From: Caldimicrobium sp.
GTDB taxonomy: Bacteria; Desulfobacterota; Thermodesulfobacteria; Thermodesulfobacteriales; Thermodesulfobacteriaceae
DNA: 37,478 nt
Reading direction: 5' to 3'
NCBI GenBank assembly: GCA_009903935.1
Contig: WYEG01000017.1
Coordinates: forward strand, 1 to 37,478
Shown: one piece after another, positions 1-37,478 of the stretch
Layout of the letters: the number at the start of each line of letters is the position of its first letter
Position numbering within the stretch: position 1 is the stretch's first letter
Position numbers and translations under genes: made by a program
Notes under the pieces: generated by a model
Databases searched by the model: none
Told to the model about the DNA's origin: nothing
Seen by the model: the letters and a program-made list of their open reading frames with translations, nothing else

Positions 1-609
1 GACGGAATCCTTGTGCCTGGTGGTTTTGGGGCAAGGGGGATTGAGGGGAAAATTCTTGCCATAAACTACGCAAGGACAAAGAAGGTGCCCTTCTTTGGCA
101 TCTGCCTTGGGATGCAGCTATCCGTTGTAGAATTTGCAAGGAACGTTCTCGGTTGGAAGGAGGCAAACTCAACGGAGTTTGACCCAGAAACTCCCTATCC
201 TGTCATCTATCTGATGAAGGAGTGGTATGACTATCGAAAGGGAAGGGTAGAAAGGAGGGATGAAGGCTGCGACCTTGGGGGCACGATGCGCCTTGGTGCC
301 TATCCTTGCGTGCTAAAGCCTGGGTCCATCTGCCACAAAGCTTATGGAGTTGATAATGTCTTTGAGAGGCACCGCCATAGGTATGAATTCAACAACGCCT
401 ATAGGTCGGCTTTAGAGAAAGCAGGCTTAAAGGTGGTTGGGACCTCACCCGATGGTGAGCTTGTGGAGGTCGTTGAACTTGAAGACCATCCTTGGTTCGT
501 TGGCGTGCAATTCCATCCGGAGTTTAAGTCAAAGCCCTTAGCTCCCCATCCTCTTTTTGTTGATTTTATAAGGGCAAGCTATGAAAACAAGCTTAGGAGA
601 TTGAGCTAA
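1..609 (+). CDS. pyrG: CTP synthase, C-terminal glutaminase part (5' truncated)
   Basis: CTP synthase makes CTP from UTP, ATP and glutamine in the cytosol. Only the C-terminal class I glutamine amidotransferase domain is inside the window; the frame is open to base 1 and reads [13 protein letters not shown], so the N-terminal synthetase domain lies upstream. The nucleophile motif GICLGMQ and the catalytic His-Glu pair in FHPEFKSKP are both present, as is the family-typical segment [10 protein letters not shown]. The domain is complete to its normal C-terminus. The stop TAA shares its last base with the ATG of the next gene, so the two are probably co-transcribed. The identification is secure; only the start is missing. 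Confidence 0.97.
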
Positions 610-1466
610 TGGTAGACCTTCATACCCATTCAACCGCATCTGACGGAACTTTTAGCCCAAGAGAGCTTGTCTACCTTGCCAAAAAGGTAGGTCTTAAGGC
701 TCTTGCCTTGACAGACCATGACACGATTGACGGCCTGCCTCAAGCCTATCAAACGGCAAAGGAAGAGGGGCTTCCTTTTCTCTGCGGTGTTGAGATAAGC
801 GTAAAGTTTGACGGACCAGGGCATTTTCATCTCCTTGGCTACTTTCTTGAACCCCCAGAGGAGCTGAAAGAGGTCTTGGATAAGCTTAAATCTGCTCGGG
901 CAGAAAGAAATAAAAGGATGGTGGAAAAGCTAAGGGAGCTCGGGATAGACATCACCCTTGATGAGCTTCAGAGCATAGCTTCGGGCGAGATTGGAAGACC
1001 ACACTTTGCCTATCTTTTGGTCAAGAAAGGTTATGTAAAGTCGATAGAAGAAGCCTTTGAAAGGTATTTAAAAAAGGGAGCTCCAGCCTACTATCCAAAG
1101 GCTCTTTTGACCGAAGAAGAGGCTATATCCGCCATCAAAAAAGCCAAGGGTATTCCTGTCCTTGCTCATCCAATCACGCTAAAGCTTTCCGACGAGGCTC
1201 TAAAGTCCTACTTGATAAGGCTAAAAGAGCTTGGTTTGATGGGAGTAGAGGTTTACTATTCTGAGCATACCAAGGAGTATACTAAGTTTCTTGAAAGGCT
1301 TGCCGATGAGCTTTCTCTTATAAAGACTGGCGGTAGCGATTTCCACGGTCAAAATAAGCCAGATATCAAACTTGGTCTTGGCTTTGGCAACCTCAGGGTC
1401 CCCGATGAATGCTTCTATGAATTAAAGAGGGCTATTTCTCGCTTCCACCGTCGTGCCGAGCGATAG
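609..1466 (+). CDS. PHP-domain phosphoesterase (YciV/TrpH, RNase AM-like)
   Basis: The protein has 285 residues and belongs to the PHP family of metal-dependent phosphoesterases. The metal-binding motifs appear in order: HTHSTASDGT near residue 5, TDHDTIDG near 35, GVEIS near 61, a central AHP near 185 and GGSDFHG near 242. Characterised relatives act as 5'-3' exoribonucleases or as 3',5'-nucleotide bisphosphate phosphatases; which applies here cannot be told from sequence. The ATG overlaps the pyrG stop by one base. The last residues (HRRAER) and the stop codon are encoded by the start of a dispersed repeat, so the original C-terminus has probably been replaced. Confidence 0.9.
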   Translation: MVDLHTHSTASDGTFSPRELVYLAKKVGLKALALTDHDTIDGLPQAYQTAKEEGLPFLCGVEISVKFDGPGHFHLLGYFLEPPEELKEVLDKLKSARAERNKRMVEKLRELGIDITLDELQSIASGEIGRPHFAYLLVKKGYVKSIEEAFERYLKKGAPAYYPKALLTEEEAISAIKKAKGIPVLAHPITLKLSDEALKSYLIRLKELGLMGVEVYYSEHTKEYTKFLERLADELSLIKTGGSDFHGQNKPDIKLGLGFGNLRVPDECFYELKRAISRFHRRAER

Positions 1467-1737
1467 CGAGGCATCCCACGCGTCGCGCGGGACGGCCGCT
1501 CGGGACGGCGTCCCCCTCCACTTTGTCATCCCGAGGCGCGCAAGCGCCGAGGGACCCCTCTCTTCCCTCGGGGCGACAAAAAAGTAGGCTCGGAGTGGGA
1601 GCTCAACCATGTTTTCCCGAGGCACGCCGGTGCCGAGGCATCCCTCACTTCTTTCGGGATGACGCTTCATGAGGAGACCCCTCGCCTGACGCCTCGGGGT
1701 GACAAATGGGGCTTGCACAAATTTATAAAACAGCCTC
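1452..1737. repeat. Dispersed hairpin repeat array A (reverse orientation)
   Basis: This fills most of the 314-bp gap before the next gene. It holds several imperfect palindromes, for example 1454-1473 (loop GATA), 1530-1553 (stem CCC-GA-GGCGC, loop GCAA, stem GCGCC-GA-GGG) and 1617-1640. The right boundary is the terminal sequence GGGGCTTGCACAAATTTATA followed by AAACAGCCTC, ending at 1737. This is the reverse complement of the left ends of the copies at 12777 and 29400, so this copy is inverted. No matching second end is clear on the left, where the repeat runs into the 3' end of the PHP gene. It looks like a compound or partly decayed copy. Confidence 0.8.
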
Positions 1738-1745
1738 AAATAGAC

Positions 1746-1774
1746 TTGACATTTGCAAAAAAATTCCGTATTTT
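1746..1774 (+). promoter_or_regulatory. Sigma-70-type promoter, leaderless configuration
   Basis: TTGACA (1746-1751), a 17-bp spacer, then TATTTT (1769-1774). The expected transcription start, about 7 bp downstream, coincides with the ATG at 1781, and there is no Shine-Dalgarno sequence in between. The end of repeat array A lies 8 bp upstream of the -35 box. Confidence 0.7.
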
Positions 1775-1780
1775 AAGTAT

Positions 1781-2176
1781 ATGGAGCTTCAACCAGAGGG
1801 GACCAAAGAAGTAGTCTATCGTATAGACCCCTTTTCGATCATATTTCGCGAACTCGACCTTATTCATTCTGAAATAAGGGAAATCAAGTCTGAAATAGTC
1901 TTCCTTCATCAAAGGATTGATGAGACGAATAAGCGGGTCGATGAGACGAATAAACGGATTGATGAAATGAATAAAAGGATTGATGAAATGAATATAGCGA
2001 TCAATAAAAGGATTGATGAGACGAATAAACGGATCGACGAGACGAACCTTAGGATTGATGCCCTTGCAAGCGATATTAACAGAAGATTAGACAAGCTCTT
2101 TTTAGTTGTAATCATAAACCTTATCGCCATAATAGGCTTTTTGTTTAAAATTGTTTTAGACGGATTGATAAAATAG
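1781..2176 (+). CDS. Small coiled-coil protein with C-terminal membrane anchor
   Basis: No confident family. The 131-residue product begins MELQPEGTKEVVYRIDPF. About residues 45-100 form a run of seven-residue repeats of the type RIDETNK (eight near-copies, one phase break at AINK), visible in the DNA as 21-bp imperfect tandem repeats. A hydrophobic segment near residues 107-127 (LFLVVIINLIAIIGFLFKIV) is followed by a short tail, so it should be tail-anchored with the coiled coil in the cytosol. The start at 1781 is chosen because an upstream in-frame ATG at 1706 lies before the promoter and inside the repeat. It resembles the larger protein encoded at 5363. XhlA-like or DUF1640-like proteins have a similar plan, but that is architecture, not homology I can show. 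Confidence 0.7.
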   Translation: MELQPEGTKEVVYRIDPFSIIFRELDLIHSEIREIKSEIVFLHQRIDETNKRVDETNKRIDEMNKRIDEMNIAINKRIDETNKRIDETNLRIDALASDINRRLDKLFLVVIINLIAIIGFLFKIVLDGLIK

Positions 2177-2195
2177 GTAAAAAGCATCCCTTTTG

Positions 2196-2738
2196 TACGC
2201 CCCCGAGCCTCTTTTTTTGTCACCCCGAGCATCTCTCTTTGTCACCCCGAGCATCTCTCTTTGTCACCCCGAGCATCTCTCTTTGTCACCCCGAGCGTAA
2301 GCGAGGGGTCCCTCGGCACTTACGTGCCTCGGGACGACAGGGTAGGGGATGTCGCCCCGAGCCGACAGGCGAGGGGTCCCTCGGTATTGCTCGGCAGGAC
2401 AGGGCAGGAATGTCACCCGGACCCCTTTTTCTGTCTCCCCGAACGAAGTGAGGGGTCTCCCCTTTATTCTTTCCCTACCACAGGATGGAGATTTCTAGCT
2501 TCGCTCGAAACGACAGAAAAGGGATGTCACCCCGAGCATCTCTCTTTGTCACCCCGAGCGAAGTGAGGGGTCCCTCGGCACTTACGTGCCTCGGGACGAC
2601 AGGGTAGGGGATGTCACCCCGAGGCGTCAGCCGAGGGGTCTCCCCCTTCATGTCATTCCGAGGCGTAAGCCGAGGAATCTCCATTTCATGACCAGTGAGG
2701 GATGCCTTGCTACGCTCGGCAGGACAGGGTGGTCCCTC
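2196..2738. repeat. Dispersed hairpin repeat array B (long, compound)
   Basis: This occupies most of the 787-bp gap between the first coiled-coil gene and the porin. It contains at least two full hairpin sets, including 2289-2308 (CCCC-GA-GC, loop GTAA, GC-GA-GGGG), 2308-2335 (same design on the other strand), and 2655-2678 (ATTCC-GA-GGC, loop GTAA, GCC-GA-GGAAT). Open frames here give the low-complexity translation HPERSEGS and similar peptides in several frames, which I regard as repeat artefacts. No clear terminal inverted repeats were found, so this appears to be a pile-up of degraded copies. Between 2739 and 2865 I see nothing but AT-rich sequence. Confidence 0.8.
2219..2284. repeat. Three exact 22-bp tandem repeats inside array B
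   Basis: A 22-bp unit beginning GTCACCCCGAGC and ending ATCTCTCTTT occurs three times head to tail (2219-2240, 2241-2262, 2263-2284). The next copy changes into the normal hairpin sequence. A single further copy lies near 2526-2547. The unit carries only the 5' half of the hairpin stem, so the expansion appears to be slippage or unequal exchange within the larger array. Confidence 0.85.
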
Positions 2739-2865
2739 TAAAGCTTACCAGGCTTCAAAGTTTAACTTTTGCCAAAAAATACCGAAAAATAATAAAAAAG
2801 AAAGAAAGGATGATGTTGTTCAGGAATATTTCCGATTTTTGCCTAAAAATAACTTTTGAAAAGGC

Positions 2866-2893
2866 TTGACAAAAGTTGATCTAATGTTATAGT
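2866..2893 (+). promoter_or_regulatory. Promoter of the porin gene
   Basis: TTGACA (2866-2871), 16-bp spacer, TATAGT (2888-2893). This predicts a 5' leader of roughly 64 nt. The leader ends with an 8-bp hairpin (GTTTTTTT at 2929-2936, AAAAAAAC at 2940-2947) just before a strong ribosome binding site, AGGAGGTG at 2952-2959. Confidence 0.7.
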
Positions 2894-2963
2894 TTATACA
2901 TGCATATGGATTTGGCTGTCTTGTTAAGGTTTTTTTTAGAAAAAAACTAAAAGGAGGTGTGGT

Positions 2964-4259
2964 ATGAAGTTAGCGAGATGGAAGGTGCTTAGTTTAGCTG
3001 GAGCTTTAGTCTTGGGTTATGTGGCGTCTGCAGATGCTGCCCAGATCAAAGTGAGCGACGAGACTTGGGCAGATTATGCTCTGGACATGAAGATCTGGTA
3101 CAAGAATTTGGACAAGAGGGCTAAGTCTCCTGCAGATGGTAGCTGGCACCAGAATGTGTTCGATGTTGGGGAGGTTGAGCTAAAATTTGAAGGACAGGTA
3201 ACACCTTTATTCCAATTCTATGCTGAGCTTCCAACTAATGGTGCTGATGGGAATACAACAATTGATGAAGCAGCAATCAATCTTGCCTTTGCCAAAGAAT
3301 TTCAAGTTTTGGCCGGAGAGATTAGAAAGTCCTTTACCAGGGCTCAGCTTTCCTCTAGTTATTCTTATCTTACTCCCCAGGGCTACTGGCTTGACCCACA
3401 GAAAGCATTGAAAACTATTAGGACTCCTTGGGATCCTAAAAAAAATAATCAGGACAGCGGTCTCATGGTCCATGGCGACTTGCTTGACGGCATGTTTAGG
3501 TATAGGGTCGGCGTGTATAATGAGCATAGGGACACTGGAGGTAAATTCTGGGATGGTACGGGATGGGCAAATGTTGGCCAAACACCTAACACCAAAGCTA
3601 ATGATCTTAAGAACTTTGAGTGGAACGCCAGGATTGAGTTTACTCCAACCATGCTTGGGTTTAAGCCAGAGTCAGCAGCAACGATAACCTCAAAGGTCGC
3701 CGACACCTATCTTGGTGCAAAGGATGTTCTTACCATCGGTCTTGGTTATCACACTGCGACCCACACACCAAAAGCTAGAATACTAGGCAACGATGTAGGC
3801 GACCTAAAGAGGAAGGGCTGGACGGTTGATGCCATGTTTGAGAAGAAGTTTGGCAATGTTGTCCCCAACCTTCAGATTGGTTATATCAGCTTAGATAAGA
3901 CGCATTTTTATAGGAACTTTACGACAGGTACGGTCAAAAAAGGTGATACTGACGTCTGGTATGTCACCGGTCAGCTCCTCTTTGACCAGTGTGTATGGCT
4001 TGGGAAGCCTGCCATTGCCTTCAGGTATGAAAATATCACCGGCGATGGTCAGTGGACAGATGGAACAATCCTTAAGAAGGACTTAACAGCCGAGACCTTT
4101 GGTCTTGCATTCAACTACTACATCAAGGGTCAGGCGGCAAGGATCTCCGTTGGCTTTGACCATACAAAGTATGATGACGCTTTGAAACACTACTTGAAGG
4201 CAGGAAATAAAGAAGACTCCATCACCGACTGGTATCTCTACCTCCAGTCTAAGTTCTAA
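2964..4259 (+). CDS. Outer-membrane porin, OprO/OprP (phosphate-selective porin) type
   Basis: This is a 431-residue outer-membrane beta-barrel. Residues 1-25 form a classic signal peptide (Lys/Arg start, hydrophobic core ending ASADA) with likely cleavage before AQIKV. The mature part shows alternating polar/hydrophobic strands, Tyr/Trp-rich girdles and a terminal Phe (WYLYLQSKF), as expected for Bam-dependent assembly. Segments such as VGEVELKFEGQVTPLFQFY and ITDWYLYLQSKF fit the OprO/P family. The true substrate is unknown; phosphate selectivity should not be assumed. It is a single-gene unit with a strong promoter, a strong ribosome binding site and a tandem terminator, so it is probably highly expressed. 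Confidence 0.85.
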   Translation: MKLARWKVLSLAGALVLGYVASADAAQIKVSDETWADYALDMKIWYKNLDKRAKSPADGSWHQNVFDVGEVELKFEGQVTPLFQFYAELPTNGADGNTTIDEAAINLAFAKEFQVLAGEIRKSFTRAQLSSSYSYLTPQGYWLDPQKALKTIRTPWDPKKNNQDSGLMVHGDLLDGMFRYRVGVYNEHRDTGGKFWDGTGWANVGQTPNTKANDLKNFEWNARIEFTPTMLGFKPESAATITSKVADTYLGAKDVLTIGLGYHTATHTPKARILGNDVGDLKRKGWTVDAMFEKKFGNVVPNLQIGYISLDKTHFYRNFTTGTVKKGDTDVWYVTGQLLFDQCVWLGKPAIAFRYENITGDGQWTDGTILKKDLTAETFGLAFNYYIKGQAARISVGFDHTKYDDALKHYLKAGNKEDSITDWYLYLQSKF

Positions 4260-4279
4260 CCTAAGCTAAAGACTATCCT

Positions 4280-4310
4280 CCCCTGGGTTTCCCCCCAGGG
4301 GTTCCCATTT
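4280..4310 (+). terminator. First hairpin of the porin terminator
   Basis: The stem CCCCTGGG (4280-4287) pairs with CCCAGGGG (4294-4301) over a 6-nt loop, followed after TTCCCA by a T-run. It lies 20 bp after the porin stop codon. Confidence 0.75.
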
Positions 4311-4314
4311 TTTT

Positions 4315-4343
4315 AGGGACCGGCAACCCCGGTCCCTTTTTTT
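4315..4343 (+). terminator. Second, strong intrinsic terminator after the porin gene
   Basis: The stem AGGGACCGG (4315-4323) pairs perfectly with CCGGTCCCT (4329-4337) around the loop CAACC, followed directly by seven T and then more T-rich sequence. Confidence 0.9.
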
Positions 4344-4400
4344 GTTTTTGTTTGCTTTTTTCTTACAAACAGAGATGCTTAGTTAAGTTATTCCTTTTTA

Positions 4401-4545
4401 TCACCCAGAACCTTACTTTTTGGCTACCCCGAGCGAACTAAGGGTCATCCAAGGGGATGCCTCGGTATTGCTAAGCACGATAAAATGAGCAGAAGATGCC
4501 TTGATATGCTTGGCAGGACAAGGTGAGGGGCAAGACTTTTGGCAG
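4401..4545. repeat. Degraded copy C of the dispersed hairpin repeat
   Basis: Recognisable fragments (ACCCCGAGCGAACTAAGGG, GGGATGCCTCGGTATTGCT, GCCTTGATATGCTTGGCAGG) keep the order seen in intact copies but the palindromes are broken by substitutions. The end GGGGCAAGACTTTTGGCAGG resembles the right end of the 29402-29600 copy (GGGGGACTTTTTGCACAGCC). With the porin terminator and the nikR promoter it accounts for the 380-bp gap. It is probably an old copy. Confidence 0.6.
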
Positions 4546-4603
4546 GCAGAAAATTATCTCAATGGGACATTTCATAACAGTAACGACATAAGTCGCCATC
4601 TAC

Positions 4604-4632
4604 TTGACATTTAATAACACTTTTGGTAAATT
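4604..4632 (+). promoter_or_regulatory. nikR promoter, leaderless configuration
   Basis: TTGACA (4604-4609), 17-bp spacer, TAAATT (4627-4632). The predicted transcript starts at or next to the ATG at 4640 and no Shine-Dalgarno sequence precedes it. An in-frame TTG at 4604 is part of the -35 box and is therefore an unlikely start. I could not find a convincing NikR dyad (GTATGA spaced from TCATAC). Confidence 0.7.
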
Positions 4633-4639
4633 TAAAAGC

Positions 4640-5062
4640 ATGGAGGAGCTTGCACGGTTTGGTATATCCATCCCTAAGGACCTGTTAGCCGCCTTTGACG
4701 AATACATAAGAAGGAAGCACTATGCCAACCGTTCTGAAGCCATAAGGGACCTTATTCGGCAAAAGCTTGTTGAGGAGGAATGGAGGGAATCAAAGGAAGA
4801 GGTTGCAGGCGTTATCACCTATCTTTACGACCATCACAAGCGGGAGCTCGTTGATAAGCTCATGGATATTCAGCACGATTATTTTGATCGGATCATCACC
4901 ACACAGCACATTCATGTTGACCATCATCGATGCTTAGAAGTAATTTTGGTTAGAGGGAAGGCAAACGAGATAAAGGAGCTTGCTGACAAGATTCAGGCTC
5001 TTAAGGGAGTTTTGCATCTAAACCTTACGCTAACCACGCTTGGGAAAAATATCCCTGCTTGA
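4640..5062 (+). CDS. nikR: NikR nickel-responsive transcriptional regulator
   Basis: NikR is a tetrameric ribbon-helix-helix repressor that binds DNA when loaded with Ni(II), typically controlling nickel uptake. Residues 1-45 form the ribbon-helix-helix domain (RFGISIPKDLLAAFDEYI, then NRSEAIRDLIR). The ACT-like C-terminal domain carries all four high-affinity nickel ligands: H79 in IQHDYFD, H90 and H92 in TTQHIHVDHH, and C98 in HRCLEV. These match E. coli H76, H87, H89 and C95 with a constant offset of three. The length of 140 residues is normal for the family with the start at 4640. No nickel transporter or hydrogenase gene is adjacent, so its targets are outside this window. Confidence 0.95.
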   Translation: MEELARFGISIPKDLLAAFDEYIRRKHYANRSEAIRDLIRQKLVEEEWRESKEEVAGVITYLYDHHKRELVDKLMDIQHDYFDRIITTQHIHVDHHRCLEVILVRGKANEIKELADKIQALKGVLHLNLTLTTLGKNIPA

Positions 5063-5113
5063 ACGCCTTCAGCTCATTGTATTTACCCTTAAGTTATTCC
5101 TGTTCTTTCCTGA

Positions 5114-5316
5114 GGCTGTTCAAAAAATGTTTTTGTGAGAGCCCTCCTGCTGTCGCCCCGAGCCTATTTTTTTGTCACCCCGAAGCGTAAGCGAGGGGTC
5201 CCTCGGCGCTTGCGCGCCTCGGGAGGACAAAGTGGAGGGGGACGCCGTCCCGAACGAAGTGAGGGATGCCTCGCTTTCGCTCGGCACGACAGAATAAGGG
5301 GCTTTTTTGAACAGCC
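5114..5316. mobile_element. Complete MITE-like element D (hairpin repeat unit)
   Basis: This is a 203-bp unit bounded by a perfect 14-bp inverted repeat: GGCTGTTCAAAAAA at 5114-5127 and TTTTTTGAACAGCC at 5303-5316. Inside are four hairpins of alternating strand polarity: 5178-5198, 5199-5224, 5249-5265 and 5268-5285. The unit has no coding capacity. Imperfect direct repeats flank it (5100-5113 and 5318-5331, 11 of 14 bases equal), consistent with an aged target-site duplication. With its flanks it fills the whole gap between nikR and the next gene. The ends resemble those of IS families with GGCTGT-type termini, but no parent transposase is in the window. Confidence 0.75.
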
Positions 5317-5327
5317 ACTGTTTTTCC

Positions 5328-5355
5328 TTGACAAATCCTAAAGATTGTTTAATTT
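5328..5355 (+). promoter_or_regulatory. Promoter of the second coiled-coil gene, leaderless configuration
   Basis: TTGACA (5328-5333) with TAATTT (5350-5355) at a 16-bp spacing; alternative -10 boxes overlap it, so the exact one is uncertain. The expected transcription start is at or just before the ATG at 5363, and there is no Shine-Dalgarno sequence. The -35 box overlaps the right-hand direct repeat flanking element D. Confidence 0.55.
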
Positions 5356-5362
5356 AATGTTT

Positions 5363-6064
5363 ATGGAGCCTCAAACTACCGCTGAGATTACTCCTGAATA
5401 CATAAAACAGCTTATCTATTCTATTCTTCCCGAAGTCTTAGCTCAATACCGTGAGGATAGAGAAAGAGCCTTTTACAATCAACTTCTCGATAGATTGGTC
5501 CGTTTAGAAGAGGAGCTTAAAGCACTTAGAATAGAGATGAACATCAGGTTTGATGCTCTGATTAAGGAGATGAACACAAGGTTTGATGCTGTCATTAGAG
5601 AGATGAACGCGAGGTTTGAAGCTCAGAAACAAGAAAGCGATGCTAAATTTGAAGCTATAAACGCAAGGTTTGAAGCTTTGACTAAGGAGATGAATACGAG
5701 GTTTGAAGCTCTCATCAAGGAGATGAATACGAGGTTTGAAGCTTTGAAACAGGATAGCGATGCAAAATTTGAAGCAATAAATACGAGGTTTGAAGCGCAG
5801 AAACAAGAAAGCGATGCTAAATTTGAAGCCATAAACGCAAGATTTGAAGCCTTGACTAAGGAGATGAATACGAGGTTTGATACTCTCATCAAAGAGATGA
5901 ATACGAGGTTTGAAGCGCAGAAACAAGAAAGCGATGCTAAATTTGAAGCTATAAACGCAAGGTTTGAAGCTTTGGATAAAAGGCTGAGTTTTCTTCAGTG
6001 GTTGATTGTCTTTGGTTTTACCTTTATTTCTGTGGTCATCACTCTCCTTAATTTCTTCAAGTAG
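5363..6064 (+). CDS. Long coiled-coil, tail-anchored repeat protein
   Basis: No confident family. The 233-residue product (start at MEPQTTAEITPEY) consists from about residue 45 to 205 of eleven-residue units of the form RFEALIKEMNT or RFEAQKQESDA, interrupted regularly by seven-residue units KFEAINA. The composite RFEAQKQESDAKFEAINA occurs three times, almost identical in DNA too, showing recent internal duplication. Hendecads predict a nearly straight, right-handed coiled coil. Residues about 210-231 (LQWLIVFGFTFISVVITLLN) form one membrane span followed by FFK. The start at 5363 is preferred over an in-frame TTG at 5345, which lies within the promoter. It shares plan, promoter type, repeat neighbour and the start ATGGAGC with the gene at 1781. 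DUF1640-like function is possible but unproven. Confidence 0.75.
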   Translation: MEPQTTAEITPEYIKQLIYSILPEVLAQYREDRERAFYNQLLDRLVRLEEELKALRIEMNIRFDALIKEMNTRFDAVIREMNARFEAQKQESDAKFEAINARFEALTKEMNTRFEALIKEMNTRFEALKQDSDAKFEAINTRFEAQKQESDAKFEAINARFEALTKEMNTRFDTLIKEMNTRFEAQKQESDAKFEAINARFEALDKRLSFLQWLIVFGFTFISVVITLLNFFK

Positions 6065-6108
6065 AGCAAACAATCTTTTAGAAGTAAGCTTCAAAAGGAC
6101 AATCGCCT

Positions 6109-8232
6109 TTATTCTTCTACTGGCACGAAGTCTATGTAGAACCTGCGTAGGTCTACCTTCTTAAGTTTAACCTTGATTCTCTGTCCAATCTGGTAGACCT
6201 TACCGCTATTCTTTCCAATAAGGCTAATTCCCTTTTCATCAAGAATGTATACATCGTCCACTAAGTCTATGACCCTTACCACTCCGCTTACCATGTAGTC
6301 CTCAAGGTCAACAAAGAACCCAAAGGCAGAGACACCGCTTATGATCCCATGGAATTCCTGCCCGACCTTATCCTGCATGAAGAAGGCTTGGAGCCTCTTT
6401 ACCACATCTCTTTCAGCTTCCTCGGCCTTTCTTTCTCTCTCAGAAAGATGCTTTCCCATGACTAAAAGCTCCTCATAGGTGTAGGGAGGCTTCCTTTTTC
6501 TTAAAGCCCTTTTTAACACCCGATGCACCACTAAGTCAGGATACCTTCGAATGGGGGAGGTAAAGTGACAATAATGCGTTTCTGCTAACCCAAAGTGTCC
6601 AACATTTTCTGGAGAATAACGAGCCTGCTTTAGAGAGCGAAGCACAAGATGGTTGAAAAGATGCTCGATTGGCTTCCCCTCAAACTGCTTAAGTAACTCC
6701 TGGATGAAGCTTGGTGTGACCTCTTCTGGTATGTCGATTGAGTAGCCAAGGGAAAGAAAAATTTCGCTCAGCTCTCTTAGCTTGTTTGGGTCTGGCTCTT
6801 CATGCACCCGGTAAAGAAAAGGATAGTCAAGGTCAGTTAGAAATTCCGCAACGGCAACATTTGCGGCGATCATGAAATCCTCTATAAGCATGTGGGCTGG
6901 GTTCCTTTCCCTTTTGATGATGTTTTCTATCTTTCCTTCAAGATTGATTAAGATCTCTGGTTCAGGAAGGTCAAAATCAAGGCTACCCTTCTTCGTCCTT
7001 TGAGCTCGAATTAGCTGAGAAAGCTCAAGGGCTGAGTTAAGCATCGGATAAAGCTCTTTGTATTTCTCTATAACCTCTTTATCTCCGTCAATGAGCATCC
7101 TTTTAACTTCCGTGTAAGTTAGACGGGCCTTAGACCTTATCACTCCTTCATAGAACTTTTTCCCTTTAACCTTTCCACCTTTAGTGTAATCTATCTCCAC
7201 AACCATCACTAAGCGGTCAACATAGGGCTTTAGACTGCAAAGGTGGTTTGATAGCTTTTCAGGGAACATGGGTATGACCATGGTCGGAAAGTAGACGCTT
7301 GTCCCGCGAAGATAAGCGTCTTTGTCAAGAAAAGAATTCATGGGCACATAGTGGGACACATCAGCTATGGCTACATAGAGCTTAAAGCCCTTGGAGGTTT
7401 CTCTGACGCAGATTGCGTCGTCAAAATCTCGAGCATTTTCTCCGTCTATGGTAACAAAAGGAAGCTCTCTTAGGTCAACCCTTCCAACCTTATCTTCTTC
7501 CCGAACCTCATCGGGAAGCTTCATAAGCTCCTTCTTTGCCTGGTGAGGAAGTTCAAAAGGAAGGTCCTGCTCGTAGATAACTGCCCAGATATGGGTATTG
7601 ATATCCTCCGGGTCGCCAAGGTCCTTCAAAACCTCTCCCATTGGGACTCCAAACTCTGAGGAGCCTTGGATGATCTTTGCCACAACCAGATGGTTTGGGA
7701 GAGCCTTCCCTCTTCTTTTTTTAGGAATGTAGAGCTCAAAGGGGATCCTTGGGTCTTCAGGCTCAAGGAAGAAAAATTTATTTCGTTTAACCAGATACCC
7801 GACGATGTATTTTCGTTTCCTTTCTAAGACTGAAAGGACTCGTCCTTCAGGACCCTTTTTAGCAATCTTTTCAATCTGAACGAGAACAAGGTCCCCGTCA
7901 AGGGCTTTGCCTACCTTCCTTGGGGGAATAAACACCGTCTCCCCATCTTCAGTCTCAACGAAGGCAAAGCCATCGGGATGAACACGGATCTTTCCCTTTT
8001 TTGCTGAAAACTGGGAAGGTAGCCCGAATTTTCTCTTTCTTATCTGGACAAGCTTCCCCTCTTCGCAGAGCTTTCGGACAAGCTCACGAAAAGCCTGCCT
8101 TTCAGGCTTAGGGATGTTGAGCAAATGATAAAGCTCCCGAAGAAGGAGAGGTTTTTTCTTTGATTCAAAAAGGCTTAAGATTTCTTCTTCGAGATATGAC
8201 GGCTTAGCCTTTTTCTTCTTCTTTTTTTTCAT
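6109..8232 (-). CDS. rnr: Ribonuclease R (RNB-family 3'-5' exoribonuclease)
   Basis: RNase R degrades structured RNA processively and helps with mRNA and rRNA quality control. The 707 residues show an N-terminal winged-helix region (residues 15-70), cold-shock/OB folds (about 75-230), the RNB catalytic domain with DGENARDFDDAIC near 264 and IADVSHYVPMNSFLD, and a C-terminal S1 domain (GQEFHGIISGVSAFGFFVDLE near 630). The N-terminus starts with seven consecutive lysines after Met; the lysine-rich C-terminal tail of E. coli RNase R is absent. Its ATG overlaps the stop of the cytochrome gene by one base, so it is the last gene of the dnaN-gyrB-hpt group. Confidence 0.95.
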   Translation of the reverse strand: MKKKKKKKAKPSYLEEEILSLFESKKKPLLLRELYHLLNIPKPERQAFRELVRKLCEEGKLVQIRKRKFGLPSQFSAKKGKIRVHPDGFAFVETEDGETVFIPPRKVGKALDGDLVLVQIEKIAKKGPEGRVLSVLERKRKYIVGYLVKRNKFFFLEPEDPRIPFELYIPKKRRGKALPNHLVVAKIIQGSSEFGVPMGEVLKDLGDPEDINTHIWAVIYEQDLPFELPHQAKKELMKLPDEVREEDKVGRVDLRELPFVTIDGENARDFDDAICVRETSKGFKLYVAIADVSHYVPMNSFLDKDAYLRGTSVYFPTMVIPMFPEKLSNHLCSLKPYVDRLVMVVEIDYTKGGKVKGKKFYEGVIRSKARLTYTEVKRMLIDGDKEVIEKYKELYPMLNSALELSQLIRAQRTKKGSLDFDLPEPEILINLEGKIENIIKRERNPAHMLIEDFMIAANVAVAEFLTDLDYPFLYRVHEEPDPNKLRELSEIFLSLGYSIDIPEEVTPSFIQELLKQFEGKPIEHLFNHLVLRSLKQARYSPENVGHFGLAETHYCHFTSPIRRYPDLVVHRVLKRALRKRKPPYTYEELLVMGKHLSERERKAEEAERDVVKRLQAFFMQDKVGQEFHGIISGVSAFGFFVDLEDYMVSGVVRVIDLVDDVYILDEKGISLIGKNSGKVYQIGQRIKVKLKKVDLRRFYIDFVPVEE

Positions 8233-8501
8233 TATTTAAGGTTTAGATACTTGATGGCAAGCTCAAGGTCCTCATCCGTTGAGGTCTGATGAAGCCCAGC
8301 CTTTGGACCCTGTCTGACTAACCGCCTAAGGTCATCAGCCGTTTTAATGCCTTTGGAAGAGACAAGGTTTTCAAGGCTATCCTTACCCTTATGACATTTT
8401 AAACACTTGAAAGTCTCAGCTTGAGAGCCCTTTTGATGAAGCACTATGGCTGAGAGGATGGTAAGCCCGATTATAACAAGGGAGAGGTCACGCAGAACCA
8501 T
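8232..8501 (-). CDS. Small monohaem cytochrome c-like protein
   Basis: The 89-residue protein has an uncleaved or cleavable N-terminal membrane segment (residues 4-21) followed by a haem c binding motif CLKCH at residues 33-37. Downstream lie LVSSKGIKTADDLRRLVRQGP and a final helix, as in class I cytochromes; the likely distal ligand is not evident (there is no clear Met in the usual place). It should be periplasmic and carry electrons, or sense redox state. A strong ribosome binding site (AGGAGGAGACC) precedes the ATG. Its place between hpt and rnr, with overlaps on both sides of the group, is unexpected for a respiratory protein. Confidence 0.75.
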   Translation of the reverse strand: MVLRDLSLVIIGLTILSAIVLHQKGSQAETFKCLKCHKGKDSLENLVSSKGIKTADDLRRLVRQGPKAGLHQTSTDEDLELAIKYLNLK

Positions 8502-8511
8502 AGGTCTCCTC

Positions 8512-8652
8512 CTAAAGTTTTAAGGCTTTGATGAGAACATAGCTTATCAAAAGGGCAGCCGATATGCGAAGGACCCAGAGATACCAAGGGCTTTCTTTAA
8601 GGTAGGTGATCATAAAGCTTTTATACCTTTGCCAAAGGGAGGGCTTGCTCAA
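8512..8652 (-). CDS. 46-residue single-span membrane protein
   Basis: A short frame starts at TTG (8652-8650), whose last two bases overlap the TGA of hpt (TTGA overlap), and ends 10 bp before the ATG of the cytochrome gene. The product begins MSKPSLWQRYKSFMITYLKE and contains a hydrophobic stretch (WYLWVLRISAALLISYVLI) ending in KALKL, giving one membrane span with a positively charged N-terminal half. It fills the otherwise empty space between hpt and the cytochrome gene in the same direction. I do not recognise a family. A membrane partner of the cytochrome is possible but only inferred from position. Confidence 0.6.
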   Translation of the reverse strand: MSKPSLWQRYKSFMITYLKESPWYLWVLRISAALLISYVLIKALKL

Positions 8653-9179
8653 GATTTTATCACCTCGTAAACACCTGGTAGATGCCTATATTTTTCCGCA
8701 TAGTCAAGACCATAGCCAACGAGAAACCCTTTTTCCACCACAAAACCCACATACTCTATGGGCACATCAACCTTTCGCCTCTCCCTTTTATCAATAAGGG
8801 CGCAAACCTTGACGATTTTAGGCTTGTGAAGCTTGAGATGCTCAAGCAGAAACTTAACGGTTAAACCTGTGTCAACTATATCCTCAACGAGGATCACCGT
8901 CTTCCCCTCAAGGGGTAGCTCTATATCTTTGGTGATTACTATCTCTTCTGATGAAGTATCAGAGTAGCCGTAGCTTTTTACTCGGACAAAGTCTATGAAG
9001 ACATCTTTTTTGTCAAGAGCCCGAACTAAGTCCGCAAGAAAGATAAAGGAGCCCTTTAGCGTGCCTATTAAAATAAGCTCTTCTTCGCCATGGTCATTGA
9101 GGATCTGTTTTGCAAGCTCAGAGACCTTGCTTGCGATGTCAGAAGGTGAGATAAGAAGTTTTAAGGCTTCTTTGTTCAT
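8649..9179 (-). CDS. hpt: Hypoxanthine phosphoribosyltransferase
   Basis: This enzyme salvages hypoxanthine (and usually guanine) to IMP/GMP using PRPP. The 176 residues carry the type I phosphoribosyltransferase PRPP-binding loop VILVEDIVDTGLT near residues 94-106, the flexible-loop region VKSYGYSDTSSEE and the purine-binding C-terminal segment KGFLVGYGLDYAEKYRHLPGVYEV, all typical of bacterial Hpt. No good ribosome binding site precedes the ATG, which lies 11 bp after gyrB. It belongs to the same purine supply system as guaB at 26429. Confidence 0.95.
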   Translation of the reverse strand: MNKEALKLLISPSDIASKVSELAKQILNDHGEEELILIGTLKGSFIFLADLVRALDKKDVFIDFVRVKSYGYSDTSSEEIVITKDIELPLEGKTVILVEDIVDTGLTVKFLLEHLKLHKPKIVKVCALIDKRERRKVDVPIEYVGFVVEKGFLVGYGLDYAEKYRHLPGVYEVIKS

Positions 9180-9190
9180 TTGAATTAAAA

Positions 9191-11557
9191 TTATATATCA
9201 AGCTCACGATATTCCAAGGCATGCTGATAGATGAATTCCCTTCGAGGTTCCACATTTTCTCCCATGAGGATGGAAAAGAGCTCGCTTGCCTTCTCGGCAT
9301 CCTTTAGGGAAACCTTTTTCAAAACCCTTCGCTCAGGGTCCATAGTTGTCTCCCAGAGCTGTTTCGGGTTCATCTCACCCAAGCCTTTGTAGCGCTGAAT
9401 GTAAAGCCCCTTCCTTGCCTCCTCTCTTAGAAAGTTAAGCATATCAAAGAGAGAGAAGGGGAAGCCTTGGAAAATCCTTTCTTCATCTTTGAACTTTACT
9501 TTTAAATCTTGGTTAAGATAGGGTTTGAGCCCCTCAAAGAGCTTGACAAGCTCGCGATAATCCTTCTCTAAGATCAACTCAGGACCGACCTTACAAAAGC
9601 TTATTCCTTCCTTCTCCGAGAGGAGATGAAACTCGTAGTACTTTGGATTGTAGCTACTTGGTTTTACCTTAGAAATTTTAAAAGACCGCTTTACCACTTC
9701 CTGAGAAAGCTTCTCCACATCCTTCTCCTTCTCTAAGTTTACAAGGGAAACATACCCAAGGGTGAGAAGGAGGAGCACAACCTCAGGGGGATAGGTTTTT
9801 TTGGCAAGGGCTAAGAGATGCTTTTCCATCTTGCAAAGGGTAGCAAAGAAAGACTCCGGGTCGGAAAGGGCAGGCTTTAAGCTTAAGTTTTTAGCAATTC
9901 GTTTGAGGAGAAATTTGTCAAGCTCCTCGTCGTCCTTGAGATAATACTCCTTTTTGCCTTCAACTACCCGGTAGAGAGGGGGTTGAGCGATGTAGAGCCA
10001 GCCCCTCTCGATTATAGGAGCCATTTGCCTATAAAAGAAGGTAAGAAGAAGGGTCCTTATGTGGGCACCGTCAATGTCTGCATCGGTCATGATGATTATT
10101 CGCCTAAAATTGCATTTATCTGGGTCGAAGGAATCGCCGATGCCGCAAGCAAGGGTGGCGATAAGCCCTTTTATCTCTTCAGATTTTAACATCTTGTCAA
10201 GGCTTGCCTTCTCTACATTCAAAATCTTTCCCCTTAACGGGAGGATAGCCTGAAATCTCCTGTCCCTTGCCTGCTTTGCCGAGCCACCAGCGGAATCACC
10301 TTCAACGATAAAGAGCTCTCGTTTCTCTGGGTTCTTTTCGGTGCAATCTGCAAGCTTTCCAGCCGTGATAAACTCCTCAAGCTCGCTCTTCTTTTTGGTA
10401 AGCTCCCTTGCCTTCCTTGCTGCTTCCCTTTCTTTGGCTGTTTGAATAACCCTCTGCAGGATTTTTTTGGCTTCTTGGGGGTTGCTCTCAAAGAACTTGA
10501 GTAAACCCTCGTAGACGATGGAATCCACAATGGATTTGACCTCGCTATTTCCAAGCTTCATCTTGGTTTGACCTTCAAACTGAGGGTCAGGCACCTTAAG
10601 GGAGAGGACGGCACAAAGCCCTTCCCGGACATCCTCTCCTTCAAGCTTTGGACCTTTGTAGGATTTGTCCTCAGAAAGATAGCGGTTTAAGGCTCTTGTT
10701 AGGGCTGTCCTAAAACCAACGACATGCGTTCCGCCTTCCTTGGTATGGATGTTGTTGACATAACTAAAAATGGTCTCCGTTGAAGAAGTGTTATACTGAA
10801 GGGCAACCTCAACTTTGACCTTGTCCTTTTCTCCCGAAATGTAGATTACCTTAGAATGAACGGGCTCCTTCTTCTGGTTTAAAACCTTAACATACTCTAC
10901 TATCCCTCCCTTTTGATGAAACTTTTCGCTGTAGCCAACCCTTTCGTCAACAAGATAAAAGGTTATTTCAGGGTTTAGGAAGGCAAGCTCTCTTATCCTT
11001 CTCTTAACCGTCTCAAGGTCAAACTCAAGGTCTCCGAAGATCTCAGGGTCAGGCTTAAACCGGACCAAGGTGCCCCTTTTGTTGGTCTTTCCGATGACCT
11101 CAATGGAGGTAAGGGGATTACCTCGGGAATATTTTTGCTGATAGATCATTCCATCCCGATAGACATTGACGATAAGCCATTCTGAGAGGGCGTTTACCAC
11201 TGATACACCAACTCCGTGCAAACCACCCGAAACCTTGTAAACTCCGTGGTCAAACTTTGCTCCAGCATGAAGCCTTGTCATCACAAGCTCAAGGGCTGGG
11301 ACCTTCTCTTCAGGATGGATGTCAACGGGTATACCCCTTCCGTTATCTTCCACGCTTGCCGAACCATCCTTGTGAAGGGTTACTCGGATCTCGTTTGCAT
11401 AGCCTGCTAAGGCTTCATCAACGGCGTTGTCAAGCACCTCCCAAAGAAGGTGATGGAAGCCTTCCGGACCAGTTGACCCTATGTACATCGCTGGTCTCAT
11501 CCGGACCCCTTCAAGTCCGGACAAGACCTTTATATCTTTGGCTACATATTCGCTCAT
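9191..11557 (-). CDS. gyrB: DNA gyrase subunit B
   Basis: GyrB is the ATPase subunit of gyrase, which introduces negative supercoils. At 788 residues it has the GHKL ATPase domain (EVLDNAVDEALAGYANEI, DNGRGIPVDIHPEE, GGLHGVGVSVVNALS), the transducer domain, the TOPRIM domain (FIVEGDSAGGSAKQARDR and IIIMTDADIDGAHIRTLLL) and the tail GLYIQRYKGLGEMNPKQLWETTMDP. A long segment between the DxD motif and RYKGLGEM (about residues 560-715) corresponds to the insertion seen in many Gram-negative GyrB proteins. The ATG is preceded by GAGGG. dnaN lies 35 bp upstream in the same direction. Confidence 0.98.
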   Translation of the reverse strand: MSEYVAKDIKVLSGLEGVRMRPAMYIGSTGPEGFHHLLWEVLDNAVDEALAGYANEIRVTLHKDGSASVEDNGRGIPVDIHPEEKVPALELVMTRLHAGAKFDHGVYKVSGGLHGVGVSVVNALSEWLIVNVYRDGMIYQQKYSRGNPLTSIEVIGKTNKRGTLVRFKPDPEIFGDLEFDLETVKRRIRELAFLNPEITFYLVDERVGYSEKFHQKGGIVEYVKVLNQKKEPVHSKVIYISGEKDKVKVEVALQYNTSSTETIFSYVNNIHTKEGGTHVVGFRTALTRALNRYLSEDKSYKGPKLEGEDVREGLCAVLSLKVPDPQFEGQTKMKLGNSEVKSIVDSIVYEGLLKFFESNPQEAKKILQRVIQTAKEREAARKARELTKKKSELEEFITAGKLADCTEKNPEKRELFIVEGDSAGGSAKQARDRRFQAILPLRGKILNVEKASLDKMLKSEEIKGLIATLACGIGDSFDPDKCNFRRIIIMTDADIDGAHIRTLLLTFFYRQMAPIIERGWLYIAQPPLYRVVEGKKEYYLKDDEELDKFLLKRIAKNLSLKPALSDPESFFATLCKMEKHLLALAKKTYPPEVVLLLLTLGYVSLVNLEKEKDVEKLSQEVVKRSFKISKVKPSSYNPKYYEFHLLSEKEGISFCKVGPELILEKDYRELVKLFEGLKPYLNQDLKVKFKDEERIFQGFPFSLFDMLNFLREEARKGLYIQRYKGLGEMNPKQLWETTMDPERRVLKKVSLKDAEKASELFSILMGENVEPRREFIYQHALEYRELDI

Positions 11558-11592
11558 AGTGGTTAGACCCTCAGTTTAACGGATTTTTTGAT

Positions 11593-12711
11593 TTAAATGA
11601 CCATGGGCATCACAATGTAAAGAAAGCCCTCATCCCGGTAGCCGAAGACCCCGGCTGGGCTTCTTTCATCCCTAAACTTAAGGTCAACCTCTTCGGATTG
11701 CATAACTTCAAGAGGGTCAAGTAGATACTCCGAATTGAAGCTGATGGAGAAAGGCTCCCCCTCGTAGCTACAGCCAAGTCTTATTTGGGAACGCCCAAGC
11801 TCAGTCTCCTGACTGGTAAGGATTAGTTCATTCTTGTTTAAGGTAAGAGTAACAGGTTTAAACTTTTCGGTAACCAAGAGGGAAACCCTCCGTAGGGCAT
11901 CCATGAAAAGCCTTCTATCAACCTTAGCTACCCTTTCAAAGGTAGAAGGAATTACCGCTCGGTAATCGGGGAAGCTTCCCTCTATAGTCCTGCTAAAGAA
12001 GATACCAAGGCTTGTCCAAAGAACAGCATAGTTGTTGATGTAGGCAAGCTTCACCGTTAATTCATCTTCGCTTAAGTCAGCTATTTCTCTTGCCGACTTG
12101 CGACTAAGGATAAAAGGAGAAAGCTCGGTTTTATCGAGACCTAAGATCTCAGCTTCAAACAGGGCAAGCCTATGACCATCCGAGGCTACCGCACGGAGCT
12201 TGCCCTCCTCTTTCAAGGGTTCAAAGTAGATGCCAGAAAGGACAAACCTTGCTTCTTCTTTACTGCTTGCAAAGATCGTCTTTTCGATGAGAAGAGAAAG
12301 GATGTGCCCAGGGATGTCTATGGCTTGTTCTTCGTTAAAATCTGGAAGAGCAGGGAATTCTGAAGGGTCGCCAAGGGCAAGCTCATAGGTGATCCTCTCT
12401 GCCAGGTCACGAACAATTAAGCGTGAGTCCTCCTTAACAAGTAAGACTTCATCCTCAGGGAAGTTTTTAATTACTTCATAGAACTTTCTTGCAGGCACGC
12501 AGAAGGTCAGGCTTTCTCCTTCTACCTCTCCTTGAACCTTACCTTTAAAACCTTGATCAAGGTCTGTGGCTAAAAATTCAAGCTCTCCTTTCTCGGGGTT
12601 AATGTTTATTAAAACCATGGAAAGAACAGCCATGGAAGCCCTTTTGTCAGCCACCGCTTCACAGAGTTTTAAGACCTTAGTTAAGTCCTTGGTTGAAACT
12701 TTCGCTAACAT
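11593..12711 (-). CDS. dnaN: DNA polymerase III sliding clamp (beta subunit)
   Basis: The 372-residue product is a normal-length beta clamp with three homologous domains. The N-terminal segment KVLKLCEAVADKRASMAVLSMVLI, the central FVLSGIYFE and DGHRLALFE, and the C-terminal ending GFLYIVMPMVI are characteristic; the terminal MPM(V/I) motif is typical of the family. A ribosome binding site GGGGGGA lies 5 bp before the ATG. It is the first gene of the minus-strand group and is transcribed away from the perR/fur gene. dnaA is not in the window. Confidence 0.98.
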   Translation of the reverse strand: MLAKVSTKDLTKVLKLCEAVADKRASMAVLSMVLININPEKGELEFLATDLDQGFKGKVQGEVEGESLTFCVPARKFYEVIKNFPEDEVLLVKEDSRLIVRDLAERITYELALGDPSEFPALPDFNEEQAIDIPGHILSLLIEKTIFASSKEEARFVLSGIYFEPLKEEGKLRAVASDGHRLALFEAEILGLDKTELSPFILSRKSAREIADLSEDELTVKLAYINNYAVLWTSLGIFFSRTIEGSFPDYRAVIPSTFERVAKVDRRLFMDALRRVSLLVTEKFKPVTLTLNKNELILTSQETELGRSQIRLGCSYEGEPFSISFNSEYLLDPLEVMQSEEVDLKFRDERSPAGVFGYRDEGFLYIVMPMVI

Positions 12712-12739
12712 AAATCCCCCCTGAGGATTTTTATGTTTA

Positions 12740-12768
12740 ATTATATCACTATATTAATGTAGGAGCAA
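12740..12768 (-). promoter_or_regulatory. dnaN promoter with extended -10
   Basis: On the minus strand the sequence reads TTGCTC (12768-12763), 17-bp spacer, TATAAT (12745-12740) preceded by TGA, which gives an extended -10 (TGATATAAT). The predicted start is about 20 nt before the dnaN ATG. The end of repeat copy E begins only 9 bp upstream of the -35 box. Confidence 0.7.
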
Positions 12769-12776
12769 ACGAGATT

Positions 12777-12978
12777 GAGGCTGTTTTAATAATTTGTGCA
12801 AGCCCCCATGTGTCACCCAGAGCCGTCTTTTTTGCCGCCCCGAGCCCTTTTTTGTCGCCCCGAGCCCTTTTTTGTCACCCCGAGCGAAGCGAGGGGTCCC
12901 TCGGCGCTTGCGTGCCTCGGGAAGACAGGGTGGGAAATGTCGCCCCGAGCGAAGCGAGGGGTCCCTCGCTACAATCAG
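12777..12978. repeat. Copy E of the dispersed hairpin repeat
   Basis: The left end GAGGCTGTTTTAATAATTTG (12777-12796) followed by TGCAAGCCC matches the left end of the copy at 29400 almost base for base. Three hairpins follow, including two identical CCCC-GA-GC-GAA-GC-GA-GGGG structures separated by one of opposite polarity. The right terminal inverted repeat is not recognisable, and I see no direct repeat around it, so the copy is probably truncated on the right. It takes up most of the 364-bp region between the divergent dnaN and perR/fur genes. Confidence 0.75.
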
Positions 12979-13017
12979 GATGGTAGAGTGCTGTATTGAA
13001 ATAGTCCTAAAATAATA

Positions 13018-13045
13018 TTGACAAAAGCAAAAAAAGTTTTATTTT
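13018..13045 (+). promoter_or_regulatory. perR/fur promoter with a possible autoregulatory box
   Basis: TTGACA (13018-13023), 16-bp spacer, TATTTT (13040-13045). A weak dyad CTAAAATAATATTGA (13007-13021) overlaps the -35 box and matches 9 of the 14 defined positions of the PerR consensus TTATAATNATTATAA; that would fit autoregulation but is a weak match in AT-rich sequence. The ribosome binding site GAGGGGAG precedes the ATG at 13076. Confidence 0.55.
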
Positions 13046-13075
13046 AAAGGAAAAAATTTAAATGAGGGGAGAAAA

Positions 13076-13483
13076 ATGCAAAACAACGACCTTAATCTAC
13101 TAAAGGAACTTAGGCTTAAGCTTACTCCTCAAAGGTTAGCCATTATAGAATATTTAAAGGGTAATAAAAACCATCCTTCAGCTGAAGAGATCTACAACGC
13201 CTTAAAAGATAGGTTCCCAAGCATGTCTTTTGCCACAGTCTATAACACCCTCGAGGTCTTAGTAGAAAAAGGGTTGATAAAAGAGCTAAGCATCGATAGC
13301 TCCAAAAAGAGGTTTGACCCTTATACCCATCCTCATCATCATTTTATCTGCAAAGCTTGCGGAAAGATCGTAGATGTTGAGGCTTCCTTTGAAATCTTTA
13401 TTCCGGAATCTCTTAGAGATTTCCAAGTTGAGGATTTTCAGGTTGTCTTCACCGGTGTCTGTCCCGAGTGTAAAAAAGAATAA
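13076..13483 (+). CDS. Fur-family regulator with PerR-type metal site
   Basis: This 135-residue DNA-binding metalloregulator has a winged helix (KLTPQRLAIIEYL and SFATVYNTLEVLVEKGLI) and a dimerisation domain. Structural zinc is expected at C92-x2-C95 and C129-x2-C132. The five regulatory-metal ligands of B. subtilis PerR (H37, D85, H91, H93, D104) all have counterparts at a constant offset: H33, D81, H87, H89 and D100. The Asp at position 81, in KRFDPYTHPHHH, is the residue that separates peroxide-sensing PerR from Fur, which usually has Glu there. A PerR role (oxidation of Fe-bound His by peroxide) is therefore more likely than iron-only sensing. It is monocistronic with its own terminator. 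Confidence 0.9.
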   Translation: MQNNDLNLLKELRLKLTPQRLAIIEYLKGNKNHPSAEEIYNALKDRFPSMSFATVYNTLEVLVEKGLIKELSIDSSKKRFDPYTHPHHHFICKACGKIVDVEASFEIFIPESLRDFQVEDFQVVFTGVCPECKKE

Positions 13484-13491
13484 CACATAAA

Positions 13492-13525
13492 AGCCCCTTT
13501 TGACGGAAAGGGGCTCTCTTTTTTT
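13492..13525 (+). terminator. Intrinsic terminator after the perR/fur gene
   Basis: The stem AGCCCCTTT (13492-13500) pairs perfectly with AAAGGGGCT (13507-13515) around a 6-nt loop, followed by CTC and seven T. Confidence 0.9.
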
Positions 13526-13555
13526 CTCTTTATACTGTGATAAATTAAGCCTTCA

Positions 13556-15367
13556 ATGAAAGGTTCTTCGTATAAAAAGGTAATCCAAGCTCTGGGGCTT
13601 GTTTTTGGAGATATCGGTACAAGCCCCATCTACACCCTAAGCGTAGTTTTCCTCCTTTTAAAGCCAACCAAAGAAAACATCCTCGGAGTGCTCTCTCTCA
13701 TCTTTTGGACGCTGATCATCATCCCCACCCTCCAATACACAGTCTTAGCCATGAGCCTGAGTTTAAGGGGTGAGGGTGGAACTTTAATCCTCTGGGAAAT
13801 TTTACACACCCTTTTAAAGGGTAAAAAAAGGCTTCTTGGCTTTTTTACCATCCTTTCCTTCATAGGGATTTCTCTGCTTATGGGGGACGGGGTTATAACC
13901 CCTGCCATAAGCATCATTAGTGCCGTTGAGGGTGCCTCTTTTATCCCGGGATTAAGACCTCTTAATCCTGATGAAGTTGTGATTATCTCAGCGCTCATCG
14001 CCCTTTTTCTTTTCTATTTTCAGAAGGGCGGAACGGAGAGGGTTTCCTTTACTTTTGGTCCTCTCATGTGTCTATGGTTTGGAAGCCTCTTTTCCCTTGG
14101 TTTAGCAAACATTGTAAAAGCCCCTGAGGTCATAGAAGCCGTAAATCCTCTCTATGCTTTAAAATTTTTCCAAGAGAACGGTTGGAAAGCCTACCTGGTT
14201 CTAGGCGAGGTGATACTTTGTGCAACCGGTTCAGAAGCCATGTATGCCGACATGGGGCATCTTGGGGCTCGCCCGATTAAAAGGGCTTGGTATCTTGTCC
14301 TGATTGCGCTCCTTATCAACTACTTTGGTCAAGGAGCCTTTCTCTTGCTTAATCCCTCGGCTAAAAGCGTTCTTTTTGAAATGTGTCTCAACACCCTGCC
14401 CATAGCTTATGTTCCCTTTTTGGTTTTAGCCCTTCTTGCGACGATCATTGCTTCTCAAGCTATAATTAGCGGGATGTTTAGCGTGGTGTATCAAGCCATC
14501 TTTGCTCGCATCTTTCCCATCATGAAGGTAAAGTATACCTCCCCAGAGCTTCACTCTCAAATATACATCGGGGCGGTAAATTGGTTGCTTTTCCTTGCGG
14601 TAATCTTTATAATGTCTGAGTTTAAGACCTCAGCAAGTTTAGCCTCAGCTTATGGTCTTGCTGTTACTGGTAATATGACAATTACAGGCATTTTCCTTAT
14701 TATTATCTTTTTTCTTAAAAGGAAGCTATTCTTTGCCATGCTTGCTGTGTTTACTGCTTTAGTAACTTTTATATACTTTACCTCAACCTTGTTTAAACTG
14801 CCCCATGGAGGATATTTAGCAATTATTCTTGCTGGTATACCCTTTTCTATCATTCTTCTATACACTGAAGGTCAGAAACGCTTATACAAAAGCATAAACT
14901 TTTTAAGTAGAGAAGAGTTTGTCCATAAGTTTACACGGTTTTACGCAAAGAACCCCAAGATACCAGGGCAAGCTTTATACTTTATACGGGATATAGAGCA
15001 CTTCCCCCCTTATGTGATAGAAAACATCTTCTTCCACGGCATCCTATACGAAGAGAATATTTTCGTTTCTCTCATAAGAAAAAATGAGCCCTACGGGATA
15101 ACTATCGGATACTTAGAAGAGCTCTGCCCTGGGGCTAAAACCTTAGAGATTGCTTACGGTTACATGGAGATCTTAAGGGTTGAGGATATTTTAAGGGAGC
15201 TTGGCATTGATGAAAGGGTTGTTTTTTACGGGCTTGAAGACATTGAGACCAAGCACCCTATCTGGAAGGTCTATGCCTTTATTAAGCAAATGAGCCCTCA
15301 TTTTGTCAAGTTCCTTGACCTTCCTCCTTCAAAACTACATGGGGTGCTTACCCGGATGGTCATCTAA
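13556..15367 (+). CDS. kup: Kup-family potassium transporter
   Basis: Kup (KUP/HAK/KT) proteins are inner-membrane K+/H+ symporters. The 603-residue product begins with the family signature ALGLVFGDIGTSPIYTLSVVF (residues about 11-31) and has GEGGTLILWEIL, MGDGVITPAISIISAVEG and CATGSEAMYADMGHLG, all diagnostic, then about twelve hydrophobic spans to residue 440. The cytosolic C-terminal domain (about 450-603) is complete but short. The ATG lies 31 bp after the preceding terminator. TATACT at 13531 could be a -10 box, but no good -35 was found. No terminator is evident after it. Confidence 0.95.
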   Translation: MKGSSYKKVIQALGLVFGDIGTSPIYTLSVVFLLLKPTKENILGVLSLIFWTLIIIPTLQYTVLAMSLSLRGEGGTLILWEILHTLLKGKKRLLGFFTILSFIGISLLMGDGVITPAISIISAVEGASFIPGLRPLNPDEVVIISALIALFLFYFQKGGTERVSFTFGPLMCLWFGSLFSLGLANIVKAPEVIEAVNPLYALKFFQENGWKAYLVLGEVILCATGSEAMYADMGHLGARPIKRAWYLVLIALLINYFGQGAFLLLNPSAKSVLFEMCLNTLPIAYVPFLVLALLATIIASQAIISGMFSVVYQAIFARIFPIMKVKYTSPELHSQIYIGAVNWLLFLAVIFIMSEFKTSASLASAYGLAVTGNMTITGIFLIIIFFLKRKLFFAMLAVFTALVTFIYFTSTLFKLPHGGYLAIILAGIPFSIILLYTEGQKRLYKSINFLSREEFVHKFTRFYAKNPKIPGQALYFIRDIEHFPPYVIENIFFHGILYEENIFVSLIRKNEPYGITIGYLEELCPGAKTLEIAYGYMEILRVEDILRELGIDERVVFYGLEDIETKHPIWKVYAFIKQMSPHFVKFLDLPPSKLHGVLTRMVI

Positions 15368-15469
15368 TTTTCGCAAATAACCTTAATAAACCTTGTTCAT
15401 CTGGCTTCTTTCAGAAAATTCTATGATAAAAGTTGTTTGCCTTGGTTTTCTAAATTTTTTTAAAGCATC

Positions 15470-15497
15470 TTGACATTTTTTGAAAGGGGGTTATTTT
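15470..15497 (+). promoter_or_regulatory. Promoter of the speD-gspF gene run
   Basis: TTGACA (15470-15475), 16-bp spacer, TATTTT (15492-15497). A leader of about 40 nt ends with the ribosome binding site AAGGGGGGA before the speD ATG. It sits in a 179-bp gap in which I see no riboswitch-like structure. Confidence 0.65.
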
Positions 15498-15546
15498 ATA
15501 CCCCGTCCATTTAGCGGAGAAATCTTGCTATAAGGGGGGATAAAAG

Positions 15547-15993
15547 ATGAAAAATTTTGAGAAGATGGAGTATGGCTTTGGTCAGCACCTGATAATCGAC
15601 GGATACGGTGCAAATCAGGCAAAGCTTATGGATATCGATTTCATCTACGATTTCCTCAATAAATACCCGGAAACCATCGAGATGACGAAGATCATGCCCC
15701 CTTATGTGTTTAAGTATTTTGCTCCAAACCCAGAAGACTGGGGAATATCCGGCTTTGTAATCATCGCCGAAAGCCATATAAGCATCCATACCTTTCCAGA
15801 AAAGCTCTACTTAAGCGTTGACATCTTTTCTTGCAAACCCTTCAATGTGGATAAAGCCATCGTTGACATAACCGAGATGTTTGAGATTAAAAAGAGCGAG
15901 ATCAGGCTCCTTGATAGAGGCTTAGAGTTTCCAAGGTCCATCAGAGCCGTTGAAAACTTCATGCGCCTTGAAAGAAAGGGTCTAACTTTCTAA
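15547..15993 (+). CDS. speD: S-adenosylmethionine decarboxylase proenzyme
   Basis: SpeD supplies decarboxylated AdoMet, the aminopropyl donor for polyamines. The self-cleavage motif AESHISIHTFPE is present: processing between E75 and S76 would create the pyruvoyl group on S76. H81 in SIHTFPE and C96 in IFSC are the expected proton-transfer residues of the prokaryotic class 1b enzymes. At 148 residues it is somewhat longer than the usual 115-130, with extra residues at the C-terminus. It is the first gene of a long plus-strand run, 3 bp upstream of the ureohydrolase gene. Confidence 0.93.
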   Translation: MKNFEKMEYGFGQHLIIDGYGANQAKLMDIDFIYDFLNKYPETIEMTKIMPPYVFKYFAPNPEDWGISGFVIIAESHISIHTFPEKLYLSVDIFSCKPFNVDKAIVDITEMFEIKKSEIRLLDRGLEFPRSIRAVENFMRLERKGLTF

Positions 15994-15996
15994 AGG

Positions 15997-16854
15997 ATGA
16001 AGCTCAATTTTCTTGGGCTACCCGATTCCTCAAATCCTAGGGTAGCCCTTGTCCCACTCCCCTTTGAGTTTACAACCTCCTGGCTTAAAGGAACGAAGTT
16101 TGCCCCCCTTGAAATCCTAAAAGTAAGCCCAAACCTTGAATTCTTCGACGAAGAAGATTTAATCACTCCGCATGAGGTCTTAGGATTCTATACCGAGGAA
16201 ATAATTGAATTTTCGACTGATTTTGAGAGGGCTTTAGCTCAGGTTGAAGAATTAGCTAAGAAATACGCCGAAAAAAGACTTTTTGCCATCTACATAGGGG
16301 GAGAGCATACGGTAAGCTTTCCTATACTTAAGGTATACCAAAAGTATTATCCTTGCCTTAGAGTCCTCCATCTTGACGCTCATCTTGACCAAAGGGACGA
16401 ATACCTTGGAAGCAAGCTCAATCATGCTACGGTCATGCGAAGGGTAAAAGAGCTTAATCTTCCTGTGTTAAGCGTCGGCATAAGGTCAGCATCAGAGGAG
16501 GAAAAGGAGATTTTGCTTAATGAAAGAGAGGTTATTATTCCTGCCAAGGATTTTATAAAGGATGAGGAGGCTTCTCTTAAGAAGGTCTCGGAATTTTTAG
16601 GGGAGGGACCAAGCTACCTTAGCCTTGATGTAGATGTCTTTGACCCATCTCAGGCACCGGGAGTTGGAACGCCTGAGCCAGGAGGTCTAAGCTGGTATCA
16701 GGTTTTAGAAATTTTGAAGCTCTTTGTTAAGGCAAACCCTGTAGCGATGGACATCGTCGAGGTCCGACCAATGCCCGCTTTACCCATAACAGAATATCTT
16801 GTGGCGAGGCTGATCCTTAAAATTTCAGCCTATTTAGCAAAGTCTTTGCCATGA
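15997..16854 (+). CDS. speB: Ureohydrolase, agmatinase / aminopropylagmatinase family
   Basis: The 285-residue enzyme belongs to the arginase/agmatinase family and should release urea from agmatine or N1-aminopropylagmatine. The binuclear Mn ligands are visible: H104 in GGEHTVS, D127/H129/D131 in LDAHLDQRD, and the two Asp of SLDVDVFDPSQAPGVGTPEPGG. Next to speD, and with no spermidine synthase gene nearby, it fits the thermophile route in which agmatine is aminopropylated before urea is removed. Substrate choice cannot be settled from the sequence. It ends with ATGA overlap into the next gene. Confidence 0.9.
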   Translation: MKLNFLGLPDSSNPRVALVPLPFEFTTSWLKGTKFAPLEILKVSPNLEFFDEEDLITPHEVLGFYTEEIIEFSTDFERALAQVEELAKKYAEKRLFAIYIGGEHTVSFPILKVYQKYYPCLRVLHLDAHLDQRDEYLGSKLNHATVMRRVKELNLPVLSVGIRSASEEEKEILLNEREVIIPAKDFIKDEEASLKKVSEFLGEGPSYLSLDVDVFDPSQAPGVGTPEPGGLSWYQVLEILKLFVKANPVAMDIVEVRPMPALPITEYLVARLILKISAYLAKSLP

Positions 16855-17435
16855 GCTATTTTCATCAGCTTGCAAAGCTCCTATTTGAGGCAAACCTTTT
16901 AAAGAGGATTGAAAGGACAGGCTATAGCTACCTTGGCACAGGTAAAGAAGATGTAGCGAAGCATTCCTTCGGCACCGTCTTCTGCGCCTACATTCTTTGT
17001 CAGTTCTTCCGAGGAAAGGTTGATGTAGCTAAAGTTTTGACCATGGCTCTTTTCCACGACTTTCCAGAGGCAAGGACAGGGGACTTTAACGCCGTAAACA
17101 AGCTCTACAACCAAGCTGACGAAGAGAGAGCCTTAAGCGAAGCAGTTGGAACCTTTCCCTTTGGAGAAGAAATCCTTACCCTTTTTAAAGAGTATAGAGC
17201 ACTTGAGACCCTTGAAGCCAAAATCGTCCACGATGCCGATACCCTTGACCTGATGCTTCAGCTTAAAGAACAGAAGGACCTAAACAACCCCTATGCTGAA
17301 AGATGGTTGAGATATGCAAAAAGAAGGCTTATCTTAGAAGAGAGTAAAAGCCTTGCTGAAGCCATCTTAGAGACGGAATGGTGCTCCTGGTGGCTTGAGA
17401 GGTTGATCAAAGTTGACACAGATAAGGAATCCTGA
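16851..17435 (+). CDS. HD-domain protein, YfbR/HDDC2-type 5'-deoxynucleotidase
   Basis: This 194-residue protein has the HD-superfamily metal site: H38 in AKHSFGTVF, H69-D70 in ALFHDFPEARTGD and a later Asp in VHDADTLDLMLQLKEQ. The pattern HDFPEARTGD is typical of the YfbR/HDDC2 group, which dephosphorylates deoxynucleoside monophosphates. It overlaps speB by four bases and the following Fe/S gene by 23 bases, so translational coupling is likely. The substrate is inferred from family only. Confidence 0.8.
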   Translation: MSYFHQLAKLLFEANLLKRIERTGYSYLGTGKEDVAKHSFGTVFCAYILCQFFRGKVDVAKVLTMALFHDFPEARTGDFNAVNKLYNQADEERALSEAVGTFPFGEEILTLFKEYRALETLEAKIVHDADTLDLMLQLKEQKDLNNPYAERWLRYAKRRLILEESKSLAEAILETEWCSWWLERLIKVDTDKES

Positions 17436-18426
17436 AGATTGCGTAAGATGTGGCAAGTGCTTAACCCATTGTCCAACCTATAGATTTTTTCTCAGAGAAG
17501 ATTTTTCACCCCGTGGAAGAAATGTCCTTTTAAGTCAAGGTTTAGCGGGAGAAGGCTTATCTTACTGCCTTCTTTGTGGAAGGTGCGAAAGGGTCTGCCC
17601 CCTAAGGGTAAGCTTCCCAAAAGGCTACCTTCAAAGCTTAGTCACAGGAAAAGAACAAAATTCTTTTCTCCCAGCCTTAAAGGACTTACTTTTCTGGAAA
17701 GATTTTAGTCAAAAAAGCCCGGCCTTCTTCCTTGATGAAGGGGGCTTTTCTTCAAAGGAAGGCGATTTTTATCTTTTCCTATCCTGCGGGCTTAAGCATT
17801 TGTATCCCAAAGCCTTGGTTAATTTTTCTGCCCTATTAAAAAAGGAGGGGCTAAAGGTTCATGTCCCTCAAGCAAACTGCTGCGGAATACTTTACCTAAG
17901 CTTGAAGGATTTTGGGAGGCTAAAGGAGTTTGCTCAAAATAACCTTTTAGCCTTCTCTGAGGAAAAACCTATCCTAACCTTTTGTGCAACCTGTCTTTGG
18001 ATGTTTAGAAAGGTTTACCCGCTTATTTCCGAGGATTTTAGAAGTTTAGCTGAAAGAACATACTTTGTGTTGGATTTTTTGGTAAGTCACTTTAAGGTAA
18101 AAGTGGAAATTGAAGGCTTTGGGAAGGTGCTTTTTCATAAGCCATGTCATCTTGTAGGCGAAGGATTAGTCAACATAGACTTGACTTTATCTAATTTAGG
18201 ACTTAATAATAAAATAAAAGATTTTTGTTGCGGATCTGGTAAAGCTGACCTTTGGCTCAAAGGCTTTCAGAGGGAATACCGTAGAGCGTGGCTAAGGGAA
18301 CTCTCAAGCATTGATGTTTTGGCAACAGCCTGCACTGGTTGTTTTTACAATTTTAGCACCCTTTTGAAGCCTCCTCCTTTAGTAAAGCATTGGCTTGAGG
18401 TTATAAACCTAAAACAGCATGGCTGA
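17413..18426 (+). CDS. (Fe-S)-binding CCG-domain protein (GlcF/GlpC/HdrD-like)
   Basis: The 337-residue protein starts with two 4Fe-4S ferredoxin motifs (CVRCGKCLTHCP near residue 11 and CLLCGRCERVCP near 52). Two cysteine-rich CCG-type domains follow: NCCGILYLS with FCATCLWMF, then KPCHLVGEG with DFCCGSG and TACTGC. This layout is found in GlcF, GlpC, LutA-like and heterodisulfide-reductase-like subunits that pass electrons between a flavoprotein and quinone or thiol acceptors. No flavoprotein partner is adjacent, so its reaction is unknown. The start is a TTG at 17413 inside the previous gene; no ATG is suitably placed before the first Cys motif. Confidence 0.8.
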   Translation: MTQIRNPEDCVRCGKCLTHCPTYRFFLREDFSPRGRNVLLSQGLAGEGLSYCLLCGRCERVCPLRVSFPKGYLQSLVTGKEQNSFLPALKDLLFWKDFSQKSPAFFLDEGGFSSKEGDFYLFLSCGLKHLYPKALVNFSALLKKEGLKVHVPQANCCGILYLSLKDFGRLKEFAQNNLLAFSEEKPILTFCATCLWMFRKVYPLISEDFRSLAERTYFVLDFLVSHFKVKVEIEGFGKVLFHKPCHLVGEGLVNIDLTLSNLGLNNKIKDFCCGSGKADLWLKGFQREYRRAWLRELSSIDVLATACTGCFYNFSTLLKPPPLVKHWLEVINLKQHG

Positions 18427-19348
18427 TAAGTATCCATCCTATCTAAATCTCTTAGAAAGCGGAGAGCTTGATAGAAGAATTGAGGCTCTTTATGAAAGGT
18501 TAAGCCCTTGTAGGGTCTGCCCCCACGAATGCGGGGTAGATAGACTAAAGGGAGAAAAGGGTTTTTGTCGTGTGGGGAATAAGCCAATGATAGCAAGCTA
18601 TGGACCCCATTTTGGCGAAGAAAGACCCCTTGTGGGAGAAGGAGGCTCAGGAACGATATTTTTTACCTATTGTAACATGGCTTGCGTTTACTGCCAAAAC
18701 TGGGAGATAAGCCATGAGGGCGAAGGAGAAGAGGTTTCAGAAGAAACCTTGGCTAAGGTCATGCTCATTCTTAAAGTCTGGGGTTGCCATAACATAAACC
18801 TTGTTACCCCTACCCACCAGATACCTTTTATAGTTAAGGCTATAAAGATTGCGGCTGAATCTGGGCTTGACCTCCCTATTGTTTACAACTGTGGAGGCTA
18901 TGAGTCGGTTGAAACTTTACGGCTACTTGAAGGGATTATCGACATCTACATGCCAGATATCAAGTATATGGACGAAAAGGTTGCTTTAAGGCTTTCAAAG
19001 GTTAAAAACTATCCTGAGGTGGTTAAGCTTGCGGTGAAGGAGATGCATCGTCAGGTTGGAGACTTGGTGATAGAAAAGGGTATAGCTAAAAGGGGGCTTA
19101 TCATCAGGCATCTTGTTTTGCCTGAAGACCTCTCCCAGACAGAAGAGGTTATAAAGTTTATAGCCCAAGAGATATCTCCTAACACCTACTTTAACCTTAT
19201 GGACCAATATAGACCCTGCGGGGAAGCCTGGAAGTATCCGCCCCTTGATAGAAAGATTACCAAAGAAGAATGGAATAGAGCCTTAGAGTTTGCGAAGAAG
19301 TATGGGCTTAAAAGGCTTGACGATAGAAGAGCAAGGTTCTGGGACTAA
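18419..19348 (+). CDS. Radical SAM protein, PflX-like (PFL-activase homologue)
   Basis: The 309 residues carry the radical SAM cluster motif C85-x3-C89-x2-C92 (CNMACVYCQN), preceded by an N-terminal Cys set C31, C34, C38 and C50 (CRVCPHECGV, GFCRVGN) that could hold another metal centre. The layout matches the uncharacterised PflX / COG1313 family, related to pyruvate formate-lyase activating enzymes but with no established substrate. There is no glycyl-radical enzyme gene in the window. The ATG overlaps the Fe/S gene by eight bases, so the two are probably made together. Confidence 0.82.
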   Translation: MADKYPSYLNLLESGELDRRIEALYERLSPCRVCPHECGVDRLKGEKGFCRVGNKPMIASYGPHFGEERPLVGEGGSGTIFFTYCNMACVYCQNWEISHEGEGEEVSEETLAKVMLILKVWGCHNINLVTPTHQIPFIVKAIKIAAESGLDLPIVYNCGGYESVETLRLLEGIIDIYMPDIKYMDEKVALRLSKVKNYPEVVKLAVKEMHRQVGDLVIEKGIAKRGLIIRHLVLPEDLSQTEEVIKFIAQEISPNTYFNLMDQYRPCGEAWKYPPLDRKITKEEWNRALEFAKKYGLKRLDDRRARFWD

Positions 19349-19967
19349 GTTCTTTGCCGTGGGTGATGTCCATGGCTGTAGTAGAAGCCTTGAAGCCTTG
19401 CTTTCTAAGCTTCCCATTCGCTGGAACGAAGACTATTTGATCTTCCTTGGCGACTACATAGACCGAGGAGAAGACCCACGCCGAGCCTTAGAGATAGTGA
19501 TGGAGGTGGCTAAAGCCTATCCTGGGAAGGTGATAGCCCTAAAAGGGAACCATGAGTGGATGTTTGAAAGGTTTTTGCAAGGGATAGACCCAGAGGTCTT
19601 TCTTTATAACGGCGGGGATAAGACCTTACGTTGCTACATGAAGGAGGGGCGTCTTCAAATACCGGATGAACATGTTGATTTCCTACGGAGCCTTCCTCTT
19701 TATGTCGAAACTCCGGACTATATCTTTGTCCATGCTGGGATAAACCCTTACAAAAGCCTTCAAGAACAGGATGAGATGGACCTTCTTTGGATTAGACAAA
19801 GCTTTTATCTTTATGAAGGCACATTCCCCAAGGTGGTAGTGTTTGGGCACACTCCTTTTCCGGACGTGCTGATGCTTGATGATCGGATCGGTATTGATAC
19901 CGGATGCGTCTATGGGGGGAAGCTTTCGGCGGTAATGCTTCCAGATAGAGTGGTCTTTCAAGTATGA
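19302..19967 (+). CDS. PPP-family metallophosphatase (Ser/Thr phosphatase or ApaH-like)
   Basis: Starting at ATG 19302 the product has 221 residues and all PPP-family motifs: GDVHG (21-25), GDYIDRG (50-56), GNHE (82-85), and the metal-binding His in VHAGINP and FGHTPF. Bacterial members are protein Ser/Thr/Tyr phosphatases (PrpA/PrpB) or diadenosine tetraphosphatases; this one is short and could be either. The start overlaps the radical SAM gene by 47 bp. A TTG at 19290 and a TTG at 19317 are alternatives, and no clear ribosome binding site decides between them. It is followed after 20 bp by the next gene. Confidence 0.85.
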   Translation: MGLKGLTIEEQGSGTKFFAVGDVHGCSRSLEALLSKLPIRWNEDYLIFLGDYIDRGEDPRRALEIVMEVAKAYPGKVIALKGNHEWMFERFLQGIDPEVFLYNGGDKTLRCYMKEGRLQIPDEHVDFLRSLPLYVETPDYIFVHAGINPYKSLQEQDEMDLLWIRQSFYLYEGTFPKVVVFGHTPFPDVLMLDDRIGIDTGCVYGGKLSAVMLPDRVVFQV

Positions 19968-19987
19968 ATTCTTAGGAGGTAGAGGCT

Positions 19988-20479
19988 ATGGCAGATGACA
20001 AGAAAAAGCTCTCTTGGCGGGAGATAGACAAGCTGAAAGACCAAAGCGGTCTTGCAAAGCTCAGAAAAAAGAGGGAAAAAGCAGAAAGAGCTGAGTCCCC
20101 TTTGCTTGACGAAACAAAGAAAAAAAGCTACCTCAAGGAGCTTGAAAAGCTTTTTCAAGGGAAAAATTCAAAGGAAATGGAAGAGGCTTTGAAAAAGCTT
20201 CATCAATCGGCTGGTAAAAGGGACTTCAAAAAGCTTGCCCTCGAATTCATCGAAAAGTTTGGCCTTCCTACCGATGCTATGACTTTGCTTCTTTTTTTGG
20301 ATTCTAAAGAAAAGGAGCTTATTCTTAAGACTATACAATTTATAAAGGAGAATTTTTCTTTATTTTCAAAGGAAGATTTAGAAGCCTTGATTACCAAACT
20401 AAAGACCCTGAGGTATACGGTTACCGACCCTGCGGTGTCTTTTAAGGTAGAGAAGGTCTTAAAGGAGCTTCCCCTTTGA
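19988..20479 (+). CDS. Conserved-looking hypothetical, charged helical protein
   Basis: I do not recognise this 163-residue protein. It is highly charged and predicted helical throughout: a Lys/Arg/Glu-rich N-terminus (KLSWREIDKLKDQSG, LRKKREKAERAES) that may be disordered, then amphipathic helices from about residue 45 to the end (EKFGLPTDAMTLLLFLD, KELILKTIQFIKENF). It has no signal peptide, membrane span or Cys motif. A good ribosome binding site (TTAGGAGGTAGAGG) precedes the ATG. The stop TGA overlaps the xerD ATG (TGATG), so translation of the two is coupled, and a role with chromosome dimer resolution or cell division is conceivable but unsupported. Confidence 0.7.
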   Translation: MADDKKKLSWREIDKLKDQSGLAKLRKKREKAERAESPLLDETKKKSYLKELEKLFQGKNSKEMEEALKKLHQSAGKRDFKKLALEFIEKFGLPTDAMTLLLFLDSKEKELILKTIQFIKENFSLFSKEDLEALITKLKTLRYTVTDPAVSFKVEKVLKELPL

Positions 20480-21363
20480 TGGGGGATGTCCTTAAAGAAT
20501 TTCTAACCTTTTTGCTTTCTCAGAAAAACTATTCTTTGAACACCCTTTATGCCTATGCTGGAGATATAAAAGATTTCCTTGAATTTATATCAGAGAAGAA
20601 GGTTGAGCTCAAGGACTTAGACCTAAGCGTCGTTGAAGCCTACTTAGCAATTCTTAGAGAAAGGGGGTTTAATCCCTACAGCATTGCGAGGAAGCTTTCA
20701 AGCTTAAGGAGGTTTTTTAGGTTCTTGCTTGAAGAGCTTCAGCTTGAGCTTCCTCCTTTGCTTTTGGAAACACCAAAGCTTCCCTTTCGGTTGCCAAAGG
20801 TTCTTACCCTTGATGAGGTAAACGCCCTTCTTTCGGCTCCTGACCTTTCTTCACCCTTAGGAATTCGGGATAGGTGCATGCTGGAAGTCCTTTACGCTAC
20901 AGGGGTTAGGGTCTCTGAGCTTGTAAGCTTAAAACTTTCGAGCCTAAACCTTGAGCTTGGGCTTGTTAGGGTTTTAGGGAAAGGAGAAAAGGTCCGGCTT
21001 GTGCCCTTGGGAGAGCCTGCTTTAAACTTCTTAAAGCTCTATTTAGCCGAGGTAAGACCAAGGCTTGAGAACAAAAATAGCAAGGACTTTGTCTTTCTAA
21101 ACCGCCTTGGGTCACCGATGACAAGACAGAGGTTTTGGCAGATTATAAAGGAGTATGCAAATAAAGCAGGCATCCCTCTTGAGAAGATTTCGCCCCATGT
21201 GCTTAGGCATTCTTTCGCAACCCATCTGTTAGAAGGAGGGGCAGACCTTAGGTCAATTCAACTCCTGCTTGGGCATAGTAGCATAACGACAACGCAAATC
21301 TATACCCATGTGGATGTAAAAAGGCTAAGAGATGTTTATGACAAATACCATCCAAGGGCTTAA
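20479..21363 (+). CDS. xerD: Tyrosine recombinase XerC/XerD
   Basis: This site-specific recombinase resolves chromosome dimers at dif. With the start at ATG 20479 it has 294 residues: a SAM-like core-binding domain (residues 1-90) and a catalytic domain with all six active-site residues, R144, K168, H240, R243, H266 and Y275. Each aligns with E. coli XerD (R148, K172, H244, R247, H270, Y279) at a constant offset of four. Whether it works with a partner or alone (as XerH or XerA do) cannot be seen here; I found no dif-like site in the window. The TGATG junction with the upstream gene supports this start over TTG at 20476. Confidence 0.93.
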   Translation: MGDVLKEFLTFLLSQKNYSLNTLYAYAGDIKDFLEFISEKKVELKDLDLSVVEAYLAILRERGFNPYSIARKLSSLRRFFRFLLEELQLELPPLLLETPKLPFRLPKVLTLDEVNALLSAPDLSSPLGIRDRCMLEVLYATGVRVSELVSLKLSSLNLELGLVRVLGKGEKVRLVPLGEPALNFLKLYLAEVRPRLENKNSKDFVFLNRLGSPMTRQRFWQIIKEYANKAGIPLEKISPHVLRHSFATHLLEGGADLRSIQLLLGHSSITTTQIYTHVDVKRLRDVYDKYHPRA

Positions 21364-22630
21364 GCCTAAGCTTCTTAAAGTAAAGCTTTTTGATTTTTTA
21401 GAACATTTAAAACTTCCTGACGAGGCTTTAAACTTCATCCTTAGAGCTAAGGATGTTGCCGAGAAGCAGGGAAGATTTCTTTACCTTGCCGGAGGAGAGG
21501 TTCGAGATTTCCTTCTTAAAAGACCGTCCTACGATGTTGACCTTGTAATAGAGGGCTCAGCTACGGATTTTTTGGAGGAGCTAAAAAGAAAGTTTGTCTT
21601 TGAAGTCCTTTTTTCTTCACCCTTTTTGACCTATAAGATTCTTCTCCCTCAGACGGGGTTTGAAGTAGACCTTGTTACCGCAAGGGGTGAGGTTTATGAG
21701 GATGTAGCCGCTTTACCAAAGGTCTATCAAGCAACCTTCAAAGAGGATGTGCTAAGAAGAGACTTTACTATAAACGCCCTCATCTACGGGCTTAGCCCTC
21801 CCTATCCTGAGATGATAGTAGATTTAGTTTCTGGGATTTCTGACCTTGAAAGAAGCCTCCTTAGACCCCTTCACTTGAGGTCCTTCGTTGACGACCCAAC
21901 GAGGGTCTTTCGAGGGATACGCTATAAGGTTAGGTTTGAGCTAAACTATGCCGATGAATTCTATCAGGCTCTTTCCCAGGCTATAGAGGCTCAAGCCTTC
22001 CTCAAGCTTTCAGCATCCCGGTTAAGAAACGAGCTCTTACTCTTTGTCAAAAGAGAGGGTATATCCTCTTTGCCTATGCTCTTATCAGAGTGCCAAAACT
22101 TTGAACTTTTATCTCATTCAGGCTTAGGGGTAGATGGGGAAAAGTTAGAGGAAGGAATAAAAACTTTAGAGGAATTTGTGGAAATCCTTAGTCCTCGGGA
22201 GGTAGAGGATGCTTTTCTTTTGATTTTAGCCGGGTTTAAGCGGGAAAATTTAAAGCGTCTCTTTTTCGCAGATAGCGTTATTGATCGCTTGGTTAAGCTC
22301 TATGAAGAGTTTAGGACAAACTTGCAAGCAGTTCTAACTCTTCCTTTGATCGAGCGAGTTTTAAAGTTTGACAAGATAGACAAGGCAACGCTTATAGCCC
22401 TGTCTCTCTATTTACCAGAGATAAGAAAAGAAATTAAAAGATACCTTTTTGTGTATAGCAAGGTCTATCCCGAGCTTAAAGGTGGAGATTTAAAAGAGCT
22501 TGGGATAGAGCCAGGGAAGCAACTTGGTGAGATTTTAAAGAAGCTTAGGGAAGAGAAACTTGAGGGGAGGCTCAAGACTAAAGATGAGGAAATAGCCTTT
22601 GTTAAGAGCTTGCTTTATTCCGCATCTTAA
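21332..22630 (+). CDS. cca: tRNA nucleotidyltransferase / poly(A) polymerase family (CCA-adding type)
   Basis: The 432 residues form a class II nucleotidyltransferase: LAGGEVRDFLL near 53, the catalytic DxD in YDVDLVIEG near 68, and the family segments RRDFTINALIYGL near 147 and DDPTRVFRGIRY near 188 that bind the incoming nucleotide and tRNA. The C-terminal half is helical, without an obvious HD phosphohydrolase motif. In some thermophiles the CC- and A-adding activities are split between two such enzymes; the sequence alone does not show which type this is. The ATG is 32 bp inside xerD; a second ATG at 21338 is an equally good start. Confidence 0.88.
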   Translation: MFMTNTIQGLKPKLLKVKLFDFLEHLKLPDEALNFILRAKDVAEKQGRFLYLAGGEVRDFLLKRPSYDVDLVIEGSATDFLEELKRKFVFEVLFSSPFLTYKILLPQTGFEVDLVTARGEVYEDVAALPKVYQATFKEDVLRRDFTINALIYGLSPPYPEMIVDLVSGISDLERSLLRPLHLRSFVDDPTRVFRGIRYKVRFELNYADEFYQALSQAIEAQAFLKLSASRLRNELLLFVKREGISSLPMLLSECQNFELLSHSGLGVDGEKLEEGIKTLEEFVEILSPREVEDAFLLILAGFKRENLKRLFFADSVIDRLVKLYEEFRTNLQAVLTLPLIERVLKFDKIDKATLIALSLYLPEIRKEIKRYLFVYSKVYPELKGGDLKELGIEPGKQLGEILKKLREEKLEGRLKTKDEEIAFVKSLLYSAS

Positions 22631-22666
22631 CTATAATTCCTGAGAAAGTATTTTAGGGGTTTGTCC

Positions 22667-24304
22667 ATGGAAGAGAATTTTAAAACGCTTCTTGAAGAGT
22701 ACTTTCAAAGGATGGATGCTCCGATAAAGGTTGGCGATGTGGTAAAGGGAGTTGTTGTTCATTTTGATGGAGAAAACTACTTTGTAGACCTTGGGGGAAA
22801 GGCTGAGGCTATCCTTCCAAAAACTGAAGTGGTTGAACCTGAGGAAATAAAGCTCGGAGAGGAGTTATCGGCCATAGTTACTCAAAGAGGACAAAGAGGG
22901 GTTTATGTTCTTTCGGTAAAAAAGCTCTTTGAAAAAAGGACAAGGGAGGAGTTTGAGGAGCTTTTTGCTAAGGGCTTACCCCTTAGGGTAAAGGTTATGT
23001 CTCCGGTAAAAGGGGGCTATGTTGTTAGCTTTAAAGGTGTGGTTTCTGCTTTTTTACCGGGATCTCAAGCTGAAAAAGACCCTGACTTTGTAGGAAAGGA
23101 GATAACCGTTCTTCCTCTTGAGAAGAAGGAAAATAGTTATGTTGTTTCTCAAAAGGCTTACCTTGCAAAGGAAAGGGAACTTAAAAAGAAAGAAATAGAA
23201 GAAAAGGTCCGTGAGGGGATACCTTTAGTAGGAAGGGTTAAGGCTAAGGTTAAGGGGGGTTTTATAGTAGACTTTGAGGGGGTCATTGCTGGATTTCTTC
23301 CCTTTTCTGAGCTTACCCATAGGAGGCTAAAAAGCCCTGAAGACTACCTTCAAATTGGGGATGAGGTTAGGGTCTCGGTCTTGTTCTATGACCCTATTCA
23401 AGGAAAGTTAAAAGTTAGTTTAAAAGCCTTAGAGAAGGACCCGTGGGCAGAGGTTTTAGAAAAATATCCTGTTGATAGCAGGCATGTTGGGACGGTAGTT
23501 GAGGTAAAGCCCTTTGGAGCTTTTGTTGAGCTTGAACCTGGGATTGAAGGCTTAATCCCAGCAAGCGAGGTCTCTTGGCAAAGGGGGCTAAAACCCCAGG
23601 ATGTGTTAAGCCAAGGGGATAGGGTAGAGGTTGTGGTGCTTGAAGTAAAGCCTGAAGAAAGAAGGATGATCCTTAGCCTTAAACGCCTGGAAGAAGACCC
23701 TTGGGAGGTTTTTGCAAGGGAGCATAAGGTAGGGGATATAGTTCATGGAAAGGTTAAGGGAGTCGTTGATTTTGGGCTTTTTGTGGAGGTAAGAGAGGGT
23801 GTAGTTGGCTTTGTCCATCGGTCAGAAGTAAGCTGGAAGCGAAACCTAAATCTAAAAGAGGCTTTTTCAGAAGGAAGCGAGGTCTCATCAAAGATCCTTG
23901 AACTAAGTCCCTCGGAAAAAAGGCTAAAGCTAAGCATCAAGGCTTTGGTCCCAAATCCCTGGGATGTAGCAAGCGAAACCTTAAAGCCTGGAACAAACAT
24001 TTCCGGAAAGGTCAAACAGATTTTACCCGGCAAGGGCTACCTCGTTGAGATAACTGAGGAAATATTAGGTTTTTTGCCCTTTCGGGAGGTCCCGCAAGGT
24101 GAAAAGTTTAAAGAAGGGGATAAAGTGCAGGGTAAGGTCATTCTTTTTGACCGGGAAAAGGAGCGGGTGCATCTATCTGTCATAGCTTTAAAAGAAGAGG
24201 AAGAAAGAATGTTAGCCCAGGAATACCTTAGCTCTCAGAGCCCTTCAGGAAGCCACACCCTGGGTCAAGTTTTGAAATCTTTGACTGAAAGAGAAGGCTC
24301 ATGA
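22667..24304 (+). CDS. rpsA: 30S ribosomal protein S1 (six S1 repeats)
   Basis: Ribosomal protein S1 helps bind and unfold mRNA at the 30S subunit. Six S1 OB-fold repeats are visible, beginning near KVGDVVKGVVVHFDG, LRVKVMSPVKGGYVV, VGRVKAKVKGGFIVDFEG, VGTVVEVKPFGAFVELEPG, VHGKVKGVVDFGLFVEV and ISGKVKQILPGKGYLVEI. Repeats 3-5 are the best conserved, each ending in the DPW or NPW signature. At 545 residues it has normal full length. ATG 22667 is preferred over TTG 22661 because AGGGG at 22651-22655 is better spaced from it. It overlaps sppA by ATGA. With an IHF-type gene two positions later it keeps the classic rpsA-ihfB neighbourhood. Confidence 0.93.
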   Translation: MEENFKTLLEEYFQRMDAPIKVGDVVKGVVVHFDGENYFVDLGGKAEAILPKTEVVEPEEIKLGEELSAIVTQRGQRGVYVLSVKKLFEKRTREEFEELFAKGLPLRVKVMSPVKGGYVVSFKGVVSAFLPGSQAEKDPDFVGKEITVLPLEKKENSYVVSQKAYLAKERELKKKEIEEKVREGIPLVGRVKAKVKGGFIVDFEGVIAGFLPFSELTHRRLKSPEDYLQIGDEVRVSVLFYDPIQGKLKVSLKALEKDPWAEVLEKYPVDSRHVGTVVEVKPFGAFVELEPGIEGLIPASEVSWQRGLKPQDVLSQGDRVEVVVLEVKPEERRMILSLKRLEEDPWEVFAREHKVGDIVHGKVKGVVDFGLFVEVREGVVGFVHRSEVSWKRNLNLKEAFSEGSEVSSKILELSPSEKRLKLSIKALVPNPWDVASETLKPGTNISGKVKQILPGKGYLVEITEEILGFLPFREVPQGEKFKEGDKVQGKVILFDREKERVHLSVIALKEEEERMLAQEYLSSQSPSGSHTLGQVLKSLTEREGS

Positions 24305-25185
24305 AGCGTCCTTGGTTGGTTTACGGATTAGCCTTTTTAGGTGGTCTTGTCCTTTTTCTAATCCTTCTATCCTTTATTTTTGCCCTTTTAGCAGGCTACA
24401 AACACTTTGACCTTGGGAAACCCAAGATAGGGGTTCTGGAGATAAAAGGTGTTATCCTCGATGCCGACGAGTATCTTTCTGCCATAAAGGAGTTTAGAAC
24501 CAGGCGGGATGTTAAGGCAGTTTTGGTAAGGGTTGAGTCTCCTGGCGGAGCCATTGGTCCAACTCAAGAGGTCTTTGAGGAGCTTAAAAAGCTTAGGAAA
24601 GAAAAGCCTATTTATGTTTCCATGGGTGGTGTTTCTGCGTCCGGAGGCTACTATGTATCCCTTGCTGGAGAAAAGATCTTTGCAAATCCTGGAACGATTA
24701 CAGGAAGCATTGGAGTTGTGATCGAGCTCCCAAACCTTGAAAAACTGTTTGAGAAGTTTGGGATTAAAAGCGAAACCATAAAGAGCGGAGAGTTTAAGGA
24801 TACAGGGAGCATTTACCGTGGTTTGACTAAAGAGGAAAGAGAATACCTAAAGGCCAAGGTCAATCAGTTGCACGAGCAGTTTGTTAGAGCTGTAGCCGAG
24901 GAAAGAAAGCTTCCTTTTGATAAGGTTAAAAGCCTTGCCGATGGTCGCATCTACACCGGAGAGGAGGCAAAGGCGCTAAAGCTTATCGACGAGCTTGGGA
25001 ACTACTACACGGCTTTAGAGGAGCTTAAAAAGAGGATAAATTTAAAAGAAGTGAAAATTCTGATTTTGCCGAGAAAAAAGGGATTTTGGGAAAGGTTTTT
25101 TGAGGAAAAAACAAGCCTTTCTGTGGAAAAGCTCCTCCAATCATTATATTTTCAACCCTTTTACCTAATTAAGCTTAACCTATGA
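24301..25185 (+). CDS. sppA: Signal peptide peptidase SppA, short (single-domain) type
   Basis: SppA is a membrane-bound serine protease that degrades cleaved signal peptides. At 294 residues it is the half-length, tetramer- or octamer-forming type. An N-terminal membrane anchor (about residues 6-31) precedes the protease fold. The catalytic Ser is S114 in VSASGGYYVS and the catalytic Lys is K166 in SGEFKDTGS, matching the Ser/Lys dyad of the family. ESPGGAIGPTQE near 79 forms the oxyanion region. ATGA overlaps on both sides tie it translationally to rpsA and to the HU-Ppx fusion gene. Confidence 0.93.
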   Translation: MKRPWLVYGLAFLGGLVLFLILLSFIFALLAGYKHFDLGKPKIGVLEIKGVILDADEYLSAIKEFRTRRDVKAVLVRVESPGGAIGPTQEVFEELKKLRKEKPIYVSMGGVSASGGYYVSLAGEKIFANPGTITGSIGVVIELPNLEKLFEKFGIKSETIKSGEFKDTGSIYRGLTKEEREYLKAKVNQLHEQFVRAVAEERKLPFDKVKSLADGRIYTGEEAKALKLIDELGNYYTALEELKKRINLKEVKILILPRKKGFWERFFEEKTSLSVEKLLQSLYFQPFYLIKLNL

Positions 25186-26372
25186 CGGGGAAGGATTTAG
25201 CCAAAAAGCTTTTATCGACCTTTCCTGACCTTGAGAGCGAGGTCGCCTTAAGCTTAACAAATGCCTTCTTTGAAACTCTAAAGTCCGCGATGAAAGATGG
25301 ACATTCCGTTGAGCTTCGAGGATTTGGGACCTTTCAGCCAAGGGTTTGCAAAGGGGTAATCTTTGTAAACCCAAAAAACAATCAGCGCTACTATGTGCAA
25401 GAAAAGAAAAGGGTAGTCTTTCGAACCGGAACAGAATTCCTTGAAAGATTAAACACCCCCTTTGATGCTGGGCTTGACCTTGGGACCCAGACCTTTAGGC
25501 TTATTCTTGGAAAGCACTTCGAGGATACTCCGTCCTTTCTCCTACGGGAGAGGGCAAATGTTAGACTTGGGGAGGGGCTTTGCGAAAGCGGATTAATTTG
25601 TGATGCAGCAAAGGAAAGAGGCTTTTCTGCTTTAAAGAATTTTAAAGAGATTTTAGATAGGTATGAGGTAAAAAACATCAAAGCCATAGGGACGGCGGTC
25701 TTCAGGAAGGCTAAGAACGCACTGGAGTTTATCGCTGAGGTTGAAAAAAGCTTTGGAATAAAGATAGAAATTTTAAGCCCGGAGGAAGAGGCAAAATATA
25801 CCTTAAAAGGTGTAAAGTTTGGGTTAGAGATGCTTGATTATAAACCAAAGTCTTTTGTCGTTGTTGATGTAGGGGGAGGTTCAACGGAGGTTATTTACTA
25901 TAAAGAAGACTTTGAGCCGATAATCTACAGCATAGACCTTGGAGTTGTCGCCTTGCGAGACTTTTTTGGTCTTCGTTATCCCTTGACTACGAAAGCCCTT
26001 CAATCTTTGAGAGACTATATCCGTGACAAACTAAAGGAGTTACCATACACCAAGCCAGAGATGCTGGTTATAACGGGAGGTTCGGCCTCTCTTCTTGGGT
26101 CTTTGGACCTAAAACTAAAAATTTACGATCAAAGAGCCTTACATGGGCACCGAATTACCCTTGAGAGAATTGCTAAGATGGCTCAGAGACTAACCAGTAT
26201 GACTTTATCCCAGCTCTCAAGGGTTAAAGGGATGGAAAGAGGAAGGGAAGACCTCGTCGCTCCAGCCTTATGCGTATACCTTGAGCTTTTATCATACTTT
26301 CAGCTTGATTCGGCGCTCATAAGCGAGTTTGGCATCCTTGAAGCTACTTTACTTTCCTTGTGGGGATTGTAA
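25182..26372 (+). CDS. Fusion of HU/IHF-type DNA-binding domain with Ppx/GppA phosphatase
   Basis: One uninterrupted frame of 396 residues has two domains. Residues 1-92 are a full HU/IHF fold: helical dimer part (MTGKDLAKKLLSTFPDLE), ELRGFGTFQPR, and the DNA-embracing arm VNPKNNQRYYVQEKKRVVF. Residues 95-396 are an exopolyphosphatase / pppGpp phosphohydrolase of the ASKHA fold, with GLDLGTQTFRLIL, VRLGEGL, AIGTAVFRKAKN, the catalytic Glu region LSPEEEAKYTLKGVK and the phosphate loop DVGGGSTEV. The linker is only a few residues and contains no start codon or ribosome binding site. The gene sits where ihfB usually follows rpsA and sppA. The expected activity is hydrolysis of polyphosphate or pppGpp while bound to DNA; that combination is inference. 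Confidence 0.88.
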   Translation: MTGKDLAKKLLSTFPDLESEVALSLTNAFFETLKSAMKDGHSVELRGFGTFQPRVCKGVIFVNPKNNQRYYVQEKKRVVFRTGTEFLERLNTPFDAGLDLGTQTFRLILGKHFEDTPSFLLRERANVRLGEGLCESGLICDAAKERGFSALKNFKEILDRYEVKNIKAIGTAVFRKAKNALEFIAEVEKSFGIKIEILSPEEEAKYTLKGVKFGLEMLDYKPKSFVVVDVGGGSTEVIYYKEDFEPIIYSIDLGVVALRDFFGLRYPLTTKALQSLRDYIRDKLKELPYTKPEMLVITGGSASLLGSLDLKLKIYDQRALHGHRITLERIAKMAQRLTSMTLSQLSRVKGMERGREDLVAPALCVYLELLSYFQLDSALISEFGILEATLLSLWGL

Positions 26373-26410
26373 AATATATAAAGTATTAAAAATCACTAAA
26401 GAACAATTAA

Positions 26411-27897
<1,487 letters not shown>

Positions 27898-27898
<1 letters not shown>

Positions 27899-29106
27899 TG
27901 GCTTATTTTAAATGGAAGGGAAGGTCAGCCTCGGGTGAGATAAGGACAGGGGTTTTAGAGGCTCCAAGCCCGCAAGTCGTTGAGGTCTATCTTCGAAGGC
28001 TAAACATCAAACCCATCGAGATAAAAGCTCAGAAAGAAACAACTTTTCGGCTTACTTTAAAGAGGGTTTCGGAAAAGGAGCTCATGCTGTTTACTCGGCA
28101 GTTTGCTACCGTCCTTGAGGCAGGGCTTCCTATTGTTAAGGCTTTAGAAACGCTTAGCATGCAACAGAAAAACCCCTACTTTAGAAAGATTCTTGATGAT
28201 ATCAAGAAGAAGGTAGAGGGTGGGTCGGCTCTTAGCGACGCCATGGCTGAGTACTCAAAGGTTTTTGGAAGGCTCTACATTCACATGGTCCGGTCTGGTG
28301 AGGCATCTGGTAATCTTGATGAGGTTTTAAAGAGGCTTGCTGTTTACTTGGAAAAAATCGTCTCCATCAAGTCTAAGGTAAAGCATGCAATGATCTATCC
28401 CTCAGTAATTGTTTTAGTAACCATAGTTGTCATAGCTATCCTTATGATATTTGTAATCCCCAAGTTTGCTCAGCTTTTTGCTGAAGCTGGTCAGGCTCTC
28501 CCACTACCTACCCAGATTTTAATCAGCATAAGCAACAACTTCAAATATATTTTTGGCATATTCCTTGCTTTAAGCATTGGGTTTGTTGTTTTGATTAAAT
28601 ACCTAAGACGGTCAGAAAAAGGGCGCCTTGAAACGGATAGGTTGCTTTTAAAAATTCCCATCTTTGGGGAGCTTTTCCATAAGGCAGCTGTATCCCGTAT
28701 GGCGCGCACCCTGGGAAGTCTAATCTCAGCTGGTGTTCCGTTGCTTCAGGCTATTGCGGTTGCTTCAGAAACATCAGGAAATAAGGTGATTGAAAAAGCC
28801 CTTGAAGATGTGAGGTTAAGCGTAGCCGCCGGGCAAACCATTGCTGACCCGATGTTTTACACTGGAGTCTTTCCCTACATGCTCATAGAGATGGTTAGAG
28901 TAGGGGAGATGTCCGGACGGCTTGATGAGATGTTGAATAAGGTTGCAGATTTTTACGAGGAAGAAGTTGACCGGACGGTTGCTACCATCTCAACCCTCAT
29001 TGAGCCGATCTTGCTTGTCATCCTTGGCGGTGTTATCGGCGGGATACTTGTAGCCCTATATCTCCCTATCTTCCAGCTTGGCGGCGTAGTCGGAGGCGGT
29101 GGTTAA
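27898..29106 (+). CDS. gspF: Type II secretion / type IV pilus inner-membrane protein GspF/PilC
   Basis: The 402-residue polytopic protein has two T2SSF domains (about residues 68-190 and 272-392), each ending in hydrophobic spans (IYPSVIVLVTIVVIAILMIF and TLIEPILLVILGGVIGGILV). The motifs FTRQFATVLEAGLPIVKALE and ARTLGSLISAGVPLLQAI mark the two halves. It forms the inner-membrane platform driven by the assembly ATPase. The other secretion or pilus genes are not in the window, and its coupling to guaB is unusual. PilC of a type IV pilus is equally possible. It ends with a Gly-rich tail (GGVVGGGG). Confidence 0.9.
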
Positions 29107-29122
29107 AATATAAGAGAGGTAA

Positions 29123-29138
29123 GGGGGCAGACACCCCC
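29123..29138. terminator. Possible short terminator hairpin between convergent genes
   Basis: GGGGG (29123-29127) and CCCCC (29134-29138) can pair around CAGACA, 17 bp after the gspF stop. The following sequence is only modestly T-rich (GTTGTTTGG), so termination strength is uncertain. Confidence 0.4.
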
Positions 29139-29160
29139 GTTGTTTGGAATTAGATAAAAT

Positions 29161-29325
29161 TTAAGATTTGCAGCTCTTCTTGCCCCTTCCTTTGCAAGAG
29201 GAGGAAGATTCTCCCTGTCCTTCAGCTTTGGTCATGGTGTTTTCTGCCCCGCAGGATGGGCACTTCTTTGGTTTACACCTTGATTCTTTCGTTGCTCCGC
29301 ATTGACTACACTTCCAAACAGCCAT
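29161..29325 (-). CDS. RCKP-type rubredoxin-like small protein
   Basis: A 54-residue protein begins MAVWKCSQCGATKESRCKP and has four Cys in two CxxC knuckles (C6/C9 and C22/C25) around the RCKP motif at residues 16-19. This is the pattern of rubredoxin-like domains found alone or at the C-terminus of rubrerythrins; it should bind Fe or Zn. The tail is rich in Ser, Lys and Gly with two more Cys (C44, C52). The start is secure, because AAAAGGAGGT lies just upstream of the ATG. It is convergent with gspF. A role in electron transfer or oxidative stress would fit an anaerobe carrying a PerR-type regulator, but no direct link is visible. Confidence 0.8.
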   Translation of the reverse strand: MAVWKCSQCGATKESRCKPKKCPSCGAENTMTKAEGQGESSSSCKGRGKKSCKS

Positions 29326-29360
29326 AATTTACCTCCTTTTTAAAAATTTTCCTTCCTTAA

Positions 29361-29388
29361 AAGATAACAAATCTAAAATTAAAAGCAA
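29361..29388 (-). promoter_or_regulatory. Candidate promoter of the RCKP gene
   Basis: On the minus strand, TTGCTT (29388-29383), 16-bp spacer, TATCTT (29366-29361). The left target-site repeat of element F begins one base upstream of the -35 box (29390), so the element has separated this promoter from the upstream ttcA-like gene. Confidence 0.5.
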
Positions 29389-29389
29389 C

Positions 29390-29401
29390 AGGTTTATTCG
29401 A
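29390..29401. repeat. Direct repeat flanking element F (left copy)
   Basis: AGGTTTATTCGA is identical to 29601-29612. The right copy contains the last sense codon and the stop codon of the ttcA-like gene. This is what a target-site duplication at the end of that gene would look like. Confidence 0.8.
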
Positions 29402-29600
29402 GGCTGTTTTAAAAATTTGTGCAAGCCCACTTTTTTGTCGCCCCGAGCTTCCTTTTTTGTCGCCCCGAGCGAAGCAAGGGGTCCCTCGGCACTTGCGTGC
29501 CTCGGGAAGACATCCCGAAGCGCCGTCCCGAACGAAGTGAGGGATGCACGGCTTACGCTCGGCAGGACAAAATAGAGGGGGACTTTTTGCACAGCCCCAT
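29402..29600. mobile_element. Complete MITE-like element F (hairpin repeat unit)
   Basis: The 199-bp unit lies between perfect 12-bp direct repeats. Its left end reads GGCTGTTTTAAAAATTTGTG and its right end GACTTTTTGCACAGCCCCAT, partly inverted relative to each other (GGCTGT...AAAAA against TTTTT...ACAGCC). The interior has the same hairpin order and polarity as element D: CCCC-GA-GC-GAA-GC at about 29463, an opposite-strand hairpin with a GCAA loop at about 29481-29507, GTCCC-GA-AC-GAA-GT-GA-GGG at about 29525, and a degraded fourth. It has no coding capacity. It is inserted exactly at the 3' end of the ttcA-like gene and fills the gap to the RCKP gene. Confidence 0.8.
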
Positions 29601-29612
29601 AGGTTTATTCGA
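29601..29612. repeat. Direct repeat flanking element F (right copy)
   Basis: AGGTTTATTCGA, identical to 29390-29401. It includes the stop codon (read on the minus strand as GAATAA) of the ttcA-like gene. Confidence 0.8.
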
Positions 29613-30372
29613 ACTTTTTCTTTGGTGGCTTTGGTAGATAGTCAAGTCGAGGGTTAAACAGGGCTTTGAAGATGCTCTTTTTGACCTTTGGGTTTAAAGG
29701 ATAGACCTTTTCTCGTAAAAGTTCGTTAACGGCATTTCTCATCGTCTCCTTAGAGAAGGGGCAGGGGTTTTCAAGAACTTGCCAGCCTTTTTTAGCAACA
29801 AAGGATGATATTAGATGCTTCTCAACAAAGTAAAGAGGTCTAATAATAAACAGTTTGCCCTTAAACATCTCTTGGCTTGGGATTAAAGCTGATAGCTCTC
29901 CATGGAAGAAAAGGTTCATGAAGAAAGTGGTAAGCACATCGTCTTGGTGATGACCAAAGGCTATTTTATTAGCTTCAAGCTTTTCGGCAACCCTAAAGAA
30001 GTGCTTTCTTCTGTGCCAAGAGCAGACAAAGCAAGGGTTAGCGCTCCCTTCATCAAAAGCTGAGATAGCCTGAAGTCCATAATTCGTTTTTTCAAAGATA
30101 AACTCTATCCCCCTTTCTTCACAGAAAGCTCTCAAAAAGGATATTCTGCTTAGGTATTTATCTTCCTCTTTGGGAAAGCCCATGTCAAGATGGATGGCTG
30201 TAAGCTTAGCTCTTATCCTTACTTTATCCTTCCAAAAGGAAAGAAAGTGCGTCAAAACAAGACTATCCTCACCCCCAGAGAGGGCAACAAGAACATGGTC
30301 CCCATCTTTTAATAGCTCATAGCCAAATATGGCTTTCCCAACAAGCCGTCTTATCTTTTCTTCAAGCCCCAT
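29605..30372 (-). CDS. TtcA-family PP-loop ATPase (tRNA sulfur-transfer type)
   Basis: The 255-residue protein has the N-type ATP-pyrophosphatase PP-loop SGGEDSLVL near residue 33, a CFVC motif near 114 (CSWHRRKHFF, against CSLCARLRR in E. coli TtcA), GHHQDDVLTTFFMNLFFHGE near 148 and a third Cys in ENPCPFS near 208. These three Cys would hold the 4Fe-4S cluster used by TtcA-type enzymes to thiolate tRNA, for example C32. The Lys-rich end PKPPKKKFE is unusual. The substrate base is not certain. The stop codon lies within the duplicated target site of element F. Confidence 0.85.
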   Translation of the reverse strand: MGLEEKIRRLVGKAIFGYELLKDGDHVLVALSGGEDSLVLTHFLSFWKDKVRIRAKLTAIHLDMGFPKEEDKYLSRISFLRAFCEERGIEFIFEKTNYGLQAISAFDEGSANPCFVCSWHRRKHFFRVAEKLEANKIAFGHHQDDVLTTFFMNLFFHGELSALIPSQEMFKGKLFIIRPLYFVEKHLISSFVAKKGWQVLENPCPFSKETMRNAVNELLREKVYPLNPKVKKSIFKALFNPRLDYLPKPPKKKFE

Positions 30373-30484
30373 GGAATGTTCCGATTAATGAAGATTTATG
30401 ATTTTTAATAATATTACTATAAAGCTAAAAAATTTCAAAACTTTTACCTAATATGTGCTGTTTGATAAAAAAACCCCTATCCTA

Positions 30485-30560
30485 TCAACAAAGAGAAAGC
30501 GAGGGATTCCTTGCTTGAGGGATCGATGTGACAGCTCTTAACCATATACAGCCCCAAAGC
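30485..30560. repeat. Probable remnant of the dispersed repeat
   Basis: AAAGCGAGGGATTCCTTGCT, followed by TGAGGGATCGATGTGACAGC, keeps the order of hairpin fragments seen elsewhere, and ACAGCCCCAAAG near 30549-30560 resembles a terminal sequence. The palindromes are broken. It lies in the 253-bp divergent region between the ttcA-like and macrodomain genes. I see no strong promoter for the ttcA-like gene there. Confidence 0.4.
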
Positions 30561-30565
30561 ATTGC

Positions 30566-30594
30566 TTGACTAAGGTTTCTCATTTTTATAGAAT
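30566..30594 (+). promoter_or_regulatory. Candidate promoter of the macrodomain gene
   Basis: TTGACT (30566-30571), 17-bp spacer, TAGAAT (30589-30594), followed by a ribosome binding site GTAGGAGGTAGG at 30611-30622. Confidence 0.5.
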
Positions 30595-30625
30595 TTTTAA
30601 AAATTTCAAAGTAGGAGGTAGGTTT

Positions 30626-31174
30626 ATGGCAGAGTGGCAAATTGGGCAGTGTAAGGTTGAGGTCGTTAAGGGAGACATTACAGAAGAGGCCACAGAGGCC
30701 ATAGTGAACGCAGCAAACGAGAGGCTAATCCCTGGCGGTGGGGTTGACGGAGCTATCCACAGAAAGGGCGGTCCCGCCATATTAGAAAAACTTAGGGCAA
30801 AATACACTCACTGCCCAACTGGGCAAGCTGTGGTTACTCGAGGAGGAAACCTAAAAGCTAAGTATATAATCCATGCCGTCGGGCCAATTTACAAGGATGG
30901 GAAGTCCGGAGAGGCAGAGCTTTTGGCAAGCGCTTATCGTTCAGCCCTTGAAAAAGCCTTAGAGCTAAGCTTAAACTCTATTTCTTTTCCAGCTTTAAGC
31001 ACCGGTGCCTACGGATATCCTTTAGAAGAGGCATCAAGCATAGCTTTAAAAACTGTGATCGATTTTCTCAAAGAGAAGCAAGCTCCAAAGCTTGTAAGGT
31101 TCGTGCTCTTTACCGATGATGCGTATGAAATTTTTGTAAAGACGCTGGAAAAGTTTAAAACTGAACTATCTTAA
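30626..31174 (+). CDS. Macrodomain protein (ADP-ribose binding / deacylating, YmdB-like)
   Basis: The 182-residue protein is a stand-alone macrodomain. It shows GDITEEATEAIVNAANERL near residue 15, the glycine loop GGGVDGAIHRKGG near 38, and the phosphate loop SFPALSTGAYGYPLEEAS near 122. Proteins of this type bind ADP-ribose and often remove it, or acetyl groups, from it or from Asp/Glu side chains. The pattern (NAAN, GGGVDGAIH) fits the MacroD/YmdB class. The ATG at 30626 follows a strong ribosome binding site; upstream in-frame starts lie within the promoter. The 3' end overlaps the convergent birA by nine bases. Confidence 0.9.
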   Translation: MAEWQIGQCKVEVVKGDITEEATEAIVNAANERLIPGGGVDGAIHRKGGPAILEKLRAKYTHCPTGQAVVTRGGNLKAKYIIHAVGPIYKDGKSGEAELLASAYRSALEKALELSLNSISFPALSTGAYGYPLEEASSIALKTVIDFLKEKQAPKLVRFVLFTDDAYEIFVKTLEKFKTELS

Positions 31175-32107
31175 GTAGAAGCAATCTCCAGAATAAACTT
31201 TGCGTATTCCAGCCTCTGTCTGAACAAGCAAGGCTCCGTCATCATCAAGGTCAAGGGCAACCCCTTCAAAGGTTTCGTTTAAAGTTCTAACTCTAACAGG
31301 TCTTCCAAGGGTAGAGGAAAGAGACTTCCATTCCCTAAGAATTTCTTGCATAGAAGAGTTAAGATATATGGTTTCAAAATTTTGAAGTAAAGAGCTAAGA
31401 AAAGCAAATCTATCAACCTCTTTCTCCAGGTATTCTGAGACCGAGATTGCCTTTTGTTCAAAGGGCTCCTGTGATACTTTGTTGTTTAAGTTTACGCCAA
31501 TACCGATTAAGGCATACTCCATAAGGTCTGCCTCTCCCTTTACTTCAAGAAGGATGCCCGCAACTTTTTTCTCGGAAAGCAGCACATCGTTTGGCCATTT
31601 GAGAGTTGGAGAAAGGTCATAAGTTTCCTTTAAGGCATTTGCTACCGCTAATGCTGAAAGGAAGGGGAAAACAAATGCGGATTTAAGGGGACGCTTATCA
31701 AGTAGGATAAGGGTTATCCAGAGCCCGCCAAGGTCTGACTTCCAAGCCCTGCTAAGCCTTCCTCGCCCTGCCGTCTGTTTCTCCGCTATTACAATCGCCT
31801 TATCTCCCCTCTCCGCAAGCTCCTTTGCCACATCCATCGTGGAAGACACTTCAAACCTGTAAACGACCTTTTCCCAAAGGATTAGCTTTGAGACAAGCTC
31901 ATTTAGCCTTGAGGGAAGAAGGAGGTCTTTATACCTAAGAAAATAGCCTTTTTTGGTTGCTTGAATTTCAATACCTTCCTTCTTTAGCCCTTGAATAGCC
32001 TTCCAAACCGCTGTCCTCGAAACATGAAGCTCTTTTGCTAAAGCTTCACCAGAGACTTCAGAAGGAGCATTTACCAGAATCTCTAAAATTCTTTCTTTAA
32101 GGCTCAT
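31166..32107 (-). CDS. birA: Biotin protein ligase with N-terminal HTH (BirA)
   Basis: BirA attaches biotin to acceptor proteins such as acetyl-CoA carboxylase, and the two-domain type also represses biotin genes. Starting at MSLKERILEI the product has 313 residues: a winged helix (residues 1-65, GEALAKELHVSRTAVWKAIQ), the ligase domain with the biotin/ATP loop GRGRLSRAW near 113, LKWPNDVLLSEKKVAGILLE and ALIGIGVNLN, and a C-terminal SH3-like domain. A TTG at 32128 would add seven residues and overlap the fixC stop; ATG is preferred although neither start has a clear ribosome binding site. No biotin synthesis genes are nearby. Confidence 0.93.
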   Translation of the reverse strand: MSLKERILEILVNAPSEVSGEALAKELHVSRTAVWKAIQGLKKEGIEIQATKKGYFLRYKDLLLPSRLNELVSKLILWEKVVYRFEVSSTMDVAKELAERGDKAIVIAEKQTAGRGRLSRAWKSDLGGLWITLILLDKRPLKSAFVFPFLSALAVANALKETYDLSPTLKWPNDVLLSEKKVAGILLEVKGEADLMEYALIGIGVNLNNKVSQEPFEQKAISVSEYLEKEVDRFAFLSSLLQNFETIYLNSSMQEILREWKSLSSTLGRPVRVRTLNETFEGVALDLDDDGALLVQTEAGIRKVYSGDCFYLR

Positions 32108-32121
32108 TCTTGAGCTAAATT

Positions 32122-33453
32122 TTACCAAAAGAGCCTGGCAAAGGAAAGAAAATCCTTTAGGACCCCTAAGAAACCTCGCTTTTTCTTGATAAGCGTTATG
32201 ATTTCTTTTATGACCTCCCTTTTAAACTTCCCTTGAGCTGAAAAGAAAAGAGACATGGCTTCATAGAGAAGCTCAGGGTAGGTAGAGAAGATATGCTTGT
32301 TCCGTAGGAATAGGTCCTTCATGTTTTTTGCCAAGGCTAAGTCTTTATAAAAGTAGCTCTCTTTGAGCTTTTCTTCGTAGACCTTTAGTGTTTTTTCGGA
32401 AAAGTCACCCTTTTCTAAGGCTAAAAAGGCTGTTTCTCCTGCCAAAAGACCGGAGTAGATGGCAAGGTTTGTTCCCTCTTTAAACAAGGGATTGACGAAA
32501 CCTCCTGCATCCCCGCAAACTAAGACCCCATTTCCGTAAAACTTAGGGAACCCTTTATAACCCCACTCGGGTATAAGATGAGCTCCATACTCTAAAACTT
32601 CCGCCCCCTCAAAGAGCCTTTGGAAAAAAGGATGGGTCTTTGCTCTTTCTAAAAGCTCGTAAGGTCTAACTCTATTTTTGGCAAGCTCAGAAAGAAAAAC
32701 TCCGATACCAAAGGAGATACTGTTTTTGTTCGTGTAGAGAAAGCCTAAGCCAGGATAGCCCTGGGTGATAAACCCAAGGATCTCAAGGGCTAAGCCCTCA
32801 TCCTCCTTTAGACCAAGTCTTTTTTCAAGCTCGCCCTTTGGTAGTTGCAAAACCTCTTTTACAGAGAGGACAACCTCTTCAGGCTGAAAATCTCTGGAGT
32901 ATAGACCTGCCTTTTGGGATAGGACCCTGTTTACCCCTTCGGCAAGGATGACCACCTTGGCTGAAATGGATGCTGGACTGCTATCAAAAAAAGACTTTGG
33001 ACGGTCAACGATAACGCCAGAGATGTTCCCATCATCATCCTTTAAAAAATCTACTACCTTTGTCTTTGGGGCAAGGTCAACTCCAGCCCTTTGAGCAACA
33101 TCAGCTAAGAAAGGGTCAAACTTTGCTCTAAAGGCTGTAAAAGAATGAGTTCTATCTTCTTTTGAATGGGTGAGCTTCACATAGCCCCTTTCTGTTAAGA
33201 TGAGATACCCCTCTTCAGTGACCTGCCTTTCACAGGGGAAGGGCTCAACATTTGGAAACTCTGGGGCTAGCGTCTTAATAGATTCGGTGTATACAACCCC
33301 TCCGAAGAGGTTCTTTGCCCCGCAGAATCTCCCACGTTCAATGAGAAGGGTTTTTACACCCTTTCTCCCAAGGTAGATCCCTGCAGAAAGCCCGGCCGGA
33401 CCACCGCCAACAATGACTACATCGTATTCGAAATCAGCCTTCACTTTACCCAA
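32122..33453 (-). CDS. fixC: FixC / ETF-quinone oxidoreductase family flavoprotein
   Basis: The 443-residue protein begins with an FAD-binding Rossmann motif (VVIVGGGPAGLSAGIYLGRKG), has VVILAEGVNRVL near 165 and the second FAD segment GVLVCGDAGGFVNPLFKEGTNLA near 310. This is the FixC / geranylgeranyl reductase-like / ETF-QO family, which passes electrons from EtfAB to quinone. The C-terminal 4Fe-4S ferredoxin domain of full ETF-QO is absent, as in FixC, and no fixX follows. The start is TTG 33453, chosen because AAGGAG lies 7 bp upstream; GTG 33444 is an alternative. It overlaps etfA by eight bases. Confidence 0.88.
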   Translation of the reverse strand: MGKVKADFEYDVVIVGGGPAGLSAGIYLGRKGVKTLLIERGRFCGAKNLFGGVVYTESIKTLAPEFPNVEPFPCERQVTEEGYLILTERGYVKLTHSKEDRTHSFTAFRAKFDPFLADVAQRAGVDLAPKTKVVDFLKDDDGNISGVIVDRPKSFFDSSPASISAKVVILAEGVNRVLSQKAGLYSRDFQPEEVVLSVKEVLQLPKGELEKRLGLKEDEGLALEILGFITQGYPGLGFLYTNKNSISFGIGVFLSELAKNRVRPYELLERAKTHPFFQRLFEGAEVLEYGAHLIPEWGYKGFPKFYGNGVLVCGDAGGFVNPLFKEGTNLAIYSGLLAGETAFLALEKGDFSEKTLKVYEEKLKESYFYKDLALAKNMKDLFLRNKHIFSTYPELLYEAMSLFFSAQGKFKREVIKEIITLIKKKRGFLGVLKDFLSFARLFW

Positions 33454-34453
33454 GCCCCTTCTCCTTTTTAATCCTCTCGATCAAGGCTGGGATAATCTTT
33501 TTCCAATCGCCAACAATCCCAAGGTCGGAGATTTTAAAGATGTCAGCTTTTGGGTCGATGTTTATGCTTATAATGCAGTCTGAGTTTTGCATGCCTGCCC
33601 GGTGTTGAATGGCTCCAGAGATTCCTACCGCAAGGTAGACCTTTGGTCTTACCGTTTTTCCCGTTTGTCCAACCTGATGCTCATAGGAAATCCACCCAGC
33701 TTCAACGGCAAGCCTTGAAGCACCTACCTCACCATTAAGTAGCTTTGAAAGCTCAAAAAGCTTAGCAAAACCCTCCTTACCCCCAATTCCCTTTCCACCA
33801 GCAACTATCACCTCGGCAAGCTCAATCTTTACCGTTTTTTCCTTAGGAATAAAACCTATCCTCTCGACTCCGACCTCTTCTTCAGAAAGTTCAACCTCAA
33901 CAGTTATTATTTCTCCGGTTCTCCCTTCCTTTCTTTCTGGCATAGGAAAGATTCTTGGGCGCACGCTTGCCATCTGGGGGCGATGGTCTGGACAGATGAT
34001 GGTTGCCATGATGTTTCCACCATAGGCAGGACGAGTCATGAGAAGGTTCTTCGTAGCCTTATCTATAGAAAGCTCGGTGACATCTGCGGTAAGACCCGTC
34101 TCAAGAAGGGTTGCTACACCACCTGCAAGGTCTCTTCCAAGAGGAGTGGCAGGAAGAAGAAGGATCTCGGGCTTGTATCTTTTGGCAACCTCGTATAAAG
34201 CCTTAGCATAGGCTCTATGTCTATAGTAGGCTAAAGCAGGATGGGAAACAATATACACTTTGTCTGCACCATAAGCAAAAATTTCCGAAGTTAGGTCTGA
34301 AACTTCATGACCAAGTAGGACTCCTGCTGTAATACCCTCTAAGTCTTGAGCAAGCCTTTTTGCTACACCAAGAAGCTCAAAGGACACAGGATGGATGGCT
34401 TTTTCTTCCTGCTCGATGTAAACCCAGACCTCCTTTGAGGTTTCAGCCGTCAC
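33446..34453 (-). CDS. etfA: Electron transfer flavoprotein alpha subunit (FixB-like)
   Basis: EtfA/FixB holds the FAD that exchanges electrons with partner enzymes. The 335 residues include the N-terminal domain (VWVYIEQEEKAIHPVSFELL), the linker region, and the C-terminal FAD-binding segment VGQTGKTVRPKVYLAVGISG followed by AIQHRAGMQNSDCIISIN, which is diagnostic. Its ATG overlaps the etfB stop by four bases. With etfB and fixC downstream in the same transcript it should feed a quinone pool. Whether this ETF bifurcates electrons is not shown by the visible motifs alone. Confidence 0.95.
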   Translation of the reverse strand: MTAETSKEVWVYIEQEEKAIHPVSFELLGVAKRLAQDLEGITAGVLLGHEVSDLTSEIFAYGADKVYIVSHPALAYYRHRAYAKALYEVAKRYKPEILLLPATPLGRDLAGGVATLLETGLTADVTELSIDKATKNLLMTRPAYGGNIMATIICPDHRPQMASVRPRIFPMPERKEGRTGEIITVEVELSEEEVGVERIGFIPKEKTVKIELAEVIVAGGKGIGGKEGFAKLFELSKLLNGEVGASRLAVEAGWISYEHQVGQTGKTVRPKVYLAVGISGAIQHRAGMQNSDCIISINIDPKADIFKISDLGIVGDWKKIIPALIERIKKEKGLG

Positions 34454-35268
34454 AATACCCCCTTAGCCTTAAAAAGCTTAATAATTTCTTCTACCGCAGC
34501 CTCAACTCCAACCTCATCAAGGTTTATCATCTTTCCCTGTTTTTTTATCTCAGGGGTGTAGACCCTATGCACGCGGGTAGGGGACCCTTTAAGTCCTAAT
34601 CGGTTTAGGTCATAGGGTATTCTCCCGTCTGCCCCAAAGACCTCAGGCTCAGCCTTTTGGGCTTGAAGGATGGCAGAAAGGGGTGAAAATACCGGATGTC
34701 CAGCCTCTTTTTCACAGGTTAAAAGCACAGGAAGCCTTGCCGAAAGGATTTCTATTCCTCTTTCCGTCTTCCTTTGAACGACTATTTTTCTCTTCTCAAG
34801 GTCAAGCTCTTCTATTTTGATAGTATAAGTGATAACCGGAACATTTAGCCTTGCCGCAACACCTGGTCCAACCTGAGCTGTGTCTCCATCTATGGCTTGC
34901 TTCCCAAAAAGATATAGGTCAAAAGGACGGTCTGTTTTTTCTAAAAATTTTATCGCTTCGGCTAAGGTGTAGCTTGTGGCTAAGGTATCTGCGCCGGCAA
35001 ACCTTCTATCAGTAAGTAGAATAATTCGGTCAGCAAAATACTCGATAGCCTCCTTTAAGGCAAGCCTTGCTTGCGGGGGTCCCATGGTAATAACAGTGAT
35101 CTTACCCCCATAAGTCTTCTTTAAGTTGCAAGCAAGGGCTAAAGCAGAAATATCATAGGGATTGATGACCGCCGGAACCCCCTCCCTGATTAGGGTCCCG
35201 GTCTCGGGGTTTATCCTTATGTTTGTGGTGTCCGGAACTTGTTTTATTGAGACTAAAAGGTTTAGCAT
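34450..35268 (-). CDS. etfB: Electron transfer flavoprotein beta subunit (FixA-like)
   Basis: The 272-residue protein has the EtfB signature: NLLVSIKQVPDTTNIRINPE at the N-terminus, VINPYDISALALA near 34, and LFGKQAIDGDTAQVGPGVAA near 124, which binds the second nucleotide (AMP, or FAD in bifurcating types). The VINPYD segment and the C-terminal extension after KEAGHPVFSPL resemble FixA-type members. It is the first of three consecutive electron-transfer genes, 19 bp after a small Cys-rich protein gene. No terminator separates them. Confidence 0.95.
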   Translation of the reverse strand: MLNLLVSIKQVPDTTNIRINPETGTLIREGVPAVINPYDISALALACNLKKTYGGKITVITMGPPQARLALKEAIEYFADRIILLTDRRFAGADTLATSYTLAEAIKFLEKTDRPFDLYLFGKQAIDGDTAQVGPGVAARLNVPVITYTIKIEELDLEKRKIVVQRKTERGIEILSARLPVLLTCEKEAGHPVFSPLSAILQAQKAEPEVFGADGRIPYDLNRLGLKGSPTRVHRVYTPEIKKQGKMINLDEVGVEAAVEEIIKLFKAKGVL

Positions 35269-35286
35269 TAAAAGGCATTATAACAT

Positions 35287-35631
35287 CTAATCCTTTCCCA
35301 GTAAATCTTCATAAACATCAAAGCATTCTTTTATGAGACATTCCTGGTCGGCAAAAAAGCATCTTCCTTCTTTTCTTTGAGGTATGGGATTTTCTGGCAC
35401 TTTTATCTCCGAAAAGAGCTCCTTTGTTCTTTTGTAAACCCTTTCAAAAGGCTCAGGTATAGCGGTATTAGCAAGATTACTTTCAAGCTTTTCTAACTCT
35501 TCTTTGGCATCCTCAACCACTTTAGCCCTTGATTTGCAGACGGAACACCTCGGGTCGTTTTGCTGATTAACAAGGACTCCGGCGATAAAATGCAAAGCCC
35601 TTAGGCGATTAATAAGCTCCTTTTCCTCCAT
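35287..35631 (-). CDS. Small five-cysteine protein at the head of the etf-fixC genes
   Basis: I do not recognise this 114-residue protein. It has five Cys: C29-x2-C32 (PRCSVCKSRAK) and C91-x6-C98-x4-C103 (GRCFFADQECLIKECFD), joined by a charged helical middle part. It has no signal peptide or membrane span. The start at 35631 is set by the strong ribosome binding site AAGGAGGGGGA; an upstream in-frame ATG at 35673 would add an unlikely N-terminus. Directly upstream of etfB, it might be a metal-binding or Fe/S partner of the flavoproteins, but it does not match a ferredoxin motif. Confidence 0.7.
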   Translation of the reverse strand: MEEKELINRLRALHFIAGVLVNQQNDPRCSVCKSRAKVVEDAKEELEKLESNLANTAIPEPFERVYKRTKELFSEIKVPENPIPQRKEGRCFFADQECLIKECFDVYEDLLGKD

Positions 35632-35706
35632 AATCCCCCTCCTTAAAAAGGTATTTTGTTTAATAATAATCATAAATAATCAACTATTAGTTATTAATGA
35701 AAAATT

Positions 35707-37478
35707 TCACATTGCTTCCCATTTAAGACCAATGCCTATGGTTTGAGGCTGAGCCAAAACTCCTTTTTTCTGGAGGGGGTAGTATATTTCATAGTATTTT
35801 TCGTCAAGTAAATTTTCTCCCCAGAGGCGAATAGATAGACCCTTAAACCTTTTTTCAAGCTCAAATCCTAAAAGATAAACTTCATGCTGGTGGTATCTTT
35901 TTTGCGGGTTTAAGTGAAGTTTAAGAGATACCTCTAAAGGAAGATTTTTCAAAAGAGCAAACTGCAAATTATGCCTAAGATAGTTTCCATGATACCGGGA
36001 AAGACTGATCTTTTCGCCAAAAAGGTTAACATAGGTATAGCTTAATATGAAGCGACCAAAAGTAGAATTGTAAACAAGGTTTATCGTCCCTCCAAAGGCA
36101 GAAACATCTAAGTTTTCAGCAAAGGTTTGAGAAGAATTGGAAACCCAATCGATGAGATCTTGTCCTCTTCTAAGGAAAAGGGTAAAGGAGAATAAACCCT
36201 TTGGCATCGAATAATCAAAACCTCCTTCAAGGTTTAGAGCCTTCTCTGGGGAAAGCTCAGGATTACCTTTTATCCTCATCGAGTTGTATCTTAGCTCTGT
36301 TGCTGAGGGAAGGCGGTAGGATAGGTTTGCTTGAGCTCGGAGTTTAAGGTCCTTTTTTGGTAGATGGCTAAGACCAAAGCCAAGAGAAAGGAAGTCCTTT
36401 TCCTCTGCGTAGACATCATACCTTACCCTTAGGTCTATGTAGGTTCTATCAAAAAGCTCAAAGTTTATCCCAGAATAAAGACCTATGGCTCTTCTTAAAA
36501 ACCTTCCAAGCCTCGTTGAATCTAAGGTTTCATAGCTTCCTTCAAGACCAAAGGTGTAGATGCTTTTTCCTTCTTCTAAAGTAAATGGAAGGTTCACCCT
36601 TAAGAGCGTTGAAGTATGTTTGTTCTGATAGAAGTTCGGATTGTTCCTGTTAAGGAGATAGTGGTCGTGGTTTACTCTGGCAATGATTCCCGGGTCAAAA
36701 AGAAAGCTTCCTATGCTAAAAAGCTTTTTGGCAAGAAAGAGCTGAGTCCTTGTCTCTTCCCATTCACCATCAACCCTTGGTGTATAGAAGTTTCTTGCTC
36801 CGAAATCCTTTTCAACAAACCCGTAGAAGAGGAGCTTCCTTTCATCCTTAGTGTAAAGGTTTAGCGTTCGGATATCAAAATCTCTGTTCCAGATGAAGCC
36901 GTTTGATTTTTTCTGTTGAAGGCTAAGGGAAAAGGGAAGAGAGGACAGGGGATAAGAAAGCTGGAGAGTGTGATCTTTGTAGTCGTAAGAGCCAAGGTTT
37001 GCTGAGGCTAAAGCTTGAGGTTTTTTGGGTTTTTCTAAAACATAGTTTAGGGCTCCGCCAAAGCCAGAAGGTCCATAAGTTGGACTTGCCCCTCCTGTCA
37101 AAACCTCAATAGAGCTTAAATTTTGGCTAAGGAGGGGGAGGTTCATTAGATGATGCCCTGTTTGCAAGTCTGAGACCCTAAGACCCTCTATGAGGAGAAG
37201 ATTTTGCTCAAAGTTTGTCCCACGAATGGATAAATCTTCCTGAACTCCAAATCCCCCTCTTTCCCTAATATCAACCGCAGAATGTAAGGACCCTCCTTTT
37301 TCAAGGAAAGTCTTAGGTATGATGCTTACCTCTTGAGCAGTCCTTTCAAAAGGAAAGGGAAGACTTTGTCCTACGATTTGGACCTTCTCAAGAAGCACCA
37401 CTTCTTCCGCAAAGGAAAGTGAAGGAAGGAAAAGCAGGCTCCCCAAAATAAGCCTCTTGAATGGTTTTTTAGGTTTCA
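35707..37478 (-). CDS. TonB-dependent outer-membrane receptor (start one base outside the window)
   Basis: The protein is a TonB-gated outer-membrane transporter of about 590 residues. On the minus strand the frame begins with bases TG at 37478-37477 followed by AAA CCT AAA, so the start codon is almost certainly an ATG whose A is at position 37479, outside the window. This gives a signal peptide starting KPKKPFKRLILG and ending LPSLSFA before EEVVLL. The plug domain is clear (EKVQIVGQS TonB-box-like segment, SIRGTNFEQNLLLIEGLRV, IEVLTGGASPTYGPSGFGGALNYV), then the barrel. The last residues GIGLKWEAM lack the usual terminal Phe. The ligand is not evident. It lies 75 bp upstream of the five-Cys gene in the same direction. 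Confidence 0.9.
   Translation of the reverse strand, partial: KPKKPFKRLILGSLLFLPSLSFAEEVVLLEKVQIVGQSLPFPFERTAQEVSIIPKTFLEKGGSLHSAVDIRERGGFGVQEDLSIRGTNFEQNLLLIEGLRVSDLQTGHHLMNLPLLSQNLSSIEVLTGGASPTYGPSGFGGALNYVLEKPKKPQALASANLGSYDYKDHTLQLSYPLSSLPFSLSLQQKKSNGFIWNRDFDIRTLNLYTKDERKLLFYGFVEKDFGARNFYTPRVDGEWEETRTQLFLAKKLFSIGSFLFDPGIIARVNHDHYLLNRNNPNFYQNKHTSTLLRVNLPFTLEEGKSIYTFGLEGSYETLDSTRLGRFLRRAIGLYSGINFELFDRTYIDLRVRYDVYAEEKDFLSLGFGLSHLPKKDLKLRAQANLSYRLPSATELRYNSMRIKGNPELSPEKALNLEGGFDYSMPKGLFSFTLFLRRGQDLIDWVSNSSQTFAENLDVSAFGGTINLVYNSTFGRFILSYTYVNLFGEKISLSRYHGNYLRHNLQFALLKNLPLEVSLKLHLNPQKRYHQHEVYLLGFELEKRFKGLSIRLWGENLLDEKYYEIYYPLQKKGVLAQPQTIGIGLKWEAM

Follow-up and report, generated by a model that had tools for sequence, protein, structure and literature searches.

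An IHF-beta domain fused to a Ppx/GppA phosphohydrolase throughout the Thermodesulfobacteriales

In Caldimicrobium sp. a domain of the IHF-beta type and a two-domain Ppx/GppA phosphohydrolase, an enzyme of the alarmone and polyphosphate family, are encoded as a single protein. The gene lies in a stretch of 37,478 nucleotides (GCA_009903935.1, contig WYEG01000017.1), which we refer to as the window. The architecture and the history of this fusion are well supported, and we regard it as a genuine, order-wide union of two known families. The best explanation we can offer for its role is that it forms an IhfA/IhfB-Ppx heterodimer with a nucleoid-tethered phosphohydrolase of the (p)ppGpp family, and that it arose from a single merger of neighbouring genes; our confidence in this combined account is about evenly balanced. 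The first-pass annotation of the window knew of no described function for the architecture. Our literature search, which mostly missed subscription journals, likewise returned nothing relevant and no description of an IHF-beta/Ppx protein, so as far as the literature searched goes the fusion is previously undescribed.

The gene (window 25182-26372, + strand) is one uninterrupted frame of 396 codons, and the other two forward frames across it contain 33 and 28 stops. Pfam places PF00216 at residues 1-91 (E 3.3e-16, 59.7 bits against a curated cut-off of 22.4) and PF02541 at residues 117-392 (E 3.9e-55, 187.7 bits against a curated cut-off of 27). An AlphaFold2 model, for which the input was an alignment of 28 fusions, is confidently two-domain (mean pLDDT 92.7, pTM 0.86); in this model the HU part closes with a helix that ends at residue 91, and residue 95 opens the first Ppx strand. 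The initial proposal that HU/IHF elements and Ppx/GppA motifs share a single frame is therefore confirmed by the open reading frame, Pfam and the structural model. The proposed linker of a few residues is indeed short, at three to four residues, and can now be narrowed to approximately residues 92-95, with the first Ppx strand starting at the last of these. The placement of the gene after rpsA and sppA also holds (Table 1). Elsewhere in the window, positions 5345-6064 (+) encode a coiled-coil-like protein in which units of the MNTRFEAL type are repeated and a hydrophobic segment lies at the C-terminus, and a long open frame (5504-6094, -) runs antisense to these repeats.

Table 1. Positions of the fusion gene, its functional elements and its neighbours in the window
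Feature	Position	Strand	Basis
rpsA (ribosomal protein S1), the classical ihfB neighbour	22661..24304	+	gene order
sppA (signal peptide peptidase)	24301..25185	+	stop overlaps fusion start codon (ATGA); same place in relatives
Fusion gene, 396 aa: IHF-beta domain and two-domain Ppx/GppA phosphohydrolase	25182..26372	+	single frame, Pfam, 39/41 genomes
IHF-beta domain, residues 1-92	25182..25457	+	best NCBIfam model, match to 1ihf chain B, tree
Glu44 and Arg46, separating IHF-beta from IhfA and HU	25311..25319	+	residue comparison
Arm tip Phe61-Val62-Asn63-Pro64	25362..25373	+	Pro64 retained; Phe instead of Gly61 in all fusions
Junction, residues 92-95 Thr-Pro-Phe-Asp	25455..25466	+	no indel; internal start codons not conserved
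Two-domain Ppx/GppA (ASKHA) phosphohydrolase, residues 95-396	25464..26369	+	TIGR03706, Foldseek, structure comparison
Phosphate loop D99-L-G-T-Q-T-F-R106	25476..25499	+	D99, Q103 and R106 invariant in fusions
Arg175 and Glu203 (R86 and E114 of D. radiodurans PPX)	25704..25790	+	39/39 fused, 55/55 unfused
Loop D229-V-G-G-G-S-T-E236 (D229 and E236 are D136 and E143 of D. radiodurans PPX)	25866..25889	+	invariant
Arg355, aligned with Arg267 of Aquifex Ppx/GppA	26244..26246	+	alignment to 2j4r
guaB (IMP dehydrogenase), conserved downstream neighbour	26429..27898	+	gene order

A fused frame can also be produced by a sequencing or assembly error that merges two genes. The probability of this is negligible here. 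A broken frame does occur in one relative, though inside the Ppx half, and the artefact reading is refuted by 39 aligned sequences that share the junction exactly, some of them from single-contig genomes and cultured strains. These sequences, the window's own among them, show no gap across residues 60-108. A frameshift error near position 25455, named at the outset as a result that would undo the fusion, is thereby excluded. The relative with the broken frame (G009) is a metagenome-assembled Thermosulfurimonas (L046 2550-3718; also L086), and as its close relatives are intact its frameshift is itself likely to be an assembly error. We also considered whether the Ppx half could be made as a product of its own, starting inside the gene. 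Near the junction no start codon position is common to more than 10 of the 39 fusions and nearly all are without a Shine–Dalgarno pattern, so this possibility was rejected. In close pairs dN/dS ranges from 0.03 to 0.12 in the HU half and from 0.05 to 0.30 in the Ppx half, showing purifying selection on both.

The fusion was found in 39 of the 41 genomes of the Thermodesulfobacteriales. Among named genera it is carried by Thermodesulfobacterium, Caldimicrobium, Thermosulfurimonas and Thermodesulfatator, cultured strains included. The protein is full length in most carriers, and in two (G029 and G038) the gene runs off the contig. The two assemblies without it (G001, 64% complete, and G023, 93%) are also without the adjoining guaB, so its absence there looks like incomplete assembly rather than loss. 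Two genomes have a second copy: in G019 the two differ in sequence (L007, L067), possibly as a result of a mixed bin, and in G016 two apparently identical copies lie on two contigs (L064, L065).

In a search of 395 genomes of the phylum, all sampled genomes of the order score at least 521 bits with the fused protein. The next-ranked matches drop to 295 bits, and those listed start at residues 71-95, corresponding to Ppx alone. No independent fusion outside the order was found among the listed matches from these genomes, nor any among the 80 best loci of a species-wide scan. In phylogenetic trees the fused Ppx domains form one clade (support 99/90, 100% of bootstrap trees), as do the fused HU domains (93/88, 98% of bootstrap trees).

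The surroundings of unfused relatives are informative about the origin of the gene. In one locus (L043, from G078) the order is cmk-rpsA-sppA-ihfB-ppx, unfused, with a gap of 20 bp between ihfB and ppx. Two others (L044 and L045) have cmk-rpsA-sppA-ihfB, then a gene on the opposite strand, then ppx-guaB-guaA; the full order in L044 is rpsA-sppA-ihfB-tsaC-ppx-guaB. In five loci from Desulfuromonadales and Geobacteraceae ihfB is immediately upstream of ppx, again unfused. In the tree the unfused Ppx proteins closest to the fusions (L092, L093, L123, L134, L044 and L045) are all encoded immediately upstream of guaB, and guaB adjoins the fusion in every fused contig of sufficient length. Because both fused halves are monophyletic and the genes are unfused neighbours in the outgroups, the simplest account is one ancient merger of adjacent ihfB and ppx genes in the ancestor of the Thermodesulfobacteriales. 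The earlier suggestion that an ancestral ihfB captured a ppx/gppA gene is right in that the N-terminal half goes back to an ancestral ihfB, but not in the capture, as the genes were already neighbours (L043, L044). The fusion shows how a conserved cluster of genes can give rise to a fused protein.

The first 93 residues have IHF-beta as their best NCBIfam HU/IHF model, yet they score 48.9 bits against an equivalog cut-off of 115 (NF001222), which the unfused ihfB of L043 exceeds with 118.1 bits. Judged by its sequence, the fused domain is derived from IHF-beta and resembles it, and is not an NCBI equivalog. Since the Ppx half filled the full-length fold search, the HU half was modelled and searched alone. 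The resulting model (residues 1-95) aligns with chain B of 1ihf over 94 of 94 residues, at a Z-score of 10.9. In a tree of only 94 columns the fused HU domains and unfused IHF-beta, that of E. coli included, form one group (85/90) apart from IhfA and HU.

Individual residues point the same way. All 36 fusions and all 11 unfused IHF-beta proteins compared have Glu44 and Arg46, which are absent from all 17 IhfA and all 30 HU proteins. The residue numbering of E. coli IHF-beta is that of the window protein, and in the 1IHF structure Arg46-beta enters the minor groove of the DNA (PMC8421141). The structure 1ouz shows the beta-E44A mutant on a variant site. At the tip of the arm all 36 fusions have Pro64 and Phe61 and Asn63 is invariant, but Arg62 is not conserved; 57 of 58 unfused HU/IHF proteins have Gly61. 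The arm-tip proline is the residue that intercalates in IHF (PMC8421141).

The altered arm tip, with Gly61 changed to Phe and Arg62 not conserved, could mean that the HU half does not bind DNA at all and is only a dimerisation or stabilising module. We consider this very unlikely: Glu44, Arg46, Asn63 and Pro64 are invariant, and in most close pairs purifying selection on the HU half is at least as strong as that on the Ppx half. A DNA-binding IHF-beta domain is the reading that we follow, although its binding may differ from that of E. coli IHF, given the change of Gly61 to Phe, the variable residue 62 and the state of its putative partner. In 11 of the 17 IhfA proteins of the order the arm-tip proline has been lost (to Leu, Phe or Val, with Phe in the window genome), but the fused IHF-beta always keeps it.

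That partner is encoded separately. Exactly three genes of the window genome encode HU/IHF proteins: the fusion, one of HU type (L001) and one of IhfA type (L002 1477-1782, -). The last of these sits between pheT and a merR-like gene, a position retained by IhfA across the order. The question of whether the genome holds another ihfB can be answered in the negative, the other HU/IHF genes being the IhfA-type gene after pheT and the HU-type gene. On gene content, then, the fusion is the only predicted IHF-beta of this genome, and an IhfA partner gene is available to it. Additional HU-like paralogues occur in some genomes of the order (L211, L212, L213, L216 and L218), and in the tree the one in L218 is placed weakly with the fused IHF-beta domain.

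For the enzyme half, the closest NCBIfam model is the exopolyphosphatase TIGR03706 (E 7e-59, 198.3 bits, under its cut-off of 307). The best Foldseek matches are to the Aquifex Ppx/GppA structures 1t6c, 1t6d and 2j4r, and Z-scores to solved Ppx/GppA proteins range from 29 to 39, with VIA-align 2 placing several other Ppx/GppA chains above that of Aquifex. In the window genome no Ppx/GppA other than the fusion exceeds the family cut-off, although a sub-threshold fragment occurs (C51), and in genomes of the order the fusion is usually the sole Ppx/GppA. Its Arg106 and Arg355 correspond in the alignment to two arginines of the Aquifex enzyme that are reported, for the ppGpp complex described in 2008, to contact the 3' phosphates. 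This pair was considered as proof of pppGpp specificity and rejected, because both residues are common in unfused Ppx proteins; Arg355, invariant in fusions, is found in 54 of 55 of them. The conserved catalytic centre of D. radiodurans PPX consists of D7, R86, E114, D136 and E143 (PMC11234463), and the equivalent residues D99, R175, E203, D229 and E236 are present in 39 of 39 fusions and in all 55 unfused relatives. Gln103 is fixed in the fusions, at a position where unfused Ppx proteins have Asn (42/55) or more rarely Gln (4/55). Phe61 (25362-25364) and Gln103 (25488-25490) are both constant across the fusions, and unfused relatives rarely or never have them.

These residues bear on whether the Ppx half is mainly a sensor, which binds (p)ppGpp or other nucleotides and alters bending by IHF, with catalysis of minor importance. 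A Ppx/GppA of the same fold was solved with ppGpp (6pc1), and a Gln fixed in the phosphate loop of the fusion could alter turnover. However, all of the tested catalytic residues are invariant, as would be expected in an active enzyme, and a sensor of this kind is in our view unlikely.

If the half is instead a working phosphohydrolase, its substrate has to be considered. The polyphosphate polymerases PPK1 and VTC were found in none of the 41 genomes of the order, and no PPK2 scored over its cut-off in any of them. A RelA/SpoT gene is present in 39 of the 41, as a single copy in each. The adjacent guaB encodes IMP dehydrogenase, which acts in guanine nucleotide synthesis. Taken together, the lack of these polymerases, the presence of RelA/SpoT and the adjacency of guaB make it plausible that the substrate is pppGpp or a related nucleotide, which we favour over polyphosphate. 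The original proposal had named both the stringent response and polyphosphate, and it is the latter part that these absences weaken. A caution is that PPK1 occurs in only 15 of 148 genomes of the phylum, so its absence is not special to fusion carriers; a link between the fusion and PPK1 loss is unsupported.

A nucleoid-bound exopolyphosphatase, clearing polyphosphate that competes with DNA for the arms of IHF, would turn the enzyme half to a different use. The nearest NCBIfam model fits this idea, as does the two-domain Rv0496 of M. tuberculosis, a short Ppx which cleaves short-chain polyphosphate and not pppGpp (PMC3411833); a short two-domain Ppx therefore need not hydrolyse pppGpp. Furthermore, polyphosphate works with Hfq in bacterial chromatin silencing (PMC10954037). 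With no PPK1, VTC polymerase or above-threshold PPK2 in any of the 41 genomes, we nevertheless judge this role distinctly unlikely.

We can now set out the mechanism that the preferred account implies, in which we infer the heterodimer, the bending of DNA, pppGpp as substrate and any cross-talk between the halves. The IHF half most likely dimerises with IhfA, which has a gene of its own, and would bend DNA in the manner of IHF, so that each heterodimer would hold one Ppx/GppA domain beside the bent DNA. The substrate of the enzyme half would be pppGpp, or a nucleotide related to it, synthesised by the single RelA/SpoT, and the reaction would remove a terminal phosphate. Binding of the alarmone may in turn influence how IHF is seated on the DNA.

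Another reading is that the loss of a stop codon joined two neighbours and that the product was tolerated, both halves working independently without regulatory coupling. The prior adjacency of the genes means that little change was needed, and each half conserves the residues of its own family. We find this rather doubtful, as the fusion has not split again in 39 genomes, the junction has acquired no indel, and changes are fixed in both halves, with F61 and Q103 in every fusion. The constant length of the junction together with these changes suggests that the arrangement matters. A stronger version of the coupled heterodimer is an alarmone-metabolising IHF, in which the sequence-specific DNA-bending protein is itself the pppGpp phosphohydrolase and its halves can affect each other. 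We put this forward tentatively, as a possibility with less than an even chance; if true, alarmone state and chromosome architecture would be set by one molecule across the order.

In enteric bacteria ihfB and rpsA are cotranscribed, and transcription of both ihf genes responds to (p)ppGpp (PMC8942017), which links IHF with translation or starvation signals. The connection found there between IHF and (p)ppGpp is transcriptional (PMC8942017), whereas here it would be covalent. Since an enzyme of the alarmone and polyphosphate family is built into IHF-beta throughout an order, a direct physical connection can be put to the test, and the fusion offers a natural case of a nucleoid protein bearing an enzyme.

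Four kinds of known system come closest to the fusion. IhfB/HimD shares its fold, Pro64, the DNA-contacting Glu44 and Arg46, a place near rpsA and a separate IhfA gene after pheT; however, the C-terminus of the fusion runs into an enzyme of 300 residues, Phe replaces Gly61 and Arg62 is not conserved. The HU-HIG family (PF18291), which matches the fusion only weakly and under its cut-off (20.9 against 26.2 bits), also has an HU fold joined to another domain, but according to the Pfam title its partners are wHTH, Ig or glycine-rich segments rather than an enzyme. The Ppx/GppA of Aquifex aeolicus (1t6c, 2j4r) is the closest solved relative by sequence, with 26% identity in the fold alignment. It has the same two catalytic domains and catalytic residues and, like the fusion, is without C-terminal domains III-IV, but it is not fused to a DNA-binding domain and has a phosphate-loop Asn (2j4r) in place of Gln103. 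The GppA/Ppx proteins of E. coli and Helicobacter pylori (6pbz, 6pc0-6pc3, 1u6z) share its catalytic domains, and differ from the fusion in having C-terminal domains that it lacks and no DNA-binding half.

Follow-up and report, generated by a model that had tools for sequence, protein, structure and literature searches.

A non-autonomous MITE-like family of Caldimicrobium sp. that probably inserts at a fixed point within −35 boxes and rebuilds them

Our analysis of a short repeat unit in a 37,478-nt stretch of Caldimicrobium sp. DNA (hereafter the window) reveals that the unit belongs to a MITE-like family that is present throughout the host genome and lies next to promoters. As read from the sequence, the element ends, the target duplications, a fixed cut, outward-directed pairs of −35 and −10 boxes, neighboring tRNA genes, and insertion in both orientations point to a common origin of these copies: a non-autonomous MITE family, mobilized by a transposase acting in trans, with a fixed cut T^TGACA inside the −35 box and a target duplication that rebuilds the box. 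We assign this reading a probability of about 0.85.

The copy that drew attention to the family had been described, in a sequence-only reading of the window, as a unit at 29390–29612 with inverted ends between perfect 12-bp direct repeats. Re-reading of the sequence reproduces this description: the 12-mer AGGTTTATTCGA is present on both sides exactly where it had been placed (Table 1), 199 bp lie in between, and the ends are GGCTGT and ACAGCC in inverted orientation. In the register that applies family-wide, the element ends are located 2 bp further out, at GRGGCTGT, and the copy is still 199 bp long. The target duplication in this register is ACAGGTTTATTC/ATAGGTTTATTC, 12 bp with one mismatch; the perfect 12-mer of the earlier reading includes the GA of the element end. 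The copy is inserted between the stop codon of a PP-loop gene and the putative promoter of a small gene. The putative promoter, TTGCTT-N16-TATCTT, is weak, and the first T of its −35 box coincides with duplication position 29388.

The sister unit at 5114–5316 (203 bp) also bears out the earlier description, with the perfect 14-bp inverted repeat GGCTGTTCAAAAAA and, outside it, the imperfect direct repeats TGTTCTTTCCT and TGTTTTTCCT. Two coiled-coil-like genes of the window, at 1781–2176 and 5345–6064, contain internal repeats of 21–33 bp, and an element copy with a TTGACA box precedes each of them. The two insertions look independent, because their flanks differ.

Table 1. Element copies and associated features in the window
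Feature	Position	Strand	Remark
Element copy, left end alone recognizable	1450–1737	−	perfect −35 box TTGACA at 1746–1751, outside the left end
Array of same-kind palindromes without element ends	2176–2740	.	
Left copy of imperfect target duplication, TGTTCTTTCCT	5101–5111	.	
Second complete element copy, including the terminal 2 bp on each side	5112–5318	+	14-bp perfect inverted repeat, 5114–5127 and 5303–5316
Right copy of imperfect target duplication, TGTTTTTCCT	5319–5328	.	
TTGACA (−35 box), immediately after the right duplication	5328–5333	+	leads to the coiled-coil-like gene 5345–6064
Element copy, left end alone recognizable, right part truncated	12777–12970	+	
Gene for a small zinc-ribbon-like protein (54 aa, two CxxC motifs)	29164–29325	−	downstream of the putative promoter
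Putative −10 box TATCTT	29361–29366	−	16 bp after the −35 box
Putative −35 box TTGCTT (weak)	29383–29388	−	insertion cut T^TGCTT
Left copy of target duplication, ACAGGTTTATTC	29388–29399	.	earlier 12-mer, 29390–29401
Complete element copy, left-to-right orientation, 199 bp	29400–29598	+	
Left terminal inverted repeat, GAGGCTGTTTTAAAAA	29400–29415	+	
Right terminal inverted repeat, minus-strand reading GGGGCTGTGCAAAAAG	29583–29598	−	
Right copy of target duplication, ATAGGTTTATTC	29599–29610	.	earlier 12-mer, 29601–29612

The host genome is a 1.56-Mb draft in 68 contigs, in which some copies are cut at contig ends, and the genome-wide figures given here rest on DNA stretches fetched around element copies. 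A blastn search of the draft with either unit (199 bp or 203 bp) returned more than 80 matches, and the end motif GGCTGTNNNAAAAA occurs 53 times in the genome, compared with 3 times for a reversed control motif. Complete copies were identified as paired, inward-facing ends enclosing the palindromic core, with spurious pairs removed. At least 32 are present, each 146–455 bp long, with the boundaries 5′-GRGGCTGTT...AACAGCCYC-3′; the commonest flank offset sets the ends 2 bp outside GGCTGT. Flank pairs scoring at least 7 are present in 24 of the 32 complete copies, versus a mean of 2.2 and a maximum of 6 in 200 flank permutations. Consistent ends and flanking repeats thus recur across the genome copies. 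The elements carry no transposase gene, and none is seen in the window, as had been stated before.

The inverted repeats common to many copies, the target-site duplications, and the short size without a transposase gene are those of MITEs, and the element is a real MITE-like family. The assignment is kept although no autonomous partner was found in the collections searched, because old MITE families commonly lack one. Other bacterial MITEs (Correia and others, reviewed in PMC10969869) are likewise short and non-coding, with inverted ends and target duplications, and located near genes; the promoters described there are carried by the element, whereas the present family has the promoter as its target, outside the element.

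The interior of the element consists of REP-like palindromes such as CCCCGAGCGAAGCGAGGGG, and copy length varies mainly through the number of units such as TTTTTTGTCGCCCCGAGCCCC and of whole palindromes. Clustering of the core palindrome in the genome yields about 48 loci: 25 are located in complete elements, 10 are accompanied by one end, and 13 are accompanied by neither. The sequence-only reading is therefore supported in proposing a mobile, MITE-like unit that has defined inverted ends, target-site duplications, and many copies. It is only half right in regarding the palindromes as cargo and never as free-standing, since 13 of 48 core loci, and the array at 2176–2740 of the window, have no element ends. 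REP and BIME sequences resemble the element interior in palindromes of this type, and differ from it in that at least half of the loci in the present family have their palindromes enclosed in a unit with inverted ends and target duplications. If a Y1 (RAYT) transposase moved REP/BIME-like palindromes, and the apparent ends and repeats were secondary, palindromes that also occur without ends and vary in number would be accommodated; however, inverted ends with target duplications are not a Y1 signature, and no Y1_Tnp domain (PF01797) was detected in this genome. This explanation has a very slight probability and is refuted for the element as a whole, although the end-less palindromes could still be moved by a RAYT enzyme.

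Two further observations concern the palindromes. A second palindrome type, GTCATTTCGAGCGTAGCGAGAAATCTCC, is located inside one element (C67:2242–2459) and among the end-less palindromes at 2480–2690 of the window, as would be expected if palindromes were swapped, or inserted as modules in their own right. An end-less array at C63:35868–36014 (locus L012) apparently falls inside a long gene or at its margin and is possibly read in frame.

The feature that the sequence-only reading missed is the targeting of −35 boxes. Promoters played no part in the selection of copies, which relied on ends and core. In 30 of 32 copies, the best −35-like hexamer starts 10, 11, or 12 bp beyond ACAGCC on one side (8–10 bp when counted from the GRGG end), and the other side is flat. 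Specifically, 26 strong −35 boxes are observed at 10–12 bp, where more distant positions of the same flanks give an expectation of 0.8, and exact TTGACA is observed 14 times at this distance, compared with 2 times in 9,600 background positions. Five single-ended copies, which are outside the main count, have a strong box at 10–13 bp. A −10 box matching at least 4 of 6 bases, 16–18 bp after the −35 box, is present at 25 of 32 target sites, versus 20 of 93 TTGACA sequences elsewhere in the fetched DNA (p ~2e-8); its frequency at target sites is no different from that at ten intergenic TTGACA sites without an element. Eight copies have a tRNA gene directly downstream (Leu, Met, Met, Lys, Val, Leu, Gln, and Lys). 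The elements face the promoters in both orientations (21 right, 11 left), and complete copies occupy intergenic or gene-end positions. Three copies fit poorly: C52:7638, with TTCACA and no duplication; C67:2242, with no duplication; and the window copy at 29400–29598, with its weak box TTGCTT.

The junctions define the position at which the DNA is cut. On the distal side, 30 of 32 copies have T three bases before GGCTGT, with C in front of it in 20. TTGACA starts with this T, which places the promoter-side cut at T^TGACA. Judged by the spacing, the duplications measure 9 bp in 9 copies, 10 bp in 13, and 11 bp in 8, in agreement with the alignments of the best-preserved copies; overall, duplications are usually 9–11 bp, with outliers of 12, ~22, and 70 bp, and the ~22-bp and 70-bp outliers keep the promoter-side cut T^TGAC. 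For the ~22-bp case (C41:427), the box TTGGGC in the automatic table was rejected as lying on the wrong side; TTGACT, behind the 22-bp repeat, is consistent with the family. The 70-bp duplication (C4:33163) is identical at 69 of 70 positions and ends GCCCTCT^TGACT. Its far boundary reads GGTCA, corresponding to TGACC on the other strand, in a single case and with a boundary ambiguous by 1 nt; by sequence, each end may have used the −35 box of one of two divergent promoters.

In the present copy at no fewer than two sites (C28 and C46), the distal duplication is directly preceded by an older element end (ACAGCC or ACACCC, then TC), as if a second element had used the target site again. Such re-use would be possible because insertion restores the −35 box. 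Elsewhere, at C1:37045–37086 (locus L097) near a contig end, two element ends face apart with 14 bp between them, possibly representing two insertions at one promoter.

Two rival explanations were considered. The first is an ordinary MITE that chooses no target and survives where it is harmless, between genes and before promoters. The intergenic or gene-end location of complete copies would be as expected, as would the equal frequency of −10 boxes at intergenic TTGACA sites free of elements, but selection leaves unexplained a cut that is fixed to one base of the −35 box in nearly all copies, including those with 22-bp and 70-bp duplications. Already contradicted by the position data, this explanation is very improbable. 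In the second, promoters retain the units as cis-regulatory components (A/T-rich upstream element, insulator, or terminator), with mobility being incidental. By inference, the A/T runs of the element end are positioned roughly where a distal UP element would be, and the unit folds better than shuffled sequence (z ~ −3.1 as DNA and −3.2 as RNA). A retained regulatory part is, however, at odds with the use of both orientations toward promoters, the size range of 146–455 bp, the decay of many copies, and a frequency of terminators not above chance, and we regard it as improbable.

The known systems closest to the preferred reading, insertion by a promoter-targeting transposase acting in trans, include elements of the Mutator superfamily. 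TnGBS/ISLre2 (p-MULT 3) and the ISKra4 group (p-MULT 4) insert 13–17 bp upstream of the −35 box, generate 8–9 bp repeats, and insert in both orientations when their ends are alike (Guerillot et al. 2014, PMC3942029). The present family behaves similarly, inserting at a fixed distance from σ70/σA promoters, with short repeats and in both orientations. It differs in having a repeat that abuts the box, a cut at T^TGACA, repeats of 9–11 bp with outliers of ~22 and 70 bp, and no encoded transposase. Because the spacing and the repeat length differ, the family is not filed under p-MULT 3/4, although the behavior is alike.

A MITE of such p-MULT 3/4 transposases (TnGBS, ISLre2, or the ISKra4 group), with the spacing shifted, is a narrower form of the preferred reading in which the enzyme is named, and it is quite possible, at somewhat less than even odds. 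Precedent comes from p-MULT 3/4 themselves, published bacterial elements that insert upstream of σA promoters and whose members with near-identical ends insert both ways, as the present family does; in addition, 8–9 bp is close to 9–11 bp, and ends with a terminal G/C pair fit (PMC3942029). The published distance of 13–17 bp contrasts with 8–10 bp from the GRGG end and a cut inside the box, the published inverted repeats of 18–39 bp contrast with ~14–16 bp here, and no ISKra4-family transposase was detected in this genome.

Other insertion sequences resemble the family in single features. The ends of IS256 (p-MULT 1) have the loose pattern GGNNNTGT in common with the ends of the present elements, and IS256 is common in the host's family. 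IS256 insertion has been published as random (PMC3942029), with 8–9 bp repeats and no promoter preference, in contrast to the 9–11 bp repeats and −35 targeting of the present family. IS1634 and IS1549 generate long, variable target repeats (PMC2266710), comparable to the occasional 22-bp and 70-bp duplications, whereas the usual repeats here are 9–11 bp; DDE_Tnp_1, the Pfam transposase domain looked for as representative of them, was not detected in this genome, and past mobilization is still compatible with its present absence.

Searches of this genome, genomes of the order, GTDB contigs, and viral contigs yielded no transposase associated with such ends. Clear enrichment of the general end motif is confined to this genome, and neither GTDB contigs nor the order's 40 other genomes contain the left-end pattern. 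The end-pattern search, covering the 41 genomes, GTDB contigs, and viral contigs, gave three isolated matches in all: left- or right-end patterns in Microvirga, a Bacteroidales MAG, and Thalassobacillus, which have no second end in the fetched DNA and were attributed to chance. Y1, DDE_Tnp_1, and ISKra4 transposases were not detected in this genome, and the remnants that were detected are decayed IS256-type fragments; one, an IS256-family gene (G000:C19:9008–9947, locus L185), is in two pieces (73 and 219 aa) and apparently decayed. IS256 was rejected as the source: about 30 copies in two relatives (G020 and G036) have short repeats and, by inspection, no −35 box at the junction, and their ends are just loosely similar to those of the present elements. 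A Mutator-like gene in another relative (G034) proved to be of the ISH6 family.

The core palindrome is present in one relative of another genus (G033), without the element ends. Three further genomes of the phylum contain exact core palindromes; these were set aside, as those read are in different repeat contexts without these ends. Genome G078 (loci L200, L203, and L206) contains a different multi-copy hairpin repeat, GCATAATGCGGCAGTTGAGCAGTGCCCGAAGGGCATCTG..., which also ends in CCCCGAGCGAAGCGAGGGG. Plasmids, phages, and Rfam gave no match to the element, and literature searches on the core palindrome and on MITEs at −35 boxes found nothing relevant.

In the mechanism that we propose, a transposase supplied in trans, presumably of the DDE type, would join the element 5′-GRGGCTGTT...AACAGCCYC-3′ to DNA containing a σ70-type −35 box. 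The first strand transfer would occur at the fixed point T^TGACA inside the box, and the second would occur on the opposite strand, usually 9–11 bp and rarely far more upstream. Repair would then duplicate the stretch between the two cuts. The first T of TTGACA closes the duplicated stretch, so that the box would be rebuilt, leaving the promoter whole and the site reusable. The joint lies inside the −35 hexamer, where σ region 4 would be seated, and we therefore lean toward recognition of the −35 DNA over recognition of bound RNA polymerase; the data do not separate the two, because insertions into genes would be lost to selection. A more specific version, which we put forward tentatively and consider rather doubtful, is an undescribed transposase for which CTTGAC directs the transfer at T^TGACA and the second cut is loose, with one box used per end where divergent boxes are near each other, as suggested by the 70-bp duplication at C4:33163, whose other boundary is T^TGACC on the opposite strand. 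If this were true, promoters would be reusable, self-restoring landing sites.

To our knowledge, few bacterial transposons select promoters, and in those published the joint lies upstream of the −35 box. Insertion at one exact spot of the −35 box, with the box rebuilt, is a precision of targeting known for few bacterial transposons. A family with its joint inside the −35 hexamer, and with that hexamer nonetheless restored, would show how a compact genome can house a transposon while its genes and promoters stay intact. Whether the transposase reads promoter DNA or bound RNA polymerase becomes a testable question, and tRNA promoters that carry an insert offer natural test cases for distinguishing DNA from polymerase recognition.
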